The notes beneath the pieces are model-generated. The model had not been told where the DNA came from. It saw only the letters and a program-made list of their open reading frames with translations, and ran no database searches. The position numbers and the translations under genes were made by a program. DNA of 64,000 bases from Salegentibacter lacus (GTDB lineage: Bacteria > Bacteroidota > Bacteroidia > Flavobacteriales > Flavobacteriaceae): the NCBI RefSeq assembly GCF_020164555.1, contig NZ_JAIQZB010000002.1, positions 186,001-250,000 of the forward strand, read 5' to 3'. This document shows, in pieces, positions 1 through 64,000 of this stretch (position 1 is the first letter of the stretch; each line of letters opens with the position of its first letter).

Positions 1-3000
1 CTCCTCCTGTTCAAAAGCAATAAAAGTGACGCTTATAAAAACATCCTTGCAATTACCTTTACCAATAAGGCGGTAGATGAAATGAAATCCAGGATTATAA
101 GCAGTTTAAGGGATTTTACTGCGGAAGAAACCTCGGCTACCAATAATCCGCTTTTTAAAAATCTTGCTGAAGACACCGGTTTATCTGAAACCGAGCTCAA
201 AACAAAGGCTGCAAAGATCTTAAAAAGTATCATCCATAATTACGCTGCTTTTGAAGTTTCCACAATAGACGGTTTCACCCACAGAGTCCTTAGAACTTTT
301 GCTAAAGACCTCGGTCTTCCGGTAAATTTTGAAATTGCACTTAATACCCGGCAAATCCTGATGGAAGCCGTAGACCGACTTATAAACAAAGCCGGAACCG
401 ATAAAGACCTTACCAAAGTGCTTATCGCTTTTGCCATAAGTAAAACCGACGATGATAAAAGCTGGGATATCGCAAAAGACCTTTTTGAAATTTCTGAATT
501 ACTCATTGGCGAAAACCACCAGGAAGCACTGAAAAAACTTAAAGGAAAAACTCCCGAAGATTTCCGGAAATTTAAAGAAAGAATAAGTTCAGAAATAAAG
601 AAAACTGAAGCACTAATCGCAGAAACCAGCCATGAATTTTTCGATCTGGTTGAAAGCAATAGTATAGAAGAAAAAGATTTTAGTGGCGGATATGTTTATA
701 AGCATTTTGTAAAGTTAAGGGATCAAAAAACCATAGACGGTTTTGAGAAATCCTGGATGCAAAAACTGGAAACAGCTCCGCTTTATGCAAAATCAAATAA
801 AAATCAGGCTGCAAAGGATGCCTTGGATAGCATTCAGTCCTTGATCGTTAGCCTCTTTGAAATTTCTAAAAGAGCTTACTTAAACCTGGATTTTCTAAGT
901 GCAATCAGAAAAAATCTAACCCAACTTTCTTTACTTAACGCTATAAACCAGGAAGTCGAGCTTATAAAAAAAGAGCGGAACCTTATTCTAATTTCCGAAT
1001 TTAACCCAAAGATTAGTGCGCAGGTTAAAGATCAGCCGGCCCCATTTATTTACGAAAGGCTCGGGGAGCGCTATCAAAATTATTTTATAGACGAATTTCA
1101 GGACACTTCGCAAATGCAGTGGGAAAACCTGATTCCGCTAATTGATAATAAACTTTCTTCCGAAAACATTCAGGATCCTGCCAGCGCAATGCTTGTCGGG
1201 GATGCCAAGCAATCTATTTACCGGTGGCGTGGCGGAAAAGCCGAACAGTTTATAGACCTTTGCCTGGATACCAACCCGTTTAGTATTGAAAAGCGAATAG
1301 AGAACCTGCCAGACAATTACCGAAGCGGAAGCCAGATTGTAAATTTCAACAATAGTTTGTTTAGCTATGCCTCTGGCACTTTACAACATCCGGCTTATTC
1401 AAATTTATTTCAGGAGAGCAGTCAAAATCCGAAAAAAGGCGATTTTGGCTATGTAAATATCGATTTTATTGAAGCAGAGAATGTTGCTAAAGAACACGAA
1501 ATTTATCCTGAAAAGATCCTGGATATCATCCAAAATTTAGAGCATAAAAATTTTAAAAAAGGCGATATCTGCATCTTAACCAGGAAAAAGAAAGAGGGTA
1601 TTACTATTGCTAGTTATTTAAGCGAACATAATATTCCAGTAGTTTCTTCGGAAACCTTACTGGTTGCCAATTCCCCTGAAGTGAATTTTATCGCTTATTT
1701 GTTAGAATTTTCTTTAAGCCCAAAAGACAAAACTTTAAAGCTGGAGCTTTTTGATTTCCTGGCAGATTTTCTGGAAATAGAAAACCGCTACCCTATTATT
1801 TCGGCGAATTTACCAAAAGACGGAAAAGCATTTTTCCACTGGTTAAAGGATTATGATATCGATTTTGACCTAAATGAAATAAGGCAACTTTCGGTTTACG
1901 AAGCCGCAGAATATATTATCAGGAGTTTTTCGCTGGTAGAAACTTCAAATGCCTATGTGCAGTTCTTCCTGGATTTTATCTTTGAAAGCACGCAAAAAGC
2001 AACCGCAGGAATATCCGATTTTATTGATCTCTGGCTTCAGGAAAAAGAGAGTTTAAGCATTGTGGTACCAAAAGCTGAAGATGCCGTGCAAATTATGACC
2101 ATTCATAAATCTAAAGGATTGGAATTTCCGGTTGTGATCTATCCATATGCAAATTCAGATTCTAAAAGCACGAGAATGGATTCGCTTTGGTTACCAATGG
2201 AGCCGCCTTTAGATGAAATTCCTATGAATTACCTAAGCGCATCAGATAAAATGCTGAATTGGGGCCCAAAAGCTTCAGATATTTATACCGAATTAATCCA
2301 TCAAAAGGAACTCGACACCTTAAATGTGCTGTATGTTGCTTGTACCCGGGCTTCCCAGCAGCTATATTTATTGAGTAAGAAAGAAATTGATTCCAAAGGC
2401 AACGAAAAATCTTATAAAACTTCAGGTTTATTGATCGGTTTTTTAAAAGAAATCGGGAAATGGGATGCTAATATTAATACTTACGAATTTGGTAAAATTG
2501 GCATTCCAAAAACTTCCGAAGAAACACATTCAGCAAATATTATTTCCGAGAAATTTTATTCTTCAGCAACACAAAATCAGGCGGTGAATATCGTTACCAA
2601 ATCAGGAATGCTTTGGGACAGTAAACAGGAAGAAGCGATTGAAAAAGGAGAAATTCTGCACGAATTACTGGCGCAAATAAATTATAAAGAACAGGTAAAA
2701 CCCGTGGTTGCCCAAGCTGTAAACGACGGAATAATTACTAAAGATTCAGCAGAAAAAATTGAGAAATTACTTCTTGAAATCACCAGCCATCCTCAACTTT
2801 CAAAATATTATACAGAGAACGCTACAAGTTTTAACGAACGCGATATTCTAACTCCGGAAGGAAAAAGACTAAGACCGGACAGAATAAATTTTTCGGGAAA
2901 CATGGTGAATATTATAGACTATAAAACCGGAAAGTTTGATGTTTCTCACGAAACTCAAATTAACAGCTATGCCGGGATTTTAGAAGAAATGGGTTATCAC

Positions 3001-3057
3001 ATAGGCAGCAAAAACCTTGTGTATACAAATAAAGCGCTTAAAGTGCGCCTTGTTTAA
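1..3057 (+). CDS. AddA-like UvrD/RecB-family helicase-nuclease, 5' end outside the window
   Basis: This is a superfamily 1 DNA helicase with a C-terminal RecB-type nuclease, expected to resect double-strand breaks for recombination. The reading frame is open from base 1, so the start and the Walker A motif lie upstream; 1018 residues remain. Visible helicase motifs in order are Ia (ITFTNKA, near base 50), II (DEFQD, near 1090), III (GDAKQSIYRWRGG), IV (NYRSGSQIV), V (MTIHKSKGLEFPVV) and VI (LYVACTRA). The nuclease signature is RPDRI followed by IIDYKTG near base 2920. The likely partner is the AddB-like protein at 5961-8696, although two unrelated genes lie between them. An inner ATG at base 82 falls inside motif Ia and is not the start. 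The family is certain; the exact subfamily name is not. Confidence 0.9.
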   Translation, partial: LLLFKSNKSDAYKNILAITFTNKAVDEMKSRIISSLRDFTAEETSATNNPLFKNLAEDTGLSETELKTKAAKILKSIIHNYAAFEVSTIDGFTHRVLRTFAKDLGLPVNFEIALNTRQILMEAVDRLINKAGTDKDLTKVLIAFAISKTDDDKSWDIAKDLFEISELLIGENHQEALKKLKGKTPEDFRKFKERISSEIKKTEALIAETSHEFFDLVESNSIEEKDFSGGYVYKHFVKLRDQKTIDGFEKSWMQKLETAPLYAKSNKNQAAKDALDSIQSLIVSLFEISKRAYLNLDFLSAIRKNLTQLSLLNAINQEVELIKKERNLILISEFNPKISAQVKDQPAPFIYERLGERYQNYFIDEFQDTSQMQWENLIPLIDNKLSSENIQDPASAMLVGDAKQSIYRWRGGKAEQFIDLCLDTNPFSIEKRIENLPDNYRSGSQIVNFNNSLFSYASGTLQHPAYSNLFQESSQNPKKGDFGYVNIDFIEAENVAKEHEIYPEKILDIIQNLEHKNFKKGDICILTRKKKEGITIASYLSEHNIPVVSSETLLVANSPEVNFIAYLLEFSLSPKDKTLKLELFDFLADFLEIENRYPIISANLPKDGKAFFHWLKDYDIDFDLNEIRQLSVYEAAEYIIRSFSLVETSNAYVQFFLDFIFESTQKATAGISDFIDLWLQEKESLSIVVPKAEDAVQIMTIHKSKGLEFPVVIYPYANSDSKSTRMDSLWLPMEPPLDEIPMNYLSASDKMLNWGPKASDIYTELIHQKELDTLNVLYVACTRASQQLYLLSKKEIDSKGNEKSYKTSGLLIGFLKEIGKWDANINTYEFGKIGIPKTSEETHSANIISEKFYSSATQNQAVNIVTKSGMLWDSKQEEAIEKGEILHELLAQINYKEQVKPVVAQAVNDGIITKDSAEKIEKLLLEITSHPQLSKYYTENATSFNERDILTPEGKRLRPDRINFSGNMVNIIDYKTGKFDVSHETQINSYAGILEEMGYHIGSKNLVYTNKALKVRLV

Positions 3058-3065
3058 AAGAAATG

Positions 3066-3073
3066 TAAATTTG
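3066..3073 (+). promoter_or_regulatory. Putative -7 element of kbl
   Basis: TAAATTTG matches the Bacteroidota -7 consensus TAnnTTTG and lies 16 bases before the kbl start codon. No well-spaced TTTG is visible upstream, so this rests on the -7 element alone. Confidence 0.4.
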
Positions 3074-3089
3074 CAAAAAACAGAAAATT

Positions 3090-4283
3090 ATGTACGGAAA
3101 GATAAAAGAACATTTACAAGAGGAACTAAAACAAATTGAAGAAGACGGCCTTTTTAAAAAGGAACGAATAATTACCGGTCCTCAAGATGCGGTGATTAAA
3201 ATTTCTACCGGAGAGGAAGTAATAAACTTTTGTGCTAATAATTACTTGGGGCTTTCTTCCCATCCAGAAGTTATACAAGCGGCAAAAGATACTATGGACA
3301 CTCACGGATTTGGAATGTCTAGTGTTAGATTTATTTGTGGAACCCAGGATATTCATAAAGAACTGGAGCAAAAAATAGCCGATTTTTACGGAACGGAAGA
3401 CACTATTCTTTACGCTGCCTGTTTTGACGCCAACGGTGGAATTTTTGAACCACTTTTAACCAAAGAAGATGCGATAATTTCAGATTCGCTAAACCACGCC
3501 TCTATTATTGATGGTGTGCGATTATGTAAGGCAGCAAGATATCGTTACCAAAATGGCGATATGGCCGATTTGGAAAAACAACTTCAGGACGCTAACGAAA
3601 AAGGAGCAAGGTTTAAGCTTATCGTAACCGATGGTGTTTTCTCTATGGACGGACTTGTAGCTCCATTGGATAAAATTTGCGATTTGGCAGACAAATATGA
3701 TGCTCTGGTAATGATTGACGAATGCCATGCTACCGGCTTTATTGGAGAAAAAGGTATTGGAACCCTGGAAGAAAAAGGGGTTATGGATCGTGTAGATATT
3801 ATTACCGGGACTCTTGGTAAAGCACTTGGAGGTGCTATGGGCGGTTATACTACTGCTAAAAAAGAAATTATAGAATTACTTAGACAGCGTTCAAGACCAT
3901 ATTTATTCTCAAATTCCCTTGCACCTTCTATCGTTGGAGCTTCGCTAAAGGTTTTTGATATGCTTAAAAATGATAATAGCTTAAGAGAAAAATTAAAAAG
4001 TAACACCCAATATTTCAAAAAAGGTATTAAAGATGCCGGTTTTGATATTATAGATGGAGAATCGGCTATTGTTCCGGTAATGCTATATGACGCCAAATTA
4101 TCTCAAAAAATGGCAGAAAGGCTACTGGAAGAAGGTATTTATGTAATAGGATTCTTTTATCCGGTAGTACCAAAAGAAAAGGCGAGAATAAGAGTGCAAC
4201 TATCTGCCGCACACGAACAAGAACATTTAGATAAAGCTATTGCAGCCTTTACTAAGGTTGGTAAAGAGTTAGATATTATTTAG
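3090..4283 (+). CDS. kbl: Glycine C-acetyltransferase (2-amino-3-ketobutyrate CoA ligase)
   Basis: This PLP enzyme cleaves 2-amino-3-oxobutanoate with CoA to glycine and acetyl-CoA, the second step of threonine breakdown. It has 397 residues, the usual length. The alpha-oxoamine synthase fold type I signature is clear: the DECHATG cofactor-binding stretch at 210-216 and the Schiff-base lysine K244 in [10 protein letters not shown]. The related enzymes BioF and serine palmitoyltransferase are less likely, because the N-terminus and the GTLEEKG segment match Kbl. Threonine dehydrogenase, its usual partner, is not in the window. The gene begins 32 bases after the AddA-like gene and has its own promoter-like element. 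Confidence 0.93.
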
Positions 4284-4411
4284 CCTCAATGTTAAAGGAT
4301 GACTGAAATTTAAAATAAAAAATCAGCAAAAATAAAGCTTTACAAATCTTAAAAAGCTCTCAAAAACGCCATTATCTAAGGGTTTATTAAGAAAACTTTA
4401 TTATTTTATGC

Positions 4412-4442
4412 TTTGCCGATAAGCTTTAACAGTCTACTTTTG
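4412..4442 (+). promoter_or_regulatory. Strong-consensus promoter of the OmpA-like gene
   Basis: TTTG at 4412-4415 and TACTTTTG at 4435-4442 are separated by 19 bases, an exact fit to the Bacteroidota housekeeping promoter. It gives a leader of roughly 30 bases before the ATG at 4477. This is the best-matching promoter in the window, fitting an abundant outer-membrane protein. Confidence 0.75.
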
Positions 4443-4476
4443 TTAACAATTAACACTTAAAACTAAACTATTGAAT

Positions 4477-5886
4477 ATGAAACATCTTAGCAAAATTTTA
4501 TTCGCTACAATGTTGGTTCTGGGCATTACTTCGGTATCTGCACAGGATGCTAACAATCCCTGGGCTATAGGGATCCAAACCAACGCGGTAGATTTTCACC
4601 CTACCACTGATGTAGGAGGAACTTTTGATGATTATTTTAACGTTGGAGATCACTGGAATATCTTACCATCTATGTCAAGATTAACAGTAGGCCGTTATAT
4701 TGGCAGCGGTTTTGTATTTGAACTTGCAGGTTCTGTAAATCAAATTGAACAATATGGTGCTGAAAGTGTTCCACAAATGGCATATTATGGTATAGATGGG
4801 TCTTTTAACTATAGCTTAAGAGCTTTACTTAATGATGGATGGCTTGATCCTGTTGTTGGTATTGGTGGTGGTTACACCAGCATTGCTGATAATGGCGATC
4901 ACCCTATTTCAGATCTTGGTGCTGCAACTCTTAACGGTAAATTCGGTTTAAACTTCTGGTTTACAGATAATATTGCTTTAACCCTTGAATCTAACTACAA
5001 ACACGTTTTTGATGTTGATGGTGCTACACACTTTCAACACGCAGGTGGTGTGAAATTTATGTTCGGTGGAACTGACTCTGACGGAGACGGTATCTACGAT
5101 AAAGATGATGAATGTCCAGAAACTCCAGGTTTACCTGAGTTTAACGGATGTCCAGATTCTGACGGTGACGGAATTGAAGACCGTATGGACGCTTGTCCTA
5201 ATGAAGCTGGTTTAGCTGAATTTGACGGATGTCCTGATACCGATGGTGACGGAATTGCTGATCCTAATGATGACTGTCCTGAAGTAGCCGGATTGGCTGA
5301 ACTTAATGGATGTCCTGATGCTGATGGTGACGGTGTTGCCGATAACGAAGATGACTGTCCTAACGAAGCTGGTCCTGCTGAAAACAACGGATGTCCTTAC
5401 GAAGATATGGACAACGATGGCGTTTTAGATAAAGATGATGATTGTCCTGAAGTTGCTGGAACTGCAGCTAACAACGGATGTCCAGAACCAGACGTAGAAG
5501 TTATTTCTGAATTGAACGAATATTCTAAAACTGTGTTGTTCGACTTGAACAAGGCTACTATTAGAGATGATTCAAAAGAAGCTTTAGAGTCTATTGCTGA
5601 AATCATGAACGAATATTCAAATACAATTTTCCATATTGAAGGTCACACAGATAGTACTGGTAGCGCTGAATACAACGAGAAATTATCTCGTGAGCGTGCA
5701 GCTTCTGTTGAATTATGGCTAGAAGAAAATGGTGTGCCAAGCAGCAGATTAACTTCTGAAGGTTATGGTGAAGAAAGACCAATTGCAACTAACAATACGG
5801 CTGCCGGAAGACAGGATAACCGTAGAGTTGAAATTTCTTTAGACAAGAATAAAGAAGTAAAGGATTCTGATTCCTCTATGGAATAA
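4477..5886 (+). CDS. OmpA-family outer-membrane protein with thrombospondin type 3 repeats
   Basis: This 469-residue protein probably anchors the outer membrane to peptidoglycan. It has a signal peptide (about 1-22, ending SVSA before Q), a predicted eight-strand beta barrel (about 24-197), five calcium-binding thrombospondin type 3 repeats of about 27 residues (about 200-337, each with DGDG or DNDG and a CP pair), and a C-terminal OmpA peptidoglycan-binding domain (about 350-455, with IEGHTDSTG and NRRVEI). I chose the ATG at 4477 over an in-frame TTG at 4471, because it starts a normal signal peptide. Strong promoter and terminator motifs flank it, so it is probably a single-gene, highly expressed unit. 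Confidence 0.93.
   Translation: MKHLSKILFATMLVLGITSVSAQDANNPWAIGIQTNAVDFHPTTDVGGTFDDYFNVGDHWNILPSMSRLTVGRYIGSGFVFELAGSVNQIEQYGAESVPQMAYYGIDGSFNYSLRALLNDGWLDPVVGIGGGYTSIADNGDHPISDLGAATLNGKFGLNFWFTDNIALTLESNYKHVFDVDGATHFQHAGGVKFMFGGTDSDGDGIYDKDDECPETPGLPEFNGCPDSDGDGIEDRMDACPNEAGLAEFDGCPDTDGDGIADPNDDCPEVAGLAELNGCPDADGDGVADNEDDCPNEAGPAENNGCPYEDMDNDGVLDKDDDCPEVAGTAANNGCPEPDVEVISELNEYSKTVLFDLNKATIRDDSKEALESIAEIMNEYSNTIFHIEGHTDSTGSAEYNEKLSRERAASVELWLEENGVPSSRLTSEGYGEERPIATNNTAAGRQDNRRVEISLDKNKEVKDSDSSME
5073..5490 (+). repeat. Coding tandem repeat (five thrombospondin type 3 units)
   Basis: Five imperfect units of about 81 bases encode the Asp-rich repeats of the OmpA-like protein, each built on DxDGDG...D..C...G...NGCP. 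Because it is acidic in one strand, it produces long open frames in other frames that are not genes. Confidence 0.85.
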
Positions 5887-5919
5887 TTAATCTGATAATT
5901 ACTTAAAGAATTATTATAG

Positions 5920-5955
5920 AAAAACGCCTCGGTTTCCGGGGCGTTTTTTATTTTT
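5920..5955 (+). terminator. Intrinsic terminator after the OmpA-like gene
   Basis: Arms AAAAACGCCTCGG and CCGGGGCGTTTTT pair over 13 positions (one T-G wobble) around a TTT loop, followed by a T-rich run. It lies 33 bases past the stop codon. Confidence 0.85.
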
Positions 5956-5960
5956 AGGCT

Positions 5961-8696
5961 ATGGTATCTTTTATTTCAGGAGTTCTTAAGGAACTCATTT
6001 CTTCAGAAGAAAATATTTCAGAAATTATTTTTATTCTTCCCAGCAAACGTGCGGGAAGTTTTCTCCTAAAAGAACTTTCTTCGTTAAGCGGAAATCACAT
6101 TTTCGCGCCCAAAGTTTATAGTATTGAGGAATTTACAGAAGTTGTTTCTGAAACCAAAACCGTAGATAATACGCTTACACTGTTTGAATTTTATAACGTC
6201 TATAAAAAAATTACACCTTTAGAAGAACAGGAAGATTTTGAAACTTTTACGGCCTGGGCACAAAGCCTTATACACGATTTTAATGAAATAGACCGATATT
6301 TAATAGACTACAAAAGATTTTTCAATTACCTCGCAGATATACAGGATCTAAAACACTGGTCTATCCAGGAACCTAAAACCGAACTAATAAATAACTATTT
6401 ATCATTTTGGAATAGTCTCCCGGCTTTTTATGAAGCCTTAAAAGAGGAATTACTTTCAAAAAACAACGGCTACCAGGGGCTCATTTATAGAAAAGCTTCA
6501 GAAAATATTCCCGAATACTCCCAGAAGAATAGCGACAAGCACGTTTTTATAGGTTTTAATGCATTAAATACTGCAGAGCAATTAATCGTTCAACATCTTT
6601 TAGAAAACGATCGTGCAGAGATTTACTGGGATCTAGATGAGGTTTTTGTAAAAGACATGCAACACGATGCTTCTCTTTTTATAAATCAATATTTAAAAGA
6701 CTGGCCGGTTTACCGTGAAAGAAGAGCGAAACTAAATGTAAATGAATACAGTAAACCAAAGAATATTCAGGTTACCGGAGTTCCCAAAAACGTGGGACAA
6801 GCCAAATATCTAGGCGAATTATTAGCTAATTTAGATGAAGAAACGCTTCAGGAAACCGCACTTGTTTTGGGAGAAGAAGATCTTTTGCTTCCGGTCTTAA
6901 ATAGTTTGCCGCCCAACGTTAAAGATTTAAACATCACGATGGGGTTTCCGCTTAAAAATGCGCCAATTGCCTCTCTTTTTGATAGATTATTTCAAATTCA
7001 TCAAAATACCGCTTCGGCTTACTATTATAAAGATGTTATTTCGGTGATAAACCATCCTGCCTTAAATGAGATTTTGAATCAGGAAACCGAAGTTTTTATT
7101 GAAAAAATTCAGTTGGAAAACACGGTAAATCTTTCCGAAAAGGAAATAATAAGTTCGTTTTCTTCCGAAGCAAAACCTTTAATTGAAGCTTGTTTTAAAA
7201 ACTGGGAGAATTCGCCTTTAAAAGCGATTGAAGCTTTTCAGCAAATAATTAATCAGATAAAAAAATACTATAAAACCGATCAGAATAAACTCGGTTTGGA
7301 GTTTTTATATCAATTCCATGTTTTATTCAATAAACTTGAAAATTTAAACGAAACCTATCCGCATTTAAAATCGGTTAAATCGCTTTACCAGTTTTATAAA
7401 GAAATAATGAGCACGCAAAGCCTGGATTTCCAGGGACGGCCGTTTAAAGGTTTGCAGCTCATGGGAATGCTGGAATCTCGGGCTTTAGATTTTAAAAATG
7501 TGATAATTTGCTCGGTGAACGAAGGTGTTTTACCTTCAGGAAAATCGGGAAGTTCGTTTATTCCTTTCGATTTAAAACAAACCTACAAACTGCCAACTTA
7601 CAAAGAAAAGGACGCGGTTTATACTTATCACTTTTACCGATTACTGCAACGGGCGCAAAACGTACATTTGCTTTATAACACTGAAACCGACGGCTTAAAT
7701 TCAGGTGAAAAGAGCAGGTTTCTTACCCAACTGGAAATTGAGAAACAACCTGCTCATCAAATCACTCACGCCATGGTGAGTCCCAAAGTTCATGCGATTA
7801 AAAATGAACTCCGGGAGGTTAAAAAAACACCAGAAATTATGGAGAAATTAAAATCGCTCGCCGGTTCCGGCTTCTCCCCTTCTGCCCTAACTTCCTACAT
7901 TAGAAATCCATTAGATTTTTATCGTCAGTACGTTTTAGGAGTCCGGGATCGAGAAGAAGTAGAAGAAACTGTGGCTTACAACACACTGGGAACTGTGGTG
8001 CACGATAGTCTTGAAAACTTTTATAAACCACTGGAGAATAAACTACTCACTGCGGAAGATATTCAAGCTTTTAAATCGAGAATTGAAGAAGAAATCACGC
8101 TTCAGTTTAAAAAATCTTATATGAACGGGCCGGTGAACCAGGGAAAGAACCTGCTGATTTACGAAGTGGCTAAACGCTATCTCCGCAATTTTTTAAACCT
8201 GGAATTAGACCGACTTAAGACCGAAGAGATCAAAATCCTAAAAATTGAGAAAACTTTAAAATCTGAAATTAGGATAGAGCATCTTGATTTTCCGATCTTT
8301 ATGCGCGGTAAAGTGGATCGTGTAGAAAGTACAAATGGTACCACCAGAATTATTGATTATAAGACTGGAAAGGTAACCCAGGATAAAATTGAAATTGTAA
8401 ATTGGGAAGATCTCACTTCAGATTACGATAAATACAGCAAAAGTTTTCAGGTTTTGGCATATACAAAAATGATGCAAGATCAAAACTCCCTGGATTTACC
8501 GACTGAAGCGGGCATCATTTCATTTAAAAATTTAAAAAGCGGATTTTTAAAATTCGGCAAAAAAGATAAACCACGAACAAAAAATAAAGAAACTGCTATA
8601 AATAAGGATATTCTAGACGCATTCGAGGTAGAATTAAAGAAACTAATTATCGAAATCTGCGATCCTGAAATTCCTTTTAAAGAAAAAGAAATATAA
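5961..8696 (+). CDS. AddB-like PD-(D/E)XK nuclease protein
   Basis: This 911-residue protein resembles the AddB subunit of Bacteroidota recombination helicase-nucleases. The N-terminus (ILPSKRAGSFLLKEL, about 25-40) is the degenerate helicase-like part. The C-terminal third holds a RecB-type nuclease: GKVDRV followed by IIDYKTGKV near base 8350. The four-cysteine iron-sulfur signature of Bacillus AddB is not evident. It starts just behind the OmpA terminator and runs into the hydrolase gene 5 bases downstream, so those two are likely cotranscribed. Together with the gene at 1-3057 it would form a two-nuclease AddAB-type complex; that pairing is inferred from family knowledge and proximity. 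Confidence 0.85.
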   Translation: MVSFISGVLKELISSEENISEIIFILPSKRAGSFLLKELSSLSGNHIFAPKVYSIEEFTEVVSETKTVDNTLTLFEFYNVYKKITPLEEQEDFETFTAWAQSLIHDFNEIDRYLIDYKRFFNYLADIQDLKHWSIQEPKTELINNYLSFWNSLPAFYEALKEELLSKNNGYQGLIYRKASENIPEYSQKNSDKHVFIGFNALNTAEQLIVQHLLENDRAEIYWDLDEVFVKDMQHDASLFINQYLKDWPVYRERRAKLNVNEYSKPKNIQVTGVPKNVGQAKYLGELLANLDEETLQETALVLGEEDLLLPVLNSLPPNVKDLNITMGFPLKNAPIASLFDRLFQIHQNTASAYYYKDVISVINHPALNEILNQETEVFIEKIQLENTVNLSEKEIISSFSSEAKPLIEACFKNWENSPLKAIEAFQQIINQIKKYYKTDQNKLGLEFLYQFHVLFNKLENLNETYPHLKSVKSLYQFYKEIMSTQSLDFQGRPFKGLQLMGMLESRALDFKNVIICSVNEGVLPSGKSGSSFIPFDLKQTYKLPTYKEKDAVYTYHFYRLLQRAQNVHLLYNTETDGLNSGEKSRFLTQLEIEKQPAHQITHAMVSPKVHAIKNELREVKKTPEIMEKLKSLAGSGFSPSALTSYIRNPLDFYRQYVLGVRDREEVEETVAYNTLGTVVHDSLENFYKPLENKLLTAEDIQAFKSRIEEEITLQFKKSYMNGPVNQGKNLLIYEVAKRYLRNFLNLELDRLKTEEIKILKIEKTLKSEIRIEHLDFPIFMRGKVDRVESTNGTTRIIDYKTGKVTQDKIEIVNWEDLTSDYDKYSKSFQVLAYTKMMQDQNSLDLPTEAGIISFKNLKSGFLKFGKKDKPRTKNKETAINKDILDAFEVELKKLIIEICDPEIPFKEKEI

Positions 8697-8701
8697 AACC
8701 T

Positions 8702-9604
8702 ATGGAAATTACAAAAAGAACCAACCTCCAGATAGATGGAAGACATAATAAACCCATTCTTATTGATCTGATTTTTAATGACGATAAAAAGCCTAAGCCA
8801 ATCGTGATTTTTTGCCACGGTTATAAAGGTTTTAAAGACTGGGGCGCCTGGGATAAAATGGGTGAATTCTATGCTGAAAAAGGCTATTTCTTCGTGAAAT
8901 TCAATTTTTCTCACAACGGAACCTCTCCTGATAGTCCAACTGAGTTCTTGAATATTGAAGCTTTTGGTGATAATAATTACGTTAAAGAGCTTGACGATTT
9001 ACAAACGGTTATAGACTGGGTTTTAACCCCAGATTTTAATGAAGCGCAACAAATTGATGTAAAGAGTATCAACCTGATTGGCCACTCTCGTGGCGGTGGA
9101 ATTGCCATTATAAAAGCCGCTGAAGAAGAAAGGATCAATAAACTAATTACCCTTGCCGCAGTAAGCGATTTTGCTTCGCGTTTTCCAAAGGAAAAAGAAT
9201 TAGAAGCCTGGGAAAAAAAAGGAGTACAGTATATAAAAAATACGCGGACTGGACAGCAATTACCGCATCACTACCAGTTTTATAAGAATTTTAGAGAAAA
9301 TAGAGAGCGATTAAATATTCAAAAAGCAACCAAGAAGCTGGACATTCCTCATTTTATTGCGCACGGAAGTAACGACACCACCGTTTCTATTGCTGATGCC
9401 GGGAATTTATTTGAATGGAGCGAAATTTCAAAACTACTTTTAGTTGAAAATGCCGATCACGTATTTGGTATTTCCCATCCCTGGAATAAGGACGAATTAA
9501 CTAAAGAATTTCAGCACGTGCTGAACAGAACCTCAGAGTTTCTTGCAGCCAGCGTTCAGGATCTGAAAGACGAATACATAGATAACGACGAAGCTGATTC
9601 TTAA
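8702..9604 (+). CDS. Alpha/beta hydrolase (serine hydrolase)
   Basis: A 300-residue hydrolase of unknown substrate, probably cytoplasmic, since no signal peptide is seen. The fold is marked by HGYKG (39-43, oxyanion region) and the nucleophile elbow GHSRGG with S129. The likely acid is D225 (HGSND) and the likely base H253 (ADHVFG). The family includes dienelactone-hydrolase-like esterases and acyl-peptidase-like enzymes. It is 5 bases downstream of the AddB-like gene and is closed by a strong terminator, so it is the last gene of that unit; nothing suggests a functional link to DNA repair. Confidence 0.85.
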   Translation: MEITKRTNLQIDGRHNKPILIDLIFNDDKKPKPIVIFCHGYKGFKDWGAWDKMGEFYAEKGYFFVKFNFSHNGTSPDSPTEFLNIEAFGDNNYVKELDDLQTVIDWVLTPDFNEAQQIDVKSINLIGHSRGGGIAIIKAAEEERINKLITLAAVSDFASRFPKEKELEAWEKKGVQYIKNTRTGQQLPHHYQFYKNFRENRERLNIQKATKKLDIPHFIAHGSNDTTVSIADAGNLFEWSEISKLLLVENADHVFGISHPWNKDELTKEFQHVLNRTSEFLAASVQDLKDEYIDNDEADS

Positions 9605-9628
9605 GTTTTTTAAAAATATATTTTCACT

Positions 9629-9668
9629 AAAAACGGTCTTGAATTAATTTTTAAGACCGTTTTTTATT
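9629..9668 (+). terminator. Intrinsic terminator after the hydrolase
   Basis: Arms AAAAACGGTCTT (9629-9640) and AAGACCGTTTTT (9653-9664) pair perfectly over 12 bases around a 12-base loop, followed by more T. Confidence 0.85.
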
Positions 9669-9678
9669 TTAAATAAAT

Positions 9679-9757
9679 CGTCATTCTGAATTTAGTTCAG
9701 AATCTAATATTTTGATAATCTAAACATGTTAGAAGCTGAAACAAGTTCAGCTTGACG
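9679..9757. repeat. Two-hairpin intergenic repeat, copy 1
   Basis: Outer arms CGTCA and TGACG enclose two small hairpins: TTCTGAA with TTCAGAA, and AGCTGAA with TTCAGCT. The same design recurs at 27495, 48376, 57960 and 59257. This copy stands outside the neighbouring terminators. Confidence 0.75.
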
Positions 9758-9865
9758 CAATGGGACCTTTAAGTCAACTCCTTTTTTAAACCTAATTTAG
9801 ATCTTCCCGATCTTGCATCGGGACGCACTAGCCAGCTTTCAATATTTTGAAAATGAAAAAGTTCG

Positions 9866-9899
9866 GAAATAAAAAACCACCGCAAAAAACGGTGGTTTT
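9866..9899 (-). terminator. Intrinsic terminator of tRNA-Ala
   Basis: On the minus strand, AAAACCACCG and CGGTGGTTTT pair over 10 bases around a short T-rich loop and run into a T tract. It starts immediately after the tRNA 3' end. Confidence 0.8.
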
Positions 9900-9900
9900 G

Positions 9901-9974
9901 TGGAGAATATCGGAGTCGAACCGATGACCTTTTGGCTGCCAGCCAAACGCTCTAGCCAGCTGAGCTAATCCCCC
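9901..9974 (-). tRNA. tRNA-Ala (anticodon GGC)
   Basis: The 74-base cloverleaf has acceptor arms GGGGGAT and ATTCTCC, D stem GCTC/GAGC, anticodon stem TTTGG/CCAAA with loop CTGGCAG giving anticodon GGC, and T stem ATCGG/CCGAT with loop TTCGACT. The acceptor contains a G3-U70 wobble, the classic alanine identity element, supporting the call independently of the anticodon. Discriminator A is encoded; the CCA tail is not. It reads alanine GCC/GCU codons. Confidence 0.92.
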
Positions 9975-10046
9975 AATTGGAAGGCAAATGTAATAATTTT
10001 CTGTAAATTTCAACACAGAACTTTTATTTATTATTCCTGAATAAAA

Positions 10047-10556
10047 ATGATTAGAAAAGCTAACTTAGAAGATCTCAACGAAATCAAAAAACTGACCGAA
10101 GCCTGTGCTGAAGCGCTTCAGCAGCAAAATATTCATCAATGGAACGAGCATTATCCATCCCGGGAAAAGCTTCAAAATGATATTCAGCGAGAAGAACTAT
10201 TTGTTTACGAAATAGAAGAAGATCGCATTATTGCCATTATGGTACTTACTCCAAAAATGGATGCCGTGTATGAGAATATTCAATGGCTTACGGAAACCGA
10301 TAAAAATTTATACATCCATAGGCTGGCCACGCACCCAAAGTTCTGGGGTAAGGGCTACGCCAGGAAAATGATGGATTTTGCCGAAGAATTTGCTAAAAAT
10401 CAAAATTCCACTTCGATAAGACTGGATACTTTCAGTAAAAATATTCGGAATCTAAAATTCTATGAAAATCGTGGTTATGAAAGACTTGGCGACGTTTATT
10501 TTCCGCACAAAAACGAATATCCGTTTCATTGTTATGAAAAGAAAATGATAGAATAA
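10047..10556 (+). CDS. GNAT-family N-acetyltransferase
   Basis: A 169-residue acetyltransferase of unknown substrate. The acetyl-CoA-binding motif A is RLATHPKFWGKGYARKMM (about 92-109), with the expected G-x-G-x-A turn, and a C-terminal NIRNLKFYENRGYERLG segment (motif B). It stands alone between tRNA-Ala and the MATE gene. The family covers antibiotics, protein N-termini and small amines, so no substrate can be assigned from sequence alone. Confidence 0.85.
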   Translation: MIRKANLEDLNEIKKLTEACAEALQQQNIHQWNEHYPSREKLQNDIQREELFVYEIEEDRIIAIMVLTPKMDAVYENIQWLTETDKNLYIHRLATHPKFWGKGYARKMMDFAEEFAKNQNSTSIRLDTFSKNIRNLKFYENRGYERLGDVYFPHKNEYPFHCYEKKMIE

Positions 10557-10622
10557 AGGGAAAAAAACTGAAAAAATTGCCATGAAATTAAACCGGCGCT
10601 TAGGCTTTAAAATAAAGCATTC

Positions 10623-10630
10623 TATATTTG
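10623..10630 (+). promoter_or_regulatory. Putative -7 element overlapping the annotated MATE start
   Basis: TATATTTG fits TAnnTTTG but overlaps the first possible TTG start of the MATE gene at 10628. If it is used, the transcript begins downstream of that TTG, and a later start such as TTG 10649, or leaderless translation, is needed. Confidence 0.45.
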
Positions 10631-11977
10631 CTGTTGAAAAAACCACTTTTGGAGTCTTCCGTTAGTTTTAAAAATATAAACCGCATTGCCATTCCCGCGA
10701 TTATCGCCGGAATTGCCGAACCGCTCATTTCCCTTACCGATATCGCGGTAATTGGAAATGTAGAAAATAACTCGGTTGAAGCACTTGCGGCGGCCGGGAT
10801 CGTTGGTTCATTTCTTTCAGCCATTATTTGGATTGTTGCGCAAACCAAAACCGCCATTTCAGCTATTGTTTCGCAACATTTGGGTGCAAACCGACTTCAC
10901 GCTGTAAAAACATTAATTCCGCAGGCTATTTATTTCAATTTTGCCTTCAGTTTAGTAATTTATTTTACCACCGCTTTTTTTGCTGAAGCAATCTTTAGCG
11001 CTTACAATGCAGAGGGTTTGATCTTGCAATATTCTGAAGATTATTATCAAATTCGCGCTTTAGGCTATCCGCTAACTTTGGTGACTTTTGCGATTTTTGG
11101 GGTATTCCGCGGATTACAAAATACGCTTTGGGCAATGAAATGCAGCCTCGCCGGTGCCGGGATAAATGTAGCGTTAGATTTCCTGCTAGTCTACGGTATA
11201 GAAGGACTTATTCCTGCAATGCATCTAAAAGGTGCTGCTTATGCCAGCCTGGCTGCGCAGGCTACGATGCTAATTATGGCACTGTGGTTTTTCTTTAAAA
11301 AAACCCCTTTCCATTTAAAATTGAGTTTTACTATTAATCCGCGGTTAAAAGGGCTTTTACTTATGGCTGGGAATCTCTTTGTAAGAACTGCCGCGCTCAA
11401 TTTTGCCATTTATCTCGCCAATGCCTACGCAACAGATTATGGGAAAAACTATATCGCCGCACAGAGTATTTTAATGAATATCTGGCTATTTTTTAGCTTT
11501 TTTATTGATGGTTATGCTAACGCCGGCAATGCGATTGGCGGGAAATTACTCGGTTCACGGGATTACAAGAATCTGTGGGAACTCAGTAAAAAAATAAGCA
11601 AATACGCAGTGTTGATCGCTTTTATTTTAATGGCCATTTGCGGACTTTTCTACAACCAAATCGGTTTGGTATTTAATAAAGATATTACGGTACTGGCTAT
11701 ATTTTCTTCGGTGTTTTGGATTGTTCTATTAATGCAACCCGTAAATGCCATCGCTTTTATGTTCGATGGGATTTTTAAAGGTTTGGGCGAGGCAAAATAC
11801 CTTCGGAACTTACTACTCGTAGCTACTTTCCTGGGTTTCACTCCTGCTCTATTAATTTCAGATTATTTCGGTTTAAAACTCTACGGAATCTGGATTGCAT
11901 TTTTCGTGTGGATGCTTATACGCAGTGTCGGTTTGGTGATTAAATTCCGAAGAAAATACTTGCAAAAAGAAGTCTGA
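10628..11977 (+). CDS. MATE-family multidrug/sodium exporter
   Basis: A 449-residue inner-membrane protein with about 12 hydrophobic segments, of the MATE family that exports cationic drugs and metabolites in exchange for Na+ or H+. Typical features are the N-terminal NINRIAIPAIIAGIAEPLIS helix and the internal similarity of the two halves (LTDIAVIGN early, and the FFIDGYANAGNAIGGKLLGS region in the second half). The start is uncertain: there is no ATG, and TTG codons occur at 10628, 10634 and 10649. The promoter-like element at 10623-10630 favours the last. It appears to be a single-gene unit. Confidence 0.88.
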   Translation: MLLKKPLLESSVSFKNINRIAIPAIIAGIAEPLISLTDIAVIGNVENNSVEALAAAGIVGSFLSAIIWIVAQTKTAISAIVSQHLGANRLHAVKTLIPQAIYFNFAFSLVIYFTTAFFAEAIFSAYNAEGLILQYSEDYYQIRALGYPLTLVTFAIFGVFRGLQNTLWAMKCSLAGAGINVALDFLLVYGIEGLIPAMHLKGAAYASLAAQATMLIMALWFFFKKTPFHLKLSFTINPRLKGLLLMAGNLFVRTAALNFAIYLANAYATDYGKNYIAAQSILMNIWLFFSFFIDGYANAGNAIGGKLLGSRDYKNLWELSKKISKYAVLIAFILMAICGLFYNQIGLVFNKDITVLAIFSSVFWIVLLMQPVNAIAFMFDGIFKGLGEAKYLRNLLLVATFLGFTPALLISDYFGLKLYGIWIAFFVWMLIRSVGLVIKFRRKYLQKEV

Positions 11978-11980
11978 TAT

Positions 11981-12013
11981 TTCAGTGGGCAGTTTGCAGT
12001 CTCAGTTGGCAGG
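11981..12013. repeat. Short degenerate direct-repeat patch (GCAGT units)
   Basis: Immediately after the MATE stop codon, the units GGGCAGTTTGCAGT and CAGTTGGCAG repeat a core TGGCAGT/TTGCAGT. It looks like a small non-coding repeat; its function is unknown. Confidence 0.4.
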
Positions 12014-12074
12014 TTAGGGTTGGTTTTTTGGCCAATTTTTAACCTCGAACAGCTTATTTCAACTTTAATCTTTC

Positions 12075-12082
12075 TAAATTTG
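12075..12082 (+). promoter_or_regulatory. Putative -7 element of the enoyl-CoA hydratase gene
   Basis: TAAATTTG matches TAnnTTTG and sits 29 bases upstream of the ATG. No well-spaced -33 element is evident. Confidence 0.45.
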
Positions 12083-12111
12083 GTTATTCAGCTAACCTGA
12101 AAATCAATTTT

Positions 12112-12879
12112 ATGTCAACCACACGAGAAAACGGAAGTTTATACACCAATATTAAAAATGGAATCGCTCACCTGGAGTTTGGCCACCCCGCCAGTAACTC
12201 ATTTCCTTCAGAATTGCTAGATCGGCTTGAGAAAGAATTTCAGAAATTATCTGAAGACGACAACGTTAAAGTGATTCTATTAAAATCTGAAGGAGAAAAA
12301 GCTTTTTGTGCAGGAGCTTCTTTTGACGAGCTGGTGGCGATTGAAACCATGCAGGCGGGAAAATTATTTTTCTCCGGGTTTGCAAAAGTTTTAAACGCAA
12401 TGCGAAAATGTAAAAAACTCATCGTGGGACGCATCCAGGGAAAAACTGTTGGCGGCGGCGTTGGACTGGTTGCCGCCTGCGATTATGCGATGGCTACTGA
12501 TGCTGCAGCGGTGAAACTTTCAGAAATTAGTATAGGTATTGGTCCGTTTGTAATTGCCCCGGCCGTAGAGCGCAAAATTGGCGTTGGTGCACTTGGCGAA
12601 TTAAGCCTGGCCGCTCACGAATGGAAAAACGCATATTGGGCTAAAGATAAAGGACTTTACGCTCGTGTTTTTGAAAGTCTGAAAGATTTGGATAAAGAAG
12701 TTGCTATTTTCACCGAAAAACTGGCTTCTTACAATCCGGAAGCCCTCTACGAAATGAAACAAATGCTTTGGAAAAACACAGATCACTGGGACGAATTACT
12801 GGCTGAAAGAGCGGCAATTTCAGGAGAATTAGTACTTTCAGACTTCACAAAAAACGCTTTAAAAAAATATAAAAAATAA
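12112..12879 (+). CDS. Enoyl-CoA hydratase/isomerase family protein
   Basis: A crotonase-fold enzyme of 255 residues acting on acyl-CoA thioesters. The two oxyanion-hole segments are seen: AFCAGASFDEL (about 64-74) and GKTVGGGVGLVAACDYA (about 109-125). The substrate cannot be fixed by motif; in Bacteroidota such proteins sit in beta-oxidation, leucine catabolism or phenylacetate degradation, but no such neighbours are present. It is followed after 3 bases by a very small membrane protein gene, so it may lead an operon of small proteins. Confidence 0.82.
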   Translation: MSTTRENGSLYTNIKNGIAHLEFGHPASNSFPSELLDRLEKEFQKLSEDDNVKVILLKSEGEKAFCAGASFDELVAIETMQAGKLFFSGFAKVLNAMRKCKKLIVGRIQGKTVGGGVGLVAACDYAMATDAAAVKLSEISIGIGPFVIAPAVERKIGVGALGELSLAAHEWKNAYWAKDKGLYARVFESLKDLDKEVAIFTEKLASYNPEALYEMKQMLWKNTDHWDELLAERAAISGELVLSDFTKNALKKYKK

Positions 12880-12882
12880 ATT

Positions 12883-13062
12883 ATGTATTTACTCTACTTT
12901 GGCCAAACCGGCGATAAGGCACATAGCCTTGGATATTCCATAGGTTATTTTATTGGTGACAACATTCTTTTTTTACTTATCGGTTTTCTAATAATTGCCG
13001 GCATTTTTGTGTTCTTTCTTCGCAAAATGATCACAAATAATAAACGACAGATTAAAAATTAG
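12883..13062 (+). CDS. Small membrane protein, 59 residues, unknown
   Basis: I do not recognise this protein. It starts with ATG 3 bases after the preceding gene, a typical operon spacing, and encodes a polar N-terminus (about 1-26), a single hydrophobic helix (about 28-46) and a strongly basic tail (RKMITNNKRQIKN), which suggests an inner-membrane protein with a cytoplasmic C-terminus. Support for its being real comes from the clean open frame, the spacing and the membrane-protein pattern; there is no homology evidence. Confidence 0.55.
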   Translation: MYLLYFGQTGDKAHSLGYSIGYFIGDNILFLLIGFLIIAGIFVFFLRKMITNNKRQIKN

Positions 13063-13171
13063 CTTAGGTTATCAACTTCTCAAGTTTCTGTAATAAGGTT
13101 TTTAGGAAATTAGCATCACTATAACAAAGTTCTTAGGTAAAAAGCTTAATTTCAACAATAGAAATTAGCTT

Positions 13172-13360
13172 ATGAGTGTACTACAGCAACATTTACCAAA
13201 AGACCGTGATGCCACCCGCGAAGAAGAATGGGGTTTTACCATTTGGGAATTTATCGCCGATAACTGGCTTTACCTTGTGGGTATTTTAATAATTCTTGCC
13301 ATTTTCTTTTATGCGCGCTACAACTGGAGGAGAAGACAGGAAAAAAACCGTATGAACTAA
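13172..13360 (+). CDS. Small membrane protein, 62 residues, unknown
   Basis: An acidic, Trp-rich N-terminal region (EEEWGFTIWEFIADNW, about 17-32) leads into one hydrophobic helix (about 33-49) and a highly basic end (RYNWRRRQEKNRMN). This predicts a bitopic inner-membrane protein with its C-terminus inside the cell. Its stop codon TAA overlaps the ATG of the next small gene by one base (TAATG), so the two are translationally coupled. No known family is recognised. Confidence 0.6.
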   Translation: MSVLQQHLPKDRDATREEEWGFTIWEFIADNWLYLVGILIILAIFFYARYNWRRRQEKNRMN

Positions 13361-13470
13361 TGGGAGAAGATACCTGGGAGTTTTTAAGTTTCCTTAGCGG
13401 AATGGGATTCTGGCTTATTTTAGCCGTAGTTTTAATTGTAGTGGTTATTTACAAGAAATACTTCAAATAG
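13360..13470 (+). CDS. Very small membrane protein, 36 residues, unknown
   Basis: This frame begins in a TAATG overlap with the 62-residue gene and ends exactly one base before the convergent oxygenase gene. The product is a short acidic start (MGEDTWEF), a hydrophobic helix (about 14-30) and a basic end (YKKYFK). The shared W-E-F motif before the helix hints at common descent with its upstream neighbour. It is unrecognised and would escape most gene finders because of its size; coupling is the main evidence. Confidence 0.5.
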   Translation: MGEDTWEFLSFLSGMGFWLILAVVLIVVVIYKKYFK

Positions 13471-14127
13471 CTACCTGGTTTTCAACCATCCGGTAATACT
13501 TAAACGGGCGGTTTTTACAGGTTTTACTTCGTGTTCCAGCACCTGGCTTTCAAAAATCACTACGCGACCCGCTAGTGGATATATAGCTTTTGAAACCTCA
13601 ACGCCATTTTCTTTAGAATAAATTACCAATTCCCCGCCGTTTTCAGGCTTCCAGTCTTCCTCGTTTAAATAACAGACCATAGATAGTTTTCTTCTCCCGT
13701 CGTTCTGAAATGTATCTAAATGTCGCTGATAAAAAGTACCTTCAGGATAAAGTGCGTAATGGAATTCTTTGGTCAAAATCCCCAGGAAACAGGTTTTGTT
13801 TAGATAAGCTATTAGTGAATTAATTTTACTAAAAAAGAGGTTTTCAACTTTTCCGGCTTCAGCTTCGTTAAGCCATAAAATAAAATCTCCCCGAATAGAT
13901 TTTGCTACAATTTCATTGGTTTTATTACCAATTGCTGCTTTCTTGAACTGGGCTTCTTCAAATTTCGATTTTAGGGAATTCCGAAGCATTGCAACCTCTT
14001 CAGCATCAAAAAAATCATCTACAATACTGTATTGGTTTTCTACCAGATCAGTAATAATACTTTCGTAAAAAGGATTCTCTTTAAAATCCAGTTGTTCAAA
14101 AAGCTCTGTGGTGTTTTGTGATTCCAT
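13471..14127 (-). CDS. 2-oxoglutarate/Fe(II)-dependent oxygenase family protein
   Basis: A 218-residue protein of the prolyl-4-hydroxylase-like 2OG-Fe(II) superfamily. The metal-binding H-x-D is in FYQRHLDTF, the distal His in QVLEHEVKPV, and the 2-oxoglutarate Arg in KTARLSITGW. The region NDGRRKLSMVCYLNE is the typical strand before the double-stranded beta helix. Bacterial relatives hydroxylate proline residues of proteins such as elongation factors, but the substrate here is unknown. I chose the ATG at 14127 over one at 14136, because the promoter element at 14148-14155 is too near the latter. Confidence 0.82.
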   Translation of the reverse strand: MESQNTTELFEQLDFKENPFYESIITDLVENQYSIVDDFFDAEEVAMLRNSLKSKFEEAQFKKAAIGNKTNEIVAKSIRGDFILWLNEAEAGKVENLFFSKINSLIAYLNKTCFLGILTKEFHYALYPEGTFYQRHLDTFQNDGRRKLSMVCYLNEEDWKPENGGELVIYSKENGVEVSKAIYPLAGRVVIFESQVLEHEVKPVKTARLSITGWLKTR

Positions 14128-14147
14128 TTTCAACATAAAAAACTGTA

Positions 14148-14155
14148 CAAATATA
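14148..14155 (-). promoter_or_regulatory. Putative -7 element of the oxygenase gene
   Basis: On the minus strand this reads TATATTTG, a full match to TAnnTTTG, 20 bases before the preferred ATG at 14127. Confidence 0.5.
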
Positions 14156-14204
14156 CTTTAGAAAGTTAAATGGGGCGCCAAAAAATATAACGCTAAAAAA
14201 CCCT

Positions 14205-14212
14205 TAACTTTG
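14205..14212 (+). promoter_or_regulatory. Putative -7 element of queD
   Basis: TAACTTTG matches TAnnTTTG, 16 bases before the queD ATG. With the element at 14148-14155 it forms a compact divergent promoter region. Confidence 0.5.
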
Positions 14213-14228
14213 CCAAAAATAACCTGCG

Positions 14229-14690
14229 ATGAGCAAGATTAGGATTACCAAAAAGTTTTCTTTTGAAACCGGACATGCCCTTTACGGCTACGACGGAAAA
14301 TGCCGAAATGTACACGGCCACAGCTATAAATTAAGTGTTTGCGTAATTGGCGAACCTATTACCGATAAAGATAACGTTAAGTTTGGGATGGTCATAGATT
14401 TTGGGGACCTGAAAAAGATCGTAAAAGCAGAAATCGTTGACCAGTTTGATCACGCGACGGTTTTTAATAAAAATACGCCTCACGTTGAACTTGCTGAAGA
14501 ATTAAAAAACCGCGGTCATCATGTGATCCTGGTTGAATACCAACCTACCAGCGAAAATATGGTAGTAGATTTTGCTGAAAAAATCCAAAAACATTTACCA
14601 AATCATATTAAACTTCACTCGCTAAAACTCCAGGAAACCGAATCCAGCTTTGCTGAATGGTATGCAAGTGATCAGACCCTCTCCCAATAA
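14229..14690 (+). CDS. queD: 6-carboxytetrahydropterin synthase
   Basis: This 153-residue enzyme of the PTPS/QueD family converts 7,8-dihydroneopterin triphosphate to 6-carboxy-tetrahydropterin in queuosine/preQ0 synthesis. Zinc ligands are H16, H29 and H31, and the QueD-type catalytic motif C-x3-H-G-H is present (C25 to H31, CRNVHGH). The acidic C-terminal LQETESSFAEW holds the substrate-anchoring Glu. A pyruvoyl-tetrahydropterin synthase role is less likely given the CxxxHGH spacing. No queC, queE or queF is nearby. It has its own promoter-like element, divergent from the oxygenase. Confidence 0.88.
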   Translation: MSKIRITKKFSFETGHALYGYDGKCRNVHGHSYKLSVCVIGEPITDKDNVKFGMVIDFGDLKKIVKAEIVDQFDHATVFNKNTPHVELAEELKNRGHHVILVEYQPTSENMVVDFAEKIQKHLPNHIKLHSLKLQETESSFAEWYASDQTLSQ

Positions 14691-14851
14691 TTCGAGATAA
14701 AATGAGAAGTGAAAAAGCTGCTTCCCTTTCTAAAGGAAAGGTGAATTGATATTCGGTAGAAGATTAAGACGGACGGGGTAAATCACGAGTTATCAAAATC
14801 TACAAGGTCTTCTGTTAAAATATTTATATTTACAGCTCAGAATAATCATCT

Positions 14852-15604
14852 ATGACCATTCCACAAGGTAAAAAAGTCTATTTTTCCAGCGATAATCACC
14901 TGGGCGCTCCTAGCCAGGAAGAAAGTCGGCCGCGGGAAGTACGTTTTGTAAAATGGCTGGACGAAATTAAGGAGGATGCCGCTGCTATTTTTCTACTTGG
15001 GGATTTATTCGATTTTTGGTTTGAATACAAACACGCTGTACCTAAAGGTTTTGTTCGAGTTTTAGGAAAATTAGCCGAAATTAAAGATAGTGGTATTCCT
15101 GTTTATTTTTTCGTTGGGAACCACGATTTGTGGATGCAGAATTATTTTGAAGAAGAATTGAATATCCCGGTTTTTCATAAACCAAAAGAATTTGAATTTA
15201 ATAATAAAACTTTCCTTGTAGGCCACGGCGACGGACTCGGACCCGGGGATCACGGCTATAAGCGAATGAAAAAGGTTTTTACCAATCCGTTATCAAAGTG
15301 GCTTTACCGTTGGTTACACCCCGATTTAGGCATTCCGTTAGCACAATATTTTTCCGTAAAAAACAAAGCGATTTCTGGCGATGAAGAACAGGAATTTTTA
15401 GGTGAAGAAAAAGAGTGGCTTATTCAATATTGTCGGCGAAAATTAGAAGAAAAGCACTACGATTATTTTCTATTTGGTCATAGACATTTACCCCTGGAAA
15501 TAGACCTCAACGGAAAATCTACCTATATCAACACCGGAGACTGGATCGATTTTTACACCTACGCGGTTTTTGATGGTGAAAAAACAAGTTTGGAAAAGTT
15601 ATAA
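14852..15604 (+). CDS. lpxH: UDP-2,3-diacylglucosamine diphosphatase
   Basis: A 250-residue calcineurin-like metallophosphoesterase that removes UMP from UDP-2,3-diacylglucosamine to give lipid X in lipid A synthesis, peripheral to the inner membrane. The metal-binding motifs occur in the expected order: SDNHLG, LLGDLFDFW, FVGNHDLW, VGHGDGLGPGDHGYKRMK and FGHRH. The long GDGLGPGD segment is typical of LpxH-like enzymes. The preceding 160-base gap holds no gene, only a weak hairpin and a near-consensus TATATTTA around 14826. Confidence 0.87.
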   Translation: MTIPQGKKVYFSSDNHLGAPSQEESRPREVRFVKWLDEIKEDAAAIFLLGDLFDFWFEYKHAVPKGFVRVLGKLAEIKDSGIPVYFFVGNHDLWMQNYFEEELNIPVFHKPKEFEFNNKTFLVGHGDGLGPGDHGYKRMKKVFTNPLSKWLYRWLHPDLGIPLAQYFSVKNKAISGDEEQEFLGEEKEWLIQYCRRKLEEKHYDYFLFGHRHLPLEIDLNGKSTYINTGDWIDFYTYAVFDGEKTSLEKL

Positions 15605-15614
15605 ATTCAGAATA

Positions 15615-15859
15615 CTATTCTTGGCGTTTATGCAGCTGTATTCCCGGTTCAGGTTGATGAAGGGAGTCTAGTAAAACGTTCCGGTTTTCACCACTTAGCA
15701 GATAAAGACTTTCTCTAATTGAATTATATTCTTCAATTGGAATTAGGGCCAAATCCTTACCTTCCTTACATTTTATAATGACTTCATTTTTATCGTTTTG
15801 CATTCTATCAATCCAATATTTTGATTAAAACAGAATTCTGAATAATTGACCTTTTTCAT
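15615..15859 (-). pseudogene. Frameshifted YefM/Phd-type antitoxin remnant
   Basis: Two overlapping minus-strand frames together rebuild a YefM-family antitoxin. The first, from ATG at 15859, gives MKKVNYSEFCFNQNI, matching the usual VNYSEF N-terminal DNA-binding start, and ends after 28 codons. The second, open from just upstream of 15803, gives DRMQNDKNEVII, then LALIPIEEYNSIRESLYLLS, the family's signature second half. Full-length relatives are one continuous frame of about 75-85 residues, so a small indel near 15810-15825 has split it. No YoeB/RelE-type toxin follows: lpxH ends 10 bases beyond. An internal start at 15803 could still make a 62-residue piece lacking the DNA-binding part. 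Confidence 0.65.
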
Positions 15860-15918
15860 TTTACAAAAGATTATTTAATTCATGCAGATTAGCAATTAAT
15901 TATCCAAACAGCAGTGAA

Positions 15919-17613
15919 TCACTCGCTAATATCTCTCAACCTTAACTGGATAGAAACATTTCCATTCCATTCGTTTTCATCTAAAGAATAGACTGCTTTA
16001 AAGCTTTTCCCTTCTGAAATTGTTTCAAATTTTTCTCCCAAACCGAAGCCAATCATATCAAAAGTGGCAGATTTTCCCTCCTGCTTAACCTGGCATTTTA
16101 AGTGGGCTTCATCGGCCCCTACACATTTCCCATAACCGGTATCGGTAAGGTTTTGTGTCATAAAGATGGGCGTCATATTCCCGGGGCCAAAAGGGGCAAA
16201 TTGTTTTAAAATCCTAAAAAATTTCGGGGTAATTTCATCCAGGCCAATTTGGGCATCTACCAAAATTTCAGGTATAAGCAGGCGTTTATCAATGGTTTCA
16301 GAAACCACCGATTCAAATTTGGCTTTAAAATTTTCATATTCCGAAGCTTCTAAAGTGAGCCCCGCAGCATATTTGTGTCCCCCAAACTGCTCAATATGTT
16401 CTTTACAGGCTTCCAGGGCATTATACACATCAAAGCCTTTTACCGAGCGCGCTGAAGCCGCCAGTTTCTCCCCGCTTTTCGTAAAAACCAGCGTTGGGCG
16501 GTAATAGGTTTCGGTTAAACGTGAAGCTACAATGCCAATCACGCCTTTATGCCAACCCTCGTGATAAACCACGGTGCTATAGCGTTCCTGTTCCTGCAGT
16601 TCTTCAATTTGTCCCAGGGCTTCAATCGTAATTGCTTTATCTGTAGTTTTTCTTTCCGCATTAAAATTTTCAATTTCTCCAGCAAATTTCATTGCAGTAG
16701 CTTCATCCTCTTCGGTAAGCAAATTTACGGCGTGCAGGCCGTGTTTCATCCTTCCGGCGGCATTTATACGCGGGGCAATGATAAAAACAACATCAGTTAT
16801 TGTAAGTTTTTCTTTTTTTACCTGGGCTAAAATCGCCTTAAAGCCCATTCGGGGTGCAACGTTAATAACGTTTAAACCGTGATAAGCCAGAATTCTATTT
16901 TCCCCTGTTATCGGCACGATATCGGCGCCAATGGCAGTTGCCACAAGATCCAGATAAGGCAGCAAAACTTCCGGAGCTCCACCTCTTTTAGCATTTATAG
17001 CCTGGATTAATTTAAACCCAACACCGCAACCGCAAAGTTCTTTATAAGGATATTCACAATCTTCGCGTTTAGGATCCAAAACTGCAACAGCTTCAGGAAT
17101 TGTATTTCCCGGTCGGTGGTGGTCACAGATAATAAAATCGATTCCTTTTTCGGCTGCATAAGCCACTTTATCTATGGCTTTTATTCCACAATCCAGGGCA
17201 ATTATCAATGAAATCTCGTTATCGCAGGCGAAATCGATTCCCTGGTAAGAAATACCATAGCCTTCAGCATATCTATCGGGAATATAAGTCGCCACATTTG
17301 GTGTAAGGGTTTTTAGGTACGAAGACATTAGCGCCACACTCGTGGTGCCGTCTACATCGTAATCACCATAAACCATAATATTTTCTTCGGAAGCAATTGC
17401 TTGGTGAATTCGGTTTACTGCCACATCCATATCTTTCATCAGGTATGGATCGTGGAGATCATCCAGGCTGGGCCTGAAAAACTTTTTTGCGGCTTCAAAA
17501 GTATCGATTCCGCGTTGAACTAAAAGCGTGGCAACAGCTGGCGAAATCCCTAATTCCCCTGAAAGCTTATTTACAACTAAAGAATCGGGTTTAGGTTTTA
17601 AAGTCCAGCGCAT
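15919..17613 (-). CDS. recJ: Single-stranded-DNA-specific 5'-3' exonuclease RecJ
   Basis: RecJ degrades 5' single strands in recombination and mismatch repair. The 564-residue protein has the DHH phosphoesterase motifs: GDYDVDGTTS (D84, D86, D88), D141, and DHHRPG (D164-H165-H166). The C-terminal DHHA1 region includes FGGHKYAAGL, and an OB-like domain follows. Length and motif order match the family. It is a single-gene unit divergent from the adenine deaminase gene, with a promoter-like element close upstream. Confidence 0.93.
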   Translation of the reverse strand: MRWTLKPKPDSLVVNKLSGELGISPAVATLLVQRGIDTFEAAKKFFRPSLDDLHDPYLMKDMDVAVNRIHQAIASEENIMVYGDYDVDGTTSVALMSSYLKTLTPNVATYIPDRYAEGYGISYQGIDFACDNEISLIIALDCGIKAIDKVAYAAEKGIDFIICDHHRPGNTIPEAVAVLDPKREDCEYPYKELCGCGVGFKLIQAINAKRGGAPEVLLPYLDLVATAIGADIVPITGENRILAYHGLNVINVAPRMGFKAILAQVKKEKLTITDVVFIIAPRINAAGRMKHGLHAVNLLTEEDEATAMKFAGEIENFNAERKTTDKAITIEALGQIEELQEQERYSTVVYHEGWHKGVIGIVASRLTETYYRPTLVFTKSGEKLAASARSVKGFDVYNALEACKEHIEQFGGHKYAAGLTLEASEYENFKAKFESVVSETIDKRLLIPEILVDAQIGLDEITPKFFRILKQFAPFGPGNMTPIFMTQNLTDTGYGKCVGADEAHLKCQVKQEGKSATFDMIGFGLGEKFETISEGKSFKAVYSLDENEWNGNVSIQLRLRDISE

Positions 17614-17626
17614 ATTAAGTTTTTTT

Positions 17627-17655
17627 CAAAAATACACATTGTATTTCAATCCAAA
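17627..17655 (-). promoter_or_regulatory. Putative promoter of recJ
   Basis: On the minus strand TTTG (17655-17652) is followed 17 bases later by TATTTTTG (17634-17627), which ends 13 bases before the recJ ATG. Confidence 0.5.
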
Positions 17656-17740
17656 TAAGAGGGAATTCACTAAAACCGATTCTCAAAAAATTTCATCAAT
17701 TAATAATAATACCTAATTTCACGCTTTAAATTATAGACAA

Positions 17741-19366
17741 GTGAAAGTTATACAGGGACAGCCCGTAGATATTGAAAACAGGAGAATTTTTTCTGCGGAA
17801 ATCAGTATCGAAAACGGAAAAATTGCAAAAATTGAAGAAAAACAACACGACGTAAAAAGCTTCTTGCTTCCCGGGTTTATCGATGCCCATATTCATATTG
17901 AAAGTTCGATGCTGGTTCCTACCGAATTTGCAAGGTTGGCAGTAATTCACGGTACAGTCGCTACGGTTTCAGACCCGCACGAAATTGCTAATGTACTGGG
18001 AAAAGAAGGGGTGAAATTTATGATTGAAAACGGAAAGAAAAGTCCGTTGAAATTTAATTTTGGTGCGCCTTCCTGTGTCCCGGCAACTAGTTTTGAAACT
18101 TCGGGAGCTGTAATTAATGCTGAAGGTATAAAAGAATTGCTTGCGCTTCCCGAAATAAAATACCTGGCCGAAATGATGAATTATCCCGGGGTGATTTTTA
18201 AAGATGAAGAAGTGCTGAAAAAAATTGCCTGGGCTAAACATTTTAATAAACCTACCGATGGCCACGCGCCGGGTTTGCGAGGTGAAGATGCCAAAAAATA
18301 TACTGAAGCCGGTATTTCTACAGATCACGAATGCTATACTTACGAAGAAGCTGAAGAAAAACTTGATCTTGGGATGAAGGTGATAATCCGCGAAGGAAGC
18401 GCCGCCAAAAATTTTGAAGCCCTTATAGATTTGCTTCCCGAGCATTATAAAAATATGATGTTTTGCTCTGACGATAAACATCCCGACGATCTGGTTTTGG
18501 GTCATATCAATCAGCTTTGTGCCCGTGCAGTTGCTAAAGGAATTGATGTTTTTAAAGTTCTGAAAGTGGCTTGTATCAACCCAGTAAATCATTATAATTT
18601 GGAAGTTGGGCAGTTAAAAGTAGGCGATCCAGCCGATTTTATTGCAGTAAATGACCTGACCAATTTTAAAGTTTTGCAAACCTATATTGATGGAGAGTTG
18701 GTTGCCGAAAACGGGAAATCGCATATTCAAGCTTCCGCCTTCGAAAAGCCAAATAACTTTAATACTTCCTTCAAGAATCCGGAAGATTTCGAAGTAAAGG
18801 CAACCGGCAAGGCTGTAAAGGTTATCGAAGCTATGGATGGGGAACTTATTACCAACGAGGTTCGGCTTCAGGCTTTAGAAAAAGATGGAAATCTCATTTC
18901 AGATATTGAAAATGATATTTTAAAAATCGCGGTGGTTAACCGGTATGAAGACAAACCTGCTGCAGTAGCTTTTATAAAGAATTTCGGACTAAAAAAAGGA
19001 GCCATAGCCAGCTCTGTAGCCCACGATTCTCATAATATAATCGCTGTTGGAACTTCAGACAAAGAAATTTGCAATGCGATAAACCTCATTATAAAGCATA
19101 AAGGTGGAATTTGCAGTGTAGATAAAAATGACGAAAAAGTTCTTCCGCTGCCAATTGCAGGAATAATTAGCGATAAAGATGGATGGGAAACCGGGAGATT
19201 ATATCAGGAAATCGATGAAATGGCTAAGGATTTAGGTAGCACGCTTAAAGCACCATTTATGACGCTTTCTTTTATGGCCCTGTTGGTAATACCCGATCTT
19301 AAACTTTCAGATAAAGGTTTATTCAGCGGAAAACAATTCGATTTTGTTGATTTGGTTAGTAATTAG
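17741..19366 (+). CDS. Adenine deaminase
   Basis: This amidohydrolase-superfamily enzyme deaminates adenine to hypoxanthine for purine salvage. It has 541 residues, normal for the bacterial Ade type. Metal-binding H50-x-H52 lies in [13 protein letters not shown], and the family-specific [12 protein letters not shown] follows. The segments [11 protein letters not shown] and [10 protein letters not shown] carry further catalytic residues, and the C-terminal half has the VAHDSHNI motif of this family. Translation starts at GTG; no better ATG is available. It is divergent from recJ and convergent with the UDG gene. Confidence 0.92.
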
Positions 19367-19407
19367 AAATAAAATTGGGGTGAATTCTAAATTTTAAATT
19401 TAGTATC

Positions 19408-19974
19408 TCAATCTAAAATTTTATTAACTCTGGCTTGTAAACTTGGTACTACATCTTTTTCAAACCAGGGGTTTTTACTCCTCCAGAAACGGTTCACCGG
19501 CGAAGGATGCGGCAAGCACCAATACTTAGGAAGAAAATCCTTATAAGAACTTACCCTTTGGGTAAGATTCAAATTTCCGGGCAGGTAATAACTGGCAGCG
19601 TAAGCTCCAATTAGAATTTTGAGATGAATATTCTTTAACTCTGAAAGGATAGGATCATGCCACATAGGCGCACATTCTTTTCGGGGTGGTGCATCACCGG
19701 TTTTGGCTTTGCCGGGATAGCAAAATCCCATAGGGAGAATTGCAAAGTTATCGGTATCATAAAAAGTAGTTTCGTCTACTCCCAGCCATTCCCGAAGCTT
19801 TTTTCCGCTTTGGTCGTTCCAGGCAACCCCGGTCTGATGCACTATTCTTCCCGGCGCCTGACTTATTAAAACGATTTTAGAATTTTTAGTAGCCTCTACA
19901 ATAGGTTTTGGTCCAAGCGGTAAATGCTTTTCACAAAATTTACAGGATCTGGCTTCTTTTAGCAATTGCTGCAT
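19408..19974 (-). CDS. Uracil-DNA glycosylase family protein
   Basis: A 188-residue member of the UDG superfamily. Motif A is LISQAPGRIVHQTGVAWND and motif B is LPHPSPVNRFW, the usual uracil-binding and DNA-wedge segments. Several cysteines (CKFC near the N-terminus, then GFCYPG and KECAPMW) could ligate an iron-sulfur cluster as in family 4 and 5 enzymes, but their spacing is not canonical. The start ATG overlaps the rsmI stop by one base (TAATG), so it is translationally coupled to rsmI. The likely role is base-excision repair; some relatives have lost or changed activity. Confidence 0.82.
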   Translation of the reverse strand: MQQLLKEARSCKFCEKHLPLGPKPIVEATKNSKIVLISQAPGRIVHQTGVAWNDQSGKKLREWLGVDETTFYDTDNFAILPMGFCYPGKAKTGDAPPRKECAPMWHDPILSELKNIHLKILIGAYAASYYLPGNLNLTQRVSSYKDFLPKYWCLPHPSPVNRFWRSKNPWFEKDVVPSLQARVNKILD

Positions 19975-20645
19975 TAAGCTTTTCCTTTTACTACAATTAC
20001 AATTTCACCTTTGGGTGGTTTTTGTGTGTAATGCTTAAGTACCTCAGCAGCAGTGCCTCGAATTGTTTCTTCGTGAAGTTTGGTGATTTCCCTGGAAACC
20101 GAAACCGGTCTGTCATCACCAAAATATTCCACAAAATGCTTTAGTGTTTTCAGCAATTTATGTGGTGATTCGTAAAAAATCATTGTTCTGGTTTCTTCGG
20201 CTAGTAAATTCAATCGGGTTTGTCGGCCTTTTTTTACAGGAAGAAAACCTTCAAAAATAAACTTATCATTTGGAAATCCGCTATTTACCAAAGCGGGCAC
20301 AAAAGCCGTAGCTCCCGGAAGACAATCCACTTCTATGCCTGCTTCAACACAAGCTCGCGTTAATAAAAATCCCGGATCTGAAATTGCGGGAGTTCCGGCA
20401 TCACTTATCAGTGCAATATTTTCGCCGCCTTTAATACGCTCAACTATGTGATCTACTGTTTTATGCTCGTTGTGCATATGATGACTTTGCATATGCGTAC
20501 CAATCTCAAAATGCTTCAGAAGTTTCCCGCTATTTCGGGTGTCTTCGGCAAGAATTGTATCTACTTCTTTTAGCACTTTTACCGCCCTAAAAGTCATATC
20601 GTCCAAATTTCCTATTGGCGTGGGCACCAGGAATAATTTTCCCAT
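19974..20645 (-). CDS. rsmI: 16S rRNA (cytidine1402-2'-O)-methyltransferase
   Basis: RsmI uses SAM to methylate the ribose of C1402 in the ribosomal P site. The 223-residue protein begins with LFLVPTPIGNLDDMTFRA and contains ALISDAGTPAISDPG and LPGATAFVPALVNSG, all signature segments of this tetrapyrrole-methylase-fold family. It is the middle gene of a minus-strand operon: unknown protein (10 bases upstream), rsmI, UDG (one-base overlap). Confidence 0.94.
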   Translation of the reverse strand: MGKLFLVPTPIGNLDDMTFRAVKVLKEVDTILAEDTRNSGKLLKHFEIGTHMQSHHMHNEHKTVDHIVERIKGGENIALISDAGTPAISDPGFLLTRACVEAGIEVDCLPGATAFVPALVNSGFPNDKFIFEGFLPVKKGRQTRLNLLAEETRTMIFYESPHKLLKTLKHFVEYFGDDRPVSVSREITKLHEETIRGTAAEVLKHYTQKPPKGEIVIVVKGKA

Positions 20646-20655
20646 TTAGGCGATT

Positions 20656-21450
20656 TTAATTTTGAAATTTGTTCTCTATTTTGGCCATAAATCGCTCTTC
20701 ATAATCTTCTTTTCCCTGCCAATGGTTATAATCTGGTTTTACCACTAACTGAATGAATCGCTGAGCTTCATCTAAAGAACTAAAGGTATTTAACTGAGAA
20801 AGAACACGATTATAATCTGAGGAATTCCCGTCAAAAAGATTCTTTATAAATGAAAGCCGTTCGTTAAGGCCAATATTAATTCCTTTTTTCAACCTGTCGT
20901 TTACAGACCTTGGTTTTTGATCTTTCTGCCGATTATTTAAAGGTTCAAAATCTGGAAGGTTATCATAATCTACCCCAATATTTCTAAAATCGTTTTTAGG
21001 TGCTTCGGCTTTTGGTTTTGTTGGTTCTTCTTTGGCTCTAGGAGATTGCTGTCGTACCGGCGGGGCCTGTGGCTTGGGATTAGCCTCTTCTATAAGTTCG
21101 TCAACTCTTTCAGATTCCGCTGGCATTTGCGCTACGATATCTTTAATTTTTTCGGTATTAGGCTCGGTAATCGCATCGGCATCTTCGCGATATTCGGTAC
21201 CATCAGGGGCATAATCATCCCGTTCTTCCTGCGCCGGGGCTTTTTGCTGAATTTTCTTTTCAAACTTAGGAGTTGGTGTAGCTTCAGGAGCATCAAAAGC
21301 CTGTAAATTTTGTTCGGTAAAATTCAATATTGAAAGCTGCTCATATAAGGTCGCCGCTTTTAATTTAAGCGCTTTCGTATCCAGGTTTTCTTTTTCAGAA
21401 ATTATCTCTTCGGCAAGTTTTACTAACTCTGTTCTAAGTCTATTTTTCAT
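20656..21450 (-). CDS. Conserved protein of unknown function with disordered Pro/Glu-rich middle
   Basis: The 264-residue product has three parts: an N-terminal helical region (about 1-55, MKNRLRTELVKLAEEIISEK), a low-complexity acidic and proline-rich linker (about 56-165), and a compact C-terminal domain (about 185-260, with IGLNERLSFIKNLFDG and DYNRVLSQLNTF). I believe the C-terminal domain is conserved among Bacteroidota, but its function is unknown. No signal peptide or membrane helix is seen. It heads an operon with rsmI and the UDG gene. Confidence 0.7.
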   Translation of the reverse strand: MKNRLRTELVKLAEEIISEKENLDTKALKLKAATLYEQLSILNFTEQNLQAFDAPEATPTPKFEKKIQQKAPAQEERDDYAPDGTEYREDADAITEPNTEKIKDIVAQMPAESERVDELIEEANPKPQAPPVRQQSPRAKEEPTKPKAEAPKNDFRNIGVDYDNLPDFEPLNNRQKDQKPRSVNDRLKKGINIGLNERLSFIKNLFDGNSSDYNRVLSQLNTFSSLDEAQRFIQLVVKPDYNHWQGKEDYEERFMAKIENKFQN

Positions 21451-21586
21451 TTTTCAGCAATATTTATGAACCCTTTTTATTATAATAACCAATATTAAAA
21501 TTCAATATAATCACTTACAAAAAAAGTGCCTTATTTTGGTTTAATAACTTTAGCGCTTACCAACCGGCAATGGCTTGTATTTTTAA

Positions 21587-21594
21587 TAAATTTG
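21587..21594 (+). promoter_or_regulatory. Putative -7 element of tdk-alr
   Basis: TAAATTTG fits TAnnTTTG, 52 bases before the tdk ATG; no spaced -33 match was found. Confidence 0.4.
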
Positions 21595-21646
21595 TTCCAC
21601 CTTTATCAAAAAGGGTAAGTTCCCATTTCGATTTGAAAATTACAAA

Positions 21647-22294
21647 ATGTTTCTCGAAAATACAGTAAATCACGAAGAGCAATTTGGCTGGATAGAAGTT
21701 ATCTGCGGCAGTATGTTCTCTGGTAAGACCGAAGAGCTAATTCGCCGTTTAAAAAGAGCCCAGTTCGCCAAACAAACCGTAGAAATCTTTAAACCCGCCA
21801 TAGACAAGCGCTATGACGAGGAACTGGTGGTTTCTCATGATTCTAACGAAATTAGATCTACGCCGGTGCCTTCAGCCTCAAATATTAGGATCCTTGCCGA
21901 TGGTTGCGATGTGGTGGGAATTGATGAAGCCCAGTTTTTTGATGATGAAATTGTTACTGTTTGTAACGATTTGGCTAACCGCGGAGTTCGGGTAATTGTT
22001 GCCGGTCTGGATATGGATTTTAAAGGAAATCCTTTTGGTCCAATGCCATATCTCATGGCAACTGCCGAGTATGTAACCAAAGTTCACGCAGTTTGCACCC
22101 GCACCGGAAACCTGGCGCAATTTAGCTACCGGAAAGCTATTAACGACGACCTGGTTTTTCTTGGGGAGAATGAAGAATACGAACCATTAAGTCGAGGCGC
22201 CTATTACAAAGCGATGCTAAGAGAAAGGGTTAAGAAATTAGATGTGAACGATGCCGAAGAACTTCACCCAAACTTAAAGAAAAAGAATGCCTAA
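21647..22294 (+). CDS. tdk: Thymidine kinase, type II
   Basis: Phosphorylates thymidine with ATP for nucleotide salvage. The 215-residue protein has the P-loop GSMFSGKT (21-28), followed by [11 protein letters not shown], and the DEAQFFD carboxylate motif. The N-terminal [18 protein letters not shown] form is normal for flavobacterial Tdk. The structural zinc site looks lost: the usual CxxC reads CTRTG, and the later Cys pair region reads EPLSRGAYY. The gene overlaps alr by 8 bases, so the two are translationally coupled. Confidence 0.93.
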
Positions 22295-23393
22295 AGCCGA
22301 AGAAAGTGTTCTGGAAATAGACCTCAACGCACTTGCTCATAATTTTAAAATCATAAAATCGCAGTTAAAACCCGGCGTTAAATTTATGTCGGTTATTAAA
22401 GCTTATGCCTACGGAAACGACTCTGTAGCAATGGCTAAAAAACTGGAAGAACTGGGCACCGATTATTTTGCGGTTGCTTATACTGAAGAAGGGATCAGGC
22501 TTCGAAAAGCGGGAATTAGCAAACCTATTTTAATTTTACACCCGCAGCCGATTAATTATCCTGAAATTATAGAAAATTGCCTGGAGCCTAATTTATACAG
22601 CGCAAGAACGCTTCAGCTTTTTATCGAGATTGCTAAAAAGCAAAATCAGAAAAACTATCCCGTTCATTTAAAATTCAACACGGGAATGAACCGCCTCGGA
22701 TTTACTGAAGCCGATTATCACAATATTCCGGAGAATTTAGAAAAGACAAAATCGGTAAAAGTAGTTTCGGCATTTTCACACTTAGCGGCAAGTGAAGATT
22801 GGAAAGAAAGGGAATTTACGCTTTCGCAAATTTATAAATTCAAGGATTTAGCGGGTAAACTTTTAGATGATATTGGTTACGAGCCGCTTTTACATATTTG
22901 TAATACTTCGGCTATTTTTAATTATCCTTCAGCCACTTTTTCAATGGTAAGAAGCGGTTTAGGGCTTTATGGTTTTGCCAACGATCCTAATCTGGATAAG
23001 AAACTAAAACCGGTTGGCACACTTAAAACTATAATTTCTCAAATTCAGAATTTAAATGAAGGAGATACCGTTGGGTATAGTCGTGCTTTTAAAGCTGAAA
23101 AAACCACCAGAATTGCCACAATTCCAATTGGCCACGCCGATGGTATTAAACGCATTTATGGCCACGGAAAAGCCGGTGTTTTTGTGAACGGTGAATATGC
23201 GCCAATTGCAGGAAGTGTGTGTATGGATATTATAATGATTGATGTTACAAATATAGACTGCAATGAGGGCGACGAAGTAATTGTTTTTGGTGGATCCCAA
23301 CATGTTACAAAACTTGCTGGCGACGGTGGGACCATTTCCTATGAACTTATTACCGGCATTTCCCAGCGGGTGAAGCGGATTATTATTGAGTGA
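22287..23393 (+). CDS. alr: Alanine racemase
   Basis: This PLP enzyme makes D-alanine for peptidoglycan. The 368-residue protein has the PLP lysine K38 in [10 protein letters not shown] and the catalytic Tyr in VGYSRAFK, with the C-terminal beta domain motifs ([23 protein letters not shown]). It starts within the last codons of tdk. In some Bacteroidota the alr domain is fused to MurF; here it is stand-alone and of normal length. Confidence 0.94.
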
Positions 23394-23466
23394 TTTCTAT
23401 TCAGAATAAATCGTTTTCAAATTTTATGTAAATTGGCCTGGTTATAACTAATCAACCCAATTTATC

Positions 23467-23901
23467 ATGAGTTTTATCAAAGATTTTAAGGCTTTTATGT
23501 TGAAAGGCGATATTATAGCCCTTGCTACCGCAGTAGTAATCGGTGCCGCCTTCAACAAAATTATCGCTTCTGTTGTTGCCGATGTTATTATGCCTATTAT
23601 TGGTTTAATAACCGGAGGTACAGATTTTACCCAAAAATTTATTGCTTTAGACGGCGTTTCTTACGAAAGCCTTGATGCCGCAAAAGAAGCCGAAGCGGCC
23701 GTAATTACGTATGGAAATTTAATAGATACTATTATTCATTTTGTTATTGTAGCCTTTTTTATATTTTTGGTTTTAAGAGCTTACGAAAAGACTAAAAAAG
23801 AAAAAGAAGCTCCTAAATTAGTTGAACCAAAAGGGCCAACCCAGGAAGATTTGCTTACCCAAATTAGGGACGAGCTCAAAAAACAAGGCAATACGCCTTA
23901 A
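23467..23901 (+). CDS. mscL: Large-conductance mechanosensitive channel
   Basis: A 144-residue inner-membrane channel that opens under membrane tension to release solutes on osmotic downshock. The N-terminal amphipathic segment ([20 protein letters not shown]) and the first membrane helix rich in small residues ([20 protein letters not shown], about 21-40) are typical, as is the second helix (about 82-105) and a charged C-terminal bundle. The gene is followed by a strong terminator. Confidence 0.95.
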
Positions 23902-23962
23902 AATTATTAAAGATACGAGCACCGCTATACTGCTCATTTTAAATAAATCGTAATTTAATCAA

Positions 23963-23992
23963 ACCCCACAGGAAACTGTGGGGTCTTTTTTT
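23963..23992 (+). terminator. Intrinsic terminator after mscL
   Basis: ACCCCACAG and CTGTGGGGT pair perfectly over 9 bases around a GAAA tetraloop, followed by C and seven Ts. Confidence 0.9.
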
Positions 23993-24074
23993 AACGAAAA
24001 AGACCAATTAGTTTAAAAACAATAATTCTTTTCAATTTTAGCTTCTGAAAGTGGGCTAGTTAAGTTCTGGTCAA

Positions 24075-24082
24075 TAAATTTG
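24075..24082 (+). promoter_or_regulatory. Putative -7 element of asd
   Basis: TAAATTTG fits TAnnTTTG, giving a leader of about 50 bases that contains a strong hairpin (24105-24124). Confidence 0.45.
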
Positions 24083-24104
24083 CGGCTGGTTTTTAAGAAC
24101 ATAG

Positions 24105-24124
24105 TTTCCCGCCTTCGCGGGAAA
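24105..24124 (+). promoter_or_regulatory. GC-rich hairpin in the asd leader
   Basis: TTTCCCGC and GCGGGAAA pair perfectly around a CTTC loop, ending 17 bases before the asd ATG. There is no T-run, so it is not a terminator. It could stabilise the mRNA or be a stray repeat palindrome. Confidence 0.5.
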
Positions 24125-24141
24125 GACTAAAATTTTATATT

Positions 24142-25131
24142 ATGAGAATAGCAGTGGTAGGCGCTACCGGAATGGTAGGCAAGGTAATGTTACAGGTTTT
24201 AGCAGAAAGAAATTTCCCGGTAACCGAATTATATCCGGTAGCTTCAGAAAGGTCAGTTGGAAAAAAGATCAATTTTCAAGGAAAAGACTATAAAGTTATT
24301 GGGCTTCAGGAAGCGGTAGATATTAAACCGGATATTGCTTTATTTTCTGCCGGTGGGGATACTTCCTTAGAATGGGCTCCTAAATTTGCCGAAAACGGCA
24401 CAACAGTAGTAGATAATTCTTCGGCCTGGAGAATGGATGAAACCAAAAAACTGGTAATTCCGGAAATAAATGCCTCAGAATTAACTAAAGAAGACAAGAT
24501 CATCGCCAATCCAAACTGTTCTACAATTCAGTTATTAATGGCTTTAAAACCGCTGCACGATGCTTTCAAAATTAAACGTGTAATCGTTTCTACTTACCAG
24601 TCCATCACCGGAACCGGTGTTAAGGCAGTGGAACAATTGGAAAATGAATATAAAGGTGAAAAGGGCAAAATGGCTTATCCTTACCCTATTCATAAAAACG
24701 CATTGCCGCATTGCGATGTTTTTCAAGACAACGGCTACACCAAAGAAGAGATGAAACTTACCAAAGAAACCAAAAAGATTCTAGGAGACGATTCGGTTTT
24801 AGTAAGCGCTACTGCAATTAGAATTCCCGTAGTTGGCGGGCATTCAGAATCTGTAAACGTTGAGTTTAAAAATGAATTTGATGAAGCTGAAGTTAGAAAA
24901 ATCCTGAGCCAGTTTCCTGGGGTAACCGTTCAGGATAACCCGGAGACCAATACTTACCCAATGCCTATTTACGCTGAAGGAAAAGACGATGTTTTTGTAG
25001 GCAGAATTCGCAGGGATTATTCCCAGCCAAAGACTTTAAATATGTGGGTTGTTGCCGATAACTTAAGAAAAGGTGCTTCCACAAATACAGTTCAAATTGC
25101 AGAATACCTTATTAAAAATAAGTTGGTATAA
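24142..25131 (+). CDS. asd: Aspartate-semialdehyde dehydrogenase
   Basis: Reduces L-aspartyl-4-phosphate with NADPH to the semialdehyde, the branch point to lysine/diaminopimelate, threonine and methionine. The 329-residue protein has the nucleotide-binding GATGMVG (8-14), the phosphate-binding SSAWRMD, and the active-site C126 in NPNCSTIQ. The catalytic His region GGHSESVNVEF follows. It is a single-gene unit with its own promoter, leader hairpin and terminator. Confidence 0.95.
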   Translation: MRIAVVGATGMVGKVMLQVLAERNFPVTELYPVASERSVGKKINFQGKDYKVIGLQEAVDIKPDIALFSAGGDTSLEWAPKFAENGTTVVDNSSAWRMDETKKLVIPEINASELTKEDKIIANPNCSTIQLLMALKPLHDAFKIKRVIVSTYQSITGTGVKAVEQLENEYKGEKGKMAYPYPIHKNALPHCDVFQDNGYTKEEMKLTKETKKILGDDSVLVSATAIRIPVVGGHSESVNVEFKNEFDEAEVRKILSQFPGVTVQDNPETNTYPMPIYAEGKDDVFVGRIRRDYSQPKTLNMWVVADNLRKGASTNTVQIAEYLIKNKLV

Positions 25132-25158
25132 GCCAGAAAACGCATAAATGATTAACTA

Positions 25159-25193
25159 ATGCCTGTAAAAATGTAACTTACAGGCATTTTTTA
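25159..25193 (+). terminator. Intrinsic terminator after asd
   Basis: AATGCCTGTAA and TTACAGGCATT pair perfectly over 11 bases around an 8-base loop, followed by a T-run. Confidence 0.88.
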
Positions 25194-25223
25194 TGACTAA
25201 CTTTATGCAATAAATCACATTAT

Positions 25224-27380
25224 ATGAAAAAAACATTCTCCGGAATTTTTGCTCTTGCCGTCCTGGCTTCCTGCAATGATTCTAAAAACGAAAAAGAAAT
25301 CAGTTTGAATTACCCTGAAACCAAAAAAGTAGATACGGTTACCGATTATTTTGGGACCGAAGTTAAAGACCCTTACCGCTGGCTGGAAGACGACCGCAGC
25401 GAAGAAACCGAAGCTTGGGTAAAAGCCCAAAACGAGGTAACTTTCGATTATCTAAACAGTATTCCGTATAAAAAAGAGCTGGAAGAAAGACTTTCAGAAA
25501 TATGGAATTACGAAAAAATAAGTGCTCCGTTTGAAGAAGGCGATTACACATATTTCTACAAAAACGATGGCCTACAAAATCAATATGTAGTTTATAGAAA
25601 AAAAGGTGAAGATGGTGAAACAGAAGTTTTCCTGGATCCTAATAAATTCAGCGAGGACGGTACTACTTCCCTTGCCGGCCTAAGTTTCTCTAAAGACGGC
25701 AGTAAAGCCGCTTATGCTATTTCTGAAGGTGGTAGCGACTGGAGAAAAATAATCATTATAGATGCCGAAAATAAAGAACGAGTAGAAGATACTATTCAGA
25801 ATGTAAAATTTAGTGGAATTTCCTGGAAAGGCAACGAAGGTTTTTATTATTCCAGCTACGAAAAACCGGAAGGTAGCGAGCTTTCAGCAAAAACAGATCA
25901 GCATAGATTATTTTACCATAAACTTGGAACTCCACAGAGCGAAGATGAAGTGATTTTTGGAGATTCTGAAGCTCAAAAACATCGTTATGTGCGTGGGGGA
26001 GTTTCAGAAGATGATCGATTTTTATTTATATCTGCAACAAACTCAACTTCAGGAGGGAAGCTTTTTATGAAGGATCTTTCCAAAAATAATCCTGAGTTGG
26101 TAACCATTTTAGGAAATGAAGATACCGAGGCTAGTGTTATAGAAAACGAAGACAGCAAATTGTTCATTGTAACCAATATGGATGCGCCAAATCGTAAGGT
26201 TGTGACTGTAGATGCTGCAAATCCTTCTCCTGAAAACTGGGAAGATTTTATTCCTGAAACAGAAAACGTATTAAGCCCTTCTACCGGTGGCGGATATTTC
26301 TTTGCCGAATATATGGTAGACGCGGTTTCTGAAGTGAAACAATACGATTATGAAGGAAAGTTAGTGCGTGAAGTTGAACTTCCGGGAATTGGTTCAGCCG
26401 GCGGATTTGGCACTAAAAAGGAGAACGAAGAATTATATTATTCTTTTACAAATTATGTAACTCCGGGTACTATTTACAAATATAATATTGAAGAAGGAAC
26501 TTCTGAAGTTTATAATAAACCCAACATAAAATTCAATCCGGACGATTACGAAAGCAAACAGGTTTTTTATACCTCAAAAGACGGGACAAAGGTTCCTATG
26601 ATCATTACTCACAAAAAAGGTCTTGAGCTTAACGGTAAGAATCCAACGATGCTTTATGGCTACGGAGGATTCAATATTAGTTTAACGCCTTCTTTTAGTA
26701 CTGCAAACGCAATCTGGATGGAACAGGGCGGTGTTTATGCCGTTCCAAACCTTCGAGGTGGTGGTGAATATGGCAAAGAATGGCACGATGCCGGTATTAA
26801 ACTGAAAAAACAAAACGTTTTTGATGATTTTATCGCTGCCGCGGAATACCTTATTGAAGAAAATTATACATCAAGTGATTACCTGGCGATTCGCGGAGGT
26901 TCTAACGGCGGACTTTTAGTTGGAGCAACTATGACCCAGCGTCCAGATCTTATGAAAGTAGCCTTACCAGCCGTGGGCGTAATGGATATGCTTCGTTACC
27001 ATACTTTCACTGCCGGTGCAGGCTGGGCTTACGATTACGGAACTGCAGAAGATAGTGAAGAAATGTTTAACTACCTTCTTGATTATTCACCGGTTCATAA
27101 CCTGGAAGAAGGAACCGAATACCCTGCTACTTTGGTTACAACAGGGGATCACGACGATCGCGTAGTACCTGCACATTCTTTTAAATTCGCCGCCGAATTA
27201 CAGGACAAGCAAGCCGGAGAAAACCCAGCTTTAATAAGGATTGAGACCAAAGCCGGCCACGGTGCTGGAAAACCTACAAAAATGATTATTGAAGAATATG
27301 CCGATATTTTTGGATTTACTCTTTACAATATGGGCTTTGATGTTTTACCAAATAAAACTGAAGAAGAAGTAAAAGGATAG
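25224..27380 (+). CDS. Prolyl oligopeptidase family lipoprotein (S9A)
   Basis: A 718-residue peptidase that cleaves peptides after proline. An N-terminal lipobox (LASC, C17) marks it as a lipoprotein exported to the periplasm and anchored to the outer or inner membrane. The beta-propeller domain spans about 60-410 and the alpha/beta hydrolase domain about 440-700. The catalytic triad is S560 (RGGSNGG), D644 (DHDDRV) and H679 (AGHGAGK). The [14 protein letters not shown] segment is a family hallmark. It is a single-gene unit bounded by terminators. Confidence 0.93.
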
Positions 27381-27400
27381 TTTAATTCTTTCAAATTCAA

Positions 27401-27437
27401 ACCTCACAGATTTAAAAACTGTGAGGTTTTTTTATTT
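27401..27437 (+). terminator. Intrinsic terminator after the prolyl oligopeptidase
   Basis: AACCTCACAG and CTGTGAGGTT pair perfectly over 10 bases around a 9-base A/T loop, followed by seven Ts. Confidence 0.88.
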
Positions 27438-27494
27438 AAAAACTGAAGTGAATAAAGTAGAGTTTAGCGTTCACAAATACAACAAAGATTAGAT

Positions 27495-27561
27495 TTGGCT
27501 AAACTTGTTTCAGCTTCCATGATTATAACAAAGTAGATCCTGAAATAAAATCAAGATGACG
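27495..27561. repeat. Two-hairpin intergenic repeat, degenerate copy
   Basis: In inverted orientation, CTTGTTTCAGCTTC is followed by TAGATCCTGAAAT and GATGACG, the same blocks as at 57960-58038. The first half has drifted, so its hairpins no longer pair well. Confidence 0.55.
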
Positions 27562-27615
27562 ATTTATGAGCTTTCCGAGACTTTTTTAATGTCCAGTTTT
27601 ATAGGATTAAGATTC

Positions 27616-28713
27616 CTAAAACAAAACCTCATCAATTTTCTTTAAAACACTTTCAGGGGCAATGCTGCGAATAGCATTCTCATAAGTTTCAGGATATTTA
27701 TTTCCATAAACAGAAGTGGGTATTTTTGGATATTGAGTAAGATCAGGGAGTAAGCTGTTACTTTTGGGTTGATTAAAAGGCGCAAAACCGGCATAAGGAT
27801 GTGTCACACCCCAAATGCTAATCACGGGAATACCATACATCGCAGCCATATGGCCGTTGCCGCTGTCCATAGAAAGCATGGCATCAAGGTTGGAAATAAG
27901 GGAGAGTTCTTCGGTTAAAGTCAGTTTTCCGGCAATACTAATCGTGTTTTTAAATTTCGCGGCCCAGGTTTCCAATTGTTGTTTTTCTATATTTCCACCT
28001 CCAAAAAGTAAAACCTTAATTTTTGGGGTTTCACTTAAATTATCTAAAACTTCCTCCATTAAATCTGCCGGATATGCTTTCGAACTATGCTGTGCAAAAG
28101 GTGCAATTCCAAGCCATTTTTTAGGCTCGGTGCCCACCAGGGTTTTAATTTTTTTTGTAATTTTTTCTTTCGGCGGAAATTGGTGGGTATTAAGGTCTAA
28201 AGGATAACCTAAAGCATCAAAAACATCGGCATAGCGCTGTATAGTGGTTTTTAATTGTTTAAACACCTTATTGTTTTCCCTTGTTAAGGCCTTCTTTTCG
28301 CTCCGGCCTTTATCAATTTGTTTCACCGGAATCCCAAACATATAAAAAACCGATTGTAGCACATTGCTTCGTAAAACATCGTGAAGATCGGCTACTTTAT
28401 CAATACCAATATCGCGAAGATCTTTTGCCAGGCGACAAAGACCAACTACGCCACTATGTACCCCTTTAATATCGGCTTTATAAACCGAAACCCCCGGAAT
28501 TCCTTTAAACATAGGTTCAAAAAAACCCCGGGTTAACACTGTAATTTTTAAATGAGGATACGTGGCCGTTAACACCCGCAATACGGGAACGGTCATCGCA
28601 ACATCGCCCATAGCCGATAAACGAATAACCAAAATATGCGAAGCCCCCTCTGCCTGCGGCATCTCTCCCGAATGGGGAGAGTTTCTTTTATTATCAGAGG
28701 TAGGTTTCTTCAT
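27616..28713 (-). CDS. Glycosyltransferase family 9 (heptosyltransferase-like)
   Basis: A 365-residue GT-B enzyme related to ADP-heptose:LPS heptosyltransferases, probably adding a core sugar to lipopolysaccharide at the inner face of the inner membrane. Family features are ILVIRLSAMGDVAMTVPVL near the N-terminus and the C-terminal donor site MLSMDSGNGHMAAMYGIPV. The first 25 or so residues are unusual: they are encoded by a palindromic repeat-like sequence (28644-28682) and precede the point where the family normally begins. It is the last gene of a five-gene minus-strand run and follows DUF4254 by 20 bases, a pairing I associate with Bacteroidota. Confidence 0.85.
   Translation of the reverse strand: MKKPTSDNKRNSPHSGEMPQAEGASHILVIRLSAMGDVAMTVPVLRVLTATYPHLKITVLTRGFFEPMFKGIPGVSVYKADIKGVHSGVVGLCRLAKDLRDIGIDKVADLHDVLRSNVLQSVFYMFGIPVKQIDKGRSEKKALTRENNKVFKQLKTTIQRYADVFDALGYPLDLNTHQFPPKEKITKKIKTLVGTEPKKWLGIAPFAQHSSKAYPADLMEEVLDNLSETPKIKVLLFGGGNIEKQQLETWAAKFKNTISIAGKLTLTEELSLISNLDAMLSMDSGNGHMAAMYGIPVISIWGVTHPYAGFAPFNQPKSNSLLPDLTQYPKIPTSVYGNKYPETYENAIRSIAPESVLKKIDEVLF
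28644..28682. repeat. Palindromic repeat-like element inside the start of a coding region
   Basis: The block contains CTCTCCC with GGGAGAG around GAATG, plus a flanking CCCCTCTGCC/GGCA motif. It codes for residues about 11-25 of the glycosyltransferase (NSPHSGEMPQAEGAS). It resembles mobile-type intergenic palindromes of Bacteroidota and is more GC-rich than its surroundings. Confidence 0.5.
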
Positions 28714-28733
28714 TCTTAAACAATTTTAAGGCG

Positions 28734-29339
28734 CTATTTATTTCTTAATACAGGATTCAACTCATCATCATTATACATCTTCATTTGCCTGTAGACCTTC
28801 ATATACTTGTTTCCGGCGGCAATATCTTCCAGTAATTGATTTATCGCCGTAGAAAGGTCTACGCGCTGCTCCAGTAAAACATCAAGTTTGGCTTTGCACT
28901 TCATTTGGTGCTCTTGCGAAGCATCTTCCCGGTTAGCTTCCTCGTGCATATGGTAAATCTTTAAAGCTAAAATTGAAAGCCTATCTATTGCCCAGGCAGG
29001 ACTTTCAGAATTAATTGTAGCATCATCTTTTGGCTGAATATCTTTAAATTTCTTTAAAAAATAACTATCAATATATTCCACGGTATCGGTTCGATCCTGG
29101 TTTGAAGCGTCTATCTGGCGTTTTAGCGCCAGGGCATCTACGGGATCTATATGTTTATCGCGTATAATATCTTCATAATGCCACTGCACCGTGTCTATCC
29201 AACATTTGCGGTACAACAAATGCTCTATCAATTCACTTTCGCTATCGTAAGGGTTGGAAAATGGCTGCTCTACCGTATCTTTTTCATGATATCTCTCTAT
29301 TACTTCCTGAAAAATCTTATTCGCTTTATCTGAAAACAT
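28734..29339 (-). CDS. DUF4254 family protein
   Basis: A 201-residue, mostly helical soluble protein recognised as DUF4254. Conserved-looking stretches include LLYRKCWIDTVQWHYEDIIRD and ESPAWAIDRLSILALKIYHM. It is found beside family 9 glycosyltransferases in Bacteroidota, which suggests a role in LPS core assembly, but no biochemical function is known to me. It begins 3 bases after the adenine methylase gene. Confidence 0.82.
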   Translation of the reverse strand: MFSDKANKIFQEVIERYHEKDTVEQPFSNPYDSESELIEHLLYRKCWIDTVQWHYEDIIRDKHIDPVDALALKRQIDASNQDRTDTVEYIDSYFLKKFKDIQPKDDATINSESPAWAIDRLSILALKIYHMHEEANREDASQEHQMKCKAKLDVLLEQRVDLSTAINQLLEDIAAGNKYMKVYRQMKMYNDDELNPVLRNK

Positions 29340-29342
29340 AAA

Positions 29343-30341
29343 CTATCTTTTTTCTAAAATGTGTAAATATTCTGTAGTATGATTGGCCGTATGGTTTCGG
29401 TTTTCGGTTTTATCGGCTTTAAAACGCTGGTATTTTTTGGTAACCAGGTCGTAATTTCCAAAACGGCTCATTATTTTTTTTATTTCTCCAGAAGGCATTA
29501 AACCCTCGTTGTTATAGCTGAAAAATATATACCTGAAATTAGCATTTTCGAGCAATTCCAGAAAGGAATTTTCAACCTTTCCCCGGCTGCAGTAATTGGA
29601 GCGATAATAATCGCGCAGGCCGGTTTTTCCCTGTGGTGCAAAGGTATCATATTTTGCGATGGTATTTAAAATATGGTAGTTCGCACCGTACTGCCGTGCA
29701 TTGTAAGGCGGATCTAAATATAAAATATCGCCTTCAATTTCTTTAATTAATTGATTTGCATCTTTTTGAAAAACCTTGTGTGAATTCCCTGTGAACTCAA
29801 ATTTTGCAGGTTTTAATTCTAAATCTTTTTGTGCCGAAAGTTTTACTTTTTTTAAAAATGCACCATAAACCGAAGCAGTATTGGCAATTTTGTCTGCACT
29901 TTCCAATAAAGAAGCTAAAAGGAAAAAATACTGGTTTTCCCCTATATGTTTATTCAGTTTCCAATTTTCTATTTGCTGTCTTATCGCATCAATTTTCTTT
30001 CCGTTGGTTTCAGAAAAATAGAGTCGGTTAGATTTGCCGTTTTCACTGTATTCTTCGAAAATAAAACCGGGTTTTTTTTCGAGATTATTTAATAACGTAA
30101 GAAGATTCTCAGTGTCTAATTTTTGATGATTTTCAATATAATTTTTGAGTAAAATATAGCTGTAATATTCCACATCGTTAGCGATAACAGATTTCACCGA
30201 AGTCTTAAAATTCCTACCGACACTCCCCGTACCGGCAAAAAGATCGCAAAAAACCATTTGAGAAAGATCTTTGCCAACCACTTCTTTTACCGTAGATTTT
30301 ATAAAATCGCCAAGCTTATGTTTAGAACCTATATAATTCAT
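29343..30341 (-). CDS. D12-class DNA N6-adenine methyltransferase
   Basis: A 332-residue methyltransferase transferring a methyl group from SAM to adenine N6 in a specific, unknown DNA site. Motif X is YIGSKHKL (3-10), motif I DLFAGTGSVG (33-42), an acidic ND (55-56) follows, and motif IV is DPPY (210-213) extended by NARQYGANYH. The segment between motifs I and IV is the target-recognition region. Its ATG overlaps the stop of the upstream endonuclease-like gene by 4 bases, so the two are translationally coupled, as in compact restriction-modification pairs. The genes on both sides are conserved housekeeping-type genes in the same direction. Confidence 0.9.
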   Translation of the reverse strand: MNYIGSKHKLGDFIKSTVKEVVGKDLSQMVFCDLFAGTGSVGRNFKTSVKSVIANDVEYYSYILLKNYIENHQKLDTENLLTLLNNLEKKPGFIFEEYSENGKSNRLYFSETNGKKIDAIRQQIENWKLNKHIGENQYFFLLASLLESADKIANTASVYGAFLKKVKLSAQKDLELKPAKFEFTGNSHKVFQKDANQLIKEIEGDILYLDPPYNARQYGANYHILNTIAKYDTFAPQGKTGLRDYYRSNYCSRGKVENSFLELLENANFRYIFFSYNNEGLMPSGEIKKIMSRFGNYDLVTKKYQRFKADKTENRNHTANHTTEYLHILEKR

Positions 30342-30973
30342 TTTACCGCCCAGATCACATCAGCTAAAGTGGTTCTTCCTTGCTGAAATTGGAATTCTTT
30401 TAGTTGTGAATTTTCAAAAGTAGCAACATATTTTTCAATCACCTGCTTCAAAAAAGAAATTTCGGCTTTTAGCTTCCAATGCTGTCCATCTTCAGCATAA
30501 ACTATTAAGAACAATCGATTTTCCAGATGAAACCGGCTTTGTTTACTTTGATTTTTATACAACCAGGTAATAAGGCTTTCAGGATTATTTTGAGCAAATT
30601 CAAGGGAACGATTAAACGTCTTTGGAAAAACACTTGTTTTTAAATCGAAGTCATTTCCGAAGAAATTAAAGTCAATCTTCCGGTTTTTGGGATTTTTATT
30701 CGGAACGACTTCTTTCATCTCAGCAAAGATGTGTTCTACCGCCATCGCACTCCAGAAGTTATACCAGCGATTGCTGCAATACTGAAAAAACTCTTTTTCA
30801 TCCAACTTTTCAGTTGCGATAATTAAGGCAATTTGTTGGTTTAACCGATCCCAGCTTGAAGTAAAATAAACAAAAGAAGAAACCCTGTCCCAGGAATTAT
30901 TTTGCTTCCGAAACCAACGATATTCATATTGGCAGCGTTGTTTAAGTTCGTTCTCAATTGCCGGTAAATTCAT
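30338..30973 (-). CDS. Unrecognised protein with PD-(D/E)XK-like motif, candidate restriction endonuclease
   Basis: I do not recognise a family for this 211-residue protein. It is rich in aromatic residues and lysine, has no signal peptide or membrane helix, and contains RKIDFNFFGNDFDLKTSVF (about 98-116). In this, D101, D110 and K112 fit the D...(D/E)-x-K active site of many type II endonucleases, with E80 or E85 as a possible helix glutamate. It overlaps the adenine methylase gene by 4 bases and starts one base after DUF6427. The nuclease call is inference from the motif and coupling; a specificity or accessory protein is the main alternative. Confidence 0.5.
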   Translation of the reverse strand: MNLPAIENELKQRCQYEYRWFRKQNNSWDRVSSFVYFTSSWDRLNQQIALIIATEKLDEKEFFQYCSNRWYNFWSAMAVEHIFAEMKEVVPNKNPKNRKIDFNFFGNDFDLKTSVFPKTFNRSLEFAQNNPESLITWLYKNQSKQSRFHLENRLFLIVYAEDGQHWKLKAEISFLKQVIEKYVATFENSQLKEFQFQQGRTTLADVIWAVK

Positions 30974-30974
30974 C

Positions 30975-31898
30975 TTAGAAAATAAAAGGAATACACAAAG
31001 GCATTAAGATAAGCAATACTAGCAAAACTTCCCTAAAGACTTTATCCTCCCTTTGATCAAAATAAATAGAGGTAACAATACTTAGCGGTACAAAGAAGAA
31101 AATAAGTTCGCTGCCGTCTTTAGTAGGTGCAAAAATAGCTGCGGCAACAGCCGTAAGCAAACTGAGTAAAACCAGATTCAACGAAGGTTTCATAGATACG
31201 CTTGCTTTATTTACTACGGCTAAAAATTGAACCAATGTCCAAAGCGTTAAGGCTAAAATAATACTAAGGGGAATAAGCATTTCGAGATTTTGATAATTTG
31301 AATAATCAAAATTACTCCACTCAAACCATTGTGAAAACGTATAAAATTGATCGTAAGTGATAATATGAAAACTAAGCGTTAAAACTGCTACCGCTAAAGC
31401 TGCTATTGGCGGAATTAACCAGTTTTTAGGTTTTGGGAGATAGTATAAAATACCGGCATAAACCACGACAAGGAACAAAATAGACCAGAAATAAAAAAGC
31501 GAGGCGATACATATCCAAAAAGTAGCATCAAAAACTTTTTTTTGCATTACTTTTTTAGACTTTAAGCTAATAATCCTTCTAAAAGCAAACAGCACCAGTA
31601 AATTGGCAAATATCACCTGGTGATTTCTTAAAAGTGTAAAAAATGAAGCCGTGAAAATAACAAAAAACAAGATTTTATAAGCGCTACGCCGGGTAAGCTC
31701 ATTTTTCTTGGCTATAAAATTGAGGGTAAAAACACTTACTACAAGACTTAATAAAACCGCCAGTTTTTCCAGGAAAACCAGTAGATTAAAATCTATAAAC
31801 CACTCCTTAAAATTGGCGATAATAAAAAATGTGATCAAAAAAATAGTGATCGCTACCCCGTTCACCGGTTTTGATTTGCCAAAAAAGCTTGTTAGCAT
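30975..31898 (-). CDS. DUF6427 family multi-pass membrane protein
   Basis: A 307-residue inner-membrane protein with about 9-10 hydrophobic helices and short loops. The N-terminus MLTSFFGKSKPVNGVAITIF is typical of the flavobacterial DUF6427 family, whose function is unknown. It is divergent from the small DUF6341-like membrane protein, a neighbour with which it commonly occurs. It leads the operon containing the endonuclease-like and methylase genes. Confidence 0.78.
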   Translation of the reverse strand: MLTSFFGKSKPVNGVAITIFLITFFIIANFKEWFIDFNLLVFLEKLAVLLSLVVSVFTLNFIAKKNELTRRSAYKILFFVIFTASFFTLLRNHQVIFANLLVLFAFRRIISLKSKKVMQKKVFDATFWICIASLFYFWSILFLVVVYAGILYYLPKPKNWLIPPIAALAVAVLTLSFHIITYDQFYTFSQWFEWSNFDYSNYQNLEMLIPLSIILALTLWTLVQFLAVVNKASVSMKPSLNLVLLSLLTAVAAAIFAPTKDGSELIFFFVPLSIVTSIYFDQREDKVFREVLLVLLILMPLCIPFIF

Positions 31899-31932
31899 TG
31901 CGGTTTTTTATATTTTTGTAATCTTAATAAAA

Positions 31933-31940
31933 CAAAGTTA
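31933..31940 (-). promoter_or_regulatory. Putative -7 element of the DUF6427 operon
   Basis: On the minus strand this reads TAACTTTG, 34 bases before the DUF6427 ATG; it would also drive the methylase gene pair downstream. Confidence 0.45.
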
Positions 31941-32006
31941 GTTATTGAACGCCACCAAAGGTATTTTAATATTACTTTGAAATAATTAGTATTAAACTTA
32001 ATTGTT

Positions 32007-32237
32007 ATGAAAGATTTTTTTGAAGGTATTGCCTACTTGTTTGAAGAGATATTATTCTATCCGTTTGATCTACTTAGGGATTTGGAATTAGACTCATGGT
32101 GGGCTGCAAATGCCTTAAATTTTATTTTTATCCTGGTTGGTTTAGCTGCTTTTATTTATTGGATGAAACAACTTAAGCACTACAACAAACTTAACGATGA
32201 AGATCGTGATCCTACGGCCCACTCGTTTTTAGGATAA
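32007..32237 (+). CDS. Small membrane protein, DUF6341-like
   Basis: A 76-residue protein with an amphipathic N-terminal half ([28 protein letters not shown]) and one membrane helix (about 36-54), then a charged C-terminus ending AHSFLG. The pattern matches a small flavobacterial family, DUF6341, with unknown function. Its last 9 bases overlap the 3' end of purD on the other strand. Such proteins have sometimes been mislabelled as uracil phosphoribosyltransferase; nothing in the sequence supports that. Confidence 0.75.
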
Positions 32238-33503
32238 ATCAAAACCTAGATCTTTTCTATAATACATCTTATCGAAATGTAGTTTTTCTGCATTTTGATA
32301 AGATTTTTTTAATGCCTCTTTGTAATCTTTCCCAAACGAAGTCACGGCAATTACACGGCCACCACTAGTTACAATTTTATCGCCTTCAAATTTGGTTCCT
32401 GCGTGAAATACTATTGAGTCTTCAACTTTGTCAAATCCGGTGATTTCTTTAGATTTTTCGTAAGCTTCAGGATAACCACCAGATACCAACATTACCGTAG
32501 TTGCAGCGCGGTCATCTATTTCTAATGAAACTTCATTTAATTTTCCCTCGGAAACTTTTTCAAAAATTTCTACAAGATCTGATTTGATTCGGGGAAGCAC
32601 AACCTCGGTCTCCGGATCACCCATACGCACATTATACTCTATTACGTAAGGTTCGTTTTTCACCATAATAAGTCCGATAAAAATAAACCCTTTGTAATCT
32701 ATATCTTCTTCCTGCAACCCATTAACCGTTGGTTTTGCGATGCGTTCTTCAATTTTCTGCATTAATTGATCATCTACAAATGGAACGGGAGAAATAGCGC
32801 CCATCCCGCCGGTATTTAGCCCAGTGTCTCCTTCACCAATTCGTTTGTAATCTTTGGCGGTGGGCAGGATCTTATAATTTTTTCCGTCGGTCAATACAAA
32901 AACGCTAAGCTCAATCCCATCTAAAAATTCTTCTATCACAACTTTGGCACTTGCAGCACCAAATTTCTTTTCAGCCAGCATATTTTGTAATTCCTGTTTA
33001 GCCTCTTCAAGATTGTCTATAATTAAAACTCCCTTTCCGGCAGCAAGCCCATCGGCCTTTAAAACATATGGCGGATTTAATGTCTCCAGAAATTCCTTTC
33101 CTGCTTCCAGACTTTTTTCAGTAAAACTTTCGTAAGCCGCGGTAGGTATTTTATGCATCGCCATAAATTCTTTGGCGCGCTCTTTACTTCCTTCCAAAAG
33201 CGCCCCACGTTTTGAGGGTCCTATAACTTTTACATTTTTTAGTGCATCATCTTCTGCAAAAAAATCGGTGATACCTTCTACCAAAGGATCTTCAGGGCCT
33301 ACTACCAGCATTTCAATTTTTTCCTTCAGCACAAAATCTTTAATCGCTTTAAAATCGGTTACTTTAAGGTCGATATTCTCAGCAATTTCTGCGGTTCCCG
33401 CGTTACCGGGCGCTACAAAAAGTTTAGAACATTTTGGGCTTTGAGCCAATTTGTAAGCGAATGTATGTTCGCGTCCGCCGGCACCGAGAATTAAAATTTT
33501 CAT
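32229..33503 (-). CDS. purD: Phosphoribosylamine-glycine ligase
   Basis: This ATP-grasp ligase joins phosphoribosylamine and glycine in step 2 of purine synthesis. It has 424 residues, as expected. Recognisable parts are the N-terminal [18 protein letters not shown], the ATP-grasp segments [14 protein letters not shown] and [17 protein letters not shown], and the metal-binding [17 protein letters not shown]. It is a single gene with its own promoter and overlaps a small membrane protein gene tail to tail by 9 bases. Confidence 0.95.
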
Positions 33504-33527
33504 CCTGAAGTCATTTTAGTTATGCAC

Positions 33528-33559
33528 CAAAAATAATTGTTTGTAAATTGAAGCACCAA
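33528..33559 (-). promoter_or_regulatory. Putative promoter of purD
   Basis: On the minus strand TTG (33559-33557) and TATTTTTG (33535-33528) are separated by 21 bases, within the range reported for Bacteroidota promoters. Confidence 0.5.
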
Positions 33560-33588
33560 TTATTTCTTATAAAAAAGCTTTTTCGCCC

Positions 33589-34896
33589 TTGGACTGGTTT
33601 AAACTTTCGTTGCAGCTTAATAAATTTCCCATAAACCGGGCGCAAAAAACATTACAGGAAATACAGGAAATCCCCGAAGAAAGTTACAAGAGTTACCTTG
33701 CTGAAAAGCGAAAGGAGATTGTTGAATATCACTTAAATAATAATAGGTTTTATAAAGATTTCTTCGAAAAAAATGAATTTAAAAGCTGGAGCCAAGTGCC
33801 TGTGATGACTAAAACCGATTTACAGCAAAAACTCCAAAATCGCCTGAGTACAGGTTTTTCAAAATCTACAGCTTATATTGGTAAAACTTCAGGTAGCAGC
33901 GGTACCCCTTTTATTTTCGCCAAAGATAAATTTTCACACGCCCTGAGCTGGGCGGGTTTTCAGGATCGCTACCAGTGGCACGATATTGACCTTAACAAAT
34001 CTTTGCAAGCCAGGTTTTATGGAATTCCGCTGGATTTGTATGGAAATATGCAGGAGCGAATTAAAGACCGAATTAGCTTGCGCCGAAGATTTCCGATTTT
34101 CGACCTGAATGAGCAGAAAATGGAAAAATTTTTAAAACGTTTTCAAAAATCAAATTTCAGTTATATCAATGGTTACACCAGCGCAGTTTTGCTTTTCGCT
34201 AAATTCCTTGATCATAAAAACTTAATTTTAAAAGAAATTTGTCCCAATCTAAAACTCTGTATTGTTACTTCTGAAAGATTATTTGAAGAAGATAAAAAAT
34301 TGATGGAATCGGTTTTTGGAGTTCCTGTGGTGAATGAATATGGCGCAAGTGAAGTGGGACTTATCGCTTTTGAAAATAAGAAAAATGAATGGGTGGTGAA
34401 TTCGGAAGACCTTTTTGTAGAAATTCTGGATCAAGACAATAAACCAGTTCCAAATGGAACCGAAGGCCGTATTGTAATTACTTCACTTTATAACAAAGCG
34501 CATCCAATGATTCGTTACGATATTGGCGATAGCGGCGTGCTTTCAGAAAAAAGTACAGCGAAAAACCCAATTTTGGAAAAATTAATTGGTCGAACCAACG
34601 ATATAGCCAAACTTCCCGATGGTAAAGTGGTTCCCGGACTTACTTTTTATTACGTAACTAAAAGTATTATTGAAGACACCGGAAGTATTAAAGAGTTTGT
34701 AATTAATCAAAATGCAGCAGATTCTTTTAAAATTGAATATGTTAGTAAAATAGATTTTTCTGAAAACCAGAAACAAAAAATATTACAGGCGATTGAGACA
34801 TACGTGGGTAAAAACTTAAAGGTTGCTTTTGAAAGAAAGGACAAACTTACACGAAGTAAAAGCGGGAAATTGAAGCAGTTCACATCAGATTTATAA
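33589..34896 (+). CDS. Phenylacetate-CoA ligase (PaaK/CapK) family adenylate-forming enzyme
   Basis: A 435-residue ANL-superfamily protein of the type found in capsule and polysaccharide clusters (CapK) rather than the phenylacetate pathway. The adenylate-binding segments are GKTSGSSGTPFIF (about 101-113), NEYGASEVGLIAF and RYDIGDSGVL. No phenylacetate degradation genes are present, and the neighbouring genes make surface sugars, so it may activate an acyl group for glycan modification; this is inference. The start is a TTG, since no ATG is available near the N-terminus. It converges on the glycosyltransferase at 35004. Confidence 0.82.
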   Translation: MDWFKLSLQLNKFPINRAQKTLQEIQEIPEESYKSYLAEKRKEIVEYHLNNNRFYKDFFEKNEFKSWSQVPVMTKTDLQQKLQNRLSTGFSKSTAYIGKTSGSSGTPFIFAKDKFSHALSWAGFQDRYQWHDIDLNKSLQARFYGIPLDLYGNMQERIKDRISLRRRFPIFDLNEQKMEKFLKRFQKSNFSYINGYTSAVLLFAKFLDHKNLILKEICPNLKLCIVTSERLFEEDKKLMESVFGVPVVNEYGASEVGLIAFENKKNEWVVNSEDLFVEILDQDNKPVPNGTEGRIVITSLYNKAHPMIRYDIGDSGVLSEKSTAKNPILEKLIGRTNDIAKLPDGKVVPGLTFYYVTKSIIEDTGSIKEFVINQNAADSFKIEYVSKIDFSENQKQKILQAIETYVGKNLKVAFERKDKLTRSKSGKLKQFTSDL

Positions 34897-34970
34897 CCGC
34901 TCCAGCCTGCCCGACCCAGTCATTCAGTCGGATTTCCTGGAAAATAAGGAGAGGAGCTTTAGATCTCCGG

Positions 34971-34996
34971 AAAAAAAATTCTGAAACCCATTTCAG
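34971..34996 (-). terminator. Intrinsic terminator of the polysaccharide operon
   Basis: On the minus strand CTGAAA and TTTCAG pair around TGGG and are followed by AA and eight Ts, just after the glycosyltransferase stop. Confidence 0.7.
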
Positions 34997-35003
34997 TATA
35001 ATC

Positions 35004-35774
35004 TCAAATTCGTTTTACTTGTTTTGGTTTTATAAAGAAATGTTCCTTTAGAAAAACCAGCATATAGCCGATACTTTTTGGGAAACTAAAACCTAAAACT
35101 TTATGATAGATATTGAAATTATATTTTAGCATCTCCAATTTATTCCCTGAAATTGATCCTTTTCTAATCCTATACTTCGCTAAACATCTTTGAATACCAA
35201 TCGCCGGGCCACCTTTTTCCACGGCTTCCAGCCAAAGCGCCCAGTCCTGTCGTTTCCGAATTTCAGGGGCATAGATTTTCCCTAATTTTTTAGCGTTGTA
35301 AATTCCGGTGAGATTGCCGAGATAATTAGATTTTAGCAATTTTTGATAACTTAAAATAGGGAGTGCTTCAATAATTTTGTTTCGGGAACTACCGTTTTCG
35401 CTTATGTTCTGATAGCTAGAGAAACAAACTGCTGTATCCTGCTGCTGCATCACTTCAAGCTGTATTTCCAGCTTTCTCGGTTTCCATTGGTCATCTGCAT
35501 CCAGAAATGCTATAAAATCGCCCTGAGCGGCTTTAATTCCTTTATTGCGACTTACTCCTGTGCCGTGATTCTCTTTATTTTGAATAATTTTAATACGTGA
35601 ATCTTGTTTTGCAAGTTTTTCGGCTTTAGAAAGCGTCGCCTCAGTAGAAGCATCATCGATAATAAACAATTCCCAGTTGGAATAGGTTTGAGCAATAACA
35701 GAATTCACCGCTGCTTCAATAAAATTTTCCGCATTAAAGGCGGGCATAATTACTGAAACCAACGGACTCTCCAT
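35004..35774 (-). CDS. Glycosyltransferase family 2
   Basis: A 256-residue GT-A enzyme adding a sugar to a growing surface glycan at the cytoplasmic membrane. The N-terminus VSVIMPAFNAENFIEAAVNS, the FIIDDAS nucleotide-binding motif and FLDADDQW (DxD metal motif) are all clear. No membrane helices are present. It is the last gene of the minus-strand run, 8 bases after the UDP-glucuronate decarboxylase gene. Its donor may be one of the activated sugars made by its neighbours (UDP-xylose or dTDP-rhamnose); sequence alone cannot decide. Confidence 0.88.
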   Translation of the reverse strand: MESPLVSVIMPAFNAENFIEAAVNSVIAQTYSNWELFIIDDASTEATLSKAEKLAKQDSRIKIIQNKENHGTGVSRNKGIKAAQGDFIAFLDADDQWKPRKLEIQLEVMQQQDTAVCFSSYQNISENGSSRNKIIEALPILSYQKLLKSNYLGNLTGIYNAKKLGKIYAPEIRKRQDWALWLEAVEKGGPAIGIQRCLAKYRIRKGSISGNKLEMLKYNFNIYHKVLGFSFPKSIGYMLVFLKEHFFIKPKQVKRI

Positions 35775-35782
35775 AACTATAT

Positions 35783-36772
35783 TTATCGCCTTATATGATT
35801 GGAAAAATCTTTATGCTCGCTTTTTTCCAATTCTTCTGGGCTTAGATTTTTAAAATAATTGTAAGTGATTTTCATCCCTTCGCTCCGAGAAACAGTAGGT
35901 TCCCACCCTAAAACTTCTTTCGCCCTACTAATATCGGGTTGTCTCTTTAAAGGATCGTCTTCCGGTAATTCTTTATATACCACCTTTTGATCGGTTCCGG
36001 TAAGTTTCAGGATTTCTTCGGCAAAATCTTTAATGGTAATTTCATCGGGGTTGCCAATATTCACAGGGTCGGAATAATCGCTCAACAACAAACGATAAAT
36101 TCCTTCAATTTGATCGTCTACATAGCAAAACGAGCGCGTTTGCAAACCATCACCAAAAATGGTGAGATCTTCACCCCGCAAAGCCTGACCAATAAAAGCA
36201 GGAATTACACGGCCATCGTTTAATCGCATCCTAGGCCCATAAGTATTAAAAATACGCGCAATCCTGGTTTCTAAACCGTGAAATCTGTGATAAGCCATGG
36301 TAATAGATTCCTGAAAACGCTTGGCTTCATCATATACACCACGCGGCCCAATGGTATTTACGTTACCATAATATTCTTCGCTTTGCGGATGCACCTGCGG
36401 ATCTCCATAAACTTCCGAGGTGGAAGCAATTAAAATCCTGGCGTTCTTTTCTTTGGCTAAACCAAGGCAATGAAGTGTTCCAACGGAGCCCACTTTTAGG
36501 GTTTGAATTGGAATCTTTAAATAATCTATGGGACTTGCAGGAGAAGCAAAATGAAGAATGTAATCTAACTCACCGGGCACGTGAATAAATTTGGTGATAT
36601 CGTGATGAAAAAACTCAAAATTATCCAGTTCAAAAAGATGCTCAATATTCTTTAGATCTCCGGTTATAAGGTTATCCATCGCAATAACTTCATAACCTTC
36701 TTTAATAAACCTATCACATAAATGAGAGCCTAAAAAGCCGGCAGCACCGGTAATGAGTATTCTTTTTGCCAT
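35783..36772 (-). CDS. UDP-glucuronic acid decarboxylase-like NAD-dependent epimerase/dehydratase
   Basis: An extended short-chain dehydrogenase of 329 residues that probably converts UDP-glucuronate to UDP-xylose. The NAD-binding GAAGFLG (9-15), the S/T at TSEVYGDP and the catalytic Y147-x3-K151 (YDEAKRFQE) are in place. The sequence [14 protein letters not shown] and the [12 protein letters not shown] segment are typical of the UXS group rather than RmlB. It is followed 8 bases later by a family 2 glycosyltransferase. Confidence 0.87.
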
Positions 36773-36812
36773 TCCTGAAGTTTGTGCGAAAATTACTCAA
36801 ATTTTATGAGAT

Positions 36813-37661
36813 TTACGAAAGGATGAGTGTTTTAAGGCTCACTTTCCATTCAGGAATTTGCTTCTGAAATTTCTGCTGAATTTTAGTTTTGTCCAGCACG
36901 CTGTATTTGGGCCTAGCAGCAATAGTTTTAAAATCGTTGTTTTCGTTTAGCCGAATTTCTTCTGAACTTCCAGTAAACTCTAAAATTGCTTTAGCAAAAT
37001 CATACCAGGTAGCTTCGCCTAAGTTGCTGAAATGATATAAACCAAAATTCTTATTTTCTGAAGCGATTATTTCCATAACAAATTCAGCCAGATCATTGGC
37101 ATTTGTTGGAGTGCCGGTTTGGGTAGTGGTAATATTTAATTCGGATTTTTCTTCTATTTTTCTAAGAATAGTTTTATAAAAATTATGTCCAAATTCTGAA
37201 TACAACCAGGAAGTCCTGAATATAAAATGCTCTTTTAAAACCTCAGTAATTGCTAATTCTCCTTTTAATTTTGAAGCACCGTAAACGTTTATAGGATTGG
37301 TAGTATCGGTTTCCTGATAAGGGTTGTCAGTTTCCCCATTAAAAACATAATCGGTGGAAAAATGAATTAAAGCTGCTTGGTTTTCATTACAAACCTCAGC
37401 AAGGTTTTGGGCGCCTTCCGCATTTATTCTAAAGGCTTTTACTTCTTCAGATTCGGCTTTTTCAACGTTGGTGTAGGCCGCGCAGTTAATTAGCCAATCG
37501 AAATTTATTTCAGAAAAAAGTTTTTCCAATTTCGGTTTTTCTGTAATATCGGCCTCCGATGAAGATTTAAATACAAAATTGAAATCAGGATAATTCCCTG
37601 AAATCTTTTTAAAACAAGCACCTAATTGTCCATTGGCTCCAGTAACGAGAATATTCTTCAT
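36813..37661 (-). CDS. rfbD: dTDP-4-dehydrorhamnose reductase
   Basis: Performs the final NADPH-dependent reduction to dTDP-L-rhamnose. The 282-residue SDR protein has GANGQLG at the N-terminus, INCAAYTNVEKAE, FSTDYVFNG, and the catalytic YGASKLKGE. It overlaps rfbC by 4 bases, a common arrangement. The first two enzymes of the pathway (RmlA, RmlB) are not in the window and must be encoded elsewhere if rhamnose is made. Confidence 0.92.
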   Translation of the reverse strand: MKNILVTGANGQLGACFKKISGNYPDFNFVFKSSSEADITEKPKLEKLFSEINFDWLINCAAYTNVEKAESEEVKAFRINAEGAQNLAEVCNENQAALIHFSTDYVFNGETDNPYQETDTTNPINVYGASKLKGELAITEVLKEHFIFRTSWLYSEFGHNFYKTILRKIEEKSELNITTTQTGTPTNANDLAEFVMEIIASENKNFGLYHFSNLGEATWYDFAKAILEFTGSSEEIRLNENNDFKTIAARPKYSVLDKTKIQQKFQKQIPEWKVSLKTLILS

Positions 37662-38203
37662 TTAAAAACCTCTTTTAAACGGGGTTGTTTTAAATCTTTA
37701 TCAGAAATTATCATTTCTTTCTCTGCAAATTCCCAATCAATTGCAAGATCGGGATCGTTATAAATAATACCGGCTTCATAACCCGGATAATAATATTCAT
37801 CGCATTTATAAGCAAAAACCGAGGTTTCTGAAAGCGTAACAAAGCCGTGGCCAAAACCTTTGGGAATATAGAGCTGATAAAGATTCTCATCGTCCAGAAT
37901 AATTTTAAAACTCTGTTTAAAAGTGGGTGATTCCGGTCTTAGATCTACCACCACATCCAGCACTTTTCCATAAATAGCACGCACCAGCTTAGTCTGGCCG
38001 AATTCTCCGGTCTGGTAGTGTATTCCACGTAAAACGCCACGTTTGGAAATAGATTGATTGTCCTGAACAAAATCTTTCTCTATCCCAGTTAATTCTATAA
38101 ATTTCTTCTTGTGATAACTCTCCAAAAAAAGGCCGCGTTTATCCCGAAAGATGTCGGGCTTTATGATAAAACAGTCTTTTAAAGGCGATTCTTCAACTTG
38201 CAT
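37658..38203 (-). CDS. rfbC: dTDP-4-dehydrorhamnose 3,5-epimerase
   Basis: A cupin-fold epimerase of 181 residues acting on dTDP-4-keto-6-deoxyglucose. Signature segments are PDIFRDKRGLFLESY, KRGVLRGIHYQ (catalytic His) and YIPKGFGHGFVTLSE. It overlaps rfbD by 4 bases and begins 3 bases after the DUF6909 gene, so the whole run from GH3 to GT2 is likely one transcript. Confidence 0.94.
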   Translation of the reverse strand: MQVEESPLKDCFIIKPDIFRDKRGLFLESYHKKKFIELTGIEKDFVQDNQSISKRGVLRGIHYQTGEFGQTKLVRAIYGKVLDVVVDLRPESPTFKQSFKIILDDENLYQLYIPKGFGHGFVTLSETSVFAYKCDEYYYPGYEAGIIYNDPDLAIDWEFAEKEMIISDKDLKQPRLKEVFK

Positions 38204-38206
38204 AAA

Positions 38207-39889
38207 CTAAGATTTAAAGATTTGCTCCAGGATTTTTTCGGTAATTAAATAAGTAGGTTTTACACCTGTTGTTCCCAATCCTCCCGAAGCTAATGTACTA
38301 CCGGTTTCTAATGGATTATCTGAAGCGTAATAAGCATACCTTACCTTCACATCACTATTGATACTGCCTCTTAATTTTGAGGCCGCCTGGATGGCTTTTT
38401 GGTAATGTGCACCTTCCATCTCCAGTCCACTTACATTCCAGGTAGAGTCGTGGAAGAATTTAAGAATATCGCGGTTTTGAAGGGAAGTTCCCAAAACGGT
38501 AATCATCGCACCATCTACTACAGCTATATCGCTCTCTTCAAGATCGGCGCGACTAAGTTCATTTTTAAAAGGATAGTTATCTGCAGTTCCTTCAAATAAG
38601 TGAGCAGAAGGAATCATAATATCGCCTTTTCCACCTTCCAGGATACCGGCTTTTCCCATTATAGAAATAGACTCTACGTTCATCTTAATCTCATTGCCTT
38701 CAAAATTGTAAGGCTTCAATAGCTCATCCATAGTTTCGTAGGCCTGCTCGCCAAAGGCATAATCCATTACGATGATTACCGGGGCTTTTTCTTCCGTTTT
38801 AATATCCCAGCTTCCGTATTTACCGTTTAATTTAGCAGTATCAAAAATTTGAACATCTATATTGGTTCCACTTTTATCTTCCATAAAAGTCATCCCATTA
38901 TCCAAAGCCGATTTCATCACCTTGCTTCTTAAACCTCCATTAGCGCTGTTACTAAGCAATTCGTAGATTTCCAGTGGCTTTTTCTTTTTAAGCTCGGTTT
39001 TTAAGGCTGAAGGCGTGTAAAGCGTGTTCATTACACTATGCATATTTGCACTAATAATGTGCAAAGGGCGGTGCATTAAATTCTCTTTTATAAGATGCTG
39101 TTTAATATTATCGGCCCAAATTTCACCGTGAATATGATGCCCTAAACGCTCCCGCAATACCGGGCTAAAAGTGATAATTCTTTTATCGTTATTTACAGTT
39201 TCTGCAATGGCGAGTTTCCCCAACCAGTAAATTATATTTAAAAAACGTTCGGGATTTCCTGGTAATGAGAATTTTGGATAAATATCCTGAACTTCATAAA
39301 AGGTACGACCTAAAATATTTGCAGTATGAGTCAAAGCGATTTCTCGCTGTGCCTGGTCTAAAGGTTCTTCCTGTAAAACGGCTTTTTCCAGTTTTTGCCA
39401 ATCGCGGGTAACACTGCCTTCTTCATCTATAATTACACGGCGCATAATTTTATGCGATTCTACGAACAAAAAAGTAAGGTGAGTAAGAATATCATAGATC
39501 TCAGAACGACCACGAGTGATTTCAATATTCATTTGCTCGTCGTCTATGCGGTAGCAGTTACGACGACGTTTAGGCGGAACGATTGGCTTAAAATGCGAAT
39601 TTCCATAGCCTTCATCGCTGGTTAAATTAATAAATCGGCATTCTTCAATTCCTTTAGGTAAACGATCTACCACGTAGAGTAACCCGCTAAGTTCTGCTTT
39701 ATCATCGGCAATAGAACCGTAGATTTCAGGTCGAAGAATAAGTAAAGCCTCTCGTAGTGTCTCCCCGGAAACTCCCATTGGTTTATAAAATCCACGATTA
39801 AAAAGGTGGCGCATTGTAATGTACATGCGTTCTATGGCGTGGGTACTTTCTTGTGCCCGGGTACGACCGAGTAATTTTAGATTCATCAT
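38207..39889 (-). CDS. DUF6909 family protein with nucleoside-phosphorylase-like C-terminal half
   Basis: A 560-residue soluble protein I place in DUF6909, a Bacteroidota family with no assigned function. The N-terminal half (about 1-290) is helical and unrecognised. The C-terminal half (about 365-560) carries a motif series seen in purine nucleoside phosphorylase and MTA/SAH nucleosidase: a Gly-rich MGKAGILEGGKGDIMIPSA (411-429), GLEMEGA (488-494) and then YASDNP (521-526), matching the family's ME(G/S)A and R-x-(I)SD order. The link to that fold is my inference. Its ATG overlaps the GH3 stop by 4 bases. Confidence 0.7.
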   Translation of the reverse strand: MMNLKLLGRTRAQESTHAIERMYITMRHLFNRGFYKPMGVSGETLREALLILRPEIYGSIADDKAELSGLLYVVDRLPKGIEECRFINLTSDEGYGNSHFKPIVPPKRRRNCYRIDDEQMNIEITRGRSEIYDILTHLTFLFVESHKIMRRVIIDEEGSVTRDWQKLEKAVLQEEPLDQAQREIALTHTANILGRTFYEVQDIYPKFSLPGNPERFLNIIYWLGKLAIAETVNNDKRIITFSPVLRERLGHHIHGEIWADNIKQHLIKENLMHRPLHIISANMHSVMNTLYTPSALKTELKKKKPLEIYELLSNSANGGLRSKVMKSALDNGMTFMEDKSGTNIDVQIFDTAKLNGKYGSWDIKTEEKAPVIIVMDYAFGEQAYETMDELLKPYNFEGNEIKMNVESISIMGKAGILEGGKGDIMIPSAHLFEGTADNYPFKNELSRADLEESDIAVVDGAMITVLGTSLQNRDILKFFHDSTWNVSGLEMEGAHYQKAIQAASKLRGSINSDVKVRYAYYASDNPLETGSTLASGGLGTTGVKPTYLITEKILEQIFKS

Positions 39890-41394
39890 TTATTTTGTTT
39901 TCTTAAATTTTCTTCAAGCACTTCGGCTATTTTTCTATCGTTTGAAAGCCTGGCGAGTTTAAACTGTCCCCCTAATTTTCCTATAGACTTCATGTATTGA
40001 TTAAACCCGCCTTTGGGAATCTTAGTGATTTTTAAAGGCTGAAGGATTTTGCCTTCAATTAAATCGAAATAATACGAATTTTGCTCCTGAAGTGTTCTTT
40101 CTAAAATACTATGGAATTCATCCATGTTTTTAGGATCTTCTTCAAACTCTATAAACCACTCGTGGTAAGGCAATTCATCATTTGCAGGAGTAATTTGAGG
40201 AGCTACTGTAAATTCGCTTATCCTGGCTTTTGTAATATTCATAGCCTCTTGCATAGCCTCCTCTACTTCTTTCCCAATTACATGTTCTCCAAATGCTGAA
40301 ATATAATGCTTGATTCGCCCGGAAACAATCACGCGGTAAGGTTTTAAAGAGGTAAACTGAACCGTATCTCCCATATTGTAACCCCAGAGACCGGCATTCG
40401 TAGAAACAATTATTACATAATTAACTCCTTTTTCTACCTCTCCTATCGTTAAACGTTTCGGGTTTTCTTCAAAAAATTCATCGGTTCTAATAAATTCATA
40501 GAACATTCCCGAATCCAGCTGAAGTAACATACCTTTTTCGTTTTGCTTATCCTGAAAAGCAAAAAAGCCTTCAGATGCCGGATAAAGTTCTATGCTGTCT
40601 ACTCTTCTACCAATAAGGTTTTCAAATTTAGCGCGATAAGGTTCATAATGTACCCCGCCGTAAATAAACAGGTTAAAATTAGGAAAAAGCTCACCGACTT
40701 TTTTACCTGTTTTTTGCTGAAGCCTTTCAAAATACATTTGTACCCAGGAAGGAATACCGCTAATCACGGTCATATCTTCGTGGAGGGTTTCTTCAACTAT
40801 AGCATCAACTTTGGTTTCCCAGTCTTCAATACAATTGGTTTTCCAGCTTGGCATTCTGTTTTTCTGAAGATAAGCAGGAACATAATGCGCAACAATTCCT
40901 GAAAGACGACCTAATTTCACCCCGTTTTTTTCATCCATTTCGGGGCTTCCCTGGAGAAAGATCATTTTTCCGTCTACAAATTTAGCATTTCCGGTTTCGG
41001 CGATATAACATAAGATTGCATTTCTGGCGGCATTAATATGGGCCGGCATAGAATCTTTGGTTAGCGGAATATACTTGGCACCACTAGTAGTTCCTGATGT
41101 TTTTGCGTAATATAAAGGTTTTCCCGGCCACAACACATCAGGTTCTCCGGCCACCATCTTATCTACATAAAAACGCAATTCTTCATAATCCCGGATCGGT
41201 ACATTTTTGGTGAAATCCTTATAAGATTTAATGTTTCCAAAATTATGGTCCTGTCCAAATTTTGTGTCTTTGGCTTTTTCTATAAGCTTCTGAAACACTT
41301 TTTGTTGCGTAGCCTCAGGTTGTGAAGCCCACTTATCTATTTTCTTGCGTATATAATTGGCAAAAATCTTTGCTCCAAACGACTTTAAAGACAT
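39886..41394 (-). CDS. Bacterial GH3 family (acyl-adenylate, amido-synthetase-like) protein
   Basis: A 502-residue protein of the GH3 family, named for plant auxin-induced enzymes that adenylate a carboxylic acid and join it to an amino acid. Recognisable parts are YYAKTSGTTSGAKYIPLT (P-loop-like adenylation motif), IYGGVHYEPY, ELYPASEGFFAFQD and YNMGDTVQFTS. The substrate in bacteria is unknown to me. I chose the ATG at 41394 over a TTG at 41433, because family members normally begin MSLKSF. It is coupled to the DUF6909 gene by an ATGA overlap. Confidence 0.88.
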   Translation of the reverse strand: MSLKSFGAKIFANYIRKKIDKWASQPEATQQKVFQKLIEKAKDTKFGQDHNFGNIKSYKDFTKNVPIRDYEELRFYVDKMVAGEPDVLWPGKPLYYAKTSGTTSGAKYIPLTKDSMPAHINAARNAILCYIAETGNAKFVDGKMIFLQGSPEMDEKNGVKLGRLSGIVAHYVPAYLQKNRMPSWKTNCIEDWETKVDAIVEETLHEDMTVISGIPSWVQMYFERLQQKTGKKVGELFPNFNLFIYGGVHYEPYRAKFENLIGRRVDSIELYPASEGFFAFQDKQNEKGMLLQLDSGMFYEFIRTDEFFEENPKRLTIGEVEKGVNYVIIVSTNAGLWGYNMGDTVQFTSLKPYRVIVSGRIKHYISAFGEHVIGKEVEEAMQEAMNITKARISEFTVAPQITPANDELPYHEWFIEFEEDPKNMDEFHSILERTLQEQNSYYFDLIEGKILQPLKITKIPKGGFNQYMKSIGKLGGQFKLARLSNDRKIAEVLEENLRKQNK

Positions 41395-41463
41395 AGGTTT
41401 TCTTGAATTAAATGGTATTCTAAATTTCAGCAATACCTTTTGTGCTGCAAAGGTCGTGATTTA

Positions 41464-42333
41464 TTAATCAAAATCAATATAATCTGTGGGGTCTACGGGT
41501 ACGGCTTCATTCCAAAGTTCAAAGTGTAAATGCGGGCCTGTAGTATACTCCCCGGTAGACCCGGCGGTAGCAATAACCTCTCCCCTTCTTACATTTTCTC
41601 CCTGCTCTTTGGCTATGGAAGCATTGTGCTTATAAACCGACAATAAGCCATATTCGTGCTTAATAATTATTACATAACCGGTTTCTGTAGTCCATTCTGA
41701 AAAAATCACGCGACCATCGGCTACCGATTTAACCGGCGTGTTTTTAGCAACCACAATATCTACCGCATAATGTTTTTCTTTAGCATCATAATCTTCGGAA
41801 ATTGATCCTTTTACCGGCGGGAATAATGAAAAATCTATATTATCTGTAGCAGAGGGCAGCACGTTATATTTATCTTCCTGGGCAACTTCTTCTCTTAACA
41901 GGGAATCGGCGCGGGAAGGTTCTATAGCCTCAATTTCCTGACCCATAATCGGGTTTTCAATTAAGGAGTCCCGATTTAGGCTGGAGGTATCTGCTTTCCC
42001 CGTAAGCACATTTTTAATGGAACTTAAATATTGATTATTTAGCTTTAAAACCTGCTGCAAGGAATCTGATTTGTAAGCTAATTGAGATGCCTGCCTTTTT
42101 AACTGTGCAGAAGAATAGCCCGGAATATATTCTTTAAGCGGAGTAAATGCAATAATAAAAGTAGTGGAGGCAATCAGAATTATGGCACTTAGCGTAATCG
42201 TAACAAAAACATTGAGGCGGGTTAACTTAAAAGAAAGTTTTTCCTCAAAAGTATCCTCATTCAAAACTACCATTCGGTATTTATGAAGTAACTTTTTCGT
42301 GAATTTTTTTCTCTCTTTTTTATTTTCAGCCAT
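41464..42333 (-). CDS. M23 family peptidoglycan endopeptidase
   Basis: A 289-residue membrane-anchored LytM-type zinc peptidase that cuts peptidoglycan cross-links. It has a basic cytoplasmic N-terminus, one membrane helix (about 41-62), a short coiled coil (about 78-110), and the M23 domain (about 180-285) with H188 and D192 (HYAVDIV), and H268-x-H270 (GPHLHFELW). All zinc ligands are present, so it should be active rather than an EnvC-like activator. It is upstream of GH3 by 69 bases. Confidence 0.92.
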   Translation of the reverse strand: MAENKKERKKFTKKLLHKYRMVVLNEDTFEEKLSFKLTRLNVFVTITLSAIILIASTTFIIAFTPLKEYIPGYSSAQLKRQASQLAYKSDSLQQVLKLNNQYLSSIKNVLTGKADTSSLNRDSLIENPIMGQEIEAIEPSRADSLLREEVAQEDKYNVLPSATDNIDFSLFPPVKGSISEDYDAKEKHYAVDIVVAKNTPVKSVADGRVIFSEWTTETGYVIIIKHEYGLLSVYKHNASIAKEQGENVRRGEVIATAGSTGEYTTGPHLHFELWNEAVPVDPTDYIDFD

Positions 42334-42343
42334 AATCCGCTTA

Positions 42344-42351
42344 CAAAGTTA
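42344..42351 (-). promoter_or_regulatory. Putative -7 element of the M23/GH3/polysaccharide run
   Basis: On the minus strand this reads TAACTTTG, 10 bases before the M23 ATG. Genes from here to 35004 all point the same way and may share transcripts. Confidence 0.45.
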
Positions 42352-42497
42352 ATTTAAAATTTGAGCTTAATAAATGAAGTTCTCAAACTTAGGTCCAATT
42401 TGATTTTTTTCGTGGAAAAATTAGGGTTTTCAGCAATAACGTATCGTGGTTATCTAAATTGAATTCAAGTATAACTTAAATTTAAGCCATATTAACG

Positions 42498-42526
42498 TTG
42501 TAATTACTTAATTCTTGTTAAGTTTG
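42498..42526 (+). promoter_or_regulatory. Putative promoter of tatA
   Basis: TTG (42498-42500) and TAAGTTTG (42519-42526) lie 18 bases apart, 20 bases before the tatA ATG. Confidence 0.6.
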
Positions 42527-42546
42527 TAATATTAAAATCATACATT

Positions 42547-42759
42547 ATGAATGCATTTATTTTACCATTAGCCATTGGTGCCCCGCAAATTATATTAATT
42601 GTTGTGGTAATCTTGCTATTATTTGGAGGTCGAAAAATTCCTGAATTGATGAGAGGTTTAGGTAGTGGAATTAAAGAATTTAAAGACGCTTCTAAGGATG
42701 AAAACGGAGAAAAGACAGTTCCTTCTGATGACAAGAAATTTTCTGAAGAAAAGAAATAG
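42547..42759 (+). CDS. tatA: Sec-independent protein translocase TatA/TatE
   Basis: A 70-residue pore-forming subunit of the twin-arginine export system. It has one N-terminal membrane helix (about 10-28), the FGG hinge followed by [17 protein letters not shown] (amphipathic helix), and an acidic-basic tail. The helix lacks the Glu expected of TatB. tatC is not in the window. It is a single gene with a promoter and a shared terminator. Confidence 0.92.
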
Positions 42760-42777
42760 ACAAATAACTACCTTATA

Positions 42778-42815
42778 AAAAAAGCCCGAACTTAAATGTT
42801 TGGGCTTTTTTATTT
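42778..42815. terminator. Bidirectional terminator between tatA and DUF4837
   Basis: AAAGCCCGAAC and GTTTGGGCTTT pair over 11 positions (one G-T wobble) with A- and T-runs on the outer sides, so it can serve both convergent genes. Confidence 0.85.
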
Positions 42816-42832
42816 GTCTTTTTTGGATGAGT

Positions 42833-43813
42833 TTACTCAATATCTGCCGATCGTAGAATAGCGTCTATTTCAAACATATTATCTCGCTTTCCTCTGGAGG
42901 GAGAGAAAACAAAACCTTCTACAACTAAAAAGCGGTTGTTAGCTTCATCTTTAATTGCATAATTCAAGAAAGGTCCGGCCATAAAAGCACCTTTTACTTC
43001 CCATGTTCCACGAGTTTCGTACGCAAATTTACCATCAATTTCAGTTTCAAAAAGATACGGAGCATAGGCTTCTTCGGTAATCATATAAGATCCTTCTGTT
43101 GGCCCTGGTATATGGGCTTTCCCAATAGAATCACGCATTTTAATTATATTTCCAATAGTATTGGTATCAGATTCAATTTGACTGATTGGCACTTCATAAA
43201 TAAGAATTTCCATATTTCCTTTTGGTATTTCCTTTCTTATCCACACAAAATCTTCTTCTTCAAGCGCGTATCTATACGCCGAAGGAAAATCAAGGGATAA
43301 TCCGAATTCTTCTTCAAGCTTTCCATCCTTTTTAAGGGATTTTTTCATTCGGCGTTGTTTCTCCTTCATTTCGGTTTCTTTGAAGGCTGAGACCAATTTT
43401 TCTGAACTTTCATTTATAATATGAATAAGTTCTTCTTCGTTTTCCCCGGAAATAATTACACCGGTTTGAGGCCGGGCATAGAGATCTTTAATAATTCTGG
43501 CTTCAGCTTCTTCGCCTTCCTGAACAGAGATAAAAGAACGGTTTTTTCTAACAAATCCGCTAAAAGTTTGAGGGGGAATCTGGCTTAAGGAAAACATTGG
43601 TTCTTCCTGTGGAAGCCCTTCTACCGTGGCTGCAAAATTATCTCTTATAGCTTCGCCTACCGGGCCTTCCCATAATTCGTTTTCAATAATCAGGGTAATT
43701 TGATTAATATTTCCAGAAGAGTCTGAAAGTATACGTTCATCTGCTTTGTCGCCATTTTCGTTACAGGAGACGAGAAAAACTAAACTGAATAGAAGGAATA
43801 AGTTTTTTTTCAT
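42833..43813 (-). CDS. DUF4837 family lipoprotein
   Basis: A 326-residue protein with a lipobox (LVSC, C17), so it is an exported, lipid-anchored envelope protein. The body matches DUF4837 (LIIENELWEGPVGEAIRD near the start; FVWIRKEIPKGNMEILIYE in the middle). Function is unknown. It follows the MltD-like transglycosylase by 24 bases in the same direction, suggesting a link to cell-wall turnover. Confidence 0.82.
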   Translation of the reverse strand: MKKNLFLLFSLVFLVSCNENGDKADERILSDSSGNINQITLIIENELWEGPVGEAIRDNFAATVEGLPQEEPMFSLSQIPPQTFSGFVRKNRSFISVQEGEEAEARIIKDLYARPQTGVIISGENEEELIHIINESSEKLVSAFKETEMKEKQRRMKKSLKKDGKLEEEFGLSLDFPSAYRYALEEEDFVWIRKEIPKGNMEILIYEVPISQIESDTNTIGNIIKMRDSIGKAHIPGPTEGSYMITEEAYAPYLFETEIDGKFAYETRGTWEVKGAFMAGPFLNYAIKDEANNRFLVVEGFVFSPSRGKRDNMFEIDAILRSADIE

Positions 43814-43837
43814 TGTTATTAGTTTGGTTTGAAATGA

Positions 43838-45415
43838 TTAACCCTTAGAAAGTTTAAGTTCCATACCGGGTTTTAGGCTATTACTGCCCATATCATTCCA
43901 AGCCCTCAAATTCTGTACCGTAACTCCCGGAAACTTACGAGAAATACTCCAAAGCGAATCTCCTTTCTTTACTGTATAGGTTTTTTCGCTGATATTTTGG
44001 CTATTTTCGGTAGAGGCATTTTGAGTTTCTACACCGGGTTTTCGCGGATAAATAGTAAGATACTGGCCTATTCTAATATTATTGCCTCTAATATTATTCC
44101 AGCGTTTTATACTGCTAACACCTACCCCGTAACGTTCGGCAATTCTTCCTAAATAATCACCGCTTTTTACGCGATATCTAATTTTATTTTCTGCCTTTAC
44201 AAATTCGGGAAAAGCTTTTGCTTTATTCTGAAGATCCTCTTCAGCAAAATTATAGATAGCAGCTTCATTGCTAACAAATGCTCCACTAACTGTTGTAGGA
44301 AGTCTAATCATATAATCTTCATCTTCTACAAAAGGAATTACGTCCAGTTTGTAACTGGGGTTTAAAAACTGAAGCATTTCTTTTTCTACACCGGTAACTT
44401 TAGAAATTTGGTCAAAAGTGATCAATTTTTTCACTTTAATAGTATCGGTTTCAAAAAAAGCAATGTCCGGTCCTTGCGGTTGGAAGTTGTGTTCATCGGC
44501 ATACTCAAAAAGGTAAAGCGTAGCGAGGAAGGCAGGAACGTAACCAGCGGTCTCTCTTGGTAAAAATCGTCTTAATTCCCAGTAATTATTAGAACCGCCA
44601 CTACGCCTAATCGCTTTAGAAACATTCCCGGGGCCTGAATTATAAGAAGCCAAAACCAAATCCCAATCCTCAAAAGATCGATATAGGTTTGCCAGGTATT
44701 TTGCAGCGGCTTCAGTAGACATTTGCGGATCCATTCGCTCATCTACATAGCTGCTTACGTCAAGTCCATGTGCTTTTCCCGTTCTGTACATAAACTGCCA
44801 AAGCCCGGTAGCACCAACCCAGGATTTTGCCCGTGGATTTAAAGCTGATTCCACAATGGCCAGGTATTTTATCTCTAACGGGATATCATAACGATCAAGC
44901 TGTTGCTCAAACATTGGGAAGTAATACTCACTTAACGCCATAAGACGCTCCATAGCCTTCTTATTGCGTTTTAAATAGGAGTTGATAACACTTTCCAGGA
45001 CTGGATGATATTCTACGTTAAATGGTGTACGTGCATTTAACTTGGCCAGTCTGGCTTTTAAGGTATCGGTGGGAAGTTCTTTATTTACTTCATCTTCGTA
45101 ATCCTGCTCCCTGATGGTTTTATACATCTTATCAAAAAGATCTGAATTGGTAAGCTGTGCTTTCCAAACAGAATCAATTTCGGCTGCACGGGGGAGATCT
45201 TCTAACGAAACCGCTGAAGAATCCCTGATAACAGCCGAAATTGGTAGCTTATCTTTGAATTCCGGATCTGGATGAGCAAGAATAATTTCACTGCTATCTA
45301 CCTTTTGGAAGATTTGCACCCTAAAATTAGCTTTCTCTACCTGCTTCTCCTCTTCCTGCGCCTGAAGGCCATTTCCCAATAGGAATGCAAGAGTTAAAAT
45401 TATATACTTACCCAT
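43838..45415 (-). CDS. MltD-like lytic transglycosylase with two LysM domains
   Basis: A 525-residue exported enzyme that cleaves the glycan strand of peptidoglycan. It has a signal peptide (about 1-19), an SLT domain (about 172-300) with the catalytic Glu in LAIVESALNPRAKS and GATGLWQFM, and two C-terminal LysM modules (YRVKSGDYLGRIAERYGV and YTVKKGDSLWSISRKFPG). I prefer the ATG at 45415 over a TTG at 45424, as it gives a normal signal peptide. It sits between pgk and DUF4837. Confidence 0.92.
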   Translation of the reverse strand: MGKYIILTLAFLLGNGLQAQEEEKQVEKANFRVQIFQKVDSSEIILAHPDPEFKDKLPISAVIRDSSAVSLEDLPRAAEIDSVWKAQLTNSDLFDKMYKTIREQDYEDEVNKELPTDTLKARLAKLNARTPFNVEYHPVLESVINSYLKRNKKAMERLMALSEYYFPMFEQQLDRYDIPLEIKYLAIVESALNPRAKSWVGATGLWQFMYRTGKAHGLDVSSYVDERMDPQMSTEAAAKYLANLYRSFEDWDLVLASYNSGPGNVSKAIRRSGGSNNYWELRRFLPRETAGYVPAFLATLYLFEYADEHNFQPQGPDIAFFETDTIKVKKLITFDQISKVTGVEKEMLQFLNPSYKLDVIPFVEDEDYMIRLPTTVSGAFVSNEAAIYNFAEEDLQNKAKAFPEFVKAENKIRYRVKSGDYLGRIAERYGVGVSSIKRWNNIRGNNIRIGQYLTIYPRKPGVETQNASTENSQNISEKTYTVKKGDSLWSISRKFPGVTVQNLRAWNDMGSNSLKPGMELKLSKG

Positions 45416-45430
45416 AATACTCAAAATTTA

Positions 45431-45464
45431 AAAAAGAACGTAAAATACTAGATTTTAGTACGTT
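45431..45464 (-). terminator. Probable terminator of pgk
   Basis: On the minus strand AACGTACTAAAAT and ATTTTACGTT pair with a two-base bulge and are followed by a T-run. The stem is AT-rich, so strength is uncertain. Confidence 0.5.
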
Positions 45465-46649
45465 TTATTTGCCAATTGCTTCAATTCCGGGCAATGATTT
45501 TCCTTCTAACATCTCCAGCATGGCACCGCCACCGGTAGAAACATAGCTTACTTTTTCTTCAAAACCGAATTTTTTAACCGCGGCTACAGAATCTCCACCA
45601 CCCACTAAAGAGAAGGCTCCATTTTTGGTGGCTTCAGCAATTGAGTTTCCTAAAGCGATGGTTCCTTTTGAAAATTTATCCATTTCAAAAACTCCAAGTG
45701 GTCCATTCCAAAGAATGATTTTAGATTTTTGAATTACAGCATCGAAATTTTTAATACTCTCTGGTCCTGCGTCAAGACCCATCCAGCCATCTGGAATTTC
45801 ATTGATTTTAGTGGTATCTGTTGAAGCTTGTTCAGAAAAACTATCAGCGATTACAGAATCTACTGGTAGATGAACCTGTACATTTTTAGCTTCGGCTTTT
45901 TTAAGAATTTCCAAAGCTAACTCCTGCTTATCTTCTTCTACGAGAGAATTTCCTATTTTTCCACCTTTGGCGAGAATAAAAGTATAGGCCATTCCACCCC
46001 CAATAATCAAATGGTCTACTTTATCAAGAATATTTTCAATTACGGTAATTTTAGACGACACTTTTGCACCACCTAAAACTGCGGTTACTGGTTTCTCTTT
46101 ACTGTGAAGCACTTTATCGAGATTTTTGATCTCTTTTTCTAGTAAATACCCAAAACATTTATCATCAAAATATTTAGCTACTATTGTAGTTGAGGCGTGG
46201 GCACGGTGAGCTGTACCAAAGGCATCGTTTACGTAAATATCACCTAGCTGGGAAAGTTGTTTTGCAAATTCTTCGTCACCGCCTTTTTCCTCTTTGTGAA
46301 ATCTAAGGTTTTCCAGCAACAAAATTTCGCCGGAATTTAAATTATCGGCTGCGGTTTTAACATCATCCCCAACACAGTCGTTCACAAATTTTGGTTCTAC
46401 GCCAATAACTTCCGAAACTTTTCTCACAATATGTTTTAGTGAATACTTTTCTTCACGACCTTCAGGTCGGCCAAGGTGCGACATTAAAACTACGCTCCCA
46501 CCATCTTCCAGTATCTTAAGAATTGTTGGTTTTGCAGCTTCAATTCTATTGGCATCAGTTACCTGGCCTTCTTTATTTAAGGGTACATTAAAGTCTACTC
46601 TTATTAATGCCTGTTTGTCTTTAAAATTAAAATCGTTTAAAGTCTTCAT
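45465..46649 (-). CDS. pgk: Phosphoglycerate kinase
   Basis: Transfers phosphate from 1,3-bisphosphoglycerate to ADP in glycolysis. The 394-residue protein has RVDFNVPLN, the substrate-binding SHLGRPEG, the EEKGGDEEFAKQLS region, and the nucleotide-binding C-terminal GGGDSVAAVKKFG with STGGGAMLEMLEGK. I chose the ATG at 46649 (MKTLNDFNF) because longer versions from TTG 46673 or ATG 46655 add an unusual leader. It is divergent from holB. Confidence 0.95.
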   Translation of the reverse strand: MKTLNDFNFKDKQALIRVDFNVPLNKEGQVTDANRIEAAKPTILKILEDGGSVVLMSHLGRPEGREEKYSLKHIVRKVSEVIGVEPKFVNDCVGDDVKTAADNLNSGEILLLENLRFHKEEKGGDEEFAKQLSQLGDIYVNDAFGTAHRAHASTTIVAKYFDDKCFGYLLEKEIKNLDKVLHSKEKPVTAVLGGAKVSSKITVIENILDKVDHLIIGGGMAYTFILAKGGKIGNSLVEEDKQELALEILKKAEAKNVQVHLPVDSVIADSFSEQASTDTTKINEIPDGWMGLDAGPESIKNFDAVIQKSKIILWNGPLGVFEMDKFSKGTIALGNSIAEATKNGAFSLVGGGDSVAAVKKFGFEEKVSYVSTGGGAMLEMLEGKSLPGIEAIGK

Positions 46650-46778
46650 TTTCATTTCTTTTTTTAAAACCAAAAAATCTGGTTTGGTTGGTTAAGTTTA
46701 AGCCCAATCGGCTTTTATTCAGCATACGCTATTTACAAATATAAATTTTTCCGAAGACATTAAAGTGTATATAAATTT

Positions 46779-46786
46779 TATATTTG
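46779..46786 (+). promoter_or_regulatory. Putative -7 element very close to the holB start
   Basis: TATATTTG ends only 3 bases before the ATG at 46790. If used, the mRNA would be leaderless or translation would start further in. Confidence 0.4.
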
Positions 46787-46789
46787 CTT

Positions 46790-47944
46790 ATGCTTTTTGA
46801 AGAAATAATAGGTTTACAGCATTTAAAGAAACATCTTACTACCACCGCAGATAACGGTCGTGTTCCGCACGCACAGTTATTTGTAGGAAAAAGTGGTAGT
46901 GGTACTTTACCTCTGGCCATTGCTTACGCGCAATACATACTTTGTGAAAATAAGGAAGGAAAAGACAATTCTGGAAACAGTAATTGTAATGAGCGATTTA
47001 AGAAATTGGCGCATCCCGATCTTCATTTTGCTTTTCCTGTTGCGGCAAATCAAAAGATTAAAAAACATCCTGTTTCCTCTCACTTTTTAGAAGAATGGCG
47101 GGAATTTGTAAAAACCAATCCCTACGGAAGTTTATTTGAATGGTATCAGAAACTTGGAATTGAAAATAAACAGGGTCAGATTGGGGTAGACGAAGCCCAG
47201 GAGGTGGTCAAATCCCTTTCACTAAAAGCTTATGAAGGCGGCTTTAAGATTATGATTATCTGGATGGCCGAAAAGATAAATACCGCAGCTGCTAATAAAT
47301 TGCTGAAATTAATTGAAGAACCACCAAAAAATACGCTATTCCTTCTTATAACTGAAGATGAAGAGCAAATTATACAAACCATAAGGTCGCGTTGCCAAAA
47401 ACTTCACTTCCCTCCCTTACCTGAAGATGAAATTGCTTCATTTTTAGAAAAAAACGAGAATTGCAGTAAACCTGATGCTTTAAAAGTTGCCCACCAGGCG
47501 AACGGAAGTTATACTCGCGCACTTCATTTATTACAAAAAGATAGCGGAGATCAACAATTTGAAACCTGGTTTATAAACTGGGTGCGTACTGCATTTAAAG
47601 CTAAGGGAAATCGAGCTACTGTTCTGGAGCTTATTTCCTGGAGCGAAGAAATTGCTGGGATGGGCCGGGAATCACAAAAGAGCTTTTTGCTGTATTGCAT
47701 AGACTTTTTCCGCCAGGCCTTAATGCTAAATTATAAAGCCGAAAAACTGGTATATCTCGAACCAGCCACACCAGGATTTAAATTGGAGAAATTTGCACCG
47801 TTTGTGCACGGAAATAATATTAAAGATATTATTGACGCCCTGGAAGAAGCAATTTATCATATTGAAAGAAACGGAAACGCAAAAATTATCCTAACTGATC
47901 TTTCTATTAGACTAACCCGATATTTACATAAAAAAGCCGCTTAA
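46790..47944 (+). CDS. holB: DNA polymerase III delta' subunit
   Basis: A clamp-loader subunit of 384 residues. The N-terminal AAA+ domain starts FEEIIGLQHLKKHL and has a degenerate P-loop (VGKSGSGTLPLA), as expected for the non-ATP-binding delta' subunit. The middle segment AANKLLKLIEEPPKNTLFLLIT and the following SRC motif (IRSRCQKLHFPPL) are diagnostic of this family. I chose the ATG at 46790 over a TTG at 46784. The DoxX gene follows by 4 bases. Confidence 0.88.
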   Translation: MLFEEIIGLQHLKKHLTTTADNGRVPHAQLFVGKSGSGTLPLAIAYAQYILCENKEGKDNSGNSNCNERFKKLAHPDLHFAFPVAANQKIKKHPVSSHFLEEWREFVKTNPYGSLFEWYQKLGIENKQGQIGVDEAQEVVKSLSLKAYEGGFKIMIIWMAEKINTAAANKLLKLIEEPPKNTLFLLITEDEEQIIQTIRSRCQKLHFPPLPEDEIASFLEKNENCSKPDALKVAHQANGSYTRALHLLQKDSGDQQFETWFINWVRTAFKAKGNRATVLELISWSEEIAGMGRESQKSFLLYCIDFFRQALMLNYKAEKLVYLEPATPGFKLEKFAPFVHGNNIKDIIDALEEAIYHIERNGNAKIILTDLSIRLTRYLHKKAA

Positions 47945-47948
47945 CATT

Positions 47949-48344
47949 ATGCAAAACCTTTACGCTAATATTACCGAAATACTTATTTTAATTTTTATTC
48001 TTATCACTTTTTTACAATCGGGTATAGATAAAGCTGCCGATTGGAAAGGAAATACCGGTTGGTTAAAAGAGCATTTTTTAGGAACATTTCTTGCTGGGCA
48101 GGTGCCTCTTATGGTGGGAATAATAATGATAATTGAAATCATTACAGGTTTTGCCACTATCCTGGGAATTATATGGCTAATCGCTTATAATGATCCCACA
48201 ATAGCGCTTTACGCCTGCATCCTGGCTGCTATCACCCTTTTAATGTTATTATTCGGACAAAGAATTGCTAAAGATTACGCCGGAGCTTTTACATTAACCG
48301 GCTACTTTATCGTAGTGATCTTTGGAGTTTACTTAATGTCTTAA
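47949..48344 (+). CDS. DoxX-like small membrane protein
   Basis: A 131-residue inner-membrane protein with four hydrophobic helices, resembling the DoxX family (FIL...TFLQSGIDKAADWKGN...FL). Such proteins are often linked to redox or thiol metabolism, but specific function is unknown. It starts 4 bases after holB, so it is cotranscribed, and its transcript would end at the split hairpin at 48353-48484. Confidence 0.72.
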   Translation: MQNLYANITEILILIFILITFLQSGIDKAADWKGNTGWLKEHFLGTFLAGQVPLMVGIIMIIEIITGFATILGIIWLIAYNDPTIALYACILAAITLLMLLFGQRIAKDYAGAFTLTGYFIVVIFGVYLMS

Positions 48345-48352
48345 AATAGAAA

Positions 48353-48484
48353 GAGGCCTGAGAAGTAATTCTTATCGTCAAGCTGTCCCGAAGCTTCGGG
48401 ATGTTTCAGCTTCTAAGTTAATTGAACCTAGATCCTGAAATAAATTCAGGATGACAATTATAGAAAACTTCTCAGACCCCTTTT
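48353..48484. terminator. Split terminator-like stem enclosing a repeat copy
   Basis: AGAGGCCTGAGAAGT (48353-48366 region) pairs largely with ACTTCTCAGACCCCT (48467-48481), followed by Ts. The loop is about 100 bases and consists of a two-hairpin repeat copy. It lies between the convergent DoxX and OmpH genes. Confidence 0.55.
48376..48455. repeat. Two-hairpin intergenic repeat, copy with substituted arm
   Basis: Outer arms CGTCA and TGAC and the blocks TTTCAGCTTCTAA and GATCCTGAAATAAATTCAGG match the family. In the first half the usual AACTTG loop is replaced by the palindrome TCCCGAAGCTTCGGGA. Confidence 0.7.
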
Positions 48485-48503
48485 AAAAACTCAGAACTTA
48501 AAA

Positions 48504-49019
48504 CTAGTTCTTGTTATAAGTCTCATTCAAATTATCAAGGATTTCCTGGGTTAGATCTTTCCCATCTTTCGCATACATAATGTTAGCAGACTCGTTAGAA
48601 CCAAAAATGTAGGTGTAGCCATTCTCTTCACCATAATCTGCTACATAATCTTTCACTTTATCTACAATAGAATCTATTACAGCATCGCTCTGCTCTCTAA
48701 GCCTATTCCCCTGCATTTGTTGCTGCTGCTGAATTCTCTGTTGCTTTTGCATTAACTCCTGCTCTTTTTCCTGGCGTTGCGCCTGAGACATAGAATTCAT
48801 TTCCTGTTGGTAAGCCTGAACTTCCTGCTGAAATCCTTTGGCAATAGAATCTAATTGTCTTTTTACCGAATCTGATTTTGTAGTAAAGTCAGCTTCCACA
48901 TCTTTCATTTCTTTGTATTCCTGAATTAGTTTTGTGGTATCTACATATGCCGTTTTTTCCTGATTACAGGAAGTAAGGAAAACAGCTAGTACCAAAATCA
49001 TTAAAAGTTTTTTCATCAT
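48504..49019 (-). CDS. OmpH/Skp-family periplasmic chaperone-like lipoprotein
   Basis: A 171-residue protein with a lipobox (LTSC, C18), so it is lipid-anchored, unlike soluble E. coli Skp. The body begins AYVDTTKLIQEYKEMKD and continues as a long Gln-rich coiled coil (about 60-125), then the YTYIFGSNESANIMYAKDGKDLT C-terminal strand typical of OmpH. The likely role is to hold outer-membrane proteins in the periplasm. It is a single gene with a promoter-like element upstream. Confidence 0.88.
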   Translation of the reverse strand: MMKKLLMILVLAVFLTSCNQEKTAYVDTTKLIQEYKEMKDVEADFTTKSDSVKRQLDSIAKGFQQEVQAYQQEMNSMSQAQRQEKEQELMQKQQRIQQQQQMQGNRLREQSDAVIDSIVDKVKDYVADYGEENGYTYIFGSNESANIMYAKDGKDLTQEILDNLNETYNKN

Positions 49020-49038
49020 TATTTTAATTTGTTTGAAG

Positions 49039-49046
49039 CAAATGTA
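49039..49046 (-). promoter_or_regulatory. Putative -7 element of the OmpH gene
   Basis: On the minus strand this reads TACATTTG, a full TAnnTTTG match, 19 bases before the ATG. Confidence 0.5.
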
Positions 49047-49245
49047 TGAAAGTTAAATTTTCGATGTAAATCAAAATTGAATAATAAAGCGATATAGTGA
49101 TTTCTTATATCAAGAAACTAAATCATAAATTTTACTAATGAAAAACGAGTCAAATAAACTCTTTTTAATAGATTTTCTCACTTAAAACCACCCAGTAGTC
49201 CATTTTAAAAACAAAGTATCTTTAAATAAGCTTAAAATGCGATTT

Positions 49246-50079
49246 TTAGCATTTTTGAAAGAAATATACGAGAGAAGAATACTCTGAAGTGCTTTGTGCT
49301 TTTAAATTTGATTCCAGACCAGTTTTAAAAGCTTTTACCATATTTGATTTTCCCGTTTTGTTTTTTTCTGAAAGTAAACTCACATAGAAGGAATCAAAAA
49401 CAAGAGGTTTGGTTTTGAGCTTTTCAAAATTATGATTTTTGAATAACTCGGTAATTCCAGTTTGAGAAAAATGCCAAAGATGTCTGGGCACATCGTAAGC
49501 CGCCCAAAATTCTTTGTAGTATTCAGCATCAAAACTTTTATAATTGGGAACCGCGATAACTGTTATCCCATCCGGTTTCAATAAGCGATGCAATTCTTTA
49601 AGCTGAAAATCTAAATCTGGAACGTGCTCCAAAACATGCCACATAGAAATTATATCAAAAGAATTGTCCTTAAAGTAGGACAATTCTTGCTGAAGTTCAA
49701 TGCCCTTTTCAGCGGCTAATTTTCTTGCTTGTGCATTTGGTTCAATACCCTCCACATTCCATTTCTTCCTTTTGGCAGTTTGCAAAAAATCCCCAGTTCC
49801 GGCACCGATATCCAATAAATTATTTCCTTTGGAAACTTTATTGATCCATTTTAATTTTTGCATCAACATAAAATTCTTGACAGCCTGGTAAATTTTATCT
49901 GTAAAACTTTTACTGGAATCTGTATGAGAAATATAATTTTCACTTTCGTAGTAAACCGAAAGATTTTCAGGTTTTGGAATTGTTTCTAATATTTTAAAAT
50001 CACTTCTCTCTTGTAATCGAAATTCATCACCAGAAACTAAATGATCTTTACAAGTTAAATGAAAATTTTTATCGCTCAT
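49246..50079 (-). CDS. Class I SAM-dependent methyltransferase
   Basis: A 277-residue methyltransferase of unknown substrate. The SAM-binding motif I is NLLDIGAGTGDFL (about 98-110) with the acidic residue in VEGIEPN, and motif IV-like FDIISMWHVLEHVPD follows. The N-terminal stretch YYESENYISHTDSS is shared by a group of glycan- or small-molecule-modifying methyltransferases in Bacteroidota. Its ATG overlaps the stop of the upstream lipoprotein gene by one base. Confidence 0.82.
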   Translation of the reverse strand: MSDKNFHLTCKDHLVSGDEFRLQERSDFKILETIPKPENLSVYYESENYISHTDSSKSFTDKIYQAVKNFMLMQKLKWINKVSKGNNLLDIGAGTGDFLQTAKRKKWNVEGIEPNAQARKLAAEKGIELQQELSYFKDNSFDIISMWHVLEHVPDLDFQLKELHRLLKPDGITVIAVPNYKSFDAEYYKEFWAAYDVPRHLWHFSQTGITELFKNHNFEKLKTKPLVFDSFYVSLLSEKNKTGKSNMVKAFKTGLESNLKAQSTSEYSSLVYFFQKC

Positions 50080-50570
50080 TAAAAGAATTTTTGATCGGGA
50101 TTATTCTGGGTGAAGTTTCTAAATTCTTTGCGCATTTCAGTTAATTCTTCGAGTAATGGTTTTTGAAAAATAGAATTTTCTGCTAAGTGATCTACTCCGG
50201 TTTTATCGGTTACGGTAATACCTACAAAAAACTGTAGATCACTCTGTCTAGTTTCCACTCCACCGCCAAAAAAAAGTCCGGTGAAATCCATATACTCTTC
50301 CCTATCTGAATAATCAAAAACGGTGACAATAAATTCATGATCTGAATCCTTTAAAAAACTTGTTTTAAAATTCATTAAATCATCTTCGCTTTCTAAAGCA
50401 AAATAATTCCTAAACCAATCTCTTGTTTTTTGCACCTTAATGGAACTACTAAATTTAAAAGAGGTATAACCTGATTTATCTTCGGGAGAATTTAATTCTG
50501 AATTCTTAATTTCCTTTACGGAATGCGTAGTAATTATACAGGATTGTAAAATCAAAAAAGTGAAGAGCAA
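50079..50570 (-). CDS. Small lipoprotein of unknown function
   Basis: About 163 residues with a lipobox (LQSC) almost at the N-terminus, so it is probably an envelope lipoprotein. I do not recognise the family. The only normal start codon is a TTG at 50570, which leaves a signal peptide with no positive residues. The frame is open further upstream and would add a basic, hydrophobic leader (HYLKTSLGNKSFLLL), so a rare start such as ATT is possible. It is translationally coupled to the methyltransferase. Confidence 0.55.
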   Translation of the reverse strand: MLFTFLILQSCIITTHSVKEIKNSELNSPEDKSGYTSFKFSSSIKVQKTRDWFRNYFALESEDDLMNFKTSFLKDSDHEFIVTVFDYSDREEYMDFTGLFFGGGVETRQSDLQFFVGITVTDKTGVDHLAENSIFQKPLLEELTEMRKEFRNFTQNNPDQKFF

Positions 50571-50689
50571 TAAGAAGCTCTTATTCCCTAAACTCGTTTT
50601 TAAATAATGAAAAATTCGATTGATCTTTAATAGTTTTTCAGGTTAATCCCCCTAGATTTATAACAAAAATGTACTTCAAAAAGAAAAAT

Positions 50690-50705
50690 TGTTCCACGTG
50701 GAACT
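50690..50705. other. parS-like palindrome, site 1
   Basis: TGTTCCACGTGGAACT is 15 of 16 identical to a perfect palindrome TGTTCCACGTGGAACA. It differs from the ParB-binding parS consensus TGTTNCACGTGAAACA at the G in the right arm and the final base. It lies just past the mnmG stop. Confidence 0.65.
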
Positions 50706-50712
50706 TTTAAAA

Positions 50713-52584
50713 TTATCTTCCCATATAAACCAATAAAACAGAAATATCATTAGGGCTAACTCCGCTTATTCTTGATGCCTGTGAAATGGATGTTGGTTGA
50801 ATTTTATTCAGTTTTTCCCGTGCCTCAAAAGACATAGATTTGATTTTAGAATAATCAAAACTATTCGGAATTTTCACATCTTCTAGCCTATTCAGCTTAT
50901 CGGCATTGTTCTTTTCCTTTTCAATATATCCTGAATATTTTACTTGAATTTCGGTCTGTTCCAAAATCTCGGTATTCAAATTATTCTCCTGAATATATTC
51001 TTCTACTCCGGGGAAATTTCGAACATCTTCCATCGTAATATTTGGACGAGAAAATATTTTAAAGATCTTATCGCTTTGCTTCATTGGAGAAGAATTATTT
51101 TCTTCCAAAATAGGATTTGCATCCTCGTGAGAAACACTTTTATTCTTAAGGAAATTTACAAAATCAGAAGACTTTTCTTTCTTCTCTTCCATTTTTCGCA
51201 TACGTTCTTCAGAAGCCAAACCTAATTTATAAGAGCGCTCGGTCAATCTAAAATCGGCATTATCCTGTCGCAATAAAGTTCTATATTCAGCACGGGAAGT
51301 AAACATTCTATAAGGCTCTTCTGTACCCTTTGTAATAAGATCGTCTATAAGAACACCTATGTATGCTTCGTTCCTTTTTATAATAAATTCTTCTTTTTCC
51401 TGCACTTTTAAAGCAGCATTTATTCCAGCCATTAATCCCTGGCAAGCGGCTTCTTCGTATCCTGTAGTTCCATTAATTTGACCAGCAAAATATAGCCCTT
51501 CGACAAGCTTTGTTTCTAAAGTATGTTTCAACTGTGTAGGTGGAAAATAATCGTATTCTATAGCATAACCTGGTCTAAAGAATTTCACTTTTTCAAATCC
51601 GGCAACTGAACGCAAAGCTTTAAATTGAACATCCTCCGGTAGCGAAGTAGAAAAACCATTTACATAAACTTCAACGGTATTCCAGCCTTCTGGTTCTACA
51701 AAAAGTTGATGCCTGTCTTTATCAGCAAAACGATTTATTTTATCTTCAATACTTGGGCAATATCTAGGACCAATACTTTGAATACGTCCATTAAACATTG
51801 GAGATCTTTCAAAGCCATCTTTAAGAATTTCATGCACCTCTGGGGAGGTGTAAGTCATATAACAAGACCGCTGTTTTTTTAAAGGCTGGGTTTCATCTAA
51901 AAAAGAAAATTTAGAAGGAACATCATCTCCGGGCTGCTCTATCATTTTAGAATAATCTAAGGATCTGCCATCTACTCTTGGAGGTGTTCCGGTTTTCATT
52001 CTACCCGATTCAAAACCTACATCAACAAGATCTTTTGTGATTCCGGTTGCGGCTCTTTCTCCCGCTCTACCTCCTCCAAAATTCTTATCTCCAATATGAA
52101 TTAATCCATTTAAAAAAGTACCGTTGGTTAACACTACAGATTTAGCACGAATTTCCAAACCCAAAGAAGTTCTCACACCTTTAAGTTCATTGCCTTCTAA
52201 AATCAAACCGGCAACCATTTCCTGGTAGAAATCTAGATTAGGTGTTTGTTCTAATCTAAGCCTCCAATGCTCCGCAAACATCATTCTGTCGCTTTGCACT
52301 CTCGGACTCCACATTGCAGGCCCTTTAGATTTATTAAGCATTTTAAATTGAATGGCGCTGCTGTCACTTACTAATCCGCTGTAACCTCCCATCGCATCAA
52401 TTTCACGCAAAATTTGCCCTTTTGCGATTCCGCCCATAGCAGGATTACAACTCATTTGCGCAATATTTTGAAGGTTCATCGTCACCAATAAGGTTTTTGA
52501 ACCCAAATTTGCAGCTGCGGCTGCGGCTTCGCTTCCTGCGTGACCGGCACCAACTACTATAACATCATATTCATCTTCGAACAT
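50713..52584 (-). CDS. mnmG: tRNA uridine-5-carboxymethylaminomethyl modification enzyme MnmG (GidA)
   Basis: An FAD protein of 623 residues that, with MnmE, modifies the wobble uridine of tRNAs. The Rossmann motif VVGAGHAGSEAA at the N-terminus, MSCNPAMGGIAKGQ, and the GTPPRVDGRS and GYEEAACQGLMAGINAAL segments are all family signatures. The C-terminal helical domain ending in GVSPNDISVLLVYMGR binds MnmE. It is flanked by two parS-like sites, fitting the often origin-proximal position of gidA. Confidence 0.96.
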   Translation of the reverse strand: MFEDEYDVIVVGAGHAGSEAAAAAANLGSKTLLVTMNLQNIAQMSCNPAMGGIAKGQILREIDAMGGYSGLVSDSSAIQFKMLNKSKGPAMWSPRVQSDRMMFAEHWRLRLEQTPNLDFYQEMVAGLILEGNELKGVRTSLGLEIRAKSVVLTNGTFLNGLIHIGDKNFGGGRAGERAATGITKDLVDVGFESGRMKTGTPPRVDGRSLDYSKMIEQPGDDVPSKFSFLDETQPLKKQRSCYMTYTSPEVHEILKDGFERSPMFNGRIQSIGPRYCPSIEDKINRFADKDRHQLFVEPEGWNTVEVYVNGFSTSLPEDVQFKALRSVAGFEKVKFFRPGYAIEYDYFPPTQLKHTLETKLVEGLYFAGQINGTTGYEEAACQGLMAGINAALKVQEKEEFIIKRNEAYIGVLIDDLITKGTEEPYRMFTSRAEYRTLLRQDNADFRLTERSYKLGLASEERMRKMEEKKEKSSDFVNFLKNKSVSHEDANPILEENNSSPMKQSDKIFKIFSRPNITMEDVRNFPGVEEYIQENNLNTEILEQTEIQVKYSGYIEKEKNNADKLNRLEDVKIPNSFDYSKIKSMSFEAREKLNKIQPTSISQASRISGVSPNDISVLLVYMGR

Positions 52585-52604
52585 AAAATATCTTCTTTCT
52601 AAAT

Positions 52605-53036
52605 TTATTGTTCCACGTGGAACAATGCAATCTTTTCGTCTTCCTTCTGTCGCATTTCCTTAGTTTCGCTTTCAGATTTATCACCATATCCGCATAAATG
52701 CAAAATACCGTGACTCATCACTCGTTTAAGCTCTTCAGAAAAATCAACATTATATTCCTTGGCATTTTCTAAGACACGATCGGTACTAATAAAAATATCG
52801 CCGTTTAATTCATTTCCTTCAGAATTATCGAAGGAAATAATATCAGTATATGTATCGTGCTCCAAAAACTTTAAATTGATCTTATACAAATAATGATCAT
52901 CACAAAAAATATAATTGATCTCACCAAGATCTTTCTTCTCCGAGGTAACCACTTCCCTGATCCATTTGTCAAAAGACTTTTCATCCTCTAATTCAAAATC
53001 ATTTTCTGAATAAAAATTAATTATCTGTTTGCTCAA
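52605..53036 (-). CDS. ybeY: Endoribonuclease / rRNA maturation factor YbeY
   Basis: A metal-dependent RNase of 143 residues for 16S rRNA 3' maturation and ribosome quality control. The core DIISFDNSEGNELNGDIFIS and HGILHLCGYGD are characteristic. The usual three-His site H-x3-H-x5-H reads H109, H113 and D119, so the third ligand is Asp. The start is a TTG overlapping the DUF4175 gene by 20 bases; no ATG is available. The last residues LFHVEQ are encoded by a parS-like palindrome. Confidence 0.9.
   Translation of the reverse strand: MSKQIINFYSENDFELEDEKSFDKWIREVVTSEKKDLGEINYIFCDDHYLYKINLKFLEHDTYTDIISFDNSEGNELNGDIFISTDRVLENAKEYNVDFSEELKRVMSHGILHLCGYGDKSESETKEMRQKEDEKIALFHVEQ
52609..52624. other. 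parS-like palindrome, site 2, inside ybeY
   Basis: TGTTCCACGTGGAACA is a perfect 16-base palindrome closely matching the ParB-binding parS consensus. It overlaps the last codons of ybeY and encodes most of FHVEQ. It is about 1.9 kb from site 1, on the other side of mnmG. Confidence 0.72.
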
Positions 53037-56000
53037 AATAAGTCTTTACTTTTTGTTTATAAATTTCGCGCAAAGGTAAGCTTTGTCTATTTAAAATTTC
53101 GATAGAATCAAAATATTCTTTAGCCTTAATGCTTTGATCTTTAGTCGTGTTATCAAACTCCTGAAGATTGGTTTCAGACTCGCGTTTATTATTTTCCCCT
53201 TGCTGCAATTTCGCCTCCTCAAATTCCATCAATTCATGTTCCAGTTGTTGCAGTTTCTGAAGGTTTTCCGGATCAAATCCTTTCTCCAGAAGTTGTTCCT
53301 CAGCATCCTTCATCTGTTCCTCAATTTTCTTTCCCTGCCTTGAACCATCCTTTTCGTTTAATTCCTGCATACGCTGCCTGAGCTCCTGTTGTTCCTTATA
53401 GATTTCGAATAACTCTTCCATTTCGCCTTCTCCGATTCCTTCCCCGGGATTCTTCCCTTCTTCCTGCTTTCCTTTTTGTTGTTTTCCTTTCTCCTGAAAC
53501 TCCTTATTGATTTCCTGCTGTTTCTTCATAATATCCTGAAGCTGAAAATCTGAATTTTCACCCTTGCCCTTTCCTAATTGCGGGTTGGCTTGTTGCTGCA
53601 TCATGGAAAGAATTTCGCTAAGCATATAAGCCAAATCATTGGTGCCGGTTACTACATACTGCTGGCTGGCGGTTCCCTGGGGAAGCTCGTTTTCGGCAAG
53701 GCGCTCCAGCGATTTATCGATATCAAATTCAATATCGGTTAGGCTTTTAGTAATGTTCTCCGTAATCATAGGATTACTTAGCGCAAGGGAATACAGACTA
53801 TCATCTATATGTCTGAAATTCTCACGCAAATCACTTTGTCTTCGCAGCTTAGCGGCATATCCGGGATTATTCATTTCTATTTTACTAAAATCATCCAGAA
53901 GCTCCTCCTGTTGAAAAGAAAAGGTGACTAAATTATCAAGTATTTGCCGAAGCGTTTCAATATCCGCTTTCAACTCCTCCCTACTTTGCTGCATAGAACT
54001 TTGCTGTATTTTCTGACTCATTTCCATCATTTGCCGTGCGGCATTCTTCTGTTTTTCCTTAGCCTTTTGTTGTTCCCCTTTTTCTAAATTTTCCTCCGCA
54101 TCGTTTAGCTCATTTTTTATACTTTCTTCATCGACATTATCACGGGGTAAATCGGTGGGTTTTTGCAGTTCGTTATTATCCTTTTCCAGTTGATTCATTT
54201 CCTCCTGAAATTCTTCGAATTCCTTTGAAATTTCCTCTTGTTCAATTAAAGAATATTCATCAGTATTTTCTGACAATTCGTTTTGCTTCTCTGAAAGTTT
54301 ATCCAAATCCCTGGAGAGTTTTTGAAGTTTCTCCTCCACGTAATAGCGCTTGGTTAATTCTAAAAGTTGCTCCAGGTTTCGCTCTTCACTTTGGTTTCGT
54401 TTAGATAATTCCTCTAACTTCTCCCCTAATTCCTCCCGGTTAATCTTATCGGCTATTTCTTGTAATTCCTTAAGTAAAGCTTCATTTTCCTCCAAGCGTT
54501 TTTCATTCCTGTCCAGACGCTTTTTTAACTCTTCTTTTTCCGGAGAATCTGAATTTAATTCGTCCTGCTCCTCTTCAAAACTCTTTTTTAGTTTTTCAGA
54601 ATAATTACGCATCATTTCAGATTGCTGCCTTTGTCGCTGAATAAAATTCTCCAATTTTTTACGCTGATTATAATCCAGGTTTTCATTCTCCTTCTGCAAG
54701 CGGTTTAGCTCATTCAATTCTTCTTCGGAAGATTTAATATCCTTCAAACTTTCACTTAGATTATTTATAGATTCACCTTGCCGTTTTAACTTTTCTTCCT
54801 CAATTTCATCTGCTGTTTTTCTGCGGAAACTGAAGGTTGAACTCTTGGTACTTTTTGATCCATTAACTCCATCGTTATCCCAAAGTTGAAAATAGAAATT
54901 ATAGGTTTCTCCGGGTTCTAAATCTAAATTTCCCGGGAAAGTGTAATGAAATTCGTCAAAAGCAGTTTTGGAAATGGTAATTTCCTGCTTTTTAAGGCTA
55001 TCTTCTTTATTTTCAATATAATAAACCAGGTTTAAGCGGTTTAATCCGTAATCATCAGATAGTTTTCCGTAGAAATATTGAGTGCTGTTATCTATGCTAT
55101 CCAGTTTTTGTTGAATTTCCATTTCCGGCAATTCATCCTTAATAACACGAACGGAATAATCTAAAGCTTCAAAGTTTTTAATCGCATTATTTGAAGTACT
55201 CACTTGATAATCCAACCGCGAATAAACAGCTTGTGAATATTGAAAATCTGTATTCTCCGTGGAAAGTTTTACCAGGGAATCTTTTTTTGAAAAATTGAGA
55301 ATTTCGGTATTTCTGGTATTAAAATTCCATGTAATCTTAGTGCCTTCAGGAACATTTACATTTCCGGTTCCGCTTAAACTATCATCTACTTTTCCAATAT
55401 AATCGGGATAATCAAACTTCATATCTAAATCTAAAAGTTTGGGTACTTTAAGGGTTTCCAGCGTATATTCTTCAGAAGAAATTCCATTGGCACTCAATCT
55501 GAAATTCACATCAGTTTGAAGTCTTTTAAAGGTATATTCAAAACTGCCGGGAGCGATTTGTTTAAGAAAATAGGTTTGTCCGTTATAGGAAATCTCTGGT
55601 TTTTCGGGAGTGATATTTCCTTCGGTTTTTACCAGGATTTTATATTCTGAATTCTCCGTGGCTTTCAAAGAATCGTTTAAAATTATAAACCTGAATGGCG
55701 CGGGGGCTTCAAATTCGATATTATATTTTGCGAGCCTATCTAGTGGCGAAGCAATCAACTTAATATTTCCGGTTACTAAAAGTCCTAAAATCAATACTAA
55801 TGGAAATAATGCATATTTTAAGTATTTCCTGTTCTCCTTATAATCTACAGCGCGGGTAAAAGGAACCTTATTTAATTCAGCCGATTTTTGTTCAATTCCA
55901 GCTAATAATAATTCAGATTGTATTACATCTTTTTTAAGCTGGAGTACATTCAGTAATTTATCGTTTACTTCTGGAAAATGGGCGCCGATAATTCTTGAAG

Positions 56001-56277
56001 CTTCTTCATTATTTATTCCGCTGGAAAATTTAAATAGTTTTGCCAACGGGATTATCATAAAGTAGCCAAACAGTAACACCTCCACCCCAACAAAAATCCA
56101 GAATAAAAAACTTCTTGCCGAAGGTTCTAACCACAGAAAATATTCTATCGCCAAAACGCTTAGGAAATAAAGTAAGCCAATAGCCAGAAATAAGATAATT
56201 CCTTTAAGCAATTTATTCAGGTAAAACTTCCTGATAAAAGCCGCCAGCTTTCTTTTTATTTGATTGTAACTTTCCAT
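53017..56277 (-). CDS. DUF4175-like large membrane protein with very long coiled coil
   Basis: A 1086-residue protein with two N-terminal membrane helices (about 24-44 and 56-78) and a third near 150-172, then an Ig-like/beta-rich extracytoplasmic region (about 175-480) and a long Glu/Lys/Gln-rich coiled coil (about 490-1060). Bacteroidota relatives are annotated DUF4175 and have unknown function. The size and layout suggest a structural or scaffolding role in the envelope. It is first in a run with ybeY and mnmG. Confidence 0.8.
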   Translation of the reverse strand: MESYNQIKRKLAAFIRKFYLNKLLKGIILFLAIGLLYFLSVLAIEYFLWLEPSARSFLFWIFVGVEVLLFGYFMIIPLAKLFKFSSGINNEEASRIIGAHFPEVNDKLLNVLQLKKDVIQSELLLAGIEQKSAELNKVPFTRAVDYKENRKYLKYALFPLVLILGLLVTGNIKLIASPLDRLAKYNIEFEAPAPFRFIILNDSLKATENSEYKILVKTEGNITPEKPEISYNGQTYFLKQIAPGSFEYTFKRLQTDVNFRLSANGISSEEYTLETLKVPKLLDLDMKFDYPDYIGKVDDSLSGTGNVNVPEGTKITWNFNTRNTEILNFSKKDSLVKLSTENTDFQYSQAVYSRLDYQVSTSNNAIKNFEALDYSVRVIKDELPEMEIQQKLDSIDNSTQYFYGKLSDDYGLNRLNLVYYIENKEDSLKKQEITISKTAFDEFHYTFPGNLDLEPGETYNFYFQLWDNDGVNGSKSTKSSTFSFRRKTADEIEEEKLKRQGESINNLSESLKDIKSSEEELNELNRLQKENENLDYNQRKKLENFIQRQRQQSEMMRNYSEKLKKSFEEEQDELNSDSPEKEELKKRLDRNEKRLEENEALLKELQEIADKINREELGEKLEELSKRNQSEERNLEQLLELTKRYYVEEKLQKLSRDLDKLSEKQNELSENTDEYSLIEQEEISKEFEEFQEEMNQLEKDNNELQKPTDLPRDNVDEESIKNELNDAEENLEKGEQQKAKEKQKNAARQMMEMSQKIQQSSMQQSREELKADIETLRQILDNLVTFSFQQEELLDDFSKIEMNNPGYAAKLRRQSDLRENFRHIDDSLYSLALSNPMITENITKSLTDIEFDIDKSLERLAENELPQGTASQQYVVTGTNDLAYMLSEILSMMQQQANPQLGKGKGENSDFQLQDIMKKQQEINKEFQEKGKQQKGKQEEGKNPGEGIGEGEMEELFEIYKEQQELRQRMQELNEKDGSRQGKKIEEQMKDAEEQLLEKGFDPENLQKLQQLEHELMEFEEAKLQQGENNKRESETNLQEFDNTTKDQSIKAKEYFDSIEILNRQSLPLREIYKQKVKTYFEQTDN

Positions 56278-56365
56278 AATTGAGGCTTAAAAATACAACA
56301 ATTTTAGCGGAGTAATTTACCACGGGATTGATAATCCACACATTAGGTTTCGTTTAATAAGGTTG

Positions 56366-56373
56366 TATCTTTG
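56366..56373 (+). promoter_or_regulatory. Putative -7 element of gltX
   Basis: TATCTTTG fits TAnnTTTG, 21 bases before the gltX ATG at 56395; an in-frame TTG at 56371 lies inside it and is therefore not the start. Confidence 0.5.
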
Positions 56374-56394
56374 TGGTTAAAAACAAAATTAGAT

Positions 56395-57912
56395 ATGTCA
56401 GCTAAAGTTCGCGTGCGTTTTGCACCAAGTCCAACCGGCCCTTTGCATATTGGCGGGGTAAGAACAGCTTTATATAATTATTTATTTGCCAAAAAACACA
56501 AGGGCGATTTTGTATTGCGTATTGAGGATACCGATCAAAACCGCTATGTAGAAGGTGCCGAAGATTATATTATTGAATCCCTTAATTGGTGCGGAATTCC
56601 TTTTAACGAAGGTCCCGGCAAAGAAGGTGATTACGGCCCTTACCGCCAGAGTGAGCGCAAAGATATGTACCGAAAATATGCCGAAGAACTTATTAAATCC
56701 GATAATGCTTATTATGCTTTTGATACGGCTGAAGAATTAGACGCACATAGAAAAGACCACGAAGAAAAAGGCAAAACCTTTATCTATAACTGGCATAATC
56801 GCCAAAAATTGAAAAACTCCCTGGCACTTTCTGAAGATGAAATCAGGGATAAATTAGATGCCGGCGAAGATTACGTGATCAGGTTTAAATCGCCTGAAGC
56901 AGAAAATCTTCATATTAAAGATGAAATTCGTGGTGAAATGGAAATTGATACCAGCACTTTAGACGATAAGGTTTTATTTAAAAGTGATGGGATGCCAACT
57001 TACCACCTGGCCAATATTGTTGACGATCATTTAATGGAAATCTCTCACGTTATTCGTGGTGAAGAGTGGCTGCCTTCTTTAGCGCTTCATTTTATGTTGT
57101 ACAGAGCTTTTGGATGGGATGCCCCTAAATTTGCGCATTTACCGCTTATTTTGAAGCCGCAGGGAAAAGGAAAATTAAGCAAGAGAGATGGTGATAAACT
57201 CGGATTTCCCGTATTTCCGCTGGAATGGAAAGATCCAAATTCAGGAGAAATTTCTGCAGGTTATAGAGAAGACGGATATTTCCCTGAAGCCGTTACCAAT
57301 ATGTTAGCCTTTTTGGGTTGGAATCCCGGAACAGAACAGGAATTCTTTAAACTTAACGAACTGGTTGAAGCTTTTGAAATAGATCGTGTTCATAAAGGCG
57401 GAGCTAAATTTGATCCCGAAAAAACCAAGTGGTTTCAGCAACATTATATGCACGAGGCAGATGAAAAAGTAGTCGCTGAAAAGCTGGAAAAAATTCTTCA
57501 GCACAAAGAAATAGAAGCATCTTCAGAGTATGTGTTACAGGTAGTTGAATTAATGAAAGAGCGTGCTGTTTTTGTAAACGATATTTGGGAACAGGGTTAT
57601 TTTTTCTTCGTTGCCCCTACCTCATACGATCCTAAAAATGCGAAAAAAGCATGGAAAGAAGATACTTCAGACCTGATGCAGGAATTAATTGATGTTTTAA
57701 AAGAACAGGAAAGTTTTGAGGCTGAAACCTTAGAGGCAAAAGTAAAAGCCTGGATCCAGGAAAAGGAAGTCGGTTTTGGAAAAGTAATGCAGCCATTTAG
57801 GTTAGCCCTGGTTGGCGCTATGCAAGGACCCGACCTTTATGAAATTGCCGAAATGATTGGAAAAGAAGAAACCATTTCCCGTTTGGAAAAGGCTATAAAA
57901 ACGCTGGGCTAA
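56395..57912 (+). CDS. gltX: Glutamate-tRNA ligase
   Basis: Charges tRNA-Glu in the cytoplasm. The 505-residue protein has the class I signature FAPSPTGPLHIGGVRTALYN (HIGH equivalent HIGG) and KLSKRDG (KMSKS loop). It carries the RGEEWLPS segment and the C-terminal helical anticodon-binding domain. The genome also encodes GlnS (60481-62157), so this enzyme is expected to be discriminating, not to misacylate tRNA-Gln. A split terminator-like stem follows. Confidence 0.96.
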   Translation: MSAKVRVRFAPSPTGPLHIGGVRTALYNYLFAKKHKGDFVLRIEDTDQNRYVEGAEDYIIESLNWCGIPFNEGPGKEGDYGPYRQSERKDMYRKYAEELIKSDNAYYAFDTAEELDAHRKDHEEKGKTFIYNWHNRQKLKNSLALSEDEIRDKLDAGEDYVIRFKSPEAENLHIKDEIRGEMEIDTSTLDDKVLFKSDGMPTYHLANIVDDHLMEISHVIRGEEWLPSLALHFMLYRAFGWDAPKFAHLPLILKPQGKGKLSKRDGDKLGFPVFPLEWKDPNSGEISAGYREDGYFPEAVTNMLAFLGWNPGTEQEFFKLNELVEAFEIDRVHKGGAKFDPEKTKWFQQHYMHEADEKVVAEKLEKILQHKEIEASSEYVLQVVELMKERAVFVNDIWEQGYFFFVAPTSYDPKNAKKAWKEDTSDLMQELIDVLKEQESFEAETLEAKVKAWIQEKEVGFGKVMQPFRLALVGAMQGPDLYEIAEMIGKEETISRLEKAIKTLG

Positions 57913-57930
57913 GACATACACTCATTAGTT

Positions 57931-58070
57931 AAAAAGGCTTGTTTGAAAAGTTTTAGAGACGTCATTCTGAACTTGTTTCAGGATCTAATGTCTGGTTAAT
58001 TAATTCATGTTAGAAGCTGAAACAAGTTCAGCTTGACAATAAAAGTAAACTTTTCAAACAGCCTATTTTT
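57931..58070 (+). terminator. Split terminator-like stem of gltX enclosing a repeat copy
   Basis: AGGCTTGTTTGAAAAGTTT (from 57935) pairs with AAACTTTTCAAACAGCCT (58047-58064) over 18 positions with one bulged T, followed by A and seven Ts. The 90-base loop is a repeat copy. Confidence 0.7.
57960..58038. repeat. Two-hairpin intergenic repeat, copy inside the gltX terminator
   Basis: Outer GTCA/TGAC arms, an inner ATTCTGAACTTGTTTCAG hairpin and a second AGCTGAAACAAGTTCAGCT hairpin, almost the same as copies 1 and 59257. Confidence 0.78.
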
Positions 58071-58108
58071 TTCCTACCTCCTACCACATAGCTAAGTAAA
58101 ATACTTAA

Positions 58109-58195
58109 GAGCAAGCTTACGAAGTATTATGATTGGAAATACAATTTGATTTAGAGGCAAGCCTCGGAATATTTAATCTCGATTATCGAGCAAAG
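58109..58195. repeat. Second dispersed repeat (CTCGATTATCGAG type), copy A
   Basis: Blocks GAGCAAGCTTACGAAGTATTA and GAGGCAAGCCTC are followed by AATCTCGATTATCGAGCAAA. The last block recurs at 62524-62545. The palindrome ends 46 bases before the SPFH gene. Confidence 0.6.
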
Positions 58196-58236
58196 TTTCA
58201 CTATCTTGGGGAACAATCAATTCATAAACTTCAAAT

Positions 58237-59199
58237 ATGCTTAGCTACGTCTTCATCCCCATCATTATTGTTTTATTTCTGGTGATCCTTTTCAGCGGAA
58301 TTTTCACTGTTCGCCAACAAAAAGCGGCGATTTTAGAACGATTTGGAAAGTTTAAAAGCATTAAAAATTCCGGACTTCATTTAAAGATTCCTATAATAGA
58401 TCAAATTGCCGGTAGAATCAATTTAAAAGTACAACAGCTGGATGTTCTGGTGGAAACCAAAACCAAGGATAACGTATTTGTAAAGTTGAAAATTTCAGTA
58501 CAATTCCAGGTTATCAGAACCAATATTTACGATGCCTTCTATAAACTTGAAAGTCCGTCAGATCAGATTACTTCTTATGTTTTTGATGTTGTAAGAGCTG
58601 AAGTTCCAAAAATGATCCTTGATGATGTTTTTGAACGAAAAGACGATATTGCCATTGCCGTTAACCGTGAGCTTAATCAATCTATGCAGGATTATGGTTA
58701 TGACATCATTAAAACGCTTGTAACAGACATTGATCCCGATGAGCAGGTGAAACACGCTATGAACAGAATAAACTCGGCAGAACGCGAGAAAGTGGCTGCA
58801 GAGTACGAAGGAGAAGCCGAAAGAATACGAATTGTGGCTAAAGCGCGCGCCGAAGCCGAAAGTAAGCGCTTACAGGGACAGGGAATTGCCGACCAAAGAA
58901 GAGAAATTGCCCGCGGACTTGAAGAAAGTGTTGATGTACTTAATAATGTTGGTATAAACTCCCAGGAAGCTTCGGCTTTAATTGTGGTGACACAGCATTA
59001 CGATACACTGCAAGCCATTGGTGAAGAAACCAACAGTAATCTTATTTTATTGCCGAATTCGCCCCAGGCCGGTAGCGATATGCTAAATAATATGGTGGCT
59101 TCTTTTACAGCTTCTAACCAGATTGGGGAAGCTATGCGTAAGAAAAACGAAGAAATTGAACAGGAGAAAAAGAATCAGGATGATTCTAGAAAGAAGTAA
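58237..59199 (+). CDS. SPFH/Band 7 (stomatin-like) membrane protein
   Basis: A 320-residue protein with one N-terminal membrane helix (about 3-24), an SPFH domain (about 25-190) beginning TVRQQKAAILERFGKFKS, and a C-terminal Ala/Glu/Arg-rich coiled coil (about 180-235, REKVAAEYEGEAERIRIVAKA). Such proteins form ring scaffolds and membrane microdomains and often modulate proteases such as FtsH (HflC, QmcA). No NfeD-type partner is adjacent. It is a single gene followed by a split hairpin. Confidence 0.9.
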   Translation: MLSYVFIPIIIVLFLVILFSGIFTVRQQKAAILERFGKFKSIKNSGLHLKIPIIDQIAGRINLKVQQLDVLVETKTKDNVFVKLKISVQFQVIRTNIYDAFYKLESPSDQITSYVFDVVRAEVPKMILDDVFERKDDIAIAVNRELNQSMQDYGYDIIKTLVTDIDPDEQVKHAMNRINSAEREKVAAEYEGEAERIRIVAKARAEAESKRLQGQGIADQRREIARGLEESVDVLNNVGINSQEASALIVVTQHYDTLQAIGEETNSNLILLPNSPQAGSDMLNNMVASFTASNQIGEAMRKKNEEIEQEKKNQDDSRKK

Positions 59200-59226
59200 T
59201 TAAAAACCTCTTCTTGCCTAAATAAA

Positions 59227-59346
59227 AAGGGTTTGAAAGTTTGTTTCTGAATCCTACGTCATTCTGAACTTGTTTCAGAATCTAACATTTTAGAACCTGA
59301 AACAAGTTCAGGTTGACGGGGATAAAAAATAAACTTTCAAACCCTT
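59227..59346. terminator. Split perfect stem enclosing a repeat copy
   Basis: AAGGGTTTGAAAGTTT (59227-59242) and AAACTTTCAAACCCTT (59331-59346) are perfect 16-base complements. The minus-strand exit is T-rich, so it can terminate the DUF6327 operon. It lies between convergent genes, and the 88-base loop contains a repeat copy. Confidence 0.7.
59257..59318. repeat. Two-hairpin intergenic repeat, shortest copy
   Basis: CGTCA and TGACG enclose TTCTGAACTTGTTTCAGAA and ACCTGAAACAAGTTCAGGT, separated by only a few bases. It is the most compact copy and shows the family core clearly. Confidence 0.8.
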
Positions 59347-59367
59347 ATAATATCTATAAGAAGTTTT

Positions 59368-59601
59368 CTAACCTTTTACTTTAGCAGTTACCTTTTTTAA
59401 ACCGGTAAGCTTTGTTACAGCTTTAAGAATAAAGGCTTTTTGTAAAATAGATCCTGCCATACTTCCCATAAGCGATAAGGGAGACATAGCACTTTTAGTA
59501 CGCTCTACATTTAATTTGATCTCCTCCTGGTCTATTTTGGTTTGAAGTTTCAGAATTTTTAAATCCCGATCTATTTCTTTAAATGAACTGTATTCCTTCA
59601 T
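59368..59601 (-). CDS. Small DUF6327-like protein
   Basis: A 77-residue protein with a charged helical N-terminal half (EIDRDLKILKLQTKIDQEEIKLN) and a weakly hydrophobic Gly/Ala/Met-rich C-terminal half (about 38-65). It resembles a small flavobacterial family (DUF6327) of unknown function. It is last in an operon with a holin-like protein (5 bases upstream) and YtxH, a trio I associate with stress or stationary-phase envelope functions. Confidence 0.65.
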   Translation of the reverse strand: MKEYSSFKEIDRDLKILKLQTKIDQEEIKLNVERTKSAMSPLSLMGSMAGSILQKAFILKAVTKLTGLKKVTAKVKG

Positions 59602-59606
59602 AGCGA

Positions 59607-59957
59607 TTAGTCGTTAAAAAATTTTCTTGAAACTTTTACCAAAAGTAATTTTTCAATCGGTTTTTTTCCGAAAATAAGAACAAGGAGGAATAGTAAAAAA
59701 TAGAATCCGCCAACAATAAAGTAACCAGAAGACGGTGTACCTATAGCCTCGCTAATAACAATAGCCAGCGCTACAGAGACCAATATTAAAGCAAAAATGA
59801 AAAATATACCCAATAATAAACCCTGAACGAGACCAATGGCCCCCTTCATAGCAGATTTAAAGAATTGAAGTTTATAATATTCGGTATTGCTGTGGGCAAA
59901 TGCCTTCAAATTATAATTTAGCTCTTCAATACTTCTGTGTAGTTTTTCAAATGCCAT
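59607..59957 (-). CDS. Phage-holin-like (DUF1469-type) membrane protein
   Basis: A 116-residue protein with a polar helical N-terminus (about 1-35) and two membrane helices (about 40-68 and 76-98), ending in a basic tail. This matches the holin-superfamily proteins that occur chromosomally beside YtxH proteins; no phage genes are nearby, so a lytic role is unlikely. It lies between YtxH and the DUF6327-like gene with gaps of 10 and 5 bases. Confidence 0.72.
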   Translation of the reverse strand: MAFEKLHRSIEELNYNLKAFAHSNTEYYKLQFFKSAMKGAIGLVQGLLLGIFFIFALILVSVALAIVISEAIGTPSSGYFIVGGFYFLLFLLVLIFGKKPIEKLLLVKVSRKFFND

Positions 59958-59967
59958 ACAAATGCTT

Positions 59968-60339
59968 CTATACTACTGCTTTATTAGATTTATTGGAATC
60001 TCCGCCTTTACCTTCTTTCTGTAGTCTGGCGTTTTGCTTTCTAAGCTCTTCCAATTTAGTTTCCATTGCAGTAAGGATATCATCTGCTTTATGACTTGCT
60101 GAAGAAAGTGTTTCTTCCAGACGCGCTTCAAAGTCTACACGAGCTTGTTTAGCTTTTTCGGTTAAGTTAGAAGAAGTTTCAGTATATTTTTTATTTAATT
60201 TATCCTGAGCTTTCTTAGACTCATCTTTTAATTTTTTGCGGGTTTTTTCGCCGCTATCTGGTGCATATAATAAACCTACTCCTGCTCCAATTGCAGCTCC
60301 GGTAATTAATGCTAATAGTGTACTTCCTGTATTTGCCAT
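59968..60339 (-). CDS. YtxH domain protein
   Basis: A 123-residue protein with an N-terminal glycine-rich membrane segment (LALITGAAIGAGVGLLYAPDSG, about 7-28) followed by EKTRKKLKDESKKAQDKL and a long Lys/Glu/Ala coiled coil. YtxH proteins are general-stress-associated in several phyla; the molecular role is unknown. It is first in the operon and has its own promoter-like element. Confidence 0.85.
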   Translation of the reverse strand: MANTGSTLLALITGAAIGAGVGLLYAPDSGEKTRKKLKDESKKAQDKLNKKYTETSSNLTEKAKQARVDFEARLEETLSSASHKADDILTAMETKLEELRKQNARLQKEGKGGDSNKSNKAVV

Positions 60340-60374
60340 AATAGTTTTTTTGTTAGTTAAATTAATACTAGACC

Positions 60375-60382
60375 CAAAGATA
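60375..60382 (-). promoter_or_regulatory. Putative -7 element of the YtxH operon
   Basis: On the minus strand this reads TATCTTTG, 35 bases before the YtxH ATG. No housekeeping -33 element is evident. Confidence 0.45.
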
Positions 60383-60445
60383 CAAGATGGGTTAAGGCTA
60401 TGCTGTTAATAACCGGTTAATATGTTAAAATGCTTTACTAAAATA

Positions 60446-60475
60446 TTCTTAAAAACCCATATAACCAAATGGATT
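60446..60475 (-). terminator. Probable terminator of glnS
   Basis: On the minus strand AATCCAT and ATGGGTT pair over 7 positions around an 8-base loop and run into a short T-run, just after the glnS stop codon. Confidence 0.45.
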
Positions 60476-60480
60476 ACAGC

Positions 60481-62157
60481 TTATTTAATTTTTGCCCAGG
60501 AATCTCTAAGTGTTACAGTACGGTTAAAAATAGGTTTTCCTTCTTCAGATTCTTTATCTACACAGAAATATCCTATGCGTTGAAACTGAAATTTATCCTG
60601 AACTCCTGCCGATTTTAAACTTGGTTCAACAAAGCCTGTAATCACCTCCAGGGAATCGGGGTTCACGAATTCCATATAATCCTTCTCCTTATCTCCATCC
60701 GGATTTTCTACGCTAAATAAGCGATCGTAAAGCCTTATTTCGGTTTCCAAAGCGTGTTTAGCAGATACCCAGTGTAAGGTTCCTTTCACTTTTCGCATAG
60801 ATTCTTCGGTACCGCTTCCACTCTTACTTTTAGGATCGTAAGTACAATGGATTTCGGTAATATTTCCTTCGGAATCCTTTACTACTTCTTCCCCTTTAAT
60901 AATATAAGCGTTCTTTAATCTCACTTCTTTCCCCAGGGTTAACCTGAAAAATTTTCTGTTGGCGCTTTCCTTAAAATCTTCCTTTTCAATATAAAGTTCC
61001 CTTGAAAATGGGATTTCTCTGCTTCCAGCTGATTCATCTTCCGGGTTATTTTCTGCTTCTAACCACTCTTCTTTTCCTTCTTCATAATTGGTAATCACCA
61101 ATTTTACAGGATCTAAAACGCCCATAACTCTTGGCGCTGTTTTATTAAGATCTTCCCGGGCGCAAAATTCTAAATGCGCAACGTCTATCATATTCTCTCG
61201 TTTCCCAACTCCAATAGAATCGGCAAATTTCCTTATAGCATTAGGAGTATAACCTCTTCGTCTAAGACCGGAAATTGTAGGCATTCTGGGATCGTCCCAG
61301 GAATTAACCACGCCCTTCTCCACCAGTTGCATCAGTTTACGTTTACTAACTACAGTATGGCTTAAGTTTCTACGGGCAAATTCACGTTGTTTTGGCTTTA
61401 ATTCGCCTTCCTTACTTACCTTTTCTACAAACCAGTTATATAATTCACGGTGCGGTAAAAATTCAAGCGTACAGAAAGAATGTGAAATACTTTCTATAAA
61501 ATCACTTTCGCCATGCGCCCAATCGTACATTGGGTAAATCTTCCAGGTATCATTAGTACGGTGATGGCTTTTATGCAAACAACGGTACATCACAGGATCG
61601 CGCATAAGCATATTTGGAGAAGTCATATCTATTTTTGCGCGTAAAACGTGTCCGCGTTCCGGGGTTTCGCCGTTTTTCATTTTCGAAAAAAGTTCGATAT
61701 TTTCTTCCACGGAACGATTTCTATACGGACTTTCCTTGCCGGGTTCGGTTGGAGTTCCCTTTTGGAGCGCAATTTCTTCGGAAGTCTGACTATCTACATA
61801 AGCATCTCCATTCTTAATCATTTCCACAGCCCAATCGTACAGCTGCTGAAAATAATCTGAAGCATAACATTCCTTTTCCCATTTAAATCCCAGCCACAAA
61901 ACATCCTCCTTTATGGCATCTACAAACTCCTGCTCTTCTTTTATAGGATTGGTATCGTCAAAACGAAGGTTTACGGGAGCATTGTATTTTTCACCCAAAC
62001 CAAAATTGAGACAAATCGAAGAGGCGTGCCCTATATGAAGATAACCATTAGGTTCCGGTGGAAACCTGAATTTAAGGTCTTCCTTCTTGTAAGTAGTTTG
62101 AAGGTCTTCTTCTATAATTTGCTCAATAAAATTGAGCGATTTTTTTTCTTCAGCCAT
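60481..62157 (-). CDS. glnS: Glutamine-tRNA ligase
   Basis: Charges tRNA-Gln directly. The 558-residue class I synthetase has FPPEPNGYLHIGHASS (HIGH) and VVSKRKLMQLV (KMSKS equivalent), the acceptor-binding YPMYDWAHGESDFIE segment, and a C-terminal beta-barrel anticodon domain (DYMEFVNPDSLEVITGF). Having GlnS, the cell need not use the GatCAB route. The leader is about 100 bases and contains a small hairpin (62175-62192). Confidence 0.96.
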   Translation of the reverse strand: MAEEKKSLNFIEQIIEEDLQTTYKKEDLKFRFPPEPNGYLHIGHASSICLNFGLGEKYNAPVNLRFDDTNPIKEEQEFVDAIKEDVLWLGFKWEKECYASDYFQQLYDWAVEMIKNGDAYVDSQTSEEIALQKGTPTEPGKESPYRNRSVEENIELFSKMKNGETPERGHVLRAKIDMTSPNMLMRDPVMYRCLHKSHHRTNDTWKIYPMYDWAHGESDFIESISHSFCTLEFLPHRELYNWFVEKVSKEGELKPKQREFARRNLSHTVVSKRKLMQLVEKGVVNSWDDPRMPTISGLRRRGYTPNAIRKFADSIGVGKRENMIDVAHLEFCAREDLNKTAPRVMGVLDPVKLVITNYEEGKEEWLEAENNPEDESAGSREIPFSRELYIEKEDFKESANRKFFRLTLGKEVRLKNAYIIKGEEVVKDSEGNITEIHCTYDPKSKSGSGTEESMRKVKGTLHWVSAKHALETEIRLYDRLFSVENPDGDKEKDYMEFVNPDSLEVITGFVEPSLKSAGVQDKFQFQRIGYFCVDKESEEGKPIFNRTVTLRDSWAKIK

Positions 62158-62174
62158 AATTTATTAAAATAGAA

Positions 62175-62192
62175 AACCTCGTAATAGAGGTT
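62175..62192 (-). promoter_or_regulatory. Small hairpin in the glnS leader
   Basis: On the minus strand AACCTC and GAGGTT pair around TATTAC and are followed by TTTTCTATTTT, 18 bases before the ATG. This looks attenuator-like but is short. Confidence 0.3.
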
Positions 62193-62261
62193 AAAATCAG
62201 ACATTTATTTTTAGATTCGAGCAAGGCTCAAAATAGTACACCCTTTTACAGGAATAATGCG

Positions 62262-62269
62262 CAAAGTTA
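62262..62269 (-). promoter_or_regulatory. Putative -7 element of glnS
   Basis: On the minus strand this reads TAACTTTG, about 105 bases before the ATG, giving a long leader. Confidence 0.45.
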
Positions 62270-62448
62270 CCAAAAAATAGATCGCCGCACCCAAGCATTA
62301 CCCTACAAGAATAAGATAATTCCTTTTTTATAGCATTTATACTAAACATAATACCCGATTTAAAAACTTTGGAGGTCATTCTGGGAGCAAATCTCACATT
62401 TCAAAGATTTTGAAAGAAATATTGGCGATAAACTTATTCATTAATAAA

Positions 62449-62479
62449 TTGATATAAAGCCCCTGCAAACTTATATTTG
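62449..62479 (+). promoter_or_regulatory. Putative promoter of folB
   Basis: TTG (62449-62451) and TATATTTG (62472-62479) are 20 bases apart, giving a leader of about 70 bases that contains a repeat copy. Confidence 0.55.
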
Positions 62480-62490
62480 TAAACTATCTT

Positions 62491-62545
62491 GGAGCAGGCT
62501 CACGAGATATTACAGAGTATATAAATCTCGATTATCGAGTAAAAA
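62491..62545. repeat. Second dispersed repeat (CTCGATTATCGAG type), copy B
   Basis: GGAGCAGGCTCACGAGATATTA is followed by AAATCTCGATTATCGAGTAA. It lies inside the folB leader and ends 8 bases before the TTG start. Confidence 0.6.
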
Positions 62546-62553
62546 ATAATCTT

Positions 62554-62910
62554 TTGGGAAGTATAAAATTAAAAAATATCAAGGTTTTTGCCTATCACGG
62601 TTGTCTTGATGAAGAAGGAAAAATAGGAAGCGATTACCGCGTAGATCTAAAAGTTAAAGGTGATCTGTCACATTCAGCCAAAACCGATGCTCTGGCAGAT
62701 ACTATAGACTATGTTCATTTAAATAAAATTGTAAAGGAGGAAATGGCAATTAGATCTAAACTCCTGGAACATGTGGCCGAACGGATTTTAAAACGAGTGC
62801 TGGAAGAAATTATTTTAGTACAAAAAGCAAAGGTTGAAGTTTCGAAAATCAATCCGCCTATTGGTGGAAATGTAGCTATGGTTAGTGTTATTAGAAGTAA
62901 ATCACGTTAA
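62554..62910 (+). CDS. folB: Dihydroneopterin aldolase
   Basis: Converts 7,8-dihydroneopterin to 6-hydroxymethyl-7,8-dihydropterin in folate synthesis. The 118-residue protein has the usual IKVFAYHGCLDEEGKIGSDY start (with the conserved YHG), DTIDYVHLNKIV and LLEHVAERI, and the KINPPIGGNVAMVSVI end. Translation starts at TTG at 62554; no ATG is available before the conserved region. It appears to be a single gene. Confidence 0.92.
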   Translation: MGSIKLKNIKVFAYHGCLDEEGKIGSDYRVDLKVKGDLSHSAKTDALADTIDYVHLNKIVKEEMAIRSKLLEHVAERILKRVLEEIILVQKAKVEVSKINPPIGGNVAMVSVIRSKSR

Positions 62911-63030
62911 TTTATTCGATAAAGCATTATTTCAAAGTTTAATTGAAGAGCAATTTTTTACTATTTTTAATCCTCTAAATCTTCCTGAGGTACGTAGGTT
63001 AGTTTTATTTTTTAAACTTAAAATTTTTAC

Positions 63031-63038
63031 TACATTTG
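63031..63038 (+). promoter_or_regulatory. Putative -7 element of tRNA-Cys
   Basis: TACATTTG fits TAnnTTTG, 15 bases before the tRNA 5' end, a plausible promoter position. Confidence 0.5.
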
Positions 63039-63053
63039 CCAACCCTTAAATAG

Positions 63054-63124
63054 GGCATCGTGGCCGAGTGGCTAGGCAGAGGTCTGCAAAACCTTGTACA
63101 GCGGTTCGAATCCGCTCGATGCCT
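63054..63124 (+). tRNA. tRNA-Cys (anticodon GCA)
   Basis: A 71-base cloverleaf with perfect 7-bp acceptor stem GGCATCG/CGATGCC, anticodon stem GAGGT/ACCTT with loop CTGCAAA (anticodon GCA), and T arm CAGCGG TTCGAAT CCGCT. Discriminator base U73 is the known cysteine identity element. CCA is not encoded. Confidence 0.95.
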
Positions 63125-63125
63125 C

Positions 63126-63157
63126 AAAAAAAGCTCCTTTTTTAAGGGGCTTTTTTT
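63126..63157 (+). terminator. Intrinsic terminator of tRNA-Cys
   Basis: AAAAAGCTCCTT and AAGGGGCTTTTT pair (one T-G wobble) around TTT, followed by a T-run. Confidence 0.85.
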
Positions 63158-63175
63158 TATAAATCAAAACCAGAT

Positions 63176-63883
63176 TTAATTTTTATCTGGTTTAATGATA
63201 TCTATAGAAGAAATTGTTTCAATTTGGTCTTGAAGTCCGTTTACCTGGTTAGGAAAAAGGCCCTGGAAAATAAGCATTCCGCCAAAAACGATAAGCATTA
63301 TACTAATCCCCTTCTTCATAAGATAGATTCGGTTTGGGGTAAGTTTTCTGTTCAATTTTTTAGCCAGGAGAATTTTAAAAACATCTAAAACGAGGTAAGT
63401 TCCTAAGACACTTCCGAAGAAAACCATTATCCTGTTTTGCTCCATTTCTAATTTTGGCCCAAAAATGATAATTAATCCCAACCAAAAACCCAGCACGCCA
63501 ATATTGATAAAATTCAATAGAAATCCTTTTACGGCTAAGCCAAAATAATCGCTTTTACTGAGTTTTCTAATCTCTGGAGTATCATCTTCCTGCCGAAGCA
63601 CTTTTTTGGTCTGTACAAAGCTCATAACCCCGTAAGTGGCAAGGATCATCCCTCCAAATATGAATAACGCCGGATCGTCTTTAATACTGGCGAGGAGTTT
63701 AGTGGTACTTAAATAAGCCACAAATAGGAATACAATATCTGCTACAATAACTCCTAAATCGAATGCAAATGCGGCTCTAAAGCCTTTTATAGCGGCGGTT
63801 TCCAGCAGTACAAAGAAGACCGGGCCAAGTAAAAACGCTAAAAAAAGACCTAAAGGTAGGGCTGCTAATACATCCTGAAACAT
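63176..63883 (-). CDS. LysE-family amino-acid exporter
   Basis: A 235-residue inner-membrane protein with six hydrophobic helices. The N-terminal ALPLGLFLAFLLGPVFFVLLET, with the G-P-x-F pattern, and FDLGVIVADIVFLFVAY match the LysE/RhtB superfamily, which exports amino acids such as lysine, threonine or homoserine. The middle loop (about 85-110) is charged, as usual. The substrate cannot be assigned. A promoter-like element lies 17 bases upstream. Confidence 0.85.
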   Translation of the reverse strand: MFQDVLAALPLGLFLAFLLGPVFFVLLETAAIKGFRAAFAFDLGVIVADIVFLFVAYLSTTKLLASIKDDPALFIFGGMILATYGVMSFVQTKKVLRQEDDTPEIRKLSKSDYFGLAVKGFLLNFINIGVLGFWLGLIIIFGPKLEMEQNRIMVFFGSVLGTYLVLDVFKILLAKKLNRKLTPNRIYLMKKGISIMLIVFGGMLIFQGLFPNQVNGLQDQIETISSIDIIKPDKN

Positions 63884-63900
63884 ACAATTGTATTATTTTA

Positions 63901-63908
63901 CAAATGTA
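63901..63908 (-). promoter_or_regulatory. Putative -7 element of the LysE gene
   Basis: On the minus strand this reads TACATTTG, 17 bases before the LysE ATG. Confidence 0.5.
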
Positions 63909-63913
63909 GACTT

Positions 63914-64000
63914 TTAGTTTTTTCTAATAACTTTTCCGCCGAACAGGGTATTTTGATCTAAGGTTTTAGGATTTCCATATACGTTTACAGTGCCTCCTGC
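63914..64000 (-). CDS. C-terminal end of a protein, possibly DUF2807/GIN-domain, cut by the window end
   Basis: The last 28 codons of a minus-strand gene remain, ending TAA at 63914-63916. They read AGGTVNVYGNPKTLDQ...FGGKVIRKN, resembling the final strands of Bacteroidota head GIN-domain (DUF2807) beta-helix proteins, which are usually exported. The fragment is too short for a firm call. It ends about 30 bases upstream of the LysE gene in the same direction. Confidence 0.55.
   Translation of the reverse strand, partial: AGGTVNVYGNPKTLDQNTLFGGKVIRKN

Follow-up and report, generated by a model that had tools for sequence, protein, structure and literature searches.

The window, a 64,000-nucleotide stretch of a Salegentibacter lacus contig (NZ_JAIQZB010000002.1, positions 186,001 to 250,000), carries two overlapping genes between housekeeping genes; all of the window features described below lie on the minus strand. 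The first gene, R (30338-30973), encodes a protein of 211 aa that was assigned as a putative Type II restriction endonuclease of the PD-(D/E)XK type from its open reading frame, a family alignment (A3), and an AlphaFold2 model. The second gene, M1 (29343-30341), encodes a D12-class adenine methylase of 332 aa, which was recognized by PF02086, PADLOC, and the neighbors of its relatives as HpyIM/NlaIII-like with CATG as the predicted target. The original prediction placed D101, D110, and K112 of the 211-aa protein in IDFNFFGNDFDLKTS, and the translation of the open reading frame confirmed this. The putative catalytic motif of R, D-x8-D-x-K from D101 to K112 (DFNFFGNDFDLK), is encoded at 30638-30673, and a conserved acidic residue, E80, at 30734-30736. 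The methylase class was also correctly predicted (Pfam MethyltransfD12, E 7e-51). The SAM-binding motif FAGTGSVG is located at 30216-30239 and the catalytic motif DPPY at 29703-29714; F35, A36, G37, T38, G39, and V41 of the former and D210-Y213 of the latter were invariant in 19 sequences.

The stop codon of R and the start codon of M1 share four bases in an ATGA-type overlap (30338-30341), as originally described, and a 4-base overlap recurs in 44 of the 67 loci of relatives that carry both genes. Based on this anatomy, R and M1 are probably translationally coupled. A search for promoter patterns gave matches at the chance level (6 versus 5.31 expected). Upstream, R is separated by one base from the gene for a DUF6427 protein (30975-31898; Pfam E 4e-7), while three bases separate M1 from the downstream gene for a DUF4254 protein (28734-29339; Pfam E 1e-64); both gaps agree with the original prediction. 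Together with these two genes, a PurD-like protein (32229-33503) and a 365-aa glycosyltransferase-like protein (27616-28713), both named by eye from their open reading frames, served as synteny markers of the site.

A pattern scan identified 207 R relatives encoded in GTDB contigs, and the best 80 of these loci, which come from at most 79 genomes (a single MAG holds both L118 and L119), were kept for analysis. Alignment A3 was constructed after the exclusion of L102 and L136, which have broken R frames, from 81 loci. D101, D110, and K112 were identical in all 80 aligned sequences of these best relatives, beyond what chance would give, and E80 was present in 78; the remaining two, both from one MAG, have Q at this position. 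The AlphaFold2 model of R, based on 80 sequences, had a pLDDT of 93.3 and a pTM of 0.89. Its elements follow in the order of a long helix (59-84), which carries E80 and precedes the sheet, strands 89-91, 102-104, and 107-115, a helix (131-140), and a strand (153-159). The core of PD-(D/E)XK nucleases is defined by the order alpha-beta-beta-beta-alpha-beta, with catalytic residues placed on strands two and three. The predicted core of R has this topology: D101 immediately precedes strand two, and strand three carries D110 and K112.

Fold searches were performed with the whole model and with a core model of residues 57-211 (pLDDT 91.4). For both models, Foldseek returned no matches at E <= 0.001 and VIA-align none at Z of 5 or more. 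The best VIA-align match of the core model was CdiA-CT (4g6u; Z 4.3 over 94 residues at 4.5 A), followed by Can2 (3.8), McrBC chain M (3.6), MGME1 (3.1), DpnI (2.8), and EcoO109I (2.5). Approximately 40 of the 50 rows for the core model, all with Z of 4.3 or lower and with many repeats of PA and MGME1, are what we take to be PD-(D/E)XK proteins (CdiA-CT, Can2, McrC, influenza and Thogoto PA, MGME1, DpnI, EcoO109I, and others). The remaining rows, including the NhoI and Eco15I domains, are not PD-(D/E)XK proteins. PNPase, which had the best Z with the whole model (4.8), was not used because its match is helical and covers residues 21-81 of R. The matches of the predicted core are weak and point one way, to PD-(D/E)XK, and the model suggests that R likely has this fold. 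The structural check of the nuclease assignment yielded the predicted core topology, but not a significant match to a solved member.

R had zero matches up to E 1 in Pfam, including PF05315 (the ICEA/NlaIII endonuclease family), in NCBIfam, and in PADLOC; the best E was 0.52 in PHROGs and 0.31 in PDB sequences, in which phmmer and profile searches gave nothing usable. A match to PF05315 was also absent from the genome of the window (G000). The original prediction called the pair a candidate for a new one. The R family is new in the sense that it is absent from Pfam, NCBIfam, PADLOC, PHROGs, and the PDB sequences, and the claim of novelty is limited to those collections. The parts of the literature that were available on CATG enzymes, FatI, iceA/hpyIM, flavobacterial CATG methylomes, and Salegentibacter restriction-modification contained no account of this family.

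One R relative was found in IMG/VR, none in the phage collection, and one, a distant relative, in the plasmid collection. Two distant groups were recognized: R' (277 aa; L338 and L339) and R'' (285-287 aa; L189, L342, and L343). Profile comparisons linked R to R' (98.9%, E 2.7e-17) and to R'' (94.5%, E 7.7e-8), and the D..D-x-K region was aligned in both. The plasmid-borne relative is a 240-aa protein of Priestia megaterium plasmid pFDU301A (L182:3920-4639 (+)), which retains the D..D-x-K region and weakly matches RE_MjaI (E 0.046). R', R'', and the Priestia protein lacked credible matches in Pfam and PADLOC, with best Pfam E values of 0.14, 0.0082, and 0.0014, respectively. M1 and M2, the second methylase described below, were both absent from this plasmid, to which the search was confined.

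M1 matched the PADLOC model MTase_II PDLC03257 along its entire length (450.7 bits) and scored 18.8 bits with the NCBIfam Dam-family model, for which the cut-off is 114.85. R relatives are accompanied either by M1 or by M2, a PF01555 methylase with the motif MHPPY; the profiles of M1 and M2 were unmatched (3.5% probability). Among the best 80 of the 207 R loci, 66 have M1 in the locus and nine have only M2; "in the locus" means within about 4 kb of R and not always adjacent, and M1 or M2 was so placed in 75. For the other five (L103, L153, L154, L159, and L178), M1 or M2 is encoded at another place in the genome, and, thus, none of the best 80 GTDB loci comes from a genome with R and without either methylase. 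We rejected the view that R occurs without a methylase outside flavobacteria: the 350-aa neighbor is a PF01555 methylase, and the genomes of the other loci encode M1 or M2 at a different position. In 299 Flavobacteriaceae genomes, R was found in 26, M1 in 25, and both in 25 (hypergeometric p 1.5e-35). M1 was full-length (E < 1e-150) in 24 of these and truncated at the end of a contig in one, and all 25 have R, which in G304 is the distant R''; seven further M1 hits were fragments or weaker matches. The sole R without M1 or M2 in these genomes is a distant relative in G347, and M2 was found in one of the 299. The distant relatives in G347 and on the Priestia plasmid are exceptions to the pairing of R with a methylase. 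As far as tested, the predicted fold is not one unrelated to nucleases, and R relatives are not consistently devoid of the methylase and of the D/D/K residues; the reading as a restriction-modification pair is supported.

Both methylases occur together with R in the mixed loci M2-R-M1 (L160) and M2-R-ICEA-M1 (L162), and M2 and ICEA remnants flank R ahead of M1 in L196. The distant groups have the same partners: R' is beside M2 (L338 and L339), and R'' is beside M1 (L189), beside M2 (L343), or between M2 and M1 (L342). Several other arrangements were observed. G139 (L198) has R at the usual site without M1, and the M1 of this genome is about 31 kb away. In three Aequorivita loci (L110, L111, and L127), two small genes that by eye are toxin-antitoxin-like lie between R and M1 (approximately 4730-5421). 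L138 and L151 have a second restriction-modification-like set in this position, which by eye consists of an XRE-like regulator, a C5-methylase-like protein, and another protein; L132 has a shortened version. G008 has two further M1 copies (L084 3154-4152 (-) and L085 3821-4816 (+)), each beside a protein of 472-478 aa, and the copy in L084 matches the PADLOC model REase_II PDLC03458. These 472-478 aa neighbors may represent a third type of nuclease that pairs with the M1 family.

Relatives of M1 adjoin Pfam ICEA nucleases in G002 (L077) and L162. In the 299 family genomes, ICEA was above the cut-off in two, G002 and G266, both of which have R and M1; the ICEA of G266 is a remnant of approximately 30 codons. 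In G002 (L077:1558-5206 (+)), M1 and ICEA are preceded by a short methylase of the M2 type and by a protein of 382 aa with a weak PDDEXK_4 match (E 5e-4), and this genome thus carries two M1 sets and one M2. A phage relative of M1 with 46% identity is annotated as 'ulcer associated adenine specific DNA', and others with 35% identity as 'ulcer associated adenine specific DNA methyltransferase'. According to one report, hpyIM recognizes CATG and M.HpyI is the partner of IceAI (PMC4450513). As an independent test, we compared the observed counts of the 16 four-base palindromes with their Markov expectations, using 20 or 100 kb of each genome. The controls were chosen for the absence of R and M1. 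Across the 19 genomes that have R and M1, the observed/expected ratio of CATG averaged 0.43, as against 0.80 across the 25 controls (p 1.3e-6), a comparison between related genomes in which several controls per genus are possible. The ratio was below 0.65 in 18/19 and 3/25, respectively. The difference persisted when each genus contributed a single R genome (15 versus 25, p 7.3e-6) and after the removal of G304 and G037 (p 2.7e-6); these retests used rounded ratios. TCGA was also lower with R and M1 (0.76 versus 0.92, p 1e-3), and TGCA differed slightly (p 0.01).

Three genomes were kept out of the two-group test: G011 (0.52, broken M1), G014 (0.43, R stub), and G354, which has R with M1 elsewhere and is listed apart with a CATG ratio of 0.29. 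Exceptions were found in both groups, with G266 at 0.68 despite R, and G037, G067, and G030 at 0.03, 0.44, and 0.55 without R and M1. G304 (R'', L305) and G037 (L332) are of the same genus, and CATG (0.02 and 0.03) and GATC (0.10 and 0.02) are both nearly absent from them; M1 was not found in G037 despite this CATG ratio. In genomes with R and M2 (n=5, 9-20 kb each), the depletion was weaker, with a mean CATG ratio of 0.60 (p 0.026). When the 67 R loci outside the M2 set were pooled, CATG had a ratio of 0.41 (529 observed versus 1305 expected), the lowest of the 16 palindromes. In 11 pooled M2-type R loci, it was second-lowest after CTAG (0.64). From the ICEA neighbors of its relatives, the annotation name, and the depletion of CATG, we infer that M1 methylates the adenine of CATG. 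Since R and M1 co-occur so tightly, the depletion is not assignable to R alone.

The original prediction also proposed that DUF6427 and DUF4254 are closer neighbors in relatives and that the pair was inserted into an ancestral operon. In G001, G002, G021, and G026, the two genes are separated by 113-150 bases that contain neither R nor M1, and these empty sites support the insertion. It appears to be old rather than recent because the pair is on site in many genera. Sixty-three of the best 80 R loci are at the PurD-DUF6427/DUF4254 site, in genera including Aequorivita, Mesonia, Aquimarina, Leeuwenhoekiella, Dokdonia, and Gillisia. The 17 loci off the site are from Ignavibacteria, Chloroflexi, Bacteroidetes, Chlorobiota, Neomarinimicrobiota, Thiothrix, and others. 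In a tree of the joined R and M1 proteins (76 rows), 67 on-site rows clustered against nine off-site rows, largely following genera. The on-site label required two changes, which is still compatible with a single origin, versus a mean of 8.6 after shuffling, and none of 500 shuffles was as low, a result to which near-copies contribute. The distances of R and M1 tracked those of PurD and DUF4254 in 52 loci (Spearman 0.50-0.62, 0/999 permutations; 0.66 for PurD versus DUF4254). L101 and L118 were excluded from this test as copies, and L114 and L130 were also excluded, though uncopied in the set. Judging from these sequence comparisons, the simplest reading is vertical descent with many losses; alternatively, the pair may have been transferred together with its flanks.

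The states of R and M1 were read in the genome of the window and 14 listed genomes of the same genus. Both genes are intact on site in G000, G005, and G009. M1 is intact beside a broken R in G003, G008, and G010 (DUF4254 was not found in G010) and beside a 3' stub of R of approximately 34-43 codons in G012, G013, and G014, while G006 has M1 alone. G004 and G011 have a broken M1 and no R. In G001 and G002, the site is empty and the pair is elsewhere, with R broken in G001. G007 (61% complete) has M1, and DUF4254 and R were not found in it. M1 was thus intact in seven Salegentibacter genomes in which R is broken, a stub, or gone. It was broken in 2 of the 14 same-genus genomes, so the methylase is not always spared. 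This pattern fits an order of events in which R would be lost first and M1 later. Among other members of the family, the slot has neither gene in G021 and G026. In G020, G028, and G031 (L098, L099, and L100), the slot is occupied by an unrelated gene of approximately 220-260 aa, uracil-phosphoribosyltransferase-like by eye, on the strand opposite to DUF6427.

Several other explanations were considered. The pair may recognize a site other than CATG, with the depletion inherited or caused by other systems. Three of the 25 genomes without R and M1 also have ratios below 0.65, TCGA differs as well, and the genomes are related; however, CATG stands out among the 16 palindromes, both in the two-group test and in the pooled loci, and IceA/NlaIII-type nucleases share loci with M1 and R. 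We consider another recognition site to be unlikely. That R instead assists the methylase, as a subunit for specificity or control in which D/D/K is retained for some other purpose, appears highly improbable. The absence of a significant fold match agrees with a helper, but R also has the unrelated M2 as a partner, which is not expected of a subunit of M1, and M1 stays intact where R has been lost. Furthermore, the invariant D/D/K residues are on the expected strands of the model, and depletion of CATG is not expected from methylation alone. A much stronger candidate is that R is a diverged homologue of a sequenced CATG enzyme (FatI, CviAII, or UpaP162 of Ureaplasma), known in REBASE and absent from Pfam, NCBIfam, and PADLOC. 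FatI cuts /CATG (PMC6449724), and UpaP162 is reported to cut CATG and had no homologue in the BLAST searches of its authors (PMC6191088). Moreover, the silence of PADLOC on R says little because PADLOC also misses the IceA-type nuclease. We regard such a homologue as a serious possibility, somewhat short of an even chance.

The position of the pair may also be explained by repeated transfers into the slot rather than one old insertion. R is patchy (26 of 299 family genomes), the label in the tree needs two changes rather than one, and G001 and G002 hold R and M1 elsewhere. However, the clustering of the 67 on-site rows against nine off-site rows, unmatched in 500 shuffles even if helped by near-copies, and the agreement of R and M1 distances with those of PurD and DUF4254 make repeated transfers improbable.

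Therefore, we return to the preferred reading: R and M1 very probably constitute a Type II restriction-modification system that cuts CATG, in which a PD-(D/E)XK-type enzyme replaces the NlaIII-type enzyme, and which is an old resident of this operon. In the proposed mechanism, M1 would methylate the adenine in CATG and R would cut unmethylated CATG through a metal-dependent PD-(D/E)XK site formed by E80, D101, D110, and K112. Phage or plasmid DNA that enters the cell unmethylated would be cut, while the host chromosome would be safe; the pair would function in defense against phages. The two proteins would be translated together through the ATGA overlap. The pair may have entered the slot between DUF6427 and DUF4254 early in the history of Flavobacteriaceae, and may then have been inherited there and lost many times. 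Decay would begin with R, leaving the methylase as an orphan, because R is dangerous without the methylase whereas the methylase is harmless without R.

A broader proposal, to which we give slightly less than an even chance, is that R founds an undescribed PD-(D/E)XK-type superfamily comprising R, R', and R''. This superfamily would have converged on CATG by a route separate from that of NlaIII, an HNH enzyme, would have swapped between two CATG methylases that are unrelated to each other, and would have shared loci with an NlaIII-type nuclease (M2-R-ICEA-M1 and M2-R''-M1); throughout a bacterial family, one lineage would have been held at one operon slot long enough to deplete CATG from its hosts. 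If the present reading is true, the known restriction enzymes gain a family that is missed by the domain libraries searched and that has a predicted target, and the pairing of a single endonuclease family with two unrelated methylases offers a natural test of how closely specificities need to match. The Salegentibacter series, from the intact pair through broken R, R stub, methylase alone, and broken methylase to the empty site, may be considered a stepwise record of the death of a restriction-modification system. Long residence in one operon slot is unusual for genes that are normally thought to be mobile.

Known systems resemble this pair in different respects. The EcoRV, DpnII, and MboI systems use D12 methylases, and M1 is of the same class (PF02086). 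In contrast to these systems, M1 is far under the Dam-model cut-off and R is without a Pfam match. R shares the predicted core topology and the D..D-x-K residues with PD-(D/E)XK Type II enzymes in general; however, the fold matches, EcoO109I, Ecl18kI, and DpnI among them, are weak (Z 2.5 to 3.6), and a sequence relation was not found. FatI is from Flavobacterium aquatile, a flavobacterium, and CviAII is a chlorovirus enzyme that cuts C/ATG. R would share CATG recognition with FatI (/CATG), CviAII (C/ATG), and UpaP162 (CA/TG) if the predicted target is right. Isoschizomers with different cut positions are treated as different enzymes in one source (PMC4081073). The pair is similar to NlaIII and IceA1-HpyIM in the kind of adenine methylase, whose relatives adjoin ICEA in G002 and L162, and presumably in its CATG target. 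NlaIII is an HNH-class nuclease. In contrast, R does not belong to the ICEA family, and its putative D-x8-D-x-K core takes the place of the HNH-type site.
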